This document shows positions 1-45,676 of a DNA stretch of 45,676 nt, piece after piece. The DNA lies in assembly GCA_947167125.1 (NCBI GenBank), contig CAMVGT010000014.1, positions 1-45,676 of the forward strand. The letters are read 5' to 3'. The DNA is from an uncultured Erysipelotrichaceae bacterium. GTDB lineage: Bacteria; Bacillota_I; Bacilli_A; Erysipelotrichales; Erysipelotrichaceae. Position 1 is the stretch's first letter, and each line of letters opens with the position of its first letter. Both the position numbers and the translations under genes were made by a program. The notes below the pieces were generated by a model. That model was given only the letters and a program-made list of their open reading frames with translations, was not told the origin of the DNA and did no database searches.

Positions 1-3000
1 ATAGCTGACACCATGCAGACTGACTGCCAGGTAAATCGAAGGAAGATTCAGGATTGCGGTCAGCGTCTGCGCAAACGCCCAGCCCAGCGGCAGACCGGCC
101 GCGATTCCGATCACCGTCAGGATCACGGTTTCCTTGTCGATATATGTATGAACTTCCCCATCGAAGAATCCAAGAACCTTGATTGTCGCAATCTCTCTTG
201 TACGTTCGGAAACATTGATGGAGGAAAGCGTGAACAGAACAACAAAGGCAAGTGCCGCCGACATGATGATGACAATGTATACAACCGCATTGATCAGCAC
301 AAATGCAGTGGAGAACTGATCCCTTAATTCGGCTGTGGAAATCACACTCATGACATTGGGCTTGCTTTTGAGCAGCTGCGTATAGGCCGCCGCATCGCAG
401 TCCTTATCGTTCAGACGGATCAGAAGTCCGTTTTCCATGAAGTCATGATAATAATTCTCATATGCGCTTCTGCGCATGAAGAGATAGTTGCCAAGATAAT
501 TCTGCACAAGACTGCGGACGGGAAGCTCCGCCTTCTGCAGATCATTCAGCTGAACGGAAATGGTATCGCCGTCTTTGAATCCCAGCACATTGCCGGCATT
601 CTGGGTAATCATGATGTCATGCATGCCAAGCTGCAGCGGATTGCCTTTGATATCGCGCAGGCTGACATATTGCGATACATCGGTTTCATCATCAAAGATG
701 ATTGCCTGAACGGTTTCCGGTCTTCCGTTATGTACCGATACATCTGCTGAGATGATCATGATATCCGCATAGATTCCGGTATCCTTATGATTTCTGACCG
801 CTTCGCTGAGCTCTTCATGTTCATCGGAAGAAGCGGCGCATAAAACATCATAGAGGAAGGTCTGTTCATACTGGCGCGGCATCAGATCATGAACCGAATC
901 GCCGATCGCAAACCCGAACAGCAATAATGCCATACAGCCGGCAATGCCGAAGATGGTCATGAGCATTCTCTTTTTATAGCGGAACAGATTTCTTGATGTG
1001 ACTTTGTTCAGGAAGGACATCCGCTTCCAAAGCGGTGTGATTTTTTCAAGGAATACCTTGGATCCGGCCCGCGGCGCCTTCGGTCTCATCAAAGCGGCAG
1101 GAACCTGCTTCAGTTCCGAAGCGGAAGCGAAATAAACCGCCGCAAGAACAGCAACGATAAAGACCATCGGGCCGCCGATGCCATAGGAAGAAAGGAAGGA
1201 GAAATGATACTTCGGGATCAGATACATGATGCCGAAAATCACAAAAATAAATGCAGGCAGAGCAACAAACGCCATCACAGTGCCGAGAACACTTCCGCAG
1301 ATCGACGCGCTGAAAGCATAGGCGATGTATTTCATGCGGATCTCGCTGTCCGTATAGCCAAGGGATTTATAGGTTCCGATCAATCCCCTTTCCTCTTCCA
1401 CCATACGGGTGATAGAGGTTAAGGAAATCAGCACTGCCACAACCAGGAAAACAATCGGGAATACCGTTCCGATCGCTTCAATGGATCCGGCATCCGAATC
1501 AATATTCGCATAGCCGGAAAGCGACATGCGGTCAAGCAGATACCAGGAAGCGGTATCGATATCATCGATTGTCTGATAGGCTTTATCGAATTCTTCCTTT
1601 GCCTCCTGCTCGCCTTCATGAAAGTCTTCCCAGCCTTCATCCAGTTCCTTTTTGCCATCCAGCAGCTTCTGATAGCCTTCCTGAATCTGACGCAGTGCAT
1701 CTGCCAGCTGCGCCATTGTCTCAATCCGGTTCAGATCCAGTTCCGCCTGTCCTTCATTCAGCTGCCTTTCGCCGTCCGCAAGCTGCTGCTCGCCATAGGC
1801 GATACCGTCAAGAATCTGCCGGATGCCGTCATCAATCTGAGCGACGGTACTGTCGATTTCATCTTCCTCAATGCCGTTTTCATTCAATGAAGAAACAATC
1901 TCCGCCCGCAATGTGACAAGTTCTTCCTTCTGCTTCTGCAGCTTTTCCAAAGCGGTCTGCCATGTCTGCACCAGTTCGCTGACTGTCTGCGGCTTTTCCG
2001 TGCCGGCAATTTCCGCCAGCATCTCAGCCATTTCATCAAACATCTTTTTCAGCTCTTGTGGATCGGAAAACATGGTGTCATCTTCATCCGTAAGATCCGC
2101 GATGGTATGAATCTGCTGATATTCATCCGACGATGCAGCCTCAGCCGCAAAATCCAGAATGGAAACCGCAAGATCATAGGTCTGAACAAATTGTCCGGCT
2201 GTTTCTATTTCCGCCATCGGACTGTACTGCCCAAGGATTGTCAGAACCGCTTCATACTCTTCTCCGGTTTCTTCAAGACGCATTTCCGGATCCGCTTCCC
2301 GCAGACGCGCGATCAAAGAGAGCGTCTCTTCACTTTCAAGAACGGTTCTTTCCTCATCCGCTTTTTCGATCAGGGCATCCAGTTCCCCCATCGCGTCTTT
2401 GAATGAAAAATCTTCCGGAATCAGTCCGGTTTCCTTCAGTTCATCCACAAAACCCATAATTTCCGAAACGCCGTCAATCAGTTCCGTGATTTCCGTATCT
2501 TCCGGCAGGGAGGAAAGCAGATTCATGATTGCCTTGATTTCATCGGATTCCAGCTGCGCAAGTCCTTCATCAATCTGCTGAATACCGTCATCGATCTGTT
2601 TCAGGCCGTTCTTTGCGTCTAGCAGTCCCTGTTTCTGTTCCTTCAGTTCTTCAATCTGCTTCAGAAGATCTGCTTTTGTTTTTTCAAATTCAGCCTTCTG
2701 CCTTTCCAGAAGCGCTCTGTTCTCATTGATCAGACGCTGCGCGTCCGCCAATGCCTTTTCCGCTGTTCTTCTTCCTTCTTCCAGCAGTCTGCTGTTTTCA
2801 TCCAGCTCCCGCTTTCCGTCTTCGTATTCCTTCTGCGCATCTTCCAGTTTCTTCCGCGCATCCTCAAGCTCCTTTAAAACTTCTTCTTCCGCTTCCTTTA
2901 CCTTTTCGTAGGCTTCTCTTCTGATCCGCTCGGTACGTGCCTTTTCCCTGTCCTTCTGCACATTTGTCTCGATTTTCTTTTTCAGCGCACTGACCGTATC

Positions 3001-3705
3001 GGTATATTCATCCGAAAAACAATGCAGTTCTTCTGCGCCTTTGATCCTGATCAAAGCTGCTGTATAGACATCGGTTTCGACCGCGTCAAAGCGGATGAAC
3101 ACCGTATCGCTTCGGATCGTCGATTCGCGGAAGGCAACCGATCCGTTCGGATTATTGAGATCGCTGACATCCGTCACAATCGCGGAGATCACATATTCCT
3201 TGACAGGGAAGTTTTCGGTTTCCTCCTCCCCGCTTTTTTCTTCAATCAGAATGCGGTCGCCCGTCTTCGCTCCGGTATCCTTCACAAAGCGTTCCGGCAC
3301 CGCGCATTCATTCTTTTCCTTCGGAAGTGTTCCTTCCAGAACATACGGCATATCAATGCCTTCTTCACTCAATGTTGTCAGGGTGATGCGCAGAGGAATA
3401 TCATTGCATACAGAATCGGTTTCTTCGCTGTAGATGCCGCTGACCGTCTCAATTTCTTCCATTTCCGAAAGAACCTTCAGATCGTTTTCATCGAGTCCGA
3501 GGGTGGAGACAATCTGCAGATCCCTGAGATTCTGCGCGTCAAAAAAACGGTCTGCCGAATTGCGCAGATCCTCGCATGACGCCTTGAGTCCGGAAAACAT
3601 CATGACACCGAGCGCTGTGATAATCAGGATTGAAAAGAATCTGCGCTTCTCCTTGCGGATCGTGCGCAGAATATCCTTGATAAAAGCAGAATCCATTTTC
3701 ACCAT
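1..3705 (-). CDS. Large FtsX-type ABC transporter permease (C-terminal end beyond the window)
   Basis: Membrane permease of a MacB/LolCE-like ABC exporter, paired with the ATPase just upstream. The frame stays open from the ATG at 3705 to position 1, at least 1235 codons, so the end lies outside the window. A transmembrane segment follows a basic N-terminus (KEKRRFFSILIITALG). A long extracytoplasmic part follows, and from about 2900 down to 1570 it is rich in Lys, Glu and Gln with recurring LxxGxxQIDDGI-type units, suggesting coiled coil. Two FtsX domains follow: one near 1500-1100 with TRMVEEERGLIGTYKSLGY, and one at the window edge with SERTREIATIKVLGF. The ATG overlaps the ATPase stop by 7 bases, indicating translational coupling; a second ATG is at 3696. 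The substrate is unknown; lipid, peptide or drug export are family possibilities. Confidence 0.88.
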   Translation of the reverse strand, partial: MVKMDSAFIKDILRTIRKEKRRFFSILIITALGVMMFSGLKASCEDLRNSADRFFDAQNLRDLQIVSTLGLDENDLKVLSEMEEIETVSGIYSEETDSVCNDIPLRITLTTLSEEGIDMPYVLEGTLPKEKNECAVPERFVKDTGAKTGDRILIEEKSGEEETENFPVKEYVISAIVTDVSDLNNPNGSVAFRESTIRSDTVFIRFDAVETDVYTAALIRIKGAEELHCFSDEYTDTVSALKKKIETNVQKDREKARTERIRREAYEKVKEAEEEVLKELEDARKKLEDAQKEYEDGKRELDENSRLLEEGRRTAEKALADAQRLINENRALLERQKAEFEKTKADLLKQIEELKEQKQGLLDAKNGLKQIDDGIQQIDEGLAQLESDEIKAIMNLLSSLPEDTEITELIDGVSEIMGFVDELKETGLIPEDFSFKDAMGELDALIEKADEERTVLESEETLSLIARLREADPEMRLEETGEEYEAVLTILGQYSPMAEIETAGQFVQTYDLAVSILDFAAEAASSDEYQQIHTIADLTDEDDTMFSDPQELKKMFDEMAEMLAEIAGTEKPQTVSELVQTWQTALEKLQKQKEELVTLRAEIVSSLNENGIEEDEIDSTVAQIDDGIRQILDGIAYGEQQLADGERQLNEGQAELDLNRIETMAQLADALRQIQEGYQKLLDGKKELDEGWEDFHEGEQEAKEEFDKAYQTIDDIDTASWYLLDRMSLSGYANIDSDAGSIEAIGTVFPIVFLVVAVLISLTSITRMVEEERGLIGTYKSLGYTDSEIRMKYIAYAFSASICGSVLGTVMAFVALPAFIFVIFGIMYLIPKYHFSFLSSYGIGGPMVFIVAVLAAVYFASASELKQVPAALMRPKAPRAGSKVFLEKITPLWKRMSFLNKVTSRNLFRYKKRMLMTIFGIAGCMALLLFGFAIGDSVHDLMPRQYEQTFLYDVLCAASSDEHEELSEAVRNHKDTGIYADIMIISADVSVHNGRPETVQAIIFDDETDVSQYVSLRDIKGNPLQLGMHDIMITQNAGNVLGFKDGDTISVQLNDLQKAELPVRSLVQNYLGNYLFMRRSAYENYYHDFMENGLLIRLNDKDCDAAAYTQLLKSKPNVMSVISTAELRDQFSTAFVLINAVVYIVIIMSAALAFVVLFTLSSINVSERTREIATIKVLGFFDGEVHTYIDKETVILTVIGIAAGLPLGWAFAQTLTAILNLPSIYLAVSLHGVSY

Positions 3706-4400
3706 TCGATTTCCTCAATGGGTCTGGGAGACGGATTGACCTCCATCGAGATCACTTTGCCGCTTTTAAAACGGATCAGCCGGTCAGCCATATCCGCAAG
3801 TGCGGAGTTATGGGTGATAATCAGAACCGTGATTCCGTCCTTGCGGCATGTATCCTGCAGGATTTTGAGTACCTGCTTGCCGGTCTGATAGTCCAGGGCA
3901 CCGGTCGGTTCATCGCACAGAAGCAGTTTCGGGTTTTTGGCAATTGCACGGGCGATCGAAACGCGCTGCTGCTCGCCGCCGGAAAGCTGGGAAGGAAAAT
4001 TGCCCATTCTGTCCGCAAGGCCGACTTTTTTCAATGTTTCCGCAGGGTCCAGATGATTCTTTGAAACCTGCACGGCCAGCTCAACATTCTCCAGTGCCGT
4101 CAGATTGGGTACCAGATTATAAAACTGGAAAACAAAGCCGATATCATGCCTGCGGTAGGCAATCAGCTCTTTCCGGTTCATCTTTGAAAGATCGGCCTGA
4201 TCGACGATAATGTTTCCTCTTGTGGCACGGTCCATTCCGCCGAGAATATTGAGGGCCGTCGTCTTGCCTGCGCCGGAAGATCCAAGGATCATAGCCAGTT
4301 CGCCCTTTTCCACAATGAAACCGGCATCATCCAGTGCTTTGATCATTGCGCTGCCGCTGCCGTATTCCTTAAAGACATGTGTAAACTCGATATAAGCCAT
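3699..4400 (-). CDS. ABC transporter ATP-binding protein (MacB/LolD type)
   Basis: Cytoplasmic ATPase powering the adjoining FtsX permease. It has 233 residues, the usual length. Walker [10 protein letters not shown] is at residues 40-48, the Q-loop near 92 (FVFQFYNL), the signature LSGGEQQR at 139-146, Walker [13 protein letters not shown] at 159-170, and the switch His in the ITHN stretch. AAGGAAC at 4405-4411 is its ribosome site. A promoter is visible on the minus strand: -35 TTGATG (4449-4444), 17 bases, -10 TATGAT (4426-4421), giving a very short leader. It is divergent from a TetR-type gene and probably controlled by it. ATPases of this group serve export of drugs, peptides or lipoproteins; which applies here cannot be told. 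Confidence 0.93.
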
Positions 4401-4465
4401 CTTTGTTCCTTCGCAGAATAATCATAATGACGGCAGTCATAATCATCAATGAACACATTTTCCGT

Positions 4466-4505
4466 TTGTGTCAAATTTGAATACGACATTGTGTCGAATT
4501 ATAAT
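4466..4505 (+). promoter_or_regulatory. Promoter and likely operator of the TetR-type gene
   Basis: A near-perfect promoter: -35 TTGAAT at 4477-4482, 17 bases, -10 TATAAT at 4500-4505. Within it lie a 12-base direct repeat differing at one base (TTGTGTCAAATT at 4466-4477, TTGTGTCGAATT at 4489-4500), the palindrome TCAAATTTGA at 4471-4480, and CGACA-ttg-TGTCG at 4484-4496 between the two boxes. A repressor bound here would block its own gene and could affect the divergent ABC operon. Confidence 0.75.
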
Positions 4506-4511
4506 AGCAGT

Positions 4512-5054
4512 ATGAATAAACGTCCTGAAATTACCGAACAGACAAGAAAGAACCTTTGTGAAGCTTTCTGGAGCCTTTACGCAAAAAAGCCTCTGGCCAG
4601 AATCACGGTCAGGGAAATCACCGACATGGCCGGTTACAACCGTGCCACTTTCTATCACTATTACACCGATGTGCCCCATCTTCTGGAAACAGAAGAAAAC
4701 AAGCTGCTCAAAGATGTGGAAAAACTGTTTGCGGATGCTGAAAAGGCACTGGATGCCATGGAATTTTCCGAGCAGCTCGGTTCTCTGGTAAGGGTGCTCG
4801 AACAGAACAACCGCTATGCCAGCGCATTATTGAGCGACCATGGGGATCCGGCATTTGTGAATGCATTAAAGGAAATGATCTGGCCGTTTATCAACCGCTA
4901 TTTTGTGAATGTGGATGAAACGGATTCCTATGCGGCAGATCTCAAAAAGGAATACTATCTTTCCGGAATTCTCGGCGCCGTCAGACTGTGGCTGCAGAAT
5001 CCGGAAACGGAAATCGATGAACTGATCGCGCTGCTGGTTGAAGTCATCAGCTGA
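4512..5054 (+). CDS. TetR/AcrR-family transcriptional regulator
   Basis: DNA-binding regulator of 180 residues from the ATG at 4512. The N-terminal helix-turn-helix is clear (RITVREITDMAGYNRATFYHYY), followed by a variable helical ligand-binding part. An in-frame ATG at 4449 is rejected because it lies upstream of the promoter -35 box. The chosen ATG has no Shine-Dalgarno and lies 6 bases after the -10 box, so the mRNA is probably leaderless. Its divergent position suggests it senses something exported by the ABC transporter and represses both units; the ligand is unknown. The helix sequence also resembles the TetR_C_33/YxaF-like Firmicute regulators, but this is not decisive. Confidence 0.88.
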   Translation: MNKRPEITEQTRKNLCEAFWSLYAKKPLARITVREITDMAGYNRATFYHYYTDVPHLLETEENKLLKDVEKLFADAEKALDAMEFSEQLGSLVRVLEQNNRYASALLSDHGDPAFVNALKEMIWPFINRYFVNVDETDSYAADLKKEYYLSGILGAVRLWLQNPETEIDELIALLVEVIS

Positions 5055-5120
5055 CAGAATACAAAATAACTTCATTGAAGCCTCAATAAGGCTATAATAG
5101 GAAGTCAGAAGGAGAACATT

Positions 5121-6458
5121 ATGGATTTCAGAAATAAAAAAATACTTGTGATCGGCCTGGCCAGAAGCGGTCTTGCGGCGATCCGCCTTCTCCATGAGAT
5201 CGGTGTCAGCGACATTACACTGACCGAACAGAAAGAAGTCAAAGAACGGGAATATCTCGAAAGCATCGGCGTCACGATTCTGCCGCAGAGCGATGAGGTC
5301 TTCTCACGTCCTTATGATATTGTCATCAAGAATCCCGGCGTGCCGCCGATTTCCCCTTTTATCCGCAGATTCAAGGACAGAGGAATCCCGGTCATCACCG
5401 AAATCGAGCTTGCCTATCAGACCGCAAAGCCCCAGCACTACATCGGCATCACCGGCACAAACGGAAAGACAACCACAACAACGCTTGTCTATGAAATGCT
5501 CAAAAAAGCATTTGGCGACAAAGCGCATGTCGGCGGAAACATCGGTATCCCGCTGTCCGAAGTTGTTCTGGAAAACAACCTGCTCCATGAGGAAGGCCAC
5601 TATATTTCCCTTGAGCTTTCCAACATGCAGCTGATCGACACGGTTGATTTAAGACCGGAAGTCGCGACCATTGTCAATATGACACCGGACCATATCGATT
5701 TCATGGGCGGTCTTGACAACTATTACTATTCCAAGACACGCATTTACAAAAACATGAAGGAAGGCGACCTGTTCATCCTCAATACCGATGATCCTGTTGT
5801 CGCTGATTATACAGGCCGCTATCCGATTCATTGCGATACCTTCACATTCTCTCTGGAAAAGGATGATACAGACGCGTATCTCAAAGACGGATGGATGGTC
5901 ATCGGCGGCGAAAAGCTCCTTGAGCTCGATAAGATCACCCTGCCCGGAAAGCACAACCTGCAGAACATCATGATCGCAGTCAGCGCCTGCAGACGCATCG
6001 GCATCTCTTCCGATGATATCCGTGAAGTCATCTACAATTTCAAAGGCGTTGAACACCGCATTGAATTTGTCAGAGAGCTCAACGGCGTACGCTATTACAA
6101 CGATTCCAAAGGAACCAATACCGACGCGACCATCACTGCCTTAAAGGCATTTGACAAAGGTGTGATCCTGCTGGTCGGCGGCTTTGAAAAAGGCCTGTCG
6201 ATGGATGAGATGAAGAATTATCTCGGCTGTGTGAAGCAGGTCATCGGCTTCGGCGCTTCCGGAAGAAGAATCGCGACGGATCTGGTCGGGGACAAGGCGA
6301 TTGTTGTCACAACTCTGGATGAAGCAGTCAATGAAGCGGTGAAGTGCTCGGAAAGCGGAGATGTTGTCCTGCTTTCACCGACAACTTCCTCCTTTGACCA
6401 GTATTCCTGCTTCGAAGAGCGCGGCGAACATTTCAAGAGGATCGTCAATTCATTATGA
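5121..6458 (+). CDS. murD: UDP-N-acetylmuramoyl-L-alanine--D-glutamate ligase MurD
   Basis: Cytoplasmic Mur ligase that adds D-glutamate to UDP-MurNAc-L-Ala in peptidoglycan precursor synthesis using ATP. It has 445 residues, normal for MurD. The N-terminal dinucleotide-like fold has LVIGLARSGLAAIRLL, the ATP loop GTNGKTTTTT is at residues 112-121, the Mur motif NMTPDHIDFM lies in the central domain, HRIEFV precedes the C-terminal domain, and NDSKGTN and SPTTSSFDQY are typical of MurD. AAGGAG lies just before the ATG. A -10 TATAAT is at 5093-5098 with a weak -35 (TTCATT, 5071-5076). It overlaps murI by 4 bases; murI makes the D-glutamate that it uses. Confidence 0.96.
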   Translation: MDFRNKKILVIGLARSGLAAIRLLHEIGVSDITLTEQKEVKEREYLESIGVTILPQSDEVFSRPYDIVIKNPGVPPISPFIRRFKDRGIPVITEIELAYQTAKPQHYIGITGTNGKTTTTTLVYEMLKKAFGDKAHVGGNIGIPLSEVVLENNLLHEEGHYISLELSNMQLIDTVDLRPEVATIVNMTPDHIDFMGGLDNYYYSKTRIYKNMKEGDLFILNTDDPVVADYTGRYPIHCDTFTFSLEKDDTDAYLKDGWMVIGGEKLLELDKITLPGKHNLQNIMIAVSACRRIGISSDDIREVIYNFKGVEHRIEFVRELNGVRYYNDSKGTNTDATITALKAFDKGVILLVGGFEKGLSMDEMKNYLGCVKQVIGFGASGRRIATDLVGDKAIVVTTLDEAVNEAVKCSESGDVVLLSPTTSSFDQYSCFEERGEHFKRIVNSL

Positions 6459-7261
6459 AAAACAAAAACGCCTATATCGGCGTATTCGACTCAGGTGCCG
6501 GCGGACTGACCGTCGTCAAGCATATTGAAGAAATGATGCCGAATGAAAATATCCTCTACTTCGGGGATACGGCGCATGTGCCCTACGGCACCAAATCGGA
6601 AAAGCAGATCAAGGAGTTTTCCGTCAATGATGTCGCGTTTCTCAACGGCTTTGAACTCAAAAGCCTTGTCATAGCGTGCAACACAGCCGACTCCGTCGCG
6701 CGGGAAACACTGATGAAGGAATTCGATCTGCCGATCTACGGCGTCATTGATCCGGCCTCCCGCAAGGCGGCTGAAATCACAAAGAACGGGAAAATCGGCA
6801 TCATGGCAACTACTGCCACGGTCCGCTCCGATGCCTATCCGAAACGCATTCACCGCTATAAACCGGATGCCGAAGTATATTCCCTGGCATGTCCGCTTCT
6901 GGTTCCGCTTGTCGAAAACAGAAGATACAGAAAAGATGACCAGGTTGTCACGATCATCCTGAAGGAATATCTGGATCAGCTGACATGCCATGGCATTGAC
7001 ACACTGGTGCTGGGCTGCACACATTATCCGCTGCTTCTGGATGCAGTACAGAGTCTGGTTCCCGATATTCAGATTGTTTCTTCTTCCTATGAATCCGCGC
7101 TTGCTTTAAAAAACAGTCTGGAAAAAACGCACCAGCTCAATGATGAGCCGGGATCCGTAAGAAGATTCTATGTCAGCGATGACGCCGACGCGTTCCGCGA
7201 AAACGCATCCGTCTTCCTGCACGAAAAACTCGGAAAGGAAGTCGAACAGGTTTCCGTATAG
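6455..7261 (+). CDS. murI: Glutamate racemase MurI
   Basis: Converts L- to D-glutamate, the substrate of MurD. It has 268 residues. The two catalytic cysteines are in place: VIACNTA (Cys75) and LGCTHYPLL in the C-terminal half. The N-terminal FDSGAGGLTVVK and PYGTKS motifs are typical. The ATG overlaps the murD stop as ATGA, so the two enzymes are translationally coupled. A hairpin terminator follows directly, so murD-murI form a two-gene unit. Confidence 0.96.
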   Translation: MKNKNAYIGVFDSGAGGLTVVKHIEEMMPNENILYFGDTAHVPYGTKSEKQIKEFSVNDVAFLNGFELKSLVIACNTADSVARETLMKEFDLPIYGVIDPASRKAAEITKNGKIGIMATTATVRSDAYPKRIHRYKPDAEVYSLACPLLVPLVENRRYRKDDQVVTIILKEYLDQLTCHGIDTLVLGCTHYPLLLDAVQSLVPDIQIVSSSYESALALKNSLEKTHQLNDEPGSVRRFYVSDDADAFRENASVFLHEKLGKEVEQVSV

Positions 7262-7269
7262 CCAATGAA

Positions 7270-7298
7270 AAACGATGCAAAGTCTGCATCGTTTTTTT
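7270..7298 (+). terminator. Terminator of murD-murI
   Basis: Stem AAACGATGCA (7270-7279) pairs with TGCATCGTTT (7285-7294) around a 5-base loop, followed by a T run to 7298. Confidence 0.9.
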
Positions 7299-7328
7299 GA
7301 CGGATCGGTTTTCTGCCGCAATCCGCGC

Positions 7329-7781
7329 TCAGCGGATTGCGCTTTTCTTTTGTTTTTTCAATGCTTCAAGATCAATCACTCTGATCTTATGGGCCTTGAG
7401 GATTTTCATCGCTTCCTCACTTGCCGCAAGGTCCGCTTCCATTGATGTGACAAGCTTGCGGTCTTTTCCATAGAGGAAGGCAAATGATTTTTTGACGCCG
7501 ACAGCGGAAATCTCACTGAACTTCATTGTCATCTTCTTTCCGCTCAGCCCGCTGATTGTGATGCCTTCATCCGAAACGCTCAGATAAGAGACAAACCAGT
7601 CGGCACACATATAGATGCCGGGCAGGCAGGCCGCGATAAACAGCCAGAAGCCCATACTGTTTGTGCCGCCCGTGATGTCGGAATGAACAACAAACAGAAT
7701 TGCCAGAATGGCAAAGATAACCACTTCCAGCACAAACGGAATCAATGTTGTTGTTCTTTTGGGTATTTTAACTTCTTTCAT
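7329..7781 (-). CDS. Small membrane protein with a PH-like (bPH/YcxB-type) domain
   Basis: 150 residues. Two hydrophobic segments lie at about 14-34 and 45-63, followed by a soluble part with the pattern of bacterial PH-like domains (SVSDEGITISGLSGKKMTM, then FSEISAVGV). The tail is basic. No function can be assigned. It lies 20 bases after the CapA-type gene on the same strand and could be cotranscribed. There is no Shine-Dalgarno; instead TATAAT at 7793-7788 lies 6 bases before the ATG, so it may also have its own leaderless transcript, although I see no good -35. Confidence 0.7.
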   Translation of the reverse strand: MKEVKIPKRTTTLIPFVLEVVIFAILAILFVVHSDITGGTNSMGFWLFIAACLPGIYMCADWFVSYLSVSDEGITISGLSGKKMTMKFSEISAVGVKKSFAFLYGKDRKLVTSMEADLAASEEAMKILKAHKIRVIDLEALKKQKKSAIR

Positions 7782-7801
7782 AGATTTATTATATCGATTT
7801 C

Positions 7802-9004
7802 TCAGAATCCGCCCACCTGAATGGAATCATCCATTGCAGTAATGATCTTCGACATTCTGTTATAAATGTCCTGATAGCCCGGACACAGAGAATCATTCAG
7901 CTGGGTAAACGGAATGACTTCCATATCCTTCCATGTATTGACTTCGCCATAGGTCCAGTGCAGGTCCGCCTTGACATCGCTGAGGATGATTTCCGATTCA
8001 TCCCCTTTTGTCTTCTTAGTGACTGTCACGGCACCCATCATGCCGACAAGCGAATCATCGAACTGGGCACTGATCAGATTGCCGAGGGCATAGAAGCAGA
8101 TTGTCTTATGGCCGTTGATCCACTGCACAGGCTGAATCATATGCGGATGGTTGCCGATGATGATATCGCATCCGGCATCGGACAGTTCCTGGGCAAGCCA
8201 GATCTGATGTTCATTGGGATAATCGGCATATTCCGTTCCCCAGTGAATTGCCATGATGACCACATCCGCCATTTCATCGGCGCGTCTGACCTGTTCGAGC
8301 ATTTCATCCTCATAGCCGATATAGGTGTTGACCAGATATTCCATTCCTTCCGGTGTCGGGATGCCGTTGGTTCCAAATGTCCAGGAAAGGAATGCATAGG
8401 AGATGCCGTTGCATTCACGTACAGAAATTTCACTGCGCTCATCCCATGACATGTTGGTGCCTTCCATGAGGATTTCATCATCATGCGATTTCCAGAAATT
8501 ATAGGAACGTTCCAGTCCTTCCACGCCCATATCCATTGAATGGTTGGTTGCGGTTGACACAAGATCGAAGCCTTCTTCAATCATGTTAAGACCGAATTCC
8601 TGCGGTGTATTGAAAACAGGATAGGAGCTTAAGCCAAGTTCCGTTCCGCCGAGGATCGTTTCCTGGTTGTAATAAGCCACATCATACTGGCGGGCAATCT
8701 CGCCGATCCTGTCAACCATCGGCTTGAATTCATAGGTTCCGTCCGGCTGCTCCGCCCAGTAATAGACCGCGCCATGGATCAGGCCGTCGCCGACCATAAA
8801 CAGGGAGAAGGATGTTTCTTCTTCTTTGATTTCTTCAATCACCGGCTTTTCCGTTTCCCGCAGTTCTGCTGTCGGTTCTTCTTTTCTGACTTCCGGTTCT
8901 TCCCGGTTTTTCCAGAAATAAATCCCGCAGACTGCCACGCATGCGGCCAGCACGGTTCCGGCAAACACTTTGGCTCCGGTTCTGATTTTTCTCTTTTTTG
9001 CCAT
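7802..9004 (-). CDS. CapA-family metallophosphoesterase-like membrane protein
   Basis: 400 residues. A basic start and one membrane anchor (about residues 13-28) are followed by a Glu-rich linker and then an extracellular CapA/PgsA domain. Family signatures in order: FMVGDGLIHG, YYNQETILGG, STATNHSMDMG, AIHWGTEY and GNHPHMIQP. These are the metal-binding Asp, Asn and His motifs of the calcineurin-like fold. CapA proteins are linked to poly-gamma-glutamate capsule synthesis, but no capB or capC is nearby, so the role here is open; many Firmicutes carry such stand-alone copies. The ribosome site GGGGGAAAC precedes the ATG. Confidence 0.87.
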   Translation of the reverse strand: MAKKRKIRTGAKVFAGTVLAACVAVCGIYFWKNREEPEVRKEEPTAELRETEKPVIEEIKEEETSFSLFMVGDGLIHGAVYYWAEQPDGTYEFKPMVDRIGEIARQYDVAYYNQETILGGTELGLSSYPVFNTPQEFGLNMIEEGFDLVSTATNHSMDMGVEGLERSYNFWKSHDDEILMEGTNMSWDERSEISVRECNGISYAFLSWTFGTNGIPTPEGMEYLVNTYIGYEDEMLEQVRRADEMADVVIMAIHWGTEYADYPNEHQIWLAQELSDAGCDIIIGNHPHMIQPVQWINGHKTICFYALGNLISAQFDDSLVGMMGAVTVTKKTKGDESEIILSDVKADLHWTYGEVNTWKDMEVIPFTQLNDSLCPGYQDIYNRMSKIITAMDDSIQVGGF

Positions 9005-9065
9005 ATTCGTTTCCCCCGTGGATGAAATTCAACATTTATTTTAGTATCTGCGGACGGGAATGAAA

Positions 9066-9101
9066 ACTTTAAAAAGCTGCCATCCTGTTCAAATGGCAGC
9101 T
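9066..9101 (-). terminator. Terminator after the HD hydrolase gene
   Basis: On the minus strand AGCTGCCAT (9101-9093) pairs with ATGGCAGCT (9083-9075), followed by TTTTTAAAGTTTT. The 5' arm begins at the last base of the gene's stop codon. Confidence 0.85.
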
Positions 9102-9706
9102 CACTTATTTTCACGGTCGTCTTTGATATTTCCCTTTTTCACATGTTCTTCCAGCTTTTCAAGAACATAATCACAAAGCTTTCTGGAGCCTTTGGCGCTC
9201 TGGGTCTGACGCTTCAGAACCTGTGAAATTGAAACATCATGTTCCTTCCAGTCGCCGCCTCCGTTGGAATCATTCAGGATGAACGGCTGAACATTATCCA
9301 TCGCGTGGGCGAAGCAGGATTCCGGTGTTTCAAATGCTTCAAATTCATCAAACAGTCCGATCATCTCCGCTTTCTGATCATCCGGCAGCAGCGAGAAGAT
9401 TCTTTCTTTCGCCTTGTCTTCACGCTCCTTCTGCGTTGCTTTGCCTGCCTCATCATAGGCATAGGTATCGCCCGCATCAATCTCCACAATATCGTGAATC
9501 AGGCACATTGCCATGACTCTTGCAAGATCGATTTCCTGATTGGCATATTCCCTGAGCAGGAATGCCGCAAGCGCCATATGCCAGGCATGTTCGGCATCAT
9601 TTTCATTTCTGCCGTGATTGCTTAAATGGGTCTGGCGGAAGATATTTTTTTCCTTGTCCGCTTCCAGAAGGAAGCTGATCTGTTTCTGCAGTCTTTCTGC
9701 GTCCAT
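9101..9706 (-). CDS. HD-domain hydrolase, YfbR/HDDC2-like (putative 5'-nucleotidase)
   Basis: 201 residues. The HD signature is complete: NDAEHAWHMAL with the first His, CLIHDIVEIDAGD with the His-Asp pair, and a later metal-ligand Asp in AHAMDNVQPF. The HDIVE form with an upstream AEHAWH is that of the HD_3 group containing E. coli YfbR and human HDDC2, which dephosphorylate deoxynucleoside monophosphates. The substrate here is inferred from the family. The gene lies 3 bases after the Gx-transporter gene on the same strand, so it is likely cotranscribed with it, and ends in a terminator. Confidence 0.85.
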   Translation of the reverse strand: MDAERLQKQISFLLEADKEKNIFRQTHLSNHGRNENDAEHAWHMALAAFLLREYANQEIDLARVMAMCLIHDIVEIDAGDTYAYDEAGKATQKEREDKAKERIFSLLPDDQKAEMIGLFDEFEAFETPESCFAHAMDNVQPFILNDSNGGGDWKEHDVSISQVLKRQTQSAKGSRKLCDYVLEKLEEHVKKGNIKDDRENK

Positions 9707-9709
9707 TTT

Positions 9710-10219
9710 CTATATCCTTTTGCGAAGCGGTCTGATTCTTGCCAGTACAAGCTGTGCAGTAATGCCGGTGAGAATTCCCATCGGAATGGAACCCAGCAGC
9801 AGATACGGCAAAATCGCGGCCACCCTGGCCTGCATATAGAAGAAGCAGACCACAATGACCTGTCCCACTGAGTGGGCAATCGACATCATGACGGATGTGA
9901 ACATCAGCGATGAGTTCATGCGGTCAAGAAGGATCAGCACAATGCTGGATAAAACCACCCCGCCCAGCGAAATCCAGAAGGTACTGGAGAAGATCATGCC
10001 GCGCATGAGGGTGGAAATCACAACCCTCATCGTATTGACGATGATCATTTCCTTCACGCCTAGGATTTTCACGGTAACCAGAGCGACAATGTTTGCCAGA
10101 CCGATCCTGACCATGAAGAAGATCGGACCGATGTAGATGGATTCAATCAGACTCAGCACAATCGCCATGGCGCTGAAGAGAGCCAGATAGACGAAATGCT
10201 TTGTTTTCTCAGTTCCCAT
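9710..10219 (-). CDS. Gx-transporter family membrane protein (heptaprenyl diphosphate synthase component I-like, EetB-like)
   Basis: 169 residues with about five hydrophobic helices and the Gx-family pattern FVYLALFSAMAIVLSLIES followed by GLANIVALVTVKILG. Pfam calls this family Hpre_diP_synt_I; the Listeria protein EetB of flavin-based extracellular electron transfer is, as I recall, of this kind. A longer frame starts at 10390 but its first 57 codons are shadow of the gene upstream; the ATG at 10219 is preceded by GGAG and overlaps the upstream gene by 11 bases. The pairing with a NusG-II protein supports a membrane redox or quinone/flavin-related role over prenyl synthesis, but this is inference. 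Confidence 0.8.
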   Translation of the reverse strand: MGTEKTKHFVYLALFSAMAIVLSLIESIYIGPIFFMVRIGLANIVALVTVKILGVKEMIIVNTMRVVISTLMRGMIFSSTFWISLGGVVLSSIVLILLDRMNSSLMFTSVMMSIAHSVGQVIVVCFFYMQARVAAILPYLLLGSIPMGILTGITAQLVLARIRPLRKRI

Positions 10220-10625
10220 TCCCGTTCTCCGCCAGCATGTTTTCTGCTGTTTCGGCATCCACAATGACAATGTCATTGGGCAGGCAGATGATCGGCAGCA
10301 GGCTGTCCTGCGATGCCCATCCCATATTCTTGCATGTATAGTCGTAGCATTCGACTTCCTTGACATGCCACATGCCGTCCGCCACTTCAATCGTCATATC
10401 GCCGACATTTCCGGTGATTGTATATTCCGCATCCACCCCGGAATCAAAATACAGAATCGCTTTGCCGCGGTTGACAGCCGCGACCCAGATTCCTTTCGCT
10501 TCCCCTTCAGGCATCGTGTCAGAAGACGCAGGGGTGCTCTTTTTCGGCATAAAGCGGATGATGGCCAAAGCTGCCAATGACAGTACGGCAATCACCGCAA
10601 GGATCACTATTTCTTTCTTTTTCAT
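10209..10625 (-). CDS. NusG domain II-containing membrane-anchored protein (EetA-like)
   Basis: 138 residues: an N-terminal membrane anchor (IVILAVIAVLSLAALAII) followed by an extracytoplasmic NusG-II domain with the family ending VKEVECYDYTCKNMGW and LPIICLPNDIVIV, including the two conserved cysteines. NusG-II proteins beside a Gx transporter are common in Firmicutes and correspond to the EetA/EetB pair of the Listeria extracellular electron transfer locus. The rest of that locus (Ndh2, PplA) is not here, although the window has an Rnf operon and apbE 19 kb away. It is unlikely to act in transcription as NusG does. Confidence 0.82.
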   Translation of the reverse strand: MKKKEIVILAVIAVLSLAALAIIRFMPKKSTPASSDTMPEGEAKGIWVAAVNRGKAILYFDSGVDAEYTITGNVGDMTIEVADGMWHVKEVECYDYTCKNMGWASQDSLLPIICLPNDIVIVDAETAENMLAENGNGN

Positions 10626-10651
10626 AACCTGCTCATTATAGCACAGCCCAA

Positions 10652-11752
10652 TCAGACAGTCTTTGTGTCATTGCGGGCAAGGTAATGATTCTTATATTCC
10701 TCTTCTCCTGTCACTTCGCGGATCAGCTTCAGATTCGGCGGAAAAATCACCTTCTGGTCTTCACTGGAAAGCTCAAGTTCGACAATTGCCTTGTCATCCC
10801 AGAACGGATAGATATCAATTTCAAAATACTGCCGCTCATAAGTGAAGTAGTATCTAGTCTTCTCCAGTGTATGGAAGTTGGGATCAGCCTGTTCAAGCAG
10901 TTCGTTATATCTGCTTTCGGTCATTCTTCTTTCCCTCTGCAGTCTCTTCAGGCCGCCATCCTTTGACTTCCATGTCTCATAATAGACATAATGGCCGTTT
11001 TCCCCTCTTTTGCGGATTCGGTATTCATGGTCGTCTTCGGTTTTGAGATATGTCTGCACAATGTCGACTTTGCGGCATAAAGGATCTGCTTCAAGAGCTT
11101 TGAGGTCCGGATATTCAATCAGATATTTGCGTTCGATTTCAATCGGATCCGGTTCGCCCAGGAACAGGATGATCTCATTGATCAGTCGTTTCAGCTTGCC
11201 TTCAAAATCCGTGGAGTTGTCGATGATGCGCAGATGCTGATGGCCGGTCCATGCGGCGATGTATTTGTCATCGAGCGCAGCAGCTTCCTCCACTGTTTCA
11301 TAGCGGGCTTCATTGTTGGCCTGGGTATAGAATTCTTCAGCGCCTTTGGCCGCGGTAACCAGATGGAAAACAGCGTCATAGGAATCGCGCAGTTCCACCG
11401 GGTCCTTTCCGATATAAGCGGATGCCGCAATGAACTCCTCATCGGTCATATACGCTTTGTTATCCATAAAGCCGCGGTCGCAGACAATGATGATCTTGTC
11501 TTTGTTCATTGTCTTTGCGGCCTGTTCAAACAGTTCTTCCTTGGTCTGCTGGAGCTTCAGCTGGCATTTCTGATAATCCAGATTGGTGCCGCATGTCCAC
11601 GGCGCAACGCCGCCGCCGATCAGTTCCGTCGCTGTTTCCGGCACAAACAGGACTGTATATCCGAAACGGGACAGATGATTCTGGATCCAGCTCATTCCGG
11701 TTGTTTTTCCGGCGCAGGGACCGCCGGTGATCACGATCTTGGTAATCGTCAT
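10652..11752 (-). CDS. AAA-type NTPase fused to a CYTH (triphosphate tunnel) domain
   Basis: 366 residues from the ATG at 11752, which has GAGGAAA before it; the longer frame to 11800 runs into the upstream promoter/terminator region. Residues 1-200 form a P-loop kinase-like ATPase with Walker A GGPCAGKTT at 10-18 and a Walker B-like IIIVCDRG near 88-94. Residues 203-366 form a CYTH domain with the defining EIERK at 205-209 and later Arg/Lys/Glu tunnel residues (YRIRKRG, YFEIDIYPF, IVELELSS). CYTH enzymes act on triphosphorylated substrates such as thiamine triphosphate or inorganic tripolyphosphate. The fusion with an AAA_28-type NTPase recurs in Firmicutes; its substrate is not settled. Confidence 0.86.
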   Translation of the reverse strand: MTITKIVITGGPCAGKTTGMSWIQNHLSRFGYTVLFVPETATELIGGGVAPWTCGTNLDYQKCQLKLQQTKEELFEQAAKTMNKDKIIIVCDRGFMDNKAYMTDEEFIAASAYIGKDPVELRDSYDAVFHLVTAAKGAEEFYTQANNEARYETVEEAAALDDKYIAAWTGHQHLRIIDNSTDFEGKLKRLINEIILFLGEPDPIEIERKYLIEYPDLKALEADPLCRKVDIVQTYLKTEDDHEYRIRKRGENGHYVYYETWKSKDGGLKRLQRERRMTESRYNELLEQADPNFHTLEKTRYYFTYERQYFEIDIYPFWDDKAIVELELSSEDQKVIFPPNLKLIREVTGEEEYKNHYLARNDTKTV

Positions 11753-11785
11753 ATTGTTGTTTCCTCGCTTTGCGCATTCAGTATA

Positions 11786-11818
11786 CCAAAAATACAGCAC
11801 CTCTCAGATGCTGTATTT
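11786..11818 (-). terminator. Terminator of the aromatic amino acid operon
   Basis: On the minus strand AAATACAGCA (11818-11809) pairs with TGCTGTATTT (11799-11790), followed by TTTTT. It lies 6 bases after the aroA stop and immediately precedes a -10-like TATACT at 11786-11781 for the NTPase-CYTH gene. Confidence 0.82.
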
Positions 11819-11823
11819 CGGAA

Positions 11824-13098
11824 TCATTCTTCATATTCAATCCGGATTCCCAGATTTTTGAGATCTTCAAAGAAGGAAGGCCATGATTTGCGGACAGCTT
11901 CTGCCCCTTCGATCACGATTGGCTGCTCTGCCGCGCAGGCCAGAATACTCAGTGCCATCACGATTCTGTGATCATTGCGGCCGTTCAGTGTCACGCCGCC
12001 TCTGATTGTCTCAAGCCCTTCAATTTCAACGGTTCCTTCCTGTACATTCACTTCGCAGCCAAGCTTATACAGTTCTTCCTTCATCGCTTCGATTCTGTCG
12101 CTTTCTTTTAAGCGCAGACGCTGCGTGCCGGTAAATATGCTTTTTCCCTGCGAAGCCGCCGCCAGACCAAACAGCATCGGCCCCAGATCCGGGCAATCGG
12201 AAAGATCTGCTTCAAGAGCCTTCGGTTTTCCGTTTCCTGCAAACAGATAGCCGTCTTTTGTTTCACTGACAGAGACTCCTGCCTGTTTCATCAGATCCAC
12301 AATCGCATGATCGCTGTGCAGGGAGTCATGCGCCATCCTGTGAACGGAAACGGAAGAGGAAGTCAGTGCCGCAAGAGAAGCGATAAATGCGGCCTGGGAG
12401 TCATCGCCCTGGATTGTCAGATTCAAAGGCTGATATTTCTGATTTCCCCGGATTTCAAATGTCAGACCGTCCTGTCTGATTTCAATACCCGCTTTTTTCA
12501 GCATATCCATTGTCAGAGCGATATAGGATGCCGATTCCATCGGCGGCTCAACAATCACCGATGAATCCCCGCCCAGCAGCGGCAGCGCAAACAGCAGGCC
12601 GCTGATAAACTGTGAAGAGATATTGCCTTTGACATGATACTGCGAAGGCGTCAGAGGTCCTTTCAGTGTGATGGCGGATTCTGTCTGCACCCATTTGAGA
12701 TTTCTTTCTTCAAAGATTCCGGCATAGACATCCATCGGCCGCTTCATCAGTCTGCCTTTTCCTGTGAATACCGTTTCCGTTTCATCTACCGCAAACAGCG
12801 GAATGGTAAAGCGCAGCGTGCTTCCTGATTCATGACAGAATATTTCTCTGACCGATACATCTCTTTTTCTGCCGCTGCCTCTTACAATGACGCTGTCTTG
12901 GTCAATCTCAAAGCAGGCGCCGAGTACCTTAAGCACATCTATTGTTGTATCGATATCTTCAGAACGCGTGATCTTTGCAAGACGGGAAACCCCGTCCGCA
13001 AGCGCAGAAGCGATCAATGCGCGGTGTGTCTGCGACTTTGAGGAAGGAAGCGTGAAATCAAAGCCGGTAGGAACGGATGGATAAACAGTGACTTTCAT
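11824..13098 (-). CDS. aroA: 3-phosphoshikimate 1-carboxyvinyltransferase (EPSP synthase)
   Basis: Transfers the enolpyruvyl group from PEP to shikimate-3-phosphate, step six of the shikimate pathway. It has 424 residues from the ATG at 13098, the normal length; the frame continues upstream only as shadow of aroF. Conserved parts are present: PSSKSQTHRALI at the N-terminus, GSGRKRDVSVREI, SGSTLRFTIPL, the shikimate-binding NISSQFISGLL, the PEP-binding LRLKESDRI and the C-terminal NDHRIVMALS. The ATG shares one base with the aroF stop (TGATG). It is the last gene of the operon. Confidence 0.96.
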   Translation of the reverse strand: MKVTVYPSVPTGFDFTLPSSKSQTHRALIASALADGVSRLAKITRSEDIDTTIDVLKVLGACFEIDQDSVIVRGSGRKRDVSVREIFCHESGSTLRFTIPLFAVDETETVFTGKGRLMKRPMDVYAGIFEERNLKWVQTESAITLKGPLTPSQYHVKGNISSQFISGLLFALPLLGGDSSVIVEPPMESASYIALTMDMLKKAGIEIRQDGLTFEIRGNQKYQPLNLTIQGDDSQAAFIASLAALTSSSVSVHRMAHDSLHSDHAIVDLMKQAGVSVSETKDGYLFAGNGKPKALEADLSDCPDLGPMLFGLAAASQGKSIFTGTQRLRLKESDRIEAMKEELYKLGCEVNVQEGTVEIEGLETIRGGVTLNGRNDHRIVMALSILACAAEQPIVIEGAEAVRKSWPSFFEDLKNLGIRIEYEE

Positions 13099-14114
13099 CA
13101 GAGCTCTCTTCCGATCGCCTGTGCGACCAGTTTTGCCTTCTGAATCAGCGTCTGGAAGTTTTCCGGCTTCAGCGACTGCGCTCCATCGCTCCAAGCGGCA
13201 GACGGATGGTCATGGACTTCAATGATCAGTCCGTCAGCGCCGGCTGCGATTGCCGCAAGAGACAGCGGTTCAATCAGCTTCCAGTCACCGGACGCATGGG
13301 AAGGATCGATGACAATCGGCAGATGGGTACGTTCCTTGATAATCGGAATGACCGCAAGGTCCATTGTGTTTCTTGTATATTTTTCAAATGTGCGGATACC
13401 GCGCTCGCACAGAATGACATTGGGATTGCCGTTTGCCATGATATATTCAGCAGACATAATCCATTCCTCAATTGTCGCGCTCATGCCCCGTTTCAGAAGA
13501 ACCGGCTTATTCATATGACCGACTGCTTTGAGCAGATCGAAATTCTGCATGTTGCGGGCACCGATCTGAACCAGATCGACATGTTCTGCGAATTCATCGA
13601 TCTTGTCGGCAGACATCAGTTCCGATACAACCGGCAGACCGGTCAGTTCCCTTGCCTTGACAAGGTCCAGGATGCCTTCATAGCCAAGTCCCTGGAATGC
13701 ATACGGGGAAGTTCTCGGCTTGTAGGCGCCGCCTCTGAGCATGTCGGCACCGCATTCGGAAACTTCCTGGGCAATGCGGCAGATCTGATCTTCGCCTTCT
13801 ACGGAGCACGGTCCGCCGATGATGACGATTTTTTCATGACCGCCGACTTTGATGCCAGCCACATCGACAATCGTGTCTTCCGGATGGAACATGCGGTTTG
13901 CCAGTTTGTAAGGCGCTGAAACACGCTGTACATTTTCAACCCACATGTTGGCGAGAATATCGCGTTCATACAGACGCGATGTGTCACCGACAAGTCCGAA
14001 GACGTTGAAGTCCTGTCCCTTGATTTCATTGACCTGCAGGCCTTTTTCTTCAAATGATTTCGTCAGCTTTTCTACTTCTGCAGCGGGTGCATTCTTTTTC
14101 AGTGTGATAATCAT
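13098..14114 (-). CDS. aroF: 3-deoxy-7-phosphoheptulonate (DAHP) synthase, AroA-beta/AroF type
   Basis: Condenses PEP and erythrose-4-phosphate, the entry step of the pathway. It has 338 residues. Residues 1-70 form a ferredoxin-like regulatory domain of the kind used for allosteric control in Thermotoga DAHP synthase. The barrel carries IIGGPCSVEG (metal Cys), RGGAYKPRTSPYAFQGLG, KRGMSATIEEW, ILCERGIRT and IDPSHASGDW. The gene is preceded by GCAGGAGGAAAG. Its ATG overlaps the stop of the shikimate kinase remnant as ATGA, which shows how the operon was arranged before the kinase was damaged. There is no fused chorismate mutase. Confidence 0.95.
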   Translation of the reverse strand: MIITLKKNAPAAEVEKLTKSFEEKGLQVNEIKGQDFNVFGLVGDTSRLYERDILANMWVENVQRVSAPYKLANRMFHPEDTIVDVAGIKVGGHEKIVIIGGPCSVEGEDQICRIAQEVSECGADMLRGGAYKPRTSPYAFQGLGYEGILDLVKARELTGLPVVSELMSADKIDEFAEHVDLVQIGARNMQNFDLLKAVGHMNKPVLLKRGMSATIEEWIMSAEYIMANGNPNVILCERGIRTFEKYTRNTMDLAVIPIIKERTHLPIVIDPSHASGDWKLIEPLSLAAIAAGADGLIIEVHDHPSAAWSDGAQSLKPENFQTLIQKAKLVAQAIGREL

Positions 14115-14298
14115 ATTGTTTTCTTTCCTCCTGCAGCCTGTACAAGGATACAGTCTGCCGTCTTTTCAATTTCACCGTTGTTGTCAATTGCCAGATCCGC
14201 ATATCTTTCATACAGCGGCAGACGTTCGGTGTAGAGCTGATCCAGCGCTTCTTTTGTCAAAGAGAGCGGACGCTCCGGTGTCGGATACTAAGATGTTA
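14111..14298 (-). pseudogene. aroK: Out-of-frame C-terminal remnant of shikimate kinase (aroK part of aroE-aroK)
   Basis: Right after the stop codon (14298-14296) of the aroE-aroK reading frame, another frame encodes 57 residues ending at 14111. They match a shikimate kinase end: PTPERPLSLTKEAL is the LID with its phosphate-contacting Arg, and LYTERLPLYERYADLAID is the usual C-terminal helix and strand. Its stop overlaps the aroF ATG as ATGA. The strand and linker normally between the GGG motif and the LID (about a dozen residues) are missing, and the frame changes at 14285-14298. This is a real disruption or an assembly error, not a separate gene: it has no start of its own. Confidence 0.8.
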
Positions 14299-15336
14299 TT
14301 TCTTGACAATCTTCTGAGTGGCAATGCCTTCGTTGGTGATCACCCCGCCGCCGCAGGAAATAATATGTCCTCCGGTTTTTGAAATCTCTTCTGCTGTTTC
14401 ACATTCCAGCTTCCGGAAATATGCTTCGCCATGTTCTTCAAAGCATTGTTTAATCGATGTGCCGAGTTTCTTTTCGATCTCACGATCCATATCAACGAGC
14501 GGCATTCCCGTCTTTTCCGAAAGCATTTTTGAAGCAGTGGATTTGCCGCATGTCGGCATGCCGATGAGCACCAGATTGCGGTCTGTGCTGTACATCTTTG
14601 TCAGACACGCATCAATCAAAGCAGGATCCAGTTTGCGGTCCAGGAAATATTCTTCGGCATAGAAAGCCTGACGCACCAGCATTTCAAATCCTCCGATGGC
14701 CGGGATTCCGTGCATTTTGGCTTCAAACATCAGTCTTGTGCGAAGCGGATTGGCAATGACATCAATCACACCTTTCAGTGCAGTAAACTTCTGAATCTCA
14801 ACAGGCGCTTCATCTTCCCTTCCGGAAAGGCCCACCGGGGTTGTATTGATCAGCCAGGAAAATTCATTCTGTTTCTGATACAGCTGTTCATAAGTGATCG
14901 TGCCTTCTTTTTCAAAGCGGCTGACAATCACCGGTGTTCCTCCAAGTTCCTTTACCGCAGCGGATGCGGCTTTGGAGGCGCCTCCGCTTCCAAGAACTGC
15001 GGTTAAGGAATCCGAAAGATCCATACCCGCGTTCAGGATCATTTCCTTCAGCGCGATGTAATCGGTATTGTATCCAGTCAGTTTTCCTTCCCTGTTCACA
15101 ATTGTATTGACGGCGCCGGTCTTCACAGCGGAAACATCGAGCACGTCAAGATACGGTATTACTTCCTGCTTGTAAGGAATCGTGACATTGAGTCCGTCGA
15201 ATTCCTTTTCCTTCAGGAAATCTTCAAGTTCTTCTTTTTTTAACGGAATGAGCCGGTAATCCGTACCGGTCAGATGGCGGTGTATTTCCGGCGACCTGCT
15301 GTGTCCCAGCGGCCAGCCGATTAATCCAAGTCTCAT
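14296..15336 (-). CDS. aroE: Shikimate dehydrogenase fused to a truncated shikimate kinase
   Basis: 346 residues from the ATG at 15336, one base after the aroC stop and preceded by AAGGAATGAA. Residues 1-250 are AroE, the NADPH-dependent reduction of 3-dehydroshikimate: IGWPLGHSRSPEIH, LNVTIPYKQEV (catalytic Lys), GYNTDY, VLGSGGASKA and NTTPVG. Residues about 253-346 are the first part of AroK: Walker A LIGMPTCGKSTA, the shikimate-binding DMDREIE, the Arg in AYFRKLE, and SCGGGVI. Translation then stops after KIVKK, before the LID and C-terminus. The dehydrogenase should work; the kinase as read should not, because the LID arginine and adenine-side elements are out of frame downstream. Confidence 0.9.
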   Translation of the reverse strand: MRLGLIGWPLGHSRSPEIHRHLTGTDYRLIPLKKEELEDFLKEKEFDGLNVTIPYKQEVIPYLDVLDVSAVKTGAVNTIVNREGKLTGYNTDYIALKEMILNAGMDLSDSLTAVLGSGGASKAASAAVKELGGTPVIVSRFEKEGTITYEQLYQKQNEFSWLINTTPVGLSGREDEAPVEIQKFTALKGVIDVIANPLRTRLMFEAKMHGIPAIGGFEMLVRQAFYAEEYFLDRKLDPALIDACLTKMYSTDRNLVLIGMPTCGKSTASKMLSEKTGMPLVDMDREIEKKLGTSIKQCFEEHGEAYFRKLECETAEEISKTGGHIISCGGGVITNEGIATQKIVKK

Positions 15337-15337
15337 T

Positions 15338-16444
15338 TCATTCCTTTTCCCTTCCAAAATAATCGCATCCAAACCGGGCGATCAGAAGATCGCACAGCAC
15401 CAGCGCCGTCATTGCGTCGATCACCGGAACAGCGCGGTGGATGATTGCCGGATCATGCCGGCCTTTGATTTCGATTTCTGTTTCGCACATTTCAGAAAGA
15501 TCGACTGTCTTCTGTTTCTTTGCGATGGATGGTGTGGGTTTGACTGCGGTCTGAAACAGAACAGGCATCCCGTTGGAGATCCCGCCGTTCACACCGCCGT
15601 TATGATTGGTCAGTGTCTGTATTTTTTTATCTTTGAGGATAAAGGGATCATTCGCTTCTGATCCTTTCAGTTTTTCAAATCCGAAGCCTTCACCGAATTC
15701 AATTCCCTTGACTGCCGGAATGGAGAATATGGCATGGGCGATCATGGATTCAATTGAATCAAACCATGGTTCCCCGATTCCTGCTTCCAGGCCGCTGACT
15801 GCGGTCGCAAGAATGCCGCCGACAGAATCGGAATCTGCTGCAGCTTCTCTGATTGCCTGCTTCATCTTTTCTCCTGCAGCTTCATCAAGAACCGGAAATT
15901 CCGCCTGTTCGAGAATCTGCAGATCCCCGCTCAGATTTTCTTCATCAAACGGTCTGTCGCAAATCCCATGGAGAGAAGCGATATGGGTCATGACGGAAAT
16001 TCCTTTTTCCTTTAGCATCAGCTGGCAGATTGCGCCGGCTGCTGTCAGAGGCGCTGTCAGCCTGCCGGAAAAATGTCCGCCTCCGCTTGCGTCGCCATTT
16101 CCACGGTAGCGTACATATCCGCTGTAATCGGCATGGGAAGGACGCGGCTTATCTGAAAGATCGTCATAATCACTGCGTCTGACGGATGTGTTTTCGATCA
16201 TCAGCGCGATCGGCGTGCCGGTGCTGATCCCGTCTTTGACGCCGCTCAGGATCTGTACCTGATCCGCTTCCCGTCTTGCGGTGGAAAGTGCGGAAGATGC
16301 TCTTCTGCGGTCCATCTGCAGAGCGATATAGGATTCATCAATTCTGACGCCGGAAGGCATGCCGTCAATGACAGCACCGATGGCTTTGCCGTGCGATTCC
16401 CCGAACAGTGTCACGGTCAGATTGTTTCCAAATGTATTTTTCAT
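15338..16444 (-). CDS. aroC: Chorismate synthase AroC
   Basis: Makes chorismate from EPSP using reduced FMN. It has 368 residues from the ATG at 16444, which overlaps the aroB stop as ATGA. The start MKNTFGNNLTVTLFGESHG is the classic chorismate synthase N-terminus with a catalytic His. Further signatures are RRRASSALSTARREAD, RPSHADYSGYVRYRGN, DASGGGHFSGRLTAP and GRHDPAIIHRAVPV near the C-terminus. Length and motifs are complete. The reduced flavin must come from elsewhere in the cell, as this is a monofunctional type. Confidence 0.96.
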   Translation of the reverse strand: MKNTFGNNLTVTLFGESHGKAIGAVIDGMPSGVRIDESYIALQMDRRRASSALSTARREADQVQILSGVKDGISTGTPIALMIENTSVRRSDYDDLSDKPRPSHADYSGYVRYRGNGDASGGGHFSGRLTAPLTAAGAICQLMLKEKGISVMTHIASLHGICDRPFDEENLSGDLQILEQAEFPVLDEAAGEKMKQAIREAAADSDSVGGILATAVSGLEAGIGEPWFDSIESMIAHAIFSIPAVKGIEFGEGFGFEKLKGSEANDPFILKDKKIQTLTNHNGGVNGGISNGMPVLFQTAVKPTPSIAKKQKTVDLSEMCETEIEIKGRHDPAIIHRAVPVIDAMTALVLCDLLIARFGCDYFGREKE

Positions 16445-17445
16445 AGCATCAGTTTCCTTTCGACATCTTCCATAGTCCATTCTTCCAGATGTCCTTTGCC
16501 GATCTCATCAGCCTGTACAATTGTAATACGCTTATGATCCGCTTTTTTATCATTCCGTATCAGTTTTGCGGTTTCTTTAGGATCATAATTGCAGGATTCC
16601 GGAAGTCCCATGCGTTTAAGGACTGCAGACAGACGTTTTTTCACATCTTCATTTTCGACCACCGTCATCATCCCCATTGCCACGCATTCCCCATGAAGCC
16701 ATGTGTTCAGGTTTCCCTGCGATTCATAGGCATGGCCGAAGGTGTGACCGAAATTCAGCAGCTTCCGGATGCCGCCTTCTCTTTCATCCTGTTCGACAAT
16801 ATCACGCTTGGCAATCAGGCTGCGGCAAATGATTTCATCAAGATGCGCTTCCCAGTCATCTTTTTCAAACAGTTCAAACAGCTTTTCATCCAGAATCACG
16901 CCTGCCTTGACTGCTTCGGCAAGACCGTTGATGAAGTGCCTGCGGGGAAGTGTGGTCAGTGTTTCCGGATCGGCGATGACCATATCCGGCTGCCAGAAGG
17001 CACCGATGCAGTTCTTTCTTCCTTCAAAATCAATTCCGGTTTTTCCGCCGACCGAAGAATCAATCATTGACAGGGTTGTCGTCGGAATTGAGATATAGCG
17101 GATGCCGCGCATGTAGGACGCTGCCGCAAAGCCTGCCATGTCAGTCACCACCCCGCCTCCTAAAGCAATCACGGTATCCTTTCTGGAAACTTCATTCTTC
17201 AGCATATCTGCCAGAATTTCCAGCCAGACCTCCGGGTTTTTGGAAGCTTCACCGTTTTTAAAGATATGCATCGGCGCATCGGGAAACTGTGCCTGCAGGC
17301 ATTCTTTCCATTTTTCATCAACGCCGTCATCGCTGACAATAAAGTATGAACCGTTTTCCGGCATCAGTTCTTTCACACGGCTCAGGATTCCCCTTTCCAG
17401 ATAAACCGGATAATTTTTCTGCTGTGTATGTACTTCAATGACCAT
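16441..17445 (-). CDS. aroB: 3-dehydroquinate synthase AroB
   Basis: Second enzyme of the shikimate pathway, NAD- and metal-dependent cyclisation of DAHP. It has 334 residues, slightly short of the usual 350-360. Motifs: ALGGGVVTDMAGFAAASYMRG, ISIPTTTLSMIDSSVGGKTGID, GLAEAVKAGVI, and the metal ligands in NFGHTFGHAYE and WLHGECVAMGM. A strong ribosome site GGGGAGGAATT precedes the ATG. It is the first gene after a 230-base structured leader and is coupled by overlap to aroC, so aroB-aroC-aroEK-aroF-aroA form one translationally linked unit. Confidence 0.95.
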   Translation of the reverse strand: MVIEVHTQQKNYPVYLERGILSRVKELMPENGSYFIVSDDGVDEKWKECLQAQFPDAPMHIFKNGEASKNPEVWLEILADMLKNEVSRKDTVIALGGGVVTDMAGFAAASYMRGIRYISIPTTTLSMIDSSVGGKTGIDFEGRKNCIGAFWQPDMVIADPETLTTLPRRHFINGLAEAVKAGVILDEKLFELFEKDDWEAHLDEIICRSLIAKRDIVEQDEREGGIRKLLNFGHTFGHAYESQGNLNTWLHGECVAMGMMTVVENEDVKKRLSAVLKRMGLPESCNYDPKETAKLIRNDKKADHKRITIVQADEIGKGHLEEWTMEDVERKLML

Positions 17446-17675
17446 AATTCCTCCCCAGAATATAAAGACCGTACGGCATCAATCCGTACGGTCGTTTTCA
17501 GCTTCCTTTCAGATCATGCCCTGGTTCATCATGATGAAACGGGCAATGTCCGATTGCCCTGATTACCTGAATGTAAAGCTAAAGTATGTCGCTGTATAAT
17601 TCATCATATTTATATCCGCAGACAATCGTATAACGGAAAAGAAAATGTTTCAACATTTATTTTCTGAAAATTGTT
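17446..17675 (-). promoter_or_regulatory. Structured leader between pheA and aroB
   Basis: A 230-base non-coding stretch. In minus-strand order: a hairpin TTCTGAA-aacaatt-TTCAGAA starting in the pheA stop region (17682-17662), AAATGTT-ga-AACATTT followed by TCTTTT (a weak terminator), AT-rich sequence with -10-like boxes, GGGCAAT-cggac-ATTGCCC (17559-17541), the 14-base palindrome TTCATCATGATGAA (17538-17525), and GACCGTACGG-attgatg-CCGTACGGTC (17493-17467) followed by TTTATATT just before the aroB ribosome site. I recognise no T-box motif. It may hold a promoter plus attenuator, but no class is assignable. Confidence 0.5.
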
Positions 17676-18503
17676 TCAGAAGTGCACTGCCTTATAGCAG
17701 CCAAGAACCCGCATCTCTATGCATCTCTGTCCCATTTCCTTCAGGATTTCCTGCGTCAGTCTTGTTTCTGTATTTCCTTCAAAATCGATGTAGAAGAAAT
17801 ATTCAAACGGATGTTCCTGAATGGGACGGGATTCCAGCTTCAGCACATTGACGCCGTTTTTGGCAAGAATCCCAAGGATGTTGTAAAGCGTTCCCGGCTT
17901 ATGGCGCAGCACCATCATCAAAGAAACCTTATCCGCTTCCGGCTGCACGATTCTCTTATTTGAAACAATCAAGAAGCGGGTCATATTGTTTTTCAGATTC
18001 TGCACCCCCTGCAGCAATGATTCCAGTCCATAGGCTTCCCTTGCCCGCCAGCTTCCCAAAGCCGCGATCGAGCGGTCATTGGAATTCTTTACGAGCTCGG
18101 CGCTTTTGGCGGTGTCATTGTAAGGCACCTGGCGGATGGAAGGATGGGCTTCAAAAAATCCGCTGCATTGGGAAAGAGCTTCAGGATGGGAATAGACCGT
18201 TCTGATTTCTTCGATCTTCGTTCCCGGCAGAACAATCAGATCTTCCGCGATCTGAATCACTGCTTCTCCCACCGCAAAAACTTCATAGCTTTTTAACAGG
18301 TCATAGGTACGTGAAATAATGCCTGTCGTTGTATTTTCAACCGGCAGAACCGCGTAATCGAGTTCCTTGTTTTCCAGAGCTTCCAGCATTTCGCGGAAGC
18401 TTTTCATTCCGATCCGTTCAGCTTCGCCGTCATGGAAATAAGACAGAACGGCAATCTCTGAAAATGTGCCGACCTGACCGAGATATCCGACTCTTGTTTT
18501 CAT
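17676..18503 (-). CDS. pheA: Prephenate dehydratase PheA with ACT domain
   Basis: Converts prephenate to phenylpyruvate, the committed step to phenylalanine. It has 275 residues. The catalytic domain starts VGYLGQVGTFSEIA and has LPVENTTTGIISRTYDLL and NNMTRFLIVSNK, with the catalytic Thr in the TRF motif. The ACT domain (from about 195) has RHKPGTLYNILGILAKNGVN and the phenylalanine-binding ESRPIQEHPFEYFFY, so feedback inhibition by Phe is expected. There is no chorismate mutase part. GAGGAGG precedes the ATG. It heads the aromatic cluster but is separated from aroB by the leader and a weak terminator. Confidence 0.95.
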   Translation of the reverse strand: MKTRVGYLGQVGTFSEIAVLSYFHDGEAERIGMKSFREMLEALENKELDYAVLPVENTTTGIISRTYDLLKSYEVFAVGEAVIQIAEDLIVLPGTKIEEIRTVYSHPEALSQCSGFFEAHPSIRQVPYNDTAKSAELVKNSNDRSIAALGSWRAREAYGLESLLQGVQNLKNNMTRFLIVSNKRIVQPEADKVSLMMVLRHKPGTLYNILGILAKNGVNVLKLESRPIQEHPFEYFFYIDFEGNTETRLTQEILKEMGQRCIEMRVLGCYKAVHF

Positions 18504-18520
18504 CGCGTCCTCCTCACTGC

Positions 18521-18526
18521 TATAAT
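18521..18526 (+). promoter_or_regulatory. Extended -10 box of the small membrane protein gene
   Basis: TGCTATAAT (TG at 18518-18519, TATAAT at 18521-18526) lies 6 bases before the ATG at 18533. There is no Shine-Dalgarno and no good -35 at normal spacing. The predicted transcript starts at the A of the start codon. Confidence 0.65.
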
Positions 18527-18532
18527 TTCGCT

Positions 18533-19081
18533 ATGCATAAGCTTTTATCTGACAGCAGGAAACGGATCATATTCCTGATTGGATGTATTCTGATTCCCCT
18601 GCTTCTTCTTTCAGCACTGTTTTATATCGGTTTTTCCGAACGGAACCTGAGCGGACTGCTCAATGAATCCGCATATTTTCCTTTTGTCCATGTCAGTGCG
18701 TTTGTCATGCTGGCATGGCTTGTCTTTCTTCTTTCGGTCTGTTCTTCAGCCCATTGTACACGAAAACATGCGTTCAGGAAGCTTGGAATTCTGATTCTTC
18801 TGATTTCCGCAAGCCTGATCATCGGCTACAGTTTTGGCAGTTCCTTCATCGCGACACTGCATATCGCACTTGCCTATGCGGGTCTTGTTTACATGAATGT
18901 GCTGTTTTATGAATGGTGCCGTGAACATACGGACATCGTCAGGATTTATATCTGTCTGACACTGACAGCTTTTCTTTTTTCCGCAGGCAGCGGCTATGTC
19001 AGCGGCATTTCCGAAGTACTCTATGGCGCAGGATGTTCCGTGCTGTTAACAGTCTGCGCGCTGCGTGACATGTCCGCATAA
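18533..19081 (+). CDS. Integral membrane protein of unknown function
   Basis: 182 residues from the ATG at 18533; a longer frame to 18329 is shadow of pheA. About six hydrophobic segments are seen: near residues 12-30, 46-63, 79-96, 98-115, 125-145 and 150-172. The charged parts are short, and there is no catalytic or binding motif. I do not recognise the family. It is divergent from pheA with only 29 bases between starts, and convergent with the lysine-rich protein gene. The start is supported by the -10 box at 18521-18526, implying a leaderless mRNA. Confidence 0.7.
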   Translation: MHKLLSDSRKRIIFLIGCILIPLLLLSALFYIGFSERNLSGLLNESAYFPFVHVSAFVMLAWLVFLLSVCSSAHCTRKHAFRKLGILILLISASLIIGYSFGSSFIATLHIALAYAGLVYMNVLFYEWCREHTDIVRIYICLTLTAFLFSAGSGYVSGISEVLYGAGCSVLLTVCALRDMSA

Positions 19082-19121
19082 ACAAAAAAGCCGTCATATA
19101 GACGGCATGTGCTCATCGCGA

Positions 19122-19730
19122 TTAGCGATCGAAATACTTCTTTCTGAATTCGGACAGGTTATCGCAGTAGTAGCGGACTGTCAGAGTGTCAGAAACTTTG
19201 TTTTCCTCAGCCGGTTCAACAATGAATGTATCGCCTTCGAGCATGCAGTTCAGAATCGCGTTGCATGTAGCAGACAGGTTGTCGACGCCTGCTTCAACTT
19301 CAGTCAGCAGATCGCCTGCATTGATTTCAATGTAGAGCCAGTCCATTGCATGAGCTTCGCCCTTCTTCCAGTTAATGATGTCTTCGTAATCCTTAACTGT
19401 TCTCTTGACAACTTCGGGCTTCGGTTCAGCCTTCTTGGCAGTTGTCTTCTTCGCAGCTGTCTTCTTTGCAGGAGCTTTTTCAGCTGTCTTCTTTGTAGTT
19501 GTCTTCTTGGCGGCTGTCTTCTTAGCAGGAGCCTTCTCTTCAGCAGCGGCTTTTGTTTCAGCTGTCTTCTTTGCGGCTGTCTTCTTAACAGTCTTTGTTT
19601 CAGCCTTGGCTTCAGCTGTCTTTGTCTCAGCTGCCTTCTTAGCGGTTGTCTTCTTGGCTGCGGCTTTCTTTACAGTTTTAGTTTCTGTCTCAGCAGCCTC
19701 TGTAGTTTTAACAGTTTTCTTTGCTGGCAT
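19122..19730 (-). CDS. Histone H1-like Lys/Ala/Thr-rich protein with a conserved C-terminal domain
   Basis: 202 residues from the ATG at 19730, chosen for its GGGAGGT ribosome site; the frame further up has a different composition. Residues 1 to about 110 are a low-complexity tail of AAKKTxAKK units alternating with Ala/Glu/Thr stretches, strongly basic and resembling eukaryotic H1 tails and bacterial Hc1/AlgP-like proteins. From about 113 a normal globular domain begins: DYEDIINWKKGEAHAMDW, YIEINAGDLLTEVEAG, and an end with YYCDNLSEFRKKYFD. I do not know this domain. The tail could bind nucleic acid or polyphosphate. A promoter is visible: -35 TTGGTG (19795-19790), 16 bases, extended -10 TGCTATAAT (ending 19768). 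Confidence 0.85.
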   Translation of the reverse strand: MPAKKTVKTTEAAETETKTVKKAAAKKTTAKKAAETKTAEAKAETKTVKKTAAKKTAETKAAAEEKAPAKKTAAKKTTTKKTAEKAPAKKTAAKKTTAKKAEPKPEVVKRTVKDYEDIINWKKGEAHAMDWLYIEINAGDLLTEVEAGVDNLSATCNAILNCMLEGDTFIVEPAEENKVSDTLTVRYYCDNLSEFRKKYFDR

Positions 19731-19868
19731 AATCCATACCTCCCTTGTATAAATAAAGCCATAAACGATTATAGCATGAATTTTCAAAACACCAAATTTT
19801 TTGACTTTTAATAGGCTTTCAGCCATGTTACAGTATGGTCATAAATCAATTTGCAGAAAGGTATAATC

Positions 19869-21338
19869 ATGATCGTCGACACGAAAAGAATGAAACAGAT
19901 CGAAAAAGATTCACTGGTTCCTGTTTCCGGTCTGATGTTTTCCGCAGGCAGCGCGGCTGCAGATGCCATCCGGAAATATGTAAATCATGATGACCGTATT
20001 CTTGTTCTGATGGGCAGCGGAAACAACGGCGGCGATGGCGCCGTGATCTGCCGTCTTCTGTGCGAGGATGCGTATTCCTGCCGTATCATGCCGGTCTGCG
20101 GCAAACCGAAAACCGAAGCCGCTTCTGAAGCTTTTTCCAAAGTCAGCCGGAAAGCAGTTGTGAAAGCGGACGCGTTCGATGAAGTACTGAAAGAAACCGA
20201 TGTGATCATCGACGCTGTTTACGGATTCGGATATCACGGCGAACTGAAACCGGAAATCAGGAAGCTTTTTCAGAAGATCAACAGCAGCAGCGCAAGAGTC
20301 TTTTCCATTGACATCAACAGCGGCGCAGAAGCCGATACCGGCGTCTATGACAGGGACGCGCTGATTTCCCAGATCACCTTCGCTCTGGACTGCTATAAAC
20401 CCTTCCATATGCTGAGAAGAGATCACAGGCTTTTTAAAAAAGCGGAACTTCTCGATCTCGGACTTCCTCATAATGTGCGTACGCAGTTTCATGAAATGAA
20501 TGAACAGATTTTCTTCAGCCGCTATCCGAAGCGCAGTGAAAATGCATATAAAGGCACATACGGAAAAACCATGGTATGCGGAGGATGCTATGGAATGGCA
20601 GGCGCTGTCATCCTCAACATCACCGGCGCAAAAACCGTCGGCGCTCCGTATATTGAAGCCGTTCTTCCCGAAAGCATCTATCCCATCGCGGCGATGAAGC
20701 ATACAACCGCCGTCTTCCATCCCTTCGGCCACAACACTGCCGAAACCGTTGTTTCCGATGCAGCTGCGCATGCCAAAGCAGCCGCGTTCGGCAGCGGCGC
20801 TGTCTATATGGACCGCAAAAGAGAATGCATGGATCTGATCCTGCAGAAATCAAACGGTCCGGTTGTCCTCGATGCCGAAGCACTGCGGATGTTTGTTCAT
20901 AACACCTATCTGCTGCGCTTTGTGCGCTGTCCGGTCATCCTGACCCCGCACATCGGCGAATTCGCCGCATTGATCAACAAGCCTGCCGAAGCGATTATGA
21001 AACACCGTCTGGAATATGCTGTCAGCTTTGCGCAGGAACATAAAGTATTCCTTGTGCTCAAAGGTCCCGACACAATTGCCGTTTCTCCGGGCGGGGAAAT
21101 CTATATCAACCAAAGCGGCAATCCGGCGCTTGCGCAAGCCGGCAGCGGAGATCTGCTGACCGGAATGATCGCGGCAATGTGCACACTCAATCCGGATGTC
21201 TTTGAAGCCGTCATGATGGCAGTATGGCTCCATGGCTATCTGGCTGACATCGGCCGGGAAACTTATGCGGCCGAAACATTCGATCTGGAAAGCTATCCGG
21301 CGCTCATGAACCGGCTTCTGAAGAAGCACGGCTATTGA
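19869..21338 (+). CDS. nnr: Bifunctional NAD(P)H-hydrate epimerase / ADP-dependent dehydratase (Nnr)
   Basis: Repairs hydrated NADH and NADPH. It has 489 residues from the ATG at 19869, which has AGAAAGG before it; an ATG six codons earlier would place this site inside the gene. The N-terminal YjeF epimerase domain has MGSGNNGGDGAVICRLL, DVIIDAVYGFGYHGE and SIDINSGAEADTG. The C-terminal ribokinase-like dehydratase has YKGTYGKTMVCGG, VILTPHIGEFAALI, VLKGPDTIAVSPGG and the nucleotide loop AQAGSGDLLTGMIAAM. Both domains look complete. It stands alone with its own terminator. Confidence 0.94.
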   Translation: MIVDTKRMKQIEKDSLVPVSGLMFSAGSAAADAIRKYVNHDDRILVLMGSGNNGGDGAVICRLLCEDAYSCRIMPVCGKPKTEAASEAFSKVSRKAVVKADAFDEVLKETDVIIDAVYGFGYHGELKPEIRKLFQKINSSSARVFSIDINSGAEADTGVYDRDALISQITFALDCYKPFHMLRRDHRLFKKAELLDLGLPHNVRTQFHEMNEQIFFSRYPKRSENAYKGTYGKTMVCGGCYGMAGAVILNITGAKTVGAPYIEAVLPESIYPIAAMKHTTAVFHPFGHNTAETVVSDAAAHAKAAAFGSGAVYMDRKRECMDLILQKSNGPVVLDAEALRMFVHNTYLLRFVRCPVILTPHIGEFAALINKPAEAIMKHRLEYAVSFAQEHKVFLVLKGPDTIAVSPGGEIYINQSGNPALAQAGSGDLLTGMIAAMCTLNPDVFEAVMMAVWLHGYLADIGRETYAAETFDLESYPALMNRLLKKHGY

Positions 21339-21366
21339 TTCCGGTTTAAGATTTCGTCTAATTTCC

Positions 21367-21402
21367 ACATATGTCCGTTGAACGGACATATGTTTTTGTT
21401 TT
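21367..21402 (+). terminator. Terminator of nnr
   Basis: ACATATGTCCG (21367-21377) pairs with CGGACATATGT (21383-21393) around TTGAA, then TTTTTGTTTT. Confidence 0.92.
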
Positions 21403-21426
21403 AAAATCTTGATATCTGAGTAGATT

Positions 21427-22356
21427 ATGACACAGTACAAACCTCGTGTTATTACGAGAAAAGAAGCGAAAAAACAAGTGAACCGCTTCGGGATTTCACT
21501 TGTGATATACATATTTCTGAATCTGCTGCTATGGTACGGGATCGGTTTTCTGCGAAACAGATACGCAGGTTTCTTCGGAAACTTTGATCCTGATCTTATT
21601 ATCATGGTCTTTTTCATTGTGCTCAATCTGCTGGCCGGATATGTCTTCTTCCGGTTCAGCGCAGCGGCACTGGATCTGAATATCAAGGATTATCTGAGGA
21701 AGCCGAAGATCTCACCGCAGAGAATGGTCATGCTGATTGCATGCGGCATCGCCGTCACCTACCTCTTTACCGCGGTAGGAAGCTTCTTCCGCTTCCTGCT
21801 TCTGCCGGCTTCCAACCAGTTTGAATTTGTCGGTCATTTTACAACAAGGCTCAACATCATCAAAAACATTGTCTATTTCATCCTGTTTGTCCTGATCAAA
21901 CCATGGGTGGAGGAATATGCATTCAGAGGCGTCATACAGAGGCAGCTGGGCCACTATAACCGCTACTTCGGGGTTCTGGCTTCTTCCTTCCTGTACGCTC
22001 TGGCACAGCCTTCTTTGACCGATGCCGTTCTGGCATTCTTCAGCGGATGGTATCTTGCCCTGATCACTTACCGCTATCATTCCATCATACCGGCAAGAAG
22101 AATCCGCATGGCAGTCGCGCTGTTCACATGGTTCATCGCCGTTCTGCCCGACCGCTTTGTCATCATACCGACGGTGCTGATTGCGGCAGCCTATCTGATT
22201 GCCGGCTACACCCTGATCGGGCAGAAGATCGATTTCCATATCACCCGCTCCGGCGCAATGAATCCGAAGCTCTGGAAAACGGTGCTGACATCCTTCACCG
22301 TGATCATTTCCATCCTGCTGTTTATCACTGGATGCGTGCTCTCATTTATCATCTAG
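21427..22356 (+). CDS. CPBP-like membrane protein with degenerate active site
   Basis: 309 residues with about eight hydrophobic helices. The first CPBP (CAAX protease and bacteriocin-processing, Abi) motif is present: KPWVEEYAFRGVI, with the Glu pair and Arg. The second motif, normally F-x3-His, reads YALAQP with Gln in place of His, and no third-motif His is visible in IRMAVALFTWF. Protease activity is therefore doubtful; a scaffold or immunity-like role is possible. There is no clear Shine-Dalgarno; TAAAAT at 21402-21407 may be the -10. It converges with the DUF2804 gene, 10 bases between stops, with no terminator seen. Confidence 0.75.
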   Translation: MTQYKPRVITRKEAKKQVNRFGISLVIYIFLNLLLWYGIGFLRNRYAGFFGNFDPDLIIMVFFIVLNLLAGYVFFRFSAAALDLNIKDYLRKPKISPQRMVMLIACGIAVTYLFTAVGSFFRFLLLPASNQFEFVGHFTTRLNIIKNIVYFILFVLIKPWVEEYAFRGVIQRQLGHYNRYFGVLASSFLYALAQPSLTDAVLAFFSGWYLALITYRYHSIIPARRIRMAVALFTWFIAVLPDRFVIIPTVLIAAAYLIAGYTLIGQKIDFHITRSGAMNPKLWKTVLTSFTVIISILLFITGCVLSFII

Positions 22357-22366
22357 AAAGAGATTA

Positions 22367-23404
22367 TTACCATTTGTTCATCACCTTCTCGGCAAAACCG
22401 GGAAGGTTTTCAATTTCAAAAGTACTGCCGTCATCCAGAATGACTTTTCCCGTGAATCTGCCGAAAACCTGATGCTGGTTGGAACGGATCAGTTTCAGAT
22501 TGATATCCGCTGCCCGGTCGATCACCGGCACAAAGTCCATATACAGCCGGCCATCATCGCTCGTGAATGTCCATGGCTTCATGAAGTCTTCATTTCCGTC
22601 CTCTTTAAACGGAATGTTGAATGTGACATGGGAAAGCTTATGGGCAATTCCGTCAACGAATACCATGTTTTCCGTTGCCTGCGATGTATCGCCGAAGCCA
22701 TAGCCGAGATTGAAACCGAATGTATGGCCGGACTGCTCGCCGCTTAAGGAAGCCCAGTACCATGTGTTGCTGTAAGTCCACACACCCCTGCCCCAGTCAA
22801 GAACGCCGAACGCGTCCTGCTTATGGAAATGCCATGTCTCATCGCCAAGGGATACAATGCCTTCCGCCCGCAGGCAGTTGATTTTCTGGTTGTAATAGAA
22901 TGCTTTGGGATCTTCTTTGTAAGGCGTCGCAATCACCATGGAATCACGCGGGACATCGGAAAGAATCAGATCCGCTTTCAGTGTCTTCCCATCCCTGAAG
23001 GCTTTGTATTCGCATTTGAGATGGCGCAGAATTCCGTCATTGGCAAAGAGAAGTTTCAGATTGCCGTTATGAAAGGATACATCCCCTTTTACGGAAGTCG
23101 GCGGAAGTTTTGTTTTACCGTTCGGGAAAAGAATGATCTCGCTTTTTGTGATTTCACTGACTGCTTCAAAATCCAGCCATGAAACGCTCATCATGCCCAT
23201 ATAGGAATTGTCGGAAATCGTAAAGGCAATCGCCCGCTTTCCGTCGTTGATGAGATAGTAGTCCCATTCCTTGATCCGCATGGCATTGGCTTTGATGTCA
23301 TTGCGGTCATAGGTTTTGATCAGATAAGTCGCATAGCCTGCCTCATTCAGAGTGCCGTCGCTGTTCAGAAGTCTGCCTTCATTTACAATCTGTTTCTGCA
23401 TCAT
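22367..23404 (-). CDS. DUF2804 domain protein
   Basis: 345 residues, counted from the ATG at 23404, which follows GGAGGTAATC; an in-frame ATG at 23416 would lie ahead of that ribosome site, and one at 23401 is also possible. The sequence matches the DUF2804 pattern: N-terminal NEGRLLNSDGTLNEAG, then GVLDWGRGVWTYSNTWYW and GFNLGYGFGD in the C-terminal half. It is predicted soluble and beta-rich with many Trp residues, perhaps lipocalin-like as in AttH/DUF2804 structures. The function is unknown. A terminator hairpin ends only a few bases before its ribosome site, so its expression depends on read-through or on a promoter overlapping the hairpin. Confidence 0.85.
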   Translation of the reverse strand: MMQKQIVNEGRLLNSDGTLNEAGYATYLIKTYDRNDIKANAMRIKEWDYYLINDGKRAIAFTISDNSYMGMMSVSWLDFEAVSEITKSEIILFPNGKTKLPPTSVKGDVSFHNGNLKLLFANDGILRHLKCEYKAFRDGKTLKADLILSDVPRDSMVIATPYKEDPKAFYYNQKINCLRAEGIVSLGDETWHFHKQDAFGVLDWGRGVWTYSNTWYWASLSGEQSGHTFGFNLGYGFGDTSQATENMVFVDGIAHKLSHVTFNIPFKEDGNEDFMKPWTFTSDDGRLYMDFVPVIDRAADINLKLIRSNQHQVFGRFTGKVILDDGSTFEIENLPGFAEKVMNKW

Positions 23405-23416
23405 GATTACCTCCAT

Positions 23417-23446
23417 AAAAAAGCCGGATGAAAGTATTCTCCGGCT
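23417..23446 (-). terminator. Terminator after the HAD gene, directly before DUF2804
   Basis: On the minus strand AGCCGG (23446-23441) pairs with CCGGCT (23427-23422), followed by TTTTT. The next gene's GGAGG follows within a few bases. Confidence 0.72.
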
Positions 23447-23453
23447 GCTGTAC

Positions 23454-24317
23454 TTATTCAGGGATTTTCCATCCGTTTGGTTTATACCAATGATCGATCA
23501 TATAATGGCCGAAGCCGTCATGGTTGTTGTCGTATTCCGTGATCACATCGGCGCAGGCTTTGGTGTCGTCCGATCCGTTGCAAAGACACACGCTCCAGCC
23601 GGCTTCCTTCAGCATTTCGTTGTCATTGGTCATATCTCCGAATGCCATCACACGGTCAATCGGAATACTGTTGTTTTCACAGAAGGCCTTCATGGCAATG
23701 CCTTTGTTCACCCTTCTGTCCTGGAATTCCATCATTGTCGGCTGTGTTTTGAAAAAGGCGACAGATGAATCCGCATTCTCCGCAAGATACGCTTCAAGAC
23801 GCGGCATATCCTCTTCTTTGGCAAGACGGAACAGAATCTTGGCTGTCGGCTCTTTCCAGAAGTCGGAAATGTCATTGACCAGATCGCACCTGATGTTATG
23901 GCGCTTCATCGAAGCGGTCATCATTTCATCGCGTTTCAGCGACAGCATATCTTCCCCGATATAAATAAACGGGTTGGCATCAATGCCGCTTGCCTGCATG
24001 AGTTCAAATGCTTTTCTGATCGCTTCGGGTTCCAGTTTGTAAAACTCGCTGTACGAATCCTGTATCCCGTCACGCAGCTGTCCGCCGTTCATTCCGATAA
24101 AACAGTCCGCATCAAAATCCAGATGCCAGGAATCCCTGGCCATCCGGTAAATCTGCCTGCCCAGCGGCCTGCCGCTGGCAATTCCGATTTTCACGCCTCT
24201 TTGATGCAGGTCGCTCAGAACAGCTGCAGTCAGAGGCATCATGTCTCTGGGCTCATTGACAAGTGTTCCGTCAATGTCCGCAATCAGAAATTCCAGTTCC
24301 TGGATCATGGGATTCAC
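23454..24317 (-). CDS. Cof-type HAD-IIB phosphatase
   Basis: 287 residues counted from a GTG at 24317, which overlaps the upstream stop as GTGA and has AAGGAAAG before it; ATG at 24308 is the alternative. HAD motifs in order: I FLIADIDGTLVN, II IGIASGRP, III a Lys in the region after the cap, and IV FGDMTNDNEML. The C2B cap places it with sugar- and nucleotide-phosphate phosphatases such as Cof and YidA. Being coupled to the PTS-IIB/ROK gene, it may act on a sugar phosphate handled or sensed by that protein; this is inferred from context only. Confidence 0.9.
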   Translation of the reverse strand: MNPMIQELEFLIADIDGTLVNEPRDMMPLTAAVLSDLHQRGVKIGIASGRPLGRQIYRMARDSWHLDFDADCFIGMNGGQLRDGIQDSYSEFYKLEPEAIRKAFELMQASGIDANPFIYIGEDMLSLKRDEMMTASMKRHNIRCDLVNDISDFWKEPTAKILFRLAKEEDMPRLEAYLAENADSSVAFFKTQPTMMEFQDRRVNKGIAMKAFCENNSIPIDRVMAFGDMTNDNEMLKEAGWSVCLCNGSDDTKACADVITEYDNNHDGFGHYMIDHWYKPNGWKIPE

Positions 24318-25771
24318 TTTCTTTCCTTATGGGGACGTACATGGCTCAGACGCTGCTTTGAAAGATCCTGCACGCAGATCATCATGCCGCCGACAAACAT
24401 ATATTCAATCACATCATCGACTTTGATCAGTTCAGGCACAAATTCCTCCTGGACATATTTCGCGATTTCCTTTTTCAGCTGCGAAACGTCATAAACCATG
24501 TCGCAGAAAATCACGATCTGTTCCGGATCGAAGTTGGCGATGATAGACACAAGGTACTTCGTGACAATTTCAAGGGTTCCTTCCGGTGTTTTCAGCAGTT
24601 CATCCGGATCAGCGCTGTAGCCGATGATTTTATGGAGATACTGCATTTCTCCGGAAAGATTGTTGCGGCCGGTGTACAGAACGCCGTTTACCACATTGCC
24701 CACACCTGCGGTTCTTGCGGCATGGGGATGGAAGTAGAAACTGAGATTTCTGGTTTTCTTCTGCAGTCCGTAATAGCCCAGCGCCATCGCGTTGGCATCG
24801 TTGACAAACAGGAAGCGGACGCCGTATTTTTCCGAGAACCGGGAAGCCACATCGACATTATAGATACCGGCTGAACGGAATGTCATTCTGCCTTCAAAGA
24901 AGACGCCCGGTGAATTGATGCAGATCATTTCAATGCCGCTGAAGCGCGCAAGTTCGAAATCAAGCATATCCTCAAGGTCGCGGATCTCAAACTTCTGCTT
25001 GAGAACCTCATCCTGATGGGTGACGATTCCTGCGTCATAAATGCGATAGACAAAGCGGATCGAACCGGATTCGACAATGACCGATATAATCAGCATGCGC
25101 GGCGTATTCTTGAATTCCATTCTCTCCGCCGGCAGCATCTTTTCTTTTTCGCGTGTTTCCTTTTCTTCAAGCAGACGTCTGACAAACTGCAGAATACCGC
25201 TGACATCATAGGCTCCGAAAATGGAAGTCGGGATGACATGGACAATCTTGCTGGAAAGAACTTCCTTCACCTTTTCATATTCAAATGAAATCTGAGGAGC
25301 GAGAAGAATCACATCGTTCTCATATCCTTTGACAAACAGATTGTTATAGGAAACGGCACTGAATTCCATGTCGAGATTCAGCAGCTCATTGGCATTCCTG
25401 AGCTTTTCCAGGAAGTAATGCGTTGTGATGCCGCTTGAACAGCAGAGCAGCACCTTGGTTACTTTCGAACTTTTCTGTTTCAGCACCGCCTCGACCATTT
25501 CTTCAAACAGTTCCTTGCCGTGCTCCAGGTCCTTCAGTTCAAAATGCAGATAAAAAACCGCGTTGGAAGTGATCTTGTTTATAACAGACATTTCCACGAC
25601 ATTGAAGTTCTCCAGCGGATAAAACGCAACGGTCCCTTCCGCATAATCAGTACTGACCGCGACATGGTCATAATTATCCCGGTAAAAACGCAGTGTATAC
25701 TCATCGCTTTTCTGCTCAAGCATCCACTCTTTGAACTGCTTCAGAAGTTCCGTTCTGACTGCGTCATCCAT
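24314..25771 (-). CDS. ROK-family protein with an N-terminal PTS IIB-like domain
   Basis: 485 residues from the ATG at 25771, preceded by GGGGGTAAG; the frame runs 17 codons further up without a better start. Residues 1-105 are unassigned. Residues about 105-205 look like a lactose/cellobiose-type PTS IIB fold: VTKVLLCCSSGITTHYFLEKL, with the phosphorylatable Cys (Cys110-111) and loop, then ILLAPQISFEYEKVKEVL. Residues about 230-485 look like an ASKHA/ROK kinase: FLFVNDANAMALGYYG, GVGNVVNGVLYTGRNNLSGEM, and DPEQIVIFC. The ROK zinc-binding Cys motif is absent. A regulator or sugar kinase reading PTS phosphorylation is plausible. It is followed by the coupled HAD gene. Confidence 0.78.
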   Translation of the reverse strand: MDDAVRTELLKQFKEWMLEQKSDEYTLRFYRDNYDHVAVSTDYAEGTVAFYPLENFNVVEMSVINKITSNAVFYLHFELKDLEHGKELFEEMVEAVLKQKSSKVTKVLLCCSSGITTHYFLEKLRNANELLNLDMEFSAVSYNNLFVKGYENDVILLAPQISFEYEKVKEVLSSKIVHVIPTSIFGAYDVSGILQFVRRLLEEKETREKEKMLPAERMEFKNTPRMLIISVIVESGSIRFVYRIYDAGIVTHQDEVLKQKFEIRDLEDMLDFELARFSGIEMICINSPGVFFEGRMTFRSAGIYNVDVASRFSEKYGVRFLFVNDANAMALGYYGLQKKTRNLSFYFHPHAARTAGVGNVVNGVLYTGRNNLSGEMQYLHKIIGYSADPDELLKTPEGTLEIVTKYLVSIIANFDPEQIVIFCDMVYDVSQLKKEIAKYVQEEFVPELIKVDDVIEYMFVGGMMICVQDLSKQRLSHVRPHKERK

Positions 25772-25823
25772 AGCTCTTACCCCCATTCCATTGTATACGA
25801 TCACATGGAATATGTCATACATG

Positions 25824-25854
25824 GAAAAATGCCTCCGCGCAAATGCGGAGGCAT
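25824..25854 (-). terminator. Terminator of glgB
   Basis: On the minus strand ATGCCTCCGC (25854-25845) pairs with GCGGAGGCAT (25838-25829), followed by TTTTT. It separates glgB from the ROK-type gene. Confidence 0.93.
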
Positions 25855-25867
25855 CCTGAGTATAGGT

Positions 25868-27895
25868 TTATTCGTTGAATTTGAAGACTGCGCATCCATA
25901 TGCCGGCAGCGCATATTCAACGCGGTACGGCTGATTGTCGCATTCGCCCTTCTTTGCGGTGAAGATTGTCTTCTTTCCGGATTCCTTTGTAACTTCGCCA
26001 TCCTGGTCGAAGATCAGTGTATATCTGCCCTTCTTGGGAACACCGACCATGTAATCATTTCTTTCAACCGGTGTGAAGTTGACAACGAACAGCAGGCTGT
26101 TCTTCTTTGTGCCGTCTCTTCTGATGAAGGAGAAGATCGAACGGGTTGAGTCATCGGCATTGACCCAGCTGAAGCCTTCCCAGGAATCATCCAGCTTATA
26201 CATTGCCGGATACTTTGTATACATATGCAGAAGGTCTCTCATGAAGTTCTGCACACTGCGGTTGAGCGGTTCATCGCACAGCCACCAGTCAAGCTGAACC
26301 TTTTCATCCCATTCATGATACTGGGCGAAGTCCTGCCCCATGAACAGCAGCTTCTTTCCGGCATGTCCGAACATGAACAGATAGCCGCACTTCAGGTTTG
26401 CGAACTTGTCCACTTCGTATCCCGGCATCTTGTTGATCATGGAACACTTCAGATGGACAACTTCATCATGGGAGAGGACAAGGATGTATTTTTCACTTGT
26501 GGCATAGCTCATGCCGAAGGTCATCTTATTGTGGTTGTCCTTGCGGAAGAACGGATCAAGCTTCATGTAATCCAGGAAGTCATGCATCCAGCCCATGTTC
26601 CACTTATAGGTGAATCCAAGACCGTCGTCTTCAGGTCTGGCTGTGACTTTCGGCCAGGCGGTGGATTCTTCGGCGATAATGATCGTGCCGTCTTTTCTGC
26701 CGCGGATGACGGAGTTGAGGTGCTTGAAGAATTCCATTGCGTCAAGGTTGCCGTTTCCGCCGTATTTGTTCGGAACCCACTGGCCATCCTTGCGTCCGTA
26801 GTCGAGGTAAAGCATCGATGCGACAGCGTCGACTCTGAGTCCGTCGATATGATATTCGTCATACCAGTAAAGGGCGTTGCCGATCATGAAGTTGAGAACT
26901 TCCGGCTTGGAATAGTCGAAGCACTTTGTGCCCCAGTCAGGATGTTCTCCCATTCTCGGATCTGCATATTCATACAGCGGTTCGCCGTCGAAATCAGCCA
27001 GACCATGGGCGTCTTTTGGGAAGTGGGCAGGTACCCAGTCAAGGATGACACCGATGTTGTGCTGGTGCAGATAGTCAACCAGATACATGAATTCCTTCGG
27101 CTCGCCATAGCGGCTTGTCGGTGCATAGTAGCCGGTTACCTGATAGCCCCAGGAACCGTCGAACGGATATTCGGCGATGCCCATGAGTTCAACATGCGTA
27201 TATCCCATGTATCCGCAGTAATCAACGAGTTCCTTTGCATACTGTGTATAGTTCAGGAAGCCGTCTTTCCAGTCTGTATTTTCATTTTTGAACCAGGATC
27301 CGAGATGGCATTCATAGATTGCCATCGGTTCAGCGAATGTGTTCTTTTTAGCACGTTCGCTCATCCATGTTCCGTCATTCCAGTTGTAGCCGTCGATATC
27401 GGCTGTCTTGGATGCGGTGCCCGGACGGAATTCTGCAGAGAATGCATACGGGTCTGCTTTGTAAAGAATATCGCCCCTCTTTGTTTCAATCGCGAATTTA
27501 TACAGTTCGCCATATCCCATTTCCGGAATGAATCCTTCAAAGACTCCGCTTTCCTCCAGCGGCAGCATATAGTTTGCGGACGGGTTCCATCCGTTGCGGT
27601 CGCAGACGATGGAAACTGCTTTTGCGTGCGGTGCCCATACCGCAAAGTGCATGCCGTTTCTGCCTTCATGTACTGCATGGTGGGCGCCCATTTTCTTATA
27701 GACTTTGTAGTCGCGTCCCGCATTGATCAGATAGCGGTCAAATCCGGTAATAAAGACCGGATCAAGCTCCTGCTTCTTTTCCGCCTTCACTGTTTTCTTC
27801 TTAGCCGCTGTCTTTACCGCAGCTTTTTTCGCGGTTTTCTTTTCCGCAGTTTTCTTTGCGGCAGACTTTCTGACAGCCTTTTCTTTTTCAGCCAT
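25868..27895 (-). CDS. glgB: 1,4-alpha-glucan (glycogen) branching enzyme with a Lys/Ala-rich N-terminal tail
   Basis: Makes alpha-1,6 branches in glycogen. It has 675 residues from the ATG at 27895, which has AAGGAGG before it. The CBM48 domain has GMHFAVWAPHAKAVSIV; the GH13 barrel has VILDWVPAHFPKDAHGL, GLRVDAVASMLYLDY with the nucleophile Asp near residue 350, IIAEESTAWP with the acid Glu, and VLSHDEVVH. Unusually, the first 40 or so residues are an AAKKTA/EKKTAKKA tail very like that of the protein at 19122-19730. No other glg gene is nearby. A -10 TATAAT is at 27936-27931; no clear -35. Confidence 0.95.
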   Translation of the reverse strand: MAEKEKAVRKSAAKKTAEKKTAKKAAVKTAAKKKTVKAEKKQELDPVFITGFDRYLINAGRDYKVYKKMGAHHAVHEGRNGMHFAVWAPHAKAVSIVCDRNGWNPSANYMLPLEESGVFEGFIPEMGYGELYKFAIETKRGDILYKADPYAFSAEFRPGTASKTADIDGYNWNDGTWMSERAKKNTFAEPMAIYECHLGSWFKNENTDWKDGFLNYTQYAKELVDYCGYMGYTHVELMGIAEYPFDGSWGYQVTGYYAPTSRYGEPKEFMYLVDYLHQHNIGVILDWVPAHFPKDAHGLADFDGEPLYEYADPRMGEHPDWGTKCFDYSKPEVLNFMIGNALYWYDEYHIDGLRVDAVASMLYLDYGRKDGQWVPNKYGGNGNLDAMEFFKHLNSVIRGRKDGTIIIAEESTAWPKVTARPEDDGLGFTYKWNMGWMHDFLDYMKLDPFFRKDNHNKMTFGMSYATSEKYILVLSHDEVVHLKCSMINKMPGYEVDKFANLKCGYLFMFGHAGKKLLFMGQDFAQYHEWDEKVQLDWWLCDEPLNRSVQNFMRDLLHMYTKYPAMYKLDDSWEGFSWVNADDSTRSIFSFIRRDGTKKNSLLFVVNFTPVERNDYMVGVPKKGRYTLIFDQDGEVTKESGKKTIFTAKKGECDNQPYRVEYALPAYGCAVFKFNE

Positions 27896-28011
27896 AAATC
27901 CTCCTTGTACAGCCGTTATCATTCATTCTGATTATATAGAACAGCTTTTTACTTAAGTCTATTGTAAACGATTCCGCGGATAACTGGCACAGAAAAATTC
28001 GCATTCCGGGC

Positions 28012-28045
28012 GGAAAGAAAAAGCATGACACGGATCATGTCATGC
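28012..28045 (-). terminator. Terminator of the glutathione peroxidase unit
   Basis: On the minus strand GCATGACA (28045-28038) pairs with TGTCATGC (28030-28023) around 7 bases, then TTTTTCTTTCC. Confidence 0.88.
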
Positions 28046-28063
28046 CATACGCATTTTTATGGA

Positions 28064-28606
28064 TTACAGAAGCGCTTTGACGCAGGCTTCCACATCCGCA
28101 AAGTCCGCTGTCGGCTCAAAACGGGCGACGCAGTTTCCTTCACGGTCGACTGCAAACTTTGTGAAATTCCATTTGATATCCGGCTTGGATGCCCACTCAG
28201 GATCTTCCGCCGCAAACTTCTTTTCCAGCAGTTCCTTGTACTTGTGTTCCTGGAATCCTTCAAAGCCCTTCTGCGACTTGAGCCATGTGTAAAGCGGAAG
28301 TTCGTTTACTCCGTTGACATCTGCCTTCTTCATCTGCGGGAAGGTCGTGTTGTAATGCAGGGTGCAGAATTCATGAATCTCATCATCGCTTCCCGGCGCC
28401 TGGCCGCCGAACTGGTTGCAGGGAATGTCGAGAATCTCAAGACCCTGCTCATGATAATCCTCATACAGCTTTTCAATCGGCGCGTACTGCGGTGTGAATC
28501 CGCATCCTGTCGCTGTATTGACGACAAGAATCACCTTTTCCTGATAGTCGGAAAGATTCAGTGTTTCCCCTGTTCCGGTCTTTACGGAATAATCATAAAT
28601 GCCCAT
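28064..28606 (-). CDS. Glutathione peroxidase-family thiol peroxidase
   Basis: 180 residues, reducing hydroperoxides, probably with thioredoxin as in other bacterial members. The catalytic residues are seen: Cys in NTATGCGFTPQY (a TGC codon, not selenocysteine), Gln in IPCNQFGGQAPG, and Trp-Asn in IKWNFTKFAVD. The second Cys in IPCNQ may be the resolving one. AAAGGAG lies upstream of the ATG. It is downstream of a flavodoxin-like gene and a tiny membrane peptide on the same strand, which would suit a small redox or oxidative stress operon. Confidence 0.93.
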   Translation of the reverse strand: MGIYDYSVKTGTGETLNLSDYQEKVILVVNTATGCGFTPQYAPIEKLYEDYHEQGLEILDIPCNQFGGQAPGSDDEIHEFCTLHYNTTFPQMKKADVNGVNELPLYTWLKSQKGFEGFQEHKYKELLEKKFAAEDPEWASKPDIKWNFTKFAVDREGNCVARFEPTADFADVEACVKALL

Positions 28607-28641
28607 TATTCATCTTCTCCTTTGGGGCTGCGGCCGAGAAA

Positions 28642-28776
28642 CTATTTATGCCATTCAGGTGCTTCCGGCATTTCTGTTCCGGTTAAAGCTGCAGCGATGA
28701 CTCTTCTGTGGATGATCAGGAACAGTCCGCATAAGACTGCCATGCATTTAATGATTTCTTTGAATACGTTCTTCAT
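28642..28776 (-). CDS. 44-residue membrane peptide
   Basis: An ATG at 28776, with AAAGGAAA 10 bases before it, opens a frame of 44 codons ending in TAG at 28642. The peptide starts MKNVFKEIIKCMAV, has one hydrophobic segment (about residues 9-31) interrupted by HRR, and ends PEAPEWHK. The ribosome site, the tight spacing (22 bases after the flavodoxin-like gene's stop, about 35 bases before the peroxidase gene) and the membrane-like composition support a real gene. I know no family for it. Confidence 0.6.
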   Translation of the reverse strand: MKNVFKEIIKCMAVLCGLFLIIHRRVIAAALTGTEMPEAPEWHK

Positions 28777-28798
28777 CTTTCTGTTTTCCTTTCTCTTT

Positions 28799-29191
28799 TC
28801 AGATATGCTTTTTCGCAAATTCTTCTGCTGCCTTCAGCTGCTGTGCATCCGGTCTGTTTTTGACATAGAATGTTTCTTCTTCAACCGGAATACCTGCTTC
28901 AGTCAGTCCCTTCTTCAGAAGATCCATGGAATGCTTTGAGATCCAGGATGTGGAGAATACTGCCGCCTTCTTCACATTTTCCTTCTTCAGTGTTTTCAGC
29001 CATGCCTTCATATGGCCATCAAGACCATATGCATAAAGAGCGCCGCCCACAAAGAGAATGTCCACCGGTTCATTGATGGCTGCTTCAGGCAAATCCACCG
29101 ATACCGCTTTGACGCCTGCCGCACTTGCGATGGCTTCGGCAAGAGCTTTTGTATTGCCGCTTCTGGAATAATATCTGACTGCTGTTTTCAT
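28799..29191 (-). CDS. Flavodoxin-like protein
   Basis: 131 residues from the ATG at 29191 (the frame adds two codons upstream). The FMN phosphate loop is seen at the N-terminus: VRYYSRSGNTKALAEAIA. The later flavin-contact region is FVGGALYAYGLDGHMKAWL, and FSTSWISKH follows, as in short flavodoxins of the Flavodoxin_5/NAD(P)H oxidoreductase-like group. It is an electron carrier or FMN-binding reductase. GAAG/AAAAGAAG before the ATG is a weak ribosome site. It begins the short redox operon with the 44-residue peptide and the peroxidase. Confidence 0.86.
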   Translation of the reverse strand: MKTAVRYYSRSGNTKALAEAIASAAGVKAVSVDLPEAAINEPVDILFVGGALYAYGLDGHMKAWLKTLKKENVKKAAVFSTSWISKHSMDLLKKGLTEAGIPVEEETFYVKNRPDAQQLKAAEEFAKKHI

Positions 29192-29286
29192 AAGCATCTT
29201 CTTTTGTTTTATTCAATTCTATTTGATACAATTTATATATATAGCATAACGGAGAAGAAACGCAAGAGCGGATTGACATTTTCCAG

Positions 29287-29320
29287 AATAAAAAACCCCA
29301 TGGATTTCTCCATGAGGTTT
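29287..29320 (-). terminator. Terminator of the rnf operon
   Basis: On the minus strand AAACCTCATGG (29320-29310) pairs with CCATGGGGTTT (29303-29293) with one mismatch, followed by a T run. Confidence 0.88.
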
Positions 29321-29330
29321 CTTTGAATGA

Positions 29331-29612
29331 TCAGCCTGCGTGTTCCGCAAGGTAAGCAATGATTGCCTGCTTTGCTTCCGCTTTGCAGGGTTTGCATTTG
29401 TCGATGGTGGTTTCGCCGTCGACAAGCTTGGCTGCCATGCCGGCACAGCCCGGGTTTCCGCAGCCGCCGCAGTTGTATCCCGGCAGCATCGCCAGAACTT
29501 CTTCGACTCTGTGGTCTTCTTCCACATACAGCTTGACGCTGGCAACACCGAGCAATATGCCGATGATACCGCCGAGTACAAGCATCAGTAATACTGCTTT
29601 AACGATTCCCAT
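29331..29612 (-). CDS. rnfB: Short RnfB-like protein lacking the ferredoxin domains
   Basis: 93 residues. An N-terminal membrane helix (about 5-28) is followed by the RnfB iron-sulfur domain with Cys48, 51, 56, 73 and 76 (LPGYNCGGCGNPGCAGMAAK, then DKCKPC). A usual RnfB is roughly twice or more this length and continues with at least two [4Fe-4S] ferredoxin motifs; here the frame simply ends after YLAEHAG, followed by a good terminator, so it is not obviously a frameshift. It overlaps the upstream Cys-rich gene. It is probably an electron relay in the Rnf complex; what replaces the missing clusters is unclear. Confidence 0.85.
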   Translation of the reverse strand: MGIVKAVLLMLVLGGIIGILLGVASVKLYVEEDHRVEEVLAMLPGYNCGGCGNPGCAGMAAKLVDGETTIDKCKPCKAEAKQAIIAYLAEHAG

Positions 29613-29796
29613 TTTCTTCCTCTTTCATTTCCATAAATTTTTTTCTGAGTGCGCAGTCCCCGATTCCGCACGCGGCGCAGTCGGGTTTGATGTCTTCACA
29701 TCCTTCCGGAACCGGTGTCTGCCTGTTCCGGATATAAAGGAATGCATTCAGTCCGACCAGGACTGCCGCAATCAGGATTGCAAAGAAAGCCTGCAT
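29599..29796 (-). CDS. 65-residue Cys-rich single-pass membrane protein in the rnf operon
   Basis: One membrane helix at about residues 3-22, then a short cytosolic or external tail with Cys33, Cys40, Cys43 and Cys48 (EGCEDIKPDCAACGIGDCAL): C-x6-C-x2-C-x4-C. The last three share the C-x2-C-x4-C spacing of RnfB's cluster site. The gene sits 3 bases after the rnfA stop and overlaps the start of the short rnfB by 14 bases. It is not a standard Rnf subunit. Four cysteines next to a membrane anchor suggest an iron-sulfur relay or a split-off piece of RnfB; a thiol-disulfide role is the alternative. Confidence 0.75.
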   Translation of the reverse strand: MQAFFAILIAAVLVGLNAFLYIRNRQTPVPEGCEDIKPDCAACGIGDCALRKKFMEMKEEENGNR

Positions 29797-29799
29797 CTA

Positions 29800-30372
29800 T
29801 TATACCAGTCCCGACAGAGAGGAGAAGGCAATCGCCATAATCGCGGCGATGATGAATGCGATCGGGTTCCCTTCAAATGCTTTGGGAACATCGTTTCCTC
29901 TTAAGCGTTCACGGATTGTGGAGAAGATACACAGCATTAACATGAATCCTGCCGGAACACCGATGGAATTGACGATGGTTTCGATCAGGGAATACTTCTG
30001 TGTAATGTTGTCGAGTGCAACATAGAGAACAGCACAGTTTGTTGTGATCAGCGGCAGGTAGATACCCAGCTGCTTGTACAGCGACGGGCTGTTCTTTTTG
30101 ATGAACAGTTCAACGAACTGAACGAATGCCGCAATCAGAAGAATGAAGGTAATCAGCTTCATGTATTCCAGTTCCAGCGGAACAAGAACGCCATAGTACA
30201 GTCCCCATGAAAGAACAGAAGCACAGAAGACGACGAAGATAACCGCGAGGCCCATGCCGACTGCCGATTCCATCTTGGTGGAAACACCCATGAACGGGCA
30301 CATACCGATGAATTTGGAAAGAATAATGTTATTGATCAGCATGCCGCTGATGAACAATGTAAACAGATTCAT
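29800..30372 (-). CDS. rnfA: Rnf complex subunit RnfA
   Basis: Integral membrane subunit of the ferredoxin:NAD oxidoreductase that pumps sodium ions or protons. It has 190 residues and six helices. Typical motifs are LINNIILSKFIGMCPFMG at the N-terminus and LPLITTNCAVLYVALD, whose cysteines (Cys25 and the one in TTNC) bind the membrane [2Fe-2S] cluster with those of RnfE. The gene shares one base with the rnfE stop region and is 3 bases before the small Cys-rich gene. Confidence 0.95.
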   Translation of the reverse strand: MNLFTLFISGMLINNIILSKFIGMCPFMGVSTKMESAVGMGLAVIFVVFCASVLSWGLYYGVLVPLELEYMKLITFILLIAAFVQFVELFIKKNSPSLYKQLGIYLPLITTNCAVLYVALDNITQKYSLIETIVNSIGVPAGFMLMLCIFSTIRERLRGNDVPKAFEGNPIAFIIAAIMAIAFSSLSGLV

Positions 30373-31028
30373 TATTTAGTCCCCTTCTTGGAAGCATTTT
30401 CCACATGATTCTTATATGCGGATACAGCCGCTGCCAGGCACGCAAATGTGATGAACGCGCCGAACTGTTCCTTGAAGAACGGAAGTTCAAATCCTTCCGG
30501 GATCAGACGCAGCGAGAAGATTTCCGCATTTGTGAACGGATTGGAAAGCGAGAGAATTCCGGTGCCGAGGATCTGTCTGACCAGAGACATTGCCAGGATG
30601 CTCAGGGTGTAGGAAATACCCATGGAGACACCGTCCGCAATGGAAGGACCGATCGGATTCATGGAAGCGAACGCTTCCGCTCTTCCCAGAATAATGCAGT
30701 TGACGACGATCAGGTCGATGAACGCGCCGAGTGCGGAATACAGGCTCGGTGTGTATGCCTGAATCACCATACCGACGATGGTGACAAGCGTCGCGATGAT
30801 GACGATGTAAACCGGGATATGGATATCATCCGGTGTCAGATTTCTGACTGCCGAAACAAGGATGTTCGACAGAACCAGAACGACAGTGACGGCGATGCCC
30901 ATGCCGATTGCGTTATTGATGTTGGTTGTAATGGCCAGTGAAGAGCAGATACCGAGGTAAAGTCCGAATACCGGATTTTCAATCAGAAGTCTGTTCAGCA
31001 GACCGTTCTTTTCTTTCTTTTCACTCAT
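30372..31028 (-). CDS. rnfE: Rnf complex subunit RnfE
   Basis: 218 residues, membrane partner of RnfA with the same inverted-topology fold. Motifs: NPVFGLYLGICSSLAITT with the cluster Cys, and LIVVNCIILGRAEAFA with the second Cys. It has about six helices and a charged C-terminal end (YKNHVENASKK). The start is followed by SEKKEKNGLLNRLLIENP. It overlaps rnfA by one base and lies 11 bases after rnfG. Confidence 0.95.
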   Translation of the reverse strand: MSEKKEKNGLLNRLLIENPVFGLYLGICSSLAITTNINNAIGMGIAVTVVLVLSNILVSAVRNLTPDDIHIPVYIVIIATLVTIVGMVIQAYTPSLYSALGAFIDLIVVNCIILGRAEAFASMNPIGPSIADGVSMGISYTLSILAMSLVRQILGTGILSLSNPFTNAEIFSLRLIPEGFELPFFKEQFGAFITFACLAAAVSAYKNHVENASKKGTK

Positions 31029-31039
31029 AGCTGCCTCCG

Positions 31040-32362
31040 TTAATTGCCTTCCGCCATATTCAGCGCGGCTGCGATCATTGCGCGGATCGATGCGCTGGTA
31101 TAGCTGGCACCTGTTGTCGCATCAATTGAGGAATCCAGGGAAACACCTGCATATTTTGCAAGTTCTTCTGCAGATGTCGCTTTATCTCCGACACCCGATG
31201 TGTCCTTGAATGCTGTAACTTCAACTGAAGTGACGGTTCCTTCATCCTTGTTCAGGGTGATCGTCGCTTCGTTGACGCCTTCATATCCTTTTGCATGGCA
31301 TTTGTAAACATAAGCGCTGCTGTCCAGGTTGGACCAGACTCTGCAGCCTGCTTCGTTTGCAGAGAAGTCTTCAGCCGCAAGTCCTGTTCCTGCTGAAGCA
31401 GAACCGGAGTCTGAACCGCCGGATACCGGTTCCTTGCCGGCTGCGACGTTCAGAGCTGCTGCTGCCATGGCACGGATCGATGTGCTGGTGAAGCTTGCGC
31501 CGGTTGTCGCATCCACAACTGTGGAAGCAGAAGCGCCTGCATATCTTGCAAGTTCCGCATCTGTCGTTGCTGTATCACCGACACCTGCTGTGTCGCCGAA
31601 GGATGTAACAGCGATGGAAACGATGGTTCCGTCTGTCACATTGACTGTGACATCGGCTTCATTGATGCCCTCGAATCCTTTCGCGCTGCAGTGGTAGACT
31701 GCTGTTGTACCGTCGTTGGAAACTTCCTCACATGTGACTTCGCTCTTCGAGAAGTCTTCTTCGCCGAGCGGTTTCTGCGCCTCTTTTTCCGGAGCTGCCG
31801 GTGCAGCGTCAGGATCATAGGAAATTCCCATCAGATCGTTGAAGACAGCCTTTGCGGCATTGATGCCGTTGGATACTGCCGTGCTTGTCAGTGTCGCGCC
31901 GGAAAGCAGCGGGACAGGATCGCTGGAAGTCAGGGCCATGATCTGTGAACTGTAGTCATCATCGAAGCAGCGGGAACCGACACCGCTTGTTTCCTGCTGT
32001 TCGAGTGCCTTATAGCCGGATACGGTTCCGTCATTGTTGAAACCGACCATGAAGGTCAGGCCGTTGGAGTTATAACCGACCCCGTGAAGTGTGAAGACAT
32101 ATCCCTGTCCTTCCGCTTCATAGATTCCGTCGATCAGACCTGTTTCATCCTTGGCGATGAGGTCTTCCGTCACATCTTTGAAACTGCCGCCCGGATAGAT
32201 TTCTTCCAGGCTCTTTTTGACTGCCGCAAGCGCATTGGCTTCAATGATCGGTGCTGTAACGGCATTGACAACGGACAGCAGAAGTCCGCATACCGCACAC
32301 AGGATACCGAGCAGGAGCGCTTTGTACTGAGCAGAGTTATGATCTAAATTTTTCATCTTCAT
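31040..32362 (-). CDS. rnfG: RnfG with two additional FMN-binding domains
   Basis: 440 residues, about twice the usual RnfG. One membrane helix at about 15-36 is followed by the normal periplasmic RnfG domain (about 45-175) with the flavinylation motif SGATLTST at 154-161. Two tandem FMN_bind domains follow: residues 199-310 with TGASFTS (287-293) and residues 328-440 with TGASYTS (417-423). Ser/Gly/Ala-rich linkers join them. Each motif has the Thr or Ser to which ApbE can attach FMN by a phosphoester bond. All three domains keep GVGD- or GVGSR-type glycine loops. Three covalent flavins are predicted. The apbE gene is divergent, next to rnfC. Confidence 0.92.
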   Translation of the reverse strand: MKMKNLDHNSAQYKALLLGILCAVCGLLLSVVNAVTAPIIEANALAAVKKSLEEIYPGGSFKDVTEDLIAKDETGLIDGIYEAEGQGYVFTLHGVGYNSNGLTFMVGFNNDGTVSGYKALEQQETSGVGSRCFDDDYSSQIMALTSSDPVPLLSGATLTSTAVSNGINAAKAVFNDLMGISYDPDAAPAAPEKEAQKPLGEEDFSKSEVTCEEVSNDGTTAVYHCSAKGFEGINEADVTVNVTDGTIVSIAVTSFGDTAGVGDTATTDAELARYAGASASTVVDATTGASFTSTSIRAMAAAALNVAAGKEPVSGGSDSGSASAGTGLAAEDFSANEAGCRVWSNLDSSAYVYKCHAKGYEGVNEATITLNKDEGTVTSVEVTAFKDTSGVGDKATSAEELAKYAGVSLDSSIDATTGASYTSASIRAMIAAALNMAEGN

Positions 32363-32711
32363 TCCCTCCTCAGTTGCCCGCAGCCATGTTCAGCGCCTTG
32401 GCTGCCATTGCGCGCAGCGATGAGCTTGTGAATGTGGCACCGCTTGTCGCGTCGATGGAAGAATTGATTGTCGCGCCTTCATAGCGTGCCAGTTCTTCAG
32501 CAGCTGTCGCCTTGTCGCCGACACCAGCTGTGTCTTTGAATGCGGTGACTTCGATTGAAGTGACGGTTCCTTCATCCTTGTTCAGGGTGATGGTCGCTTC
32601 GTTTGTTCCTTCATATCCCTTTGCCTGGCAATGATAGACAAGCGCTGCAGTGTCGGTGTTGGACCAGACTCTGCATGCGACGTTATTGGCACTGAAGTCT
32701 TCCAGTGCCAT
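31043..32711 (-). repeat. Three copies of an extra FMN-binding domain, in rnfG (two) and rnfD (one)
   Basis: Copies lie at 31043-31381 and 31433-31768 (rnfG) and 32373-32711 (rnfD). The last rnfG copy and the rnfD copy are nearly alike at protein level (both read YEG-NEATITLNKDEGTVTS) and share 36 identical bases at 31226-31261 and 32546-32581. The middle copy is more diverged. This points to recent exchange between the ends of two adjacent genes. Confidence 0.85.
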
Positions 32712-33848
32712 GCCGGCAGGTTCGGATGTGTCTGTCTGTGTATCAGCGGAAGGAGCCGGTTTTGCGGAAGCTTCCACCGGATCAAGTGTCATACCGACAC
32801 CGAATGCGGCCAGAAGGACAACTGCGGAAGTGATAATCACCTTTCTGCGGATCTGGACCTGGTTCTTGATCTGGTTGCCGTCAACGAGCTTGTCGATTGC
32901 CGGAGTTACCATGTTCATTAACAGAATCGAGAAGAGAACGCCGTCAGGAAGATTGGATTTCCATCTTAAGATCAGTGTCAGCGCCGCGCAGCCGACCGCG
33001 AATACCATACGGCCGGGAATTGTGATCGGCGTTGTGACAGGGTCTGTCATCATGAAGACTGTTCCGAAGAGAACGCCGCCGCTGATGACATTGAAGACTG
33101 CGTAGTTGAAGCCTGCGCCTTTGATCAGGCCGACAACCAGAGACAGGCAGAATATTGTGATCAGGTAAGTAACTGACAGATGCCAGTCAATGTCTTTTCT
33201 CCACAGCAGGAATGCGCCGCATAACAGAATCAGCAGTGCGCAGCTGCCGCCGATGACACTCGGATAGGAACCTAACAGCAGGCCGCCGAATCCGCCGAAT
33301 CCGTCAATCAGATTGCCCAGTGCGCTTCCTGAAAGCATCCAGCCCTGGGAATTCACTGCTGCCATCGGAGTTGCGCCGGAGAATACATCTGCGGTAACCG
33401 AAGCGGCTTTGGAAGCGGAGAAGCTGTTCATGATCAGAGCTTCGCCGAAAGCTGCCGGGTTGAAGATGTTCTGGCCGAATCCGCCGAAGACGAGCTTGCC
33501 GATGATAATCGCAACTGCTGTTGCGATAAACAGTGCATAGTAGCTGACATCCAGTCTTGTGATGAGTGTCAGGATCAGGCCGGTAACCCAGCCATAGGAA
33601 TGCATGACTTCCTTCTTCACGTCATAGCCGCGCATCTTGAAGTAGAGCGCTTCTGTACCGAAGGAAGCAGCCAGAGATACCAATGTCATCAGGATGACGC
33701 GCAGACCGAGCGCCGGTCCGTATGCGACACCGTAATAAATCGCCGAGAAGATTACAATCGCAACCAGGCACATGGACAAATCGAGCATGATGCCGGTGGT
33801 TGTCTGCGTATTGCGGTAGTTCGGTGAAGGCTTATAACTGAATTTCAT
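32370..33848 (-). CDS. rnfD: RnfD with a C-terminal FMN-binding domain extension
   Basis: 492 residues against the usual 310-350. Residues 1-355 are the integral membrane RnfD, with the covalent FMN motif VFSGATPMAA (Thr160), NPAAFGEALIM, and FMMTDPVTTPIT. A final helix (about 336-352) is followed by a Ser/Pro/Thr linker and an added FMN_bind domain at residues 380-492 with SGATFTS at 469-475, placed outside the membrane. The added domain closely matches the last domain of RnfG. It overlaps rnfC by one base and is 7 bases ahead of rnfG. Confidence 0.92.
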   Translation of the reverse strand: MKFSYKPSPNYRNTQTTTGIMLDLSMCLVAIVIFSAIYYGVAYGPALGLRVILMTLVSLAASFGTEALYFKMRGYDVKKEVMHSYGWVTGLILTLITRLDVSYYALFIATAVAIIIGKLVFGGFGQNIFNPAAFGEALIMNSFSASKAASVTADVFSGATPMAAVNSQGWMLSGSALGNLIDGFGGFGGLLLGSYPSVIGGSCALLILLCGAFLLWRKDIDWHLSVTYLITIFCLSLVVGLIKGAGFNYAVFNVISGGVLFGTVFMMTDPVTTPITIPGRMVFAVGCAALTLILRWKSNLPDGVLFSILLMNMVTPAIDKLVDGNQIKNQVQIRRKVIITSAVVLLAAFGVGMTLDPVEASAKPAPSADTQTDTSEPAGMALEDFSANNVACRVWSNTDTAALVYHCQAKGYEGTNEATITLNKDEGTVTSIEVTAFKDTAGVGDKATAAEELARYEGATINSSIDATSGATFTSSSLRAMAAKALNMAAGN

Positions 33849-35164
33849 TATTTCTTCGCCTCCTTTGCACGGGATGCCATTCTGGTTCTGACGAAGTTCT
33901 TCGCCCTTCTGACATTTTCCGTTACATCAATCTTGGACGGGCATATCCATGTGCACATGCCGCACTCGATGCAGTCCATAAGGGACAGCTTCATGAGTTC
34001 TTCCTCATCGAAGATGGCATTGGACATCTGGATACGTACCGGCTGCAGTCCGGACGGACATGTTTCCGTGCAGCGTCCGCAGCGCAGGCACTTGACCTCA
34101 TCCTTCGGTCTGTTGATCAGGACAGTCAGGCCGTTGTTCGGTGCCGCAATGACGAACTTGTCATTCGGGATTGTTTTACCCATCATCGGTCCGCCGGCAA
34201 TCAGAAGAACATCTTCTGTTCCTTCTTTGTATCCGCCGACAGCGTCGATGATCTCGGAAGCCTTTGTGCCTACCGGAACAAGGACATTCTGCGGATGATT
34301 CAGGGCATCGCCGGATACTGTTACATATTTGTGGGTAATCGGCATGCCGTTTTCAATCGCATTTCCAAGAGCGATCGCAGTGGACGCGTTGTTGAGAATG
34401 CATCCGGCTTCGATCGGCAGCTTGTCATATCTCTTCTTTGTCAGCTGATAGACAAGTGTACGTTCCCAGCCCATCGGATAAAGATCCGGTACGGTTCTGA
34501 TTTCGATCGGTGTGCCGGCAAATGTCTTCTGCAGGGCAGCGATCTGTTCCGTCTTGTCTTCCTTGATGGCAACACAGCCCTTCGCAGCTTTGGAAAGCTT
34601 GAAGAGAGCGAGTGTACCGGTCTTAAGGAGATCGATATTTTCTTCGATGTTTTTATAATCCGCGGTCAGATACGGTTCGCATTCCACGGCATTGACAATG
34701 AACAGCTCGACATTCTGCGGATTCAGATATTTGACATAGGTCGGGAAACCGGCGCCGCCAAGGCCCAGCATTCCGGCGTTCTTGACGAAATCAAGAACTT
34801 CCTGCCATTCCGCTTTTTCATAATCAAACGGTTCAAATGCACGCACTTTTTCATGTTTATGATCATTTGTGATGACCAGATGCTCAGCCTGGCTCATCGA
34901 GGATGTCATAAACTTTTCTGTTCCTGTCACTGTGCCTGAGACAGGGGAGAAAACCGGCAGATAGAAATGATCATTTCTTTCTGCAATTTTTGTGCCGACT
35001 TTAACTTCATCGCCGATACTGACAAGCGGCTTGCAGGGAGCGTTGCCGTTCATCAGAGGGATATAGACCTTATCCGGATCAATCGTTTTTAAAACATTTT
35101 CATGTTTGGTAAGATCCTTATGCCCTTCCAGGTGATGATTCATCGGACCTGTTAAAATTGACAT
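33848..35164 (-). CDS. rnfC: Rnf complex subunit RnfC
   Basis: NADH/FMN-binding cytoplasmic subunit, 438 residues from the ATG at 35164; the frame continues 21 codons further through the promoter, and MSILTGPMNHHLEGHKD is the normal-looking start. Motifs: GLGGAGFPTYVKYLN for the FMN/NADH site, then two ferredoxin-type cluster motifs, CLRCGRCTETCPSG and CIECGMCTWICPSK. It is the first gene of the operon. AAAGGG lies 12 bases before the ATG. A -10-like TATAAT is at 35206-35201 in the 132-base divergent region shared with apbE. Confidence 0.94.
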   Translation of the reverse strand: MSILTGPMNHHLEGHKDLTKHENVLKTIDPDKVYIPLMNGNAPCKPLVSIGDEVKVGTKIAERNDHFYLPVFSPVSGTVTGTEKFMTSSMSQAEHLVITNDHKHEKVRAFEPFDYEKAEWQEVLDFVKNAGMLGLGGAGFPTYVKYLNPQNVELFIVNAVECEPYLTADYKNIEENIDLLKTGTLALFKLSKAAKGCVAIKEDKTEQIAALQKTFAGTPIEIRTVPDLYPMGWERTLVYQLTKKRYDKLPIEAGCILNNASTAIALGNAIENGMPITHKYVTVSGDALNHPQNVLVPVGTKASEIIDAVGGYKEGTEDVLLIAGGPMMGKTIPNDKFVIAAPNNGLTVLINRPKDEVKCLRCGRCTETCPSGLQPVRIQMSNAIFDEEELMKLSLMDCIECGMCTWICPSKIDVTENVRRAKNFVRTRMASRAKEAKK

Positions 35165-35258
35165 AGTATTGTAAACCCTTTCTTTTTCCCTAACATGAGT
35201 ATTATACATCATTTCATGATTGACCATCGTGCAAAAAAAGATTCTTGAGCTGCCTGAC

Positions 35259-35289
35259 TTGGCAGTCCTCTGCAGGATTGTGCTATACT
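35259..35289 (+). promoter_or_regulatory. Promoter of apbE
   Basis: An extended -10 TGCTATACT (35281-35289) with a TTGGCA at 35259-35264, 19 bases upstream. The inverted repeat CTGCC-tgactt-GGCAG (35250-35265) overlaps the -35. The ATG follows 7 bases after the -10 box with no Shine-Dalgarno, predicting a leaderless or nearly leaderless mRNA. Confidence 0.6.
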
Positions 35290-35296
35290 CCTATCT

Positions 35297-36436
35297 ATGA
35301 GAAACAGAAAAATACTGATCACGCTTCTGTGTGCCGCGTTCCTTACCGGATGCGCAGCAGAGCAGGAAGCGGAAAAAGCACCTGAGCAGGAGCTTGAAAA
35401 ATACACAAATCTGTCTGCCGACGCAGGTTTCGACACCGTCTATCAGCAGACGGAATTCGGCTATGACCATGATCTGATGGCCGAGCATTACACCAAAGCC
35501 GTCTCCATGTTTTCATCCTTCAATGATCTGTTTGATATCTACAACGAATACGAAGGCATCGGAAATCTGATGACAATCAACGCGAATGCCGGAATTGCCC
35601 CGGTGGAAACGGATCAGCGGATCATTGACATGTTAAAAGAAGCGAAGATGTTCTATGAGATTTCAGGCGGAGCCTTTGATATCACCATCGGTTCTCTTCT
35701 GCATGTCTGGCATGAATACCGCGACCGCGGCATTGCGCTGAATCAGCAGGGCACCAAGGCACCGATACCTTCCGATGAGGAGCTGAAGGAAGCTGCTGAA
35801 AAATGCGGATGGGACAAAGTGGTCATCGATGAAGAAAACAAAACGGTATTCATCACGGAAAAAGGCGTGAGTCTTGATGTCGGCGGCATTGCCAAAGGCT
35901 ATGCGGCAGAAGCGATCGGACAGTTCATGGAAACACAGGATGTGGTATATGCGACAATCAATGCCGGCCGCAACATCCGCACCGTCCATTCCAAAGCGGA
36001 TGGCAAGCCATGGTCAATCGGCATCACCGATCCATCAGACGGCAATTCCCTGTACTGCGCAGTCGAGATGGACGGATCCGGATCCTTTGTCACAAGCGGC
36101 GATTATGAGCGCTATTATATCGGTGAAGATGGCGGCATCTATCACCACATCATCGATCCCAAAACACTGAAGCCTGCTGATTACTATCACAGCGTCTCGA
36201 TTATCACACCTGATTCCGGAGCGGCCGACTGCCTTTCCACCACCCTCTTCACCCTCAGCATTGAAGACGGGAAAAAGGTTCTCGAAGCCTATGAAAAAGA
36301 AACCGGAAATCCGGTCAATGCGGTCTGGATCATGGATCCTCAGAAAACACAGAATGAGGAAGGAAAGCTTTCCGGAGAATACTTCTGTGTCTATACAGAT
36401 GGCATCAAAGACAGAATCACATTTGTCAGAAACTGA
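35297..36436 (+). CDS. apbE: FAD:protein FMN transferase ApbE, lipoprotein
   Basis: Moves FMN from FAD to Thr/Ser of RnfG, RnfD and other FMN_bind domains outside the membrane. It has 379 residues with a lipoprotein signal MRNRKILITLLCAAFLTGC, so Cys19 is the lipidated residue. Domain motifs: FYEISGGAFDITIGSLLHVWHEY, VSLDVGGIAKGYAAEAIGQFM, GSFVTSGDYERYY, HHIIDPKTLKPAD and the metal site in DSGAADCLSTTLF. The usual GGN reads AGRN here. The position divergent from rnfC fits its substrate. It ends in a strong bidirectional terminator. Confidence 0.94.
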   Translation: MRNRKILITLLCAAFLTGCAAEQEAEKAPEQELEKYTNLSADAGFDTVYQQTEFGYDHDLMAEHYTKAVSMFSSFNDLFDIYNEYEGIGNLMTINANAGIAPVETDQRIIDMLKEAKMFYEISGGAFDITIGSLLHVWHEYRDRGIALNQQGTKAPIPSDEELKEAAEKCGWDKVVIDEENKTVFITEKGVSLDVGGIAKGYAAEAIGQFMETQDVVYATINAGRNIRTVHSKADGKPWSIGITDPSDGNSLYCAVEMDGSGSFVTSGDYERYYIGEDGGIYHHIIDPKTLKPADYYHSVSIITPDSGAADCLSTTLFTLSIEDGKKVLEAYEKETGNPVNAVWIMDPQKTQNEEGKLSGEYFCVYTDGIKDRITFVRN

Positions 36437-36462
36437 AAAAACGCCGCGCGGCGTTTTTTCTT
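36436..36462. terminator. Bidirectional terminator between apbE and the esterase gene
   Basis: Perfect palindrome AAAAAACGCCGC (36436-36447) with GCGGCGTTTTTT (36448-36459), serving both converging genes. Confidence 0.93.
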
Positions 36463-37233
36463 TTAATACCAGAGATAATTCATAAAGACGGGAACCTGCT
36501 TTTCCCAGTCTTCTTCGCAATGCCTTCCTCCCCACTGGAAATGAAGATAGGTGGATGCCCCTCTTTCCATCAGCAGTCTTTCATATTTGCGGATGGATCT
36601 TGCTTCGCGGGTATCGAATTCCGGATTGCCGTTATAGGCAGCCTTTCCCGATTCGATTTCACCCCAGCTCATGTAAACTTTCGTATCAGGATTGATATAT
36701 CTCCATGAAAGATCCTTCTGCAGCCTTCCGATATTCCAGAACATGCCGGGCGAAACACAGGCCGCCTTGGAAAATACATCATTGTGCACGGTGATTCCGT
36801 AAATGCTCATCAGTCCGCCCATTGAGGAGCCGCCGATTCCGGTCGCTTCCCGATGGCCATAGGTGCGGTAGTTCTGATCGATCATCGGTTTCACTTCATG
36901 GATGATCCATGCAAATGTATCAGTTCCCTTCTGATGCACATATTCCCCACGCCATCTCTTGTCATAAGGACTGTATTCTGCCAGTCTGAGATTTCCTTCA
37001 TGCGCGCATTCCATGCCGACGATGATCATCTTCTTTCCCCATGAATCAAGAAAGGATTCCAGTCCCCAGCTTTTTCCATAGGTCGCTTCGTTATCATGAA
37101 ACAGATTGTGGCCGTCGAAGAAATACATGACCGGACAGCGTTCATCGGATTCATAATAATACGGCGGCAGATAGATATGCAGAGTACGCATGGCGCCGGA
37201 AGGCCAGTAGTACATTTCTCTTTTTTCAATCAT
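36463..37233 (-). CDS. Esterase of the alpha/beta hydrolase fold (EstD/enterochelin esterase-like)
   Basis: 256 residues, no signal peptide. The nucleophile elbow is GIGGSSMGGLMSIYG, the oxyanion region is near YFFDGHNLFHD, and the catalytic His sits in WGGRHCEEDWEKQVP, a form typical of the esterase D/YbbA group. The substrate is unknown. AAAGGTAAT precedes the ATG, which is 5 bases after the aldehyde dehydrogenase stop, so the two are surely cotranscribed. An ester-releasing enzyme with an aldehyde oxidiser suggests use of an ester- or aldehyde-yielding compound, or detoxification. Confidence 0.86.
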   Translation of the reverse strand: MIEKREMYYWPSGAMRTLHIYLPPYYYESDERCPVMYFFDGHNLFHDNEATYGKSWGLESFLDSWGKKMIIVGMECAHEGNLRLAEYSPYDKRWRGEYVHQKGTDTFAWIIHEVKPMIDQNYRTYGHREATGIGGSSMGGLMSIYGITVHNDVFSKAACVSPGMFWNIGRLQKDLSWRYINPDTKVYMSWGEIESGKAAYNGNPEFDTREARSIRKYERLLMERGASTYLHFQWGGRHCEEDWEKQVPVFMNYLWY

Positions 37234-37238
37234 GCATA

Positions 37239-38642
37239 TTACCTTTCAAACCATTTCAGCATCTTCAGTGCCTTTGGATGATACGGATGTTCCCGCAGGG
37301 AAAGATTCCATTTTGTCTTTCCGATCAGCACAGTGGAAGGATGGTTGAATTCACGGAATCCCCATTCGCCATGGTAGGCTCCCATACCGGAATGTCCGGT
37401 GCCGTTGAACGGAACGCCCTTTACCATCAGATGTGTACAGACTTCATTGATGCAGCCGCCTCCGTACTGCAGTTTTGACATGGTATCAAGCGCCCATTTC
37501 ATATCGCTGGTAAACAGATACAGGGCCAGGCAGTGTTCACGGCCGCTGATTGTATCAAGAAGCTGATCGATTTCCTGATCGCGGAATGTGACAACCGGCA
37601 GCAGCGGATTGAACAGTTCATGTTTGACAATCGGTTCATCGATATCAACCGGCACAATGACAGTCGGCTCAAATTTCAAAGTTTCCCGGTTTCCCTTTCC
37701 CCCGATCACGATCCGCTCTGCATACTGCAGCGCTTCCTTTTCGCATTTGTCATAAGCAGCTTCATTGATCAGATGCGGATATTCCGGATTGTTTAACGGA
37801 TCTTCCCCGATCTGTCTTGCGAATTCTTCTTTCAGACAGCCGATGAACTGATCGGCAACTTCCTCCGCAACCGCGATCTGATTGATATTGATGCAGATCT
37901 GCCCGGAATTCAGCAGCTTGAAGAAAGCAATCTTTCTGGCGGCATCCCATAAATCCGCATCTTTCCGCACAATGCACCAGTTGCCGTTTTCCCCGCCCAG
38001 CTCCAATGCGACAGGCGTCAGATGATCAGCTGCTTTATGCATGACATGCATGCCGACTTTCGGAGAGCCGGTATAGAAAATCTTGTCAAACCGTTCATCC
38101 AGACAGAGATCCGCGACATCATGTCCGCCATCGATCACCGTCACATACTCAGCAGGAAAAGCGGAAGAAATGATCTTCTGCAGCACTGCTGTGGAATGCG
38201 GTGTCTTTGAACTGGTCTTGATCACTGCTGTATTCCCGCCTGAAATCGAAGCCGCAAGAACGCCGAGGGCAAGCAGGAACGGGAAGTTGAACGGACTGAT
38301 AATCAGGGTAACGCCATAAGGCATTTTAAAGACTTTGGTCTTTGTGCTTGGAAAGCACATCATTCCGCTGAAATGCGTTTCCGGCTTTGCCCATTTATCC
38401 AGTCCTTTCAGCATTTCATTGATTTCCGTAATGATCACGCCGGTATCGGTGAGATAGGCTTCCACTTCGCTTCTGCCAAGATCTTCATGCAATGCCTGCG
38501 CGATGTCTTTTTCATATGTCTGTACAGCGATCTTCAGACGGATCAGCTGTTCTTTGCGCCATCTGATATCCAGTGTCTGATTGGTTCTGAAAAAGCTTCT
38601 CTGTTTTTCGACCGCTTCATGAATTGTTTCCTGATTCCACAT
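37239..38642 (-). CDS. NAD(P)-dependent aldehyde dehydrogenase (class 3/YwdH type)
   Basis: 467 residues, the short class 3 form without a long N-terminus. Motifs: coenzyme site ISPFNFPFLLALGVLAASISGG, KIFYTGSPKVG, ALELGGENGNW with the general-base Glu, and the catalytic Cys in LLNSGQICININQIAV. The C-terminal FNGTGHSGMGAYHGEWGF and a hydrophobic end with basic residues resemble fatty-aldehyde dehydrogenases. GAGGTGAACCT precedes the ATG, and a TATAAT lies about 30 bases upstream. It is coupled to the esterase gene. Confidence 0.93.
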   Translation of the reverse strand: MWNQETIHEAVEKQRSFFRTNQTLDIRWRKEQLIRLKIAVQTYEKDIAQALHEDLGRSEVEAYLTDTGVIITEINEMLKGLDKWAKPETHFSGMMCFPSTKTKVFKMPYGVTLIISPFNFPFLLALGVLAASISGGNTAVIKTSSKTPHSTAVLQKIISSAFPAEYVTVIDGGHDVADLCLDERFDKIFYTGSPKVGMHVMHKAADHLTPVALELGGENGNWCIVRKDADLWDAARKIAFFKLLNSGQICININQIAVAEEVADQFIGCLKEEFARQIGEDPLNNPEYPHLINEAAYDKCEKEALQYAERIVIGGKGNRETLKFEPTVIVPVDIDEPIVKHELFNPLLPVVTFRDQEIDQLLDTISGREHCLALYLFTSDMKWALDTMSKLQYGGGCINEVCTHLMVKGVPFNGTGHSGMGAYHGEWGFREFNHPSTVLIGKTKWNLSLREHPYHPKALKMLKWFER

Positions 38643-38746
38643 AGGTTCACCTCATTCAGATGCATTCATTATAGTATGGATCATATCTTCTTTCGCTTTT
38701 CCTGCAGCCGAATTCACCGTCTGTGAACGATTTTCCGGTGTCCGTA

Positions 38747-38774
38747 TTGAAATCCTCGTCAGATTTGCTATTAT
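38747..38774 (+). promoter_or_regulatory. Promoter of tRNA-Thr
   Basis: -35 TTGAAA at 38747-38752, 16 bases, extended -10 TGCTATTAT with TATTAT at 38769-38774. The tRNA begins 12 bases after. The rest of 38643-38746 holds only the aldehyde dehydrogenase leader. Confidence 0.75.
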
Positions 38775-38785
38775 ATTAGGGCGCC

Positions 38786-38859
38786 GCCGCTTTAGTATAG
38801 TGGTAATACAGAGCAATGGTAATGCTCAGCGGGCAGTTCAATTCTGCCAAGCGGCACCA
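38786..38859 (+). tRNA. tRNA-Thr, anticodon GGT
   Basis: 74 bases with an encoded CCA. Acceptor GCCGCTT (38786-38792) pairs with AAGCGGC (38849-38855), discriminator A. The D stem is GTAT/ATAC around AGTGGTA, the anticodon stem GAGCA/TGCTC around ATGGTAA (anticodon GGT at 38818-38820), the variable loop AGCG, and the T stem GGCAG/CTGCC around TTCAATT. All four stems pair fully. A at position 32 is less common than a pyrimidine. The GCCG start is usual for threonine tRNAs. It has its own promoter and terminator. Confidence 0.93.
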
Positions 38860-38862
38860 TGC

Positions 38863-38896
38863 AAAAACCGCCTTGAATAACATGGCGGTTTTTTTC
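38863..38896 (+). terminator. Terminator of tRNA-Thr
   Basis: AAAAACCGCC (38863-38872) pairs with GGCGGTTTTT (38884-38893), T run after. From here to 39028 I see only a GC-rich imperfect hairpin region downstream of the methyltransferase gene. Confidence 0.93.
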
Positions 38897-39028
38897 ATAT
38901 CATCATTTCATGCTTTAACCATGGGCAATGCAGGAAGAATCACCGGCAGAAACAGACTGTGCTCACAGCACCATGGCTGATGCTGTATCCTGCCGAATGA
39001 TTCATGACATTCCAACAAAGACGCGCCG

Positions 39029-39712
39029 CTATTTTCTGCAGCAGAAGATCCCTTCCGCATTCACTGTGTGCACATGCACATCGTCATAAAGATTCTGCAG
39101 TCTTCTTTCCAATGAGATCTTTGTCTCAAACGGCGGTGTAAAGAATCCCTTGGGCACATACAGTGTTCTGACAAAGAAATCGGTGCGTCTGAATTCATTT
39201 TCAATGTAGAAGCATCCGCAGAAGATGCCTCCCTTTTTCAGCACGCGGCACGTTTCCATAAAGGCTGCTTCTTTATCGGGAAAGGCATGGAATCCGTTCA
39301 AAGACAGTACAATATCAAAGCTTTCATCTTCAAACGGCAGTTTTCCGACATCTCCCTGTATAAACGATATGTTTGAGATTTCCATAGTCTGAGCCCGTTC
39401 TGAAGCATTTTTCATCATGTCTTCCGAATAATCGAGACACGTGATCTCCGCATTTTTCAGTGTGCTGTACAGCGGCATGGTCAAAACGCCCGTGCCCACC
39501 GGAACCTCCAGAAGCTTTCCGGAAAAATCCTCTTTGATCGGAGAAAGTGCGTCATTCACCCACTTCGCCGCCTTTGTTTCATCCAGTCCCCAGATCACAC
39601 TGTCCATGACTTTGCCGATCATTGTGGACCGGGTAATAATGCCGTCATAAATACTGCCGATTGAACCGAGCTGTTTATAGGAATTCTGAATATCTTCATG
39701 TCTGTCTGCCAT
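39029..39712 (-). CDS. Class I SAM-dependent methyltransferase (Methyltransf_11 type)
   Basis: 227 residues from the ATG at 39712, with GAGGTGG before it; a GTG three codons upstream overlaps that site. The SAM-binding motif I is GKLLEVPVGTGVLTMPLY, motif II has CLDYSEDMMKNA, motif III IQGDVGKLPFEDESFDIVLSL, and ETCRVLKKGGIFCGC follows, a UbiE/COQ5-like core. The Pro in VPVGTG in place of Gly is mild variation. The acceptor is unknown. No partner gene is on either side, so context gives no help. Confidence 0.86.
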   Translation of the reverse strand: MADRHEDIQNSYKQLGSIGSIYDGIITRSTMIGKVMDSVIWGLDETKAAKWVNDALSPIKEDFSGKLLEVPVGTGVLTMPLYSTLKNAEITCLDYSEDMMKNASERAQTMEISNISFIQGDVGKLPFEDESFDIVLSLNGFHAFPDKEAAFMETCRVLKKGGIFCGCFYIENEFRRTDFFVRTLYVPKGFFTPPFETKISLERRLQNLYDDVHVHTVNAEGIFCCRK

Positions 39713-39771
39713 AGGATCCACCTCTTCGGTTAGTTTATTCTAACATCTAATTTAGCACAATCCTTCGGATC

Positions 39772-39804
39772 AAAAAAGAACGGAATGAAAGTCCACCCCG
39801 TTCC
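39772..39804 (-). terminator. Terminator after hypA
   Basis: On the minus strand GAACGG (39803-39798) pairs with CCGTTC (39783-39778) across a 14-base loop, then TTTTTT. Confidence 0.75.
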
Positions 39805-39808
39805 TGCA

Positions 39809-40153
39809 TTATTCATATGCAATTTCTTTCAGGAGAAATTCCCTGCCGCCGAGGATCTTCTTGATCCGGCTGCCGCATTTGGGACATTTTCCTTCATTCT
39901 GCGCGACATTGTACATCGCACCGCACTCCAGACACAGTCCTTCTCCTCTGGCAATGATCATCTTCAGCTGGCAGCCTTCAAATACCGGCCGGTTTTCAAT
40001 CACAACCGGAAAGTATTTTTCAAAGAAGACCGGAAGATAGCCGGACAGTTCCCCTACCTCCAGCGTGATGTTTGAGATGCGCTCAATGCCGTTTTCGCGT
40101 GCCGTTTCTTCCGCAAGGTCCACTGCTTTATGCAGAACACCGATCTCATGCAT
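39809..40153 (-). CDS. hypA: HypA-family nickel metallochaperone
   Basis: 114 residues. The Ni-binding N-terminus MHEIGVLHKAVDLAEE is intact (Met1-His2-Glu3), and the zinc ribbon is CLECGAMYN then CPKCGSRI. Between them are VGELSGYLPVFFEKYFP and the beta-strands of HypA. HypA hands nickel to [NiFe] hydrogenase with HypB. Neither HypB nor a hydrogenase is in the window. The gene is 3 bases after the iron-sulfur flavoprotein and clearly in its operon, so it may serve that system instead, for example as a metal- or redox-binding accessory. Confidence 0.9.
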   Translation of the reverse strand: MHEIGVLHKAVDLAEETARENGIERISNITLEVGELSGYLPVFFEKYFPVVIENRPVFEGCQLKMIIARGEGLCLECGAMYNVAQNEGKCPKCGSRIKKILGGREFLLKEIAYE

Positions 40154-40156
40154 GGA

Positions 40157-42895
40157 TTATGCCTTGATCTTGCGAAGTGCGATCTTTCCGATCTTCTTCA
40201 CTTCTTCCTTCAGCACTTTCGGTACGAGCTGCTCATAAGGAACACCCCATACATCAGCTGTCCGTTCCAGATGAATCGCGTCAAATTTGCATTTCAGTGT
40301 GCATAAACCGCATCCGATGCAGAGCTTGGGATCCACTTTGGCAGCGCCGCATGACAGACATCTTGCGGTTTCCTGCTTCACCTGCTCCTCTGTGAATGTC
40401 AGTCTTTCATCCGAGAAGGTACGGATCTTTTCAGGATCTTTGCCCGGAACCTGACGCTGTCCTCTGTCATAGCTGGCAATGACGAGATTGTCCTTGTCGA
40501 TGTAATGATAATTGTCTCTGCGCACTCTGCCGAGCGTCAGGGAATGGCCTTCCCAGACATAGCGGTGCAATGATTCGGCGCCTTCCTTGCCGGCTGCGAT
40601 CGCATAGATCGCAAAGCTCGGTCCGGTGTAGACATCGCCGCCGACAAAGACATCCTCCTGGGCAGTCTGATATGTCCAGCTGTCCGCTTTGGCTGTATTG
40701 TTGCGGTTGAGTTCCACCTTTTCACCTTCAAGCAGATTCCCCCATTCGATGGATTGGCCGATCGCGGTCAGCACAAAGTCAGCTTTCAGTTCAATGGTAT
40801 CGTTCTCGTCATACTGCGGATCGAATCTTCCTTCCGCATTTTTGACGCTTGTGCACTTTTTGAAGATGACGGAAGTGACTTTTCCGTCTTCGCTGATGAT
40901 TTCCTTCGGTCCCCATCCGCACTTCAGTTCGATGCCTTCTTCGAGTGCTTCAAGAACTTCATCTTCCGCTGCAGGCATTTCATCTCTGCCTTCCAGACAC
41001 AGCATTGTCACTGACTTCGCACCGCAGCGCACTGCTGTTCTTGCGACGTCAACCGCGACATTGCCGCCGCCGGCAACGATCACGTTCCCGCTCAGTCCTG
41101 CAAAGCGTTCAAATGAAACATCGCGCAGGAAATCAATACCGGAAATGACATTTTCACTGTCTTCACCGGGAATGTTCAGCTTTCTGCCGCCCTGAGCGCC
41201 GATTGCCACATAGAAGCCCTTGTAGCCCTGCGCACGCAGTTCATCAAGCGTCACATCTTTTCCGACTTCCACATTGCAGCGAATATCAACGCCGAGCTTT
41301 CTGACAACATCGATTTCCGCTTCCACTACCTTTCTGTCAAGGCGGAAGGAAGGCATGCCGAATGTCATCATGCCGCCGGGTCTTTCCTCTTTTTCAAAGA
41401 CGGTCACATCATGACCCCATACAGCAAGATAATATGCCGCGGAAAGGCCGGCAGGACCGGATCCGATGACGGCAACCTTCTGTCCTTCATTGAATCTCTT
41501 TTCCGGCACAAAGCGGTTTTCATCCTGCAGTTCCAGATCGGCGATGAATTTCTTGACTTCATCAATTGCGACAGGGGAATCGATATCGCCTCTTGTACAA
41601 ACCTGTTCGCAGAATCTTGCGCAGACGCGTCCGCAGACGGCCGGGAACGGATTTTCCTTCTTGATCAGTTCCAGCGCTTCGCGGTATCTGCCTTCATTTG
41701 CCATTTTCAGATAGCCCTGCACTGCAATGTGAGCCGGACAGTTGGTCTTGCAGGGTGCGGTACCTGTTTCGGCAATGACATTTTCTCTTTCGGTGAGGAA
41801 TTTTTCTCCCGTCCACTTGCCCGGCGGCATGAAGACATAATCTTCCGCTGTCTTTGTTTCAGGGATTTCAATCGGTTTCTTTGTGCAGAGCTTTTCACCC
41901 AGCTTCACTGCATTCTGCGGACATACTTCCACGCATCCCCCACAGGCCACGCAATGGGAAGGATCAACCTCTGCCGTGTAGTTGGATCTTGAAAGATCCG
42001 GTGAGTTTGTCCACCAGGAAGTACGCAGTGCCATGCAGGTATCCCACGGGCAGTTGCAGATGAAGATCGAGAAATCCGGACCGTCAATATTGGAGAGCTG
42101 ATGGACATAGCCAAGCTCCTCAGCCCGTCTGATCTTTTCTTCCGCTTCGGCTCTTGTGATGCGTCTTGCCTTGCCCATGCGGATGCAGTTTTCCGCATAA
42201 TTGCCAAGATTAATGCACCATTCGCCTTCCAGGTCCGCCGTACCTTCGCCGACCATTCTTCTTAATTTGCGGCATTCGCACGGCGCAACGCCGATCGAGT
42301 CTCCTGCTTTATCTAACCAGTAGGAAACTTCTTCATAGCTGACTTTACGGGTGTTGTTTTCAATCGCCCTTTCAACCGGGATGGCACGCATCAAAGCGGC
42401 ACCCATGAAGGATGCGCCGGAAATCTTCTTCTGCAGATCCAGAACATAGTTCAGGAATGCAGGAGCGGTTTCCGGATAGCGGTCTGTCCGTTCCTTGGTC
42501 ATAACCGTGGATTCCATTGCGCCAGGCGCAAAGACCGGCAGCTGAACCTTGTCTTCCTCATGCGGCGCGCTGCAGTATTCCAGCAGTCCGATGTAGCACA
42601 GGTCATAAACCATCTTCGCTGTATCTTCGACCGACATCTTCTCTCTTTCTGCAAGTTCGGGAATAGTGTACTGATGGCGCAGCTTCATTTTCAGAGCGAA
42701 ATCAATCTGTTCATCGGTGAGCTGCCTGTCAAAGAAAATATATTCCCATGAATTCTCATCGGGAACCGGGTTGAGCATATTGATGTGGCGGACAAGCCGG
42801 ATCAGATTTTTGCGCGGTGTTTTCGATTTTTCGCGCTCGTATTCCTCCAGGCACTTCTTCTCGCCTTCTGTCAAATTATGTTTTGTCTGAAACAT
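40157..42895 (-). CDS. Multidomain iron-sulfur flavoprotein (GltD/NfnB-like NAD(P)H oxidoreductase)
   Basis: 912 residues, predicted cytoplasmic. Residues 1-110: a helical part with a winged-helix look (YTIPELAEREKMSVEDTAKMV). Residues 200-290: a Cys domain with APCECRKLR, WCINLGNYAENC and ICNCPWDTC. Residues 310-330: ferredoxin motif CVACGGCVEVCP. Residues 380-435: the Fer4_20 domain of GltD and NfnB with four-Cys runs (PCKTNCP, CGRVCARFCEQVC). Residues 473 onward: FAD/NAD(P) modules with VAVIGSGPAGLSAAYYL and VIVAGGGNVAVDVARTA. Near 845-880: a C-terminal CIGCGLCTLKCK. It likely moves electrons between NAD(P)H and ferredoxin or a bound partner. GGAGG precedes the ATG; a -10 TATAAT is at 42922-42917. 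Confidence 0.88.
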   Translation of the reverse strand: MFQTKHNLTEGEKKCLEEYEREKSKTPRKNLIRLVRHINMLNPVPDENSWEYIFFDRQLTDEQIDFALKMKLRHQYTIPELAEREKMSVEDTAKMVYDLCYIGLLEYCSAPHEEDKVQLPVFAPGAMESTVMTKERTDRYPETAPAFLNYVLDLQKKISGASFMGAALMRAIPVERAIENNTRKVSYEEVSYWLDKAGDSIGVAPCECRKLRRMVGEGTADLEGEWCINLGNYAENCIRMGKARRITRAEAEEKIRRAEELGYVHQLSNIDGPDFSIFICNCPWDTCMALRTSWWTNSPDLSRSNYTAEVDPSHCVACGGCVEVCPQNAVKLGEKLCTKKPIEIPETKTAEDYVFMPPGKWTGEKFLTERENVIAETGTAPCKTNCPAHIAVQGYLKMANEGRYREALELIKKENPFPAVCGRVCARFCEQVCTRGDIDSPVAIDEVKKFIADLELQDENRFVPEKRFNEGQKVAVIGSGPAGLSAAYYLAVWGHDVTVFEKEERPGGMMTFGMPSFRLDRKVVEAEIDVVRKLGVDIRCNVEVGKDVTLDELRAQGYKGFYVAIGAQGGRKLNIPGEDSENVISGIDFLRDVSFERFAGLSGNVIVAGGGNVAVDVARTAVRCGAKSVTMLCLEGRDEMPAAEDEVLEALEEGIELKCGWGPKEIISEDGKVTSVIFKKCTSVKNAEGRFDPQYDENDTIELKADFVLTAIGQSIEWGNLLEGEKVELNRNNTAKADSWTYQTAQEDVFVGGDVYTGPSFAIYAIAAGKEGAESLHRYVWEGHSLTLGRVRRDNYHYIDKDNLVIASYDRGQRQVPGKDPEKIRTFSDERLTFTEEQVKQETARCLSCGAAKVDPKLCIGCGLCTLKCKFDAIHLERTADVWGVPYEQLVPKVLKEEVKKIGKIALRKIKA

Positions 42896-42951
42896 GAAAA
42901 AACCTCCGTTTTTCTCATTATAAACAGTTATGTTTTCGTGCTGAACCGCAC

Positions 42952-42987
42952 TTGCAGGAGTGTGAGACAGATGTGTACAATTGTCTC
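42952..42987 (+). promoter_or_regulatory. Promoter with a 24-base palindromic operator of the TetR-ATC hydrolase gene
   Basis: -35 TTGCAG at 42952-42957, 18 bases, -10 TACAAT at 42976-42981, ATG at 42988. The palindrome GAGACA-nn-TGT-nn-ACA-nn-TGTCTC spans 42964-42987, covers the -10 and abuts the start codon. It is about 40 bases upstream of the divergent oxidoreductase promoter. This is the typical place for an autoregulating TetR protein. Confidence 0.75.
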
Positions 42988-44199
42988 ATGAAAGACAATG
43001 TGAATGACAGAATTCTTGCCGGCTTCAACCGGCTTGTGAAACGGACTGATTTTTCTTCTCTTACGGTGGGAGATATCTGTAAGGAAGCAGGAGTTTCCAG
43101 AGCCACCTTCTACCGGCATTTCAAAGATAAATATGATGTTATGAATTACAATTTCCGTGTTCTGATTGAAAAGCATTCGCAGAGCGGACAGCTTCATACA
43201 TTAAAAGACCTGTTTGTCCGGCTTCTGAAAGACGGCAGAAGCACATGGAAGGATCTGCTTCCCCTGTTTGCGACCGAAGGCATCAACAGCCTGCATGCCT
43301 TTATCTATGATTTCAGCTTTGATACCGCAAAGCGTCTTTATGAATGCGGTTCATTCCATGATACCGGCAGCTGTTACCGGAAGCTGAACAGTCATGAAAT
43401 CCTGCAGATGCGGGTATTCAGCCATGGCGTCGCCCAGTTTTTTGAAGACTGGATCCGGGGTAATTATTCCCTTTCCGCAGAAGAAGCAGCCGAAGATCTC
43501 TATGAAATCCTGCCTGCTTCACTGAGAGGAAATCTTTTTATCGATGGCACCAATCCTGCCTGCTTCATTGAGGATCACGCCCTTTTATGCGGCCTGCTGG
43601 TAAAGCATGCGCGCCTGATTCTCGGCGATCCACAGGGAACGTCACTCATGAAAAAAGTATTTGTGCTTTATGGAAACAGACGCGGTCAGCGCATGGCTTT
43701 TCATGCGGCTGAAAGGAATCTTGGCACATCTGCAGATGCCTATATGCTGTGCGGGGAATGGAAAGGAAAAACCGGAGAAAACAGATCGGAAACATTCTAT
43801 GAAGATGATTGTGTCAGATCCCATGTCACAAAATGCGCATGGCTGAATACATGGGAAAAATACGGTCTGCTTTCTGAAGGACCGCTCTACTGCACCTGCA
43901 TTGACAAGGCCATTGCCCAAGGATTTGCCGGCAGCTTCACCCTTTCGGTTGAAAAAACACTTTCCTATGGCGATCCGTATTGTGAATTTGTTTACAGCAG
44001 TCCGGTGGATCCGGATCAGCTGAATCAGAAGCGTTCATCCTGCAGCGATCTGATCCTGCCGTTTGATTTCCATTGCCGTGAGCTGCTTGACTGTGCAGAT
44101 GAAGTATTGAGCAAGGAAATACCGGAGAAGAAAGAAAGCATGATGGCCGCTGTCCGCGAAGAATTCACGCGCTTCAGGCCGAAAGCACAATTATTCTGA
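42988..44199 (+). CDS. TetR-type regulator fused to an ATC hydrolase-like domain
   Basis: 403 residues from the ATG at 42988; the frame extends 12 codons further up through the operator and is rejected. Residues 1-60: TetR helix-turn-helix (SLTVGDICKEAGVSRATFYRHFKD). Residues 60-185: the usual helical second domain. Residues 200-360: a domain like L-2-amino-thiazoline-4-carboxylate hydrolase, with VTKCAWLNTWEKYG, YCTCIDKAIAQGF and VEKTLSYGDPYCEFVY, the three conserved Cys regions. Either the enzyme part acts as the sensor or it retains activity. The mRNA looks leaderless. It is divergent from the iron-sulfur flavoprotein operon, its probable target. Confidence 0.82.
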   Translation: MKDNVNDRILAGFNRLVKRTDFSSLTVGDICKEAGVSRATFYRHFKDKYDVMNYNFRVLIEKHSQSGQLHTLKDLFVRLLKDGRSTWKDLLPLFATEGINSLHAFIYDFSFDTAKRLYECGSFHDTGSCYRKLNSHEILQMRVFSHGVAQFFEDWIRGNYSLSAEEAAEDLYEILPASLRGNLFIDGTNPACFIEDHALLCGLLVKHARLILGDPQGTSLMKKVFVLYGNRRGQRMAFHAAERNLGTSADAYMLCGEWKGKTGENRSETFYEDDCVRSHVTKCAWLNTWEKYGLLSEGPLYCTCIDKAIAQGFAGSFTLSVEKTLSYGDPYCEFVYSSPVDPDQLNQKRSSCSDLILPFDFHCRELLDCADEVLSKEIPEKKESMMAAVREEFTRFRPKAQLF

Positions 44200-44202
44200 A
44201 AA

Positions 44203-44227
44203 CAAAAACCGGTCAGGCCGGTTTTGT
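44203..44227. terminator. Bidirectional terminator between convergent genes
   Basis: AAAACCGG (44205-44212) pairs with CCGGTTTT (44218-44225) around TCAGG. T/A runs are short on both sides. Confidence 0.8.
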
Positions 44228-45064
44228 TCATATTCCAAGAAAATAATGAAGGGCGTTTGCGATGCCGTCGGAGTTGTTATCATCCGTGATATAATCCGCA
44301 ATCTCTTTTACTTCCTGTACCGCGTTGCCCATTGCCACGCCGATGCCGGCATATTTCAGCATTGTCCGATCATTCTGCGCATCGCCGAACGCGATCATCT
44401 CACTGCGCTCATACCCAAGTTCCCCCAGCGCGGTTTCAATCGCTTTGGCTTTATCAATGCCTTTGGCTGTGTATTCAAAATAAAAGGGAGCTGTGAACAT
44501 GCAGGAAAGACTGTCTTTGAACGGTTCCTGCATTTCTTCATAATGCGCCTGAAGATAGTCCGGCTCACCGGCAGTCAGAATCTTTTCAATTTCAAAATCC
44601 GCAAAGGCTGCCATATCTTTTTCTTCCCGAAGCAGATAGCCGTTGCCGCGGGATTCGTATTCAATCACATTGAATGGTTTTCCATTACGCTCGATGCAGC
44701 AGCCGAACACATTGTCTGTATACATGTACTCCCCTTTTGCCACAATCGGGGTTACCTGAAATTCTTTGATATGTTCCAGAACCGCTTTCCCTTCTGCAGG
44801 TGTCATGGCTTTGCGGAAATACACTTCCCCGCTCTGACAATCCATGACTTTTGCGCCGTTATAGCACACAAACAGACCGTGATGGCTGTCCATATCCAGA
44901 ATCTTCGCGAACTGCATCAGTCCCTGGTCAGGTCTGCCGCTGGCAATCGCAAGCCGGATTCCGGATGCCTGCGCCTTGATCAATGCGTCCCTGGTTTTCG
45001 GTGTGATCTGTTTTGCGTCATTTGTCAGTGTGCCGTCGATATCAAGCAGAATGAGTCTGATCAT
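44228..45064 (-). CDS. Cof-type HAD-IIB phosphatase
   Basis: 278 residues from the ATG at 45064, with GAGGAAAA before it; 17 further codons upstream are in frame but lack a ribosome site. Motif I ILLDIDGTLTND, motif II LAIASGRPDQGL, a Lys in the GIDKAKAIETAL stretch, and motif IV AFGDAQNDRTMLKYAGIGVAMGNA. It is a second, more typical member of the same family as the protein at 23454-24317, close to YidA-like sugar phosphatases. The gene is between terminators and appears to be alone. Confidence 0.92.
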   Translation of the reverse strand: MIRLILLDIDGTLTNDAKQITPKTRDALIKAQASGIRLAIASGRPDQGLMQFAKILDMDSHHGLFVCYNGAKVMDCQSGEVYFRKAMTPAEGKAVLEHIKEFQVTPIVAKGEYMYTDNVFGCCIERNGKPFNVIEYESRGNGYLLREEKDMAAFADFEIEKILTAGEPDYLQAHYEEMQEPFKDSLSCMFTAPFYFEYTAKGIDKAKAIETALGELGYERSEMIAFGDAQNDRTMLKYAGIGVAMGNAVQEVKEIADYITDDNNSDGIANALHYFLGI

Positions 45065-45127
45065 GGAGTTTTCCTCGCTGTTCTTCATGGATTGTAACAT
45101 GCATACAAACTGCATTTAAGAAGATTT

Positions 45128-45157
45128 CAAAAAAAGAAAACCGTTCCCGGTTCTCTT
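45128..45157 (-). terminator. Terminator of the YdcF-type gene
   Basis: On the minus strand AGAGAACCG (45156-45148) pairs with CGGTTTTCT (45143-45135), followed by TTTTTTTG. The stem starts next to the stop codon. Confidence 0.82.
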
Positions 45158-45676
45158 CATTTGTACATATAAACATAATAGGTTGCCGCGACATAGAAGA
45201 TGACCATGCAGGAAAGCACTACTGCCTGTTTGCCTCTGTGTTCTGTCAGCAGTCCGACAAATTCACGGACCGCGGCATTCGGCCAGAAATACCATTTTGT
45301 CGGGGATCCGATTCCGACAGCTTTCAGACCGTTTCTTCTTGCCTGCAGACCGGAGCGGAACACATGGTATTTGGTTGTTGAGAAGACCGCTTTCGCGTCC
45401 GGATTGATGCGGTCGATGATTTCCTTGGAATACTTCATATTCTCAAAGGTATCCGTCGATCTGTTTTCTTCGATGATATCTTCAGCTGCGATGCCCTTTG
45501 AAATCAGGTAGTTCTTCATGGAAGTGCTTTCCGCAATGACTTCATCGCTTCCCTTTCCGCCGGAAGTAATGCATTTTGCCTTCTTTCCGGTTTCTTTCAG
45601 CTGGGCATGATAAAACTTCAGCGCCCTGTCGCATCTGCCCTGCAGCAAAGGTGTCGGGGTTCCGTCCGGTCTTAAA
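45157..45676 (-). CDS. YdcF/ElyC/SanA-family protein (DUF218), N-terminal part beyond the window
   Basis: The frame is open to the window edge; at least 172 residues are seen, and the start lies outside. The DUF218 pattern is clear: LRPDGTPTPLLQGRCDRALKF without a gap, then CITSGGKGSDEVIAES, AEDIIEENRSTDTFENMKYS, and VFSTTKYHVFRSGLQARRNG. A membrane helix near the end (VVLSCMVIFYVAATYYVYMY) anchors it. DUF218 proteins affect envelope polysaccharide or undecaprenyl-linked steps in E. coli; the reaction is not established. A TTG inside the frame at 45648 is not a start. Confidence 0.9.
   Translation of the reverse strand, partial: LRPDGTPTPLLQGRCDRALKFYHAQLKETGKKAKCITSGGKGSDEVIAESTSMKNYLISKGIAAEDIIEENRSTDTFENMKYSKEIIDRINPDAKAVFSTTKYHVFRSGLQARRNGLKAVGIGSPTKWYFWPNAAVREFVGLLTEHRGKQAVVLSCMVIFYVAATYYVYMYK

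Follow-up and report, generated by a model that had tools for sequence, protein, structure and literature searches.

The stretch of DNA analysed here (the window, 45,676 nt of contig CAMVGT010000014.1 in assembly GCA_947167125.1, numbered along the forward strand) carries a variant Rnf operon of Erysipelotrichales with the gene order rnfC-D-G-E-A-'sm'-B. Its membership in Rnf was judged from the presence of subunits C, D, G, E, A, and B together in one operon. The operon and its neighbours are as follows.

35297 to 36436, plus strand: apbE, flavin transferase with a lipoprotein-like start (by eye)
33848 to 35227, minus strand: rnfC, with Complex1_51K, RnfC_N and SLBB domains and two 4Fe-4S motifs
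32370 to 33848, minus strand: rnfD, 492 aa, RnfD core followed by an extra helix and a C-terminal FMN_bind domain
31040 to 32362, minus strand: rnfG, 440 aa, with three FMN_bind domains
30372 to 31028, minus strand: rnfE, both [2Fe-2S] cysteines present
29800 to 30372, minus strand: rnfA, both [2Fe-2S] cysteines present
29599 to 29796, minus strand: 'sm', 65 aa, a membrane helix and a C-x6-C-x2-C-x4-C motif, between rnfA and rnfB
29331 to 29612, minus strand: rnfB, 93 aa, a membrane helix and one FeS domain (PF04060)
29290 to 29319, minus strand: terminator-like hairpin and T run 3' of rnfB, read by eye

The NCBIfam cut-offs were passed for rnfC, rnfA, and PRK12405 (RsxE), and scores fell below the cut-off for rnfD (TIGR01946, 181 versus 207.05), rnfG (TIGR01947, 76.8 versus 102), rnfB (TIGR01944, 59 versus 68.7), and rnfE (TIGR01948, 194.6 versus 213.4). 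The 459-aa rnfC reading frame probably begins too early, with the true start about 21 codons downstream, since most complete relatives measure 428 to 449 aa. Only PF03116 and PF04205 matched RnfD, which lacks the cytosolic C-terminal PF00175 domain of an Nqr/Rnf-like two-subunit system. The apbE gene beside the operon is the sole ApbE match detected in the genome.

Domain positions were taken from a six-frame search of the genome, in which all four FMN_bind domains scored above the curated cut-off. PF04205 matched RnfG over three stretches (E 2.5e-30), and RnfD matched PF03116 at residues 6-326 (5.9e-70) and PF04205 at residues 411-487 (43.1 bits against a cut-off of 22). The sites and domains map as follows.

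31853 to 32062, minus strand: classical RnfG FMN_bind domain, site SGATLT at residues 154-159
31448 to 31654, minus strand: extra RnfG FMN_bind domain 2, site TGASFT at residues 287-292
31058 to 31288, minus strand: extra RnfG FMN_bind domain 3, site TGASYT at residues 417-422
33363 to 33380, minus strand: classical RnfD flavinylation site, SGATPM at residues 157-162
32793 to 32861, minus strand: extra RnfD membrane helix, residues 330-352 (AlphaFold2 model and hydropathy)
32388 to 32618, minus strand: extra RnfD FMN_bind domain, residues 411-487
32427 to 32444, minus strand: extra RnfD site, SGATFT at residues 469-474

An earlier note on this DNA had read RnfG as a normal domain plus two additional FMN_bind domains and had given RnfD a C-terminal one, naming a missing PF04205 match as one ground for dropping the claim. 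The profile search recovered each of these domains, and all five S/TGA(T/S)-type motifs that it listed were found in RnfG and RnfD. Five covalent FMN sites per complex are thus predicted; for the RnfD core and the classical RnfG domain, as for the others, what is present is the motif. We refer to an extra FMN_bind domain with a predicted covalent FMN, beyond the classical RnfG and RnfD sites, as a bead.

In sequence, the three extra domains closely resemble each other (RnfG-3 versus RnfD, 75% identity; RnfG-2 versus RnfD, 62%; RnfG-2 versus RnfG-3, 59%), whereas their identity to the classical RnfG domain is 23 to 29%. At the DNA level, RnfG-3 and the RnfD domain show 77% identity across 334 alignment columns and share an exact run of 36 bases. 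This closeness favours the reading that a duplicating module accumulated largely neutrally, whether flavinylated or not, and with little effect; the variable number of domains among relatives and motif loss in some of them (17 of 153 extra RnfD domains lack the motif even in its relaxed form, xGA[ST]) also speak for it. However, the strict motif, [ST]GA[ST], is kept at 37 of 45 extra RnfG sites and in 130 of the 153 extra RnfD domains, the latter collected with a model that was built from motif-bearing domains and is biased toward motif retention. Third codon positions of the FMN part also diverge more than first and second positions in comparisons with two relatives (0.61 versus 0.31/0.30 and 0.55 versus 0.24/0.19), which indicates constraint. 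We regard neutral accretion as quite improbable.

A search for RnfD-FMN_bind fusions in other genomes, as the earlier note had proposed, returned 395 RnfD homologues at E<=1e-10, and among the best 120 listed, which include the window's own cluster, 101 carry FMN domains at the C terminus. One of these (P0088) lies on a contig 1.5 Mb long that bears the name Bulleidia sp. zg-1006. A chimeric assembly as the origin of the fusion was ruled out by these homologues. The RnfE proteins of three loci (L087, L109, and L136) follow the same design, a helix and then an FMN domain. L087 belongs to the cultured species Dielma fastidiosa and bears such domains on both RnfD and RnfE. The RnfD extension of the window matches a solved FMN_bind domain (8p2b). 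Tandem similar FMN_bind domains are likewise found in SaFMN3-type multi-FMN proteins, but those described in the part of the source available are stand-alone and secreted, while the domains here are fused to an ion pump (PMC10339131).

The extra RnfD helix bears on where these domains would lie. In the available account of the Clostridium tetanomorphum Rnf structure the C terminus of RnfD is cytoplasmic (PMC9588780), so one added helix at residues 330-352 would carry the RnfD FMN domain to the outside. All three extra FMN domains are predicted to face away from the cytosol.

The locus comparison covered 91 short-RnfB loci and 12 long-RnfB loci. The window RnfB is of the short kind, with one predicted cluster, and the C-terminal ferredoxin-acceptor domain of solved complexes was not found in it. 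The canonical complexes of C. tetanomorphum and A. woodii (7zc6, 9eri) match the window in the RnfD core and the N-terminal part of RnfB but have a long RnfB with the ferredoxin-acceptor domain and an RnfD of about 310 to 318 aa with no extension. In Thermotoga maritima, whose Rnf genes are ordered rnfCDGEAB, RnfB is likewise about 10 kDa in size and is predicted to hold a single [4Fe-4S] cluster; the C-terminal ferredoxin-acceptor domain is absent there too. According to the available part of that report, this RnfB (10.56 kDa, one cluster) supports Fd:NAD activity and Na+ pumping, and covalent flavin occurs on RnfD and RnfG, with no extra domains described (PMC7414866).

The missing acceptor domain raises the alternative that ferredoxin is no longer used and that electrons run from NADH through RnfC to RnfD, RnfG, and the beads, and then outside. 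Two loci of the variant clade (L097 and L142) speak for it, as in both RnfB and 'sm' are gone from this operon, together with the four [2Fe-2S] cysteines of RnfA and RnfE, while RnfC, D, and G remain; the L097 genome also holds a separate canonical Rnf with a 276-aa RnfB. The window operon, in contrast, retains all four cysteines, RnfB, and 'sm', and because an Rnf with an equally short RnfB is active in T. maritima, we treat abandonment of ferredoxin in the window as a rival only, and a distinctly unlikely one.

The 'sm' gene accompanies the short RnfB: a membrane protein of about 60 aa with four cysteines is encoded at 89 of the 91 short-RnfB loci and at none of the 12 long-RnfB loci. Among cultured carriers, Holdemanella biformis DSM 3989 (L114) combines a short RnfB and 'sm' with the absence of any extra bead. 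The earlier note was silent on both the short RnfB and this conserved small Cys protein. The window 'sm' matched no Pfam family at E<=1, NqrM/DUF539 included, and those of two relatives matched PF12669 (FeoB_associated) below its cut-off. NqrM likewise has four cysteines. It is described in the available text as the [2Fe-2S] maturation protein of Nqr, a small membrane protein encoded, like 'sm', beside its complex (PMC12174285), and is a possible functional analogue. 'sm' is a candidate additional Rnf subunit or [2Fe-2S] maturation factor.

Four proteins with FMN_bind and FAD_binding_2 domains and lipoprotein-like starts, candidate extracytosolic FMN/FAD reductases, are encoded in the same genome. 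To our knowledge, the electron supply of flavinylated extracytosolic reductases in fermenting gut anaerobes is not settled for this group; gut flavin reductases were reportedly treated by Little et al. (2024). A search of the genome for donors of the PF12801 and PF01794 kinds (NapH- and MsrQ-type) found none. FMN_bind matches outside the operon occur in 37 of 44 variant genomes versus 1 of 10 canonical genomes. There are none in seven variant genomes (G001, G006, G012, G026, G029, G042, and G055) and seven in G054, a genome with canonical RnfB. Bead number tracks the outside FMN_bind count (Spearman 0.48, n=41, uncorrected for relatedness).

From these observations we propose that the three extra flavin modules predicted on the outer face of the pump probably pass electrons to outside enzymes. 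The variant would keep its internal loop, from the short RnfB [4Fe-4S] cluster to the RnfA/E [2Fe-2S] cluster, the classical RnfG FMN, the RnfD FMN, RnfC, and NAD, and its parts are in place: RnfA and RnfE have their four [2Fe-2S] cysteines, RnfC has its NADH/FMN and Fe-S domains, and RnfD retains its classical site. The three additional beads with covalent FMN, tethered outside the membrane by flexible linkers, would lie near the point where the RnfG and RnfD flavins exchange electrons, be reduced there, and deliver electrons to extracytosolic flavinylated reductases encoded elsewhere in the genome. If so, the pump would be where the ferredoxin/NADH route and the route to outside acceptors part. 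We give this full scheme, a retained loop together with branching beads, an even chance. The earlier note had suggested a flavin wire that could serve a further acceptor. The five predicted sites and the fitting orientation agree with it, and the four reductase candidates, the lack of a PF12801/PF01794 donor, and the two relatives without a ferredoxin arm support it; the transfer itself we infer. Against the scheme count the 23 of the 91 short-RnfB loci that have no extra bead, the motif loss in some extra domains, the seven variant genomes devoid of outside FMN_bind matches, the seven such matches in canonical G054, and the L142 genome, which shows no reductase candidate by FMN_bind.

The beads sit on the electron-exchanging subunits themselves and the whole internal loop is retained, so the extra flavins could instead serve the pump as a local electron buffer or by speeding RnfG-RnfD exchange, with no electrons going outward. 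The L142 genome is in line with this: it has a related complex and no FMN_bind match besides an RnfG-sized one, hence no reductase candidate by FMN_bind, yet L142 itself lacks an extra bead. Against a pump-serving role stand the correlation of bead number with outside FMN_bind matches and the bead-bearing RnfC-D-G complex of L097, which has no ferredoxin arm. In addition, Meheust et al. 2021 interpret multi-flavinylated RnfG as a second pathway, proposing a bifurcated path to extracytosolic acceptors (PMC8238504). We consider a purely pump-serving role unlikely.

The window resembles the Rnf clusters of that study in that its RnfG has multiple FMN_bind domains, but the RnfD FMN_bind domain behind an extra helix, the short RnfB, 'sm', and the RnfE FMN domain of the three relatives are not mentioned in the part of the paper available (PMC8238504). 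No description of the RnfD and RnfE fusions, or of 'sm' and a short RnfB in Erysipelotrichales, was found in the literature searched, a short RnfB being known for T. maritima. The FMN modules on membrane subunits (RnfD, RnfE) and 'sm' look like new details of a general idea that has already been published.

Returning to the outward branch, the operon is a concrete candidate donor for extracytosolic reductases. The sole detected ApbE adjoins it, and the search for NapH- and MsrQ-type donors found none. More tentatively, and with clearly less than an even chance, these loci may represent a distinct Rnf clade, marked by a short RnfB, a further RnfD helix, and a membrane protein with four Cys that is either subunit or maturase. 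Such a clade would act as an energy-coupled hub of flavin-based respiration, with FMN modules on RnfG, RnfD, or RnfE as output plugs feeding extracytosolic reductases and with the ferredoxin arm dropped twice to leave an NADH-to-outside flavin conduit. Canonical Rnf, short-RnfB Rnf with beads, and RnfB-less Rnf without the [2Fe-2S] cysteines would serve as natural experiments in which the ferredoxin arm can be told apart from the outward one.

The Rnf operon of this uncultured Erysipelotrichaceae bacterium lies on contig C14 of a 2.87-Mb draft genome, beside a gene for the flavin transferase ApbE. The bacterium is probably of the Bulleidia/Solobacterium type, to go by how its close protein relatives are named and by L118, a Solobacterium MAG with the same RnfD sequence as the same-genus genome G005.

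35297-36436, divergent from the rnf operon, apbE
33848-35227, minus strand, rnfC
32370-33848, minus strand, rnfD, with PF03116 (RnfD core) at residues 6-326 and PF04205 (FMN_bind) at residues 411-487
31040-32362, minus strand, rnfG, with three PF04205 stretches
30372-31028, minus strand, rnfE
29800-30372, minus strand, rnfA
29599-29796, minus strand, "sm", a 65-aa four-cysteine membrane protein
29331-29612, minus strand, rnfB, 93 aa

A flavodoxin-like 132-aa gene (28799-29197, minus strand), beyond a terminator-like hairpin 3′ of rnfB, is probably outside the operon. The earlier note had described two FMN_bind domains on RnfG beyond the normal one and another at the RnfD C terminus; the PF04205 search recovered all of these, and six-frame searching of the genome scored each of the four FMN_bind domains above the curated cut-off. 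The five [ST]GA[ST] motifs of RnfG and RnfD likewise lie where that note placed them.

The three extra domains, hereafter beads (extra FMN_bind domains with predicted covalent FMN), are close copies, since they share 59 to 75% identity with one another (23 to 29% with the classical RnfG domain) and RnfG domain 3 and the RnfD FMN domain have a 36-base exact DNA run in common. An AlphaFold2 model of RnfD (17 sequences; mean pLDDT, 72.8; pTM, 0.62) displays the core, a further helix (residues 330-352), a low-confidence linker (<50 at residues 361-376), and, set apart from these, a domain built of strands that ends, after the motif, in a helix (472-489). In Foldseek, the core matched the RnfD chains 9eri_D (A. 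woodii) and 7zc6_D (C. tetanomorphum). A profile of 17 relatives matched 8p2b, a solved FMN4 domain, over positions 398-483. It also matched C. tetanomorphum RnfG over 338-481, a stretch that includes the extra helix; the RnfD extension therefore resembles a whole RnfG-like unit. The RnfD C terminus is cytoplasmic in the C. tetanomorphum structure, as described in the available text of PMC9588780, so the added helix would bring the FMN domain to the outer side. Some RnfD C-terminal FMN domains have lost the flavinylation motif (homologues P0017, P0062, P0021, and others; e.g., TNAT, SSAT, and ATAS), and the classical site reads TSATP or TAATP in several RnfD cores.

The RnfB of the window has one membrane helix and PF04060 (FeS domain) as its sole domain match, and solved RnfB chains (174 to 333 aa) align to the short-RnfB family only along the first ~90 residues. 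The C-terminal part absent here holds 2 to 7 clusters and is termed the ferredoxin acceptor in excerpts of PMC12174285. A short RnfB in itself is already known from T. maritima, where it measures 10.56 kDa with one predicted cluster (PMC7414866; also PMC9588780) and where the purified complex is reported to perform Fd:NAD oxidoreduction and Na+ transport (PMC7414866). The "sm" protein combines a membrane helix with four cysteines invariant in 19/19 aligned sequences; for the copy in the window, neither Pfam nor NCBIfam gave a match at E ≤ 1, and two relatives matched PF12669 below its cut-off.

Among 60 genomes searched, including that of the window, PF04060 fell within a short frame (94 to 140 aa) in 43 and a 260- to 298-aa frame, taken as canonical RnfB, in 10, with neither frame type in 7; matches in ~390- to 610-aa frames are other proteins. 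An RnfB match was present in 103 of 121 fetched loci with RnfD (counts that include duplicates). It is short in 91 of them (≤150 aa and lacking CxxCxxCxxxC) and long in 12; "sm" occurs in 89/91 short-RnfB loci and 0/12 long-RnfB loci. The two short-RnfB loci lacking it, L130 (8001-11413) and L132 (2183-6445), likewise gave no match for a separate rnfG; they encode RnfB of 93 and 86 aa and RnfD of 582 to 590 aa with two FMN domains, and L132 has a 276-aa ORF between rnfD and rnfE. The RnfD fusion of the earlier note recurs in other genomes: RnfD of the 91 short loci carries no FMN domain in 28, one in 41, two in 19, and three in 3. RnfG has one FMN domain in 65 of these loci, two to five in 23, and none in 1, and was unmatched in 2; 23/91 are without any bead. 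Long-RnfB loci show an RnfD FMN domain in 0/12 and a two-domain RnfG in 2/12, a class under-sampled because loci were fetched with variant-class (short-RnfB) queries.

A FastTree phylogeny of concatenated RnfA-E-C-D was built from the 90 loci left once incomplete loci and 9 with identical RnfD had been removed. With its root at the long loci and four others lacking an RnfB match (L131, L141, L154, and L157), short-RnfB loci grouped together (support, 0.942). Two same-genus genomes with canonical RnfB have RnfD and FMN_bind matches in equal-length frames (G004:C96, 543 aa; G030:C105, 526 aa), which suggests an RnfD-RnfG fusion. In one relative (L052, 4826-6133), rnfC reads as two ORFs of 169 and 259 aa, likely a frameshift or sequencing error.

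Both [2Fe-2S] cysteines are retained in 108/110 RnfA and 110/112 RnfE sequences; for either protein, the sequences that deviate come from L097 and L142, where all four cysteines are replaced.

L097, 6613-11638, RnfC-D-G-E-A operon without RnfB or "sm" (Proteiniclasticum aestuarii)
L142, 6659-10925, RnfC-D-G-E-A operon without RnfB or "sm" (uncultured Firmicute)

Neither locus yielded an RnfB or "sm" match, and both retain RnfC with Complex1_51K and 4Fe-4S domains. Because "sm," RnfB, and the cysteines were lost together, "sm" is suggested to belong to the [2Fe-2S]/RnfB arm, as a maturation factor in a role like that of NqrM (so named in excerpts of PMC12174285) or as a further redox carrier. 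L097, with one FMN_bind domain on RnfD and two on RnfG, is nested within the variant clade (supports, 0.93, 0.974, and 0.989); its genome encodes a second, canonical Rnf (L162; RnfB, 276 aa) and four FMN_bind frames of 595 to 614 aa. L142, with no bead on RnfD and one RnfG domain, falls within the core (0.989) on a long branch with weak closest grouping (0.495) and faint RnfA and RnfG matches (7.8e-8 and 2.4e-10). Both operons are candidate NADH-to-outside conduits. The L142 genome (1.1 Mb, completeness not stated) has no PF04060 match, and its single FMN_bind match, a 188-aa frame resembling its RnfG, does not fit an FMN_bind-type reductase acceptor there.

RnfE is a third Rnf subunit with a flavin module in three loci (Dielma and Traorella), where proteins of 353 to 369 aa continue past RnfE into one more hydrophobic segment and end in an FMN domain, detected with our own profile rather than Pfam, on the same plan as the RnfD extension.

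L087, 10384-11484, FMN-bearing RnfE
L109, 1796-2905, FMN-bearing RnfE
L136, 10288-11349, FMN-bearing RnfE

The genome of the window has one ApbE, adjoining rnf, and five FMN_bind frames beyond the operon. Four (L002, L003, L004, and L007) pair FMN_bind with FAD_binding_2, of the fumarate-reductase kind, and have lipoprotein-like starts as judged by eye (L003 is cut at the locus end); the fifth is 132 aa. PF12801 and PF01794 had no match in this genome. FMN_bind outside the operon occurs in 37/44 variant genomes (the 43 short-RnfB genomes and G031, in which the contig breaks off within rnfD) versus 1/10 canonical ones (Fisher, 1.9e-5; uncorrected for relatedness). Bead number correlates with the outside FMN_bind count (Spearman, 0.48; P = 0.0017; 41 variant genomes, uncorrected for relatedness, with G011, G012, and G031 left out as their contigs end within the operon and G042, G047, and G055 scored from frame lengths). 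Outside matches number 0 to 2 in the 9 genomes without a bead and 0 to 14 in the other 32; some drafts are incomplete or contaminated, and G014, with 14 matches, is 10% contaminated.

RnfG with multiple flavinylation sites has already been published, as has the idea of a second path leading to extracytosolic acceptors (PMC8238504); the available portions of the literature searched did not describe RnfD or RnfE fusions to FMN_bind, "sm," or derivatives lacking RnfB. Most likely, ferredoxin would supply electrons through the short RnfB and NADH would supply them through RnfC, and the two routes would join where the flavins of RnfG and RnfD exchange electrons; there the tethered beads would pick them up and hand them over to outer-face reductases. 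A multi-FMN protein of another organism is reported to have a single potential, −184 mV (PMC10339131), a value that would favor passing electrons on to fumarate-type acceptors over giving them back to NAD.
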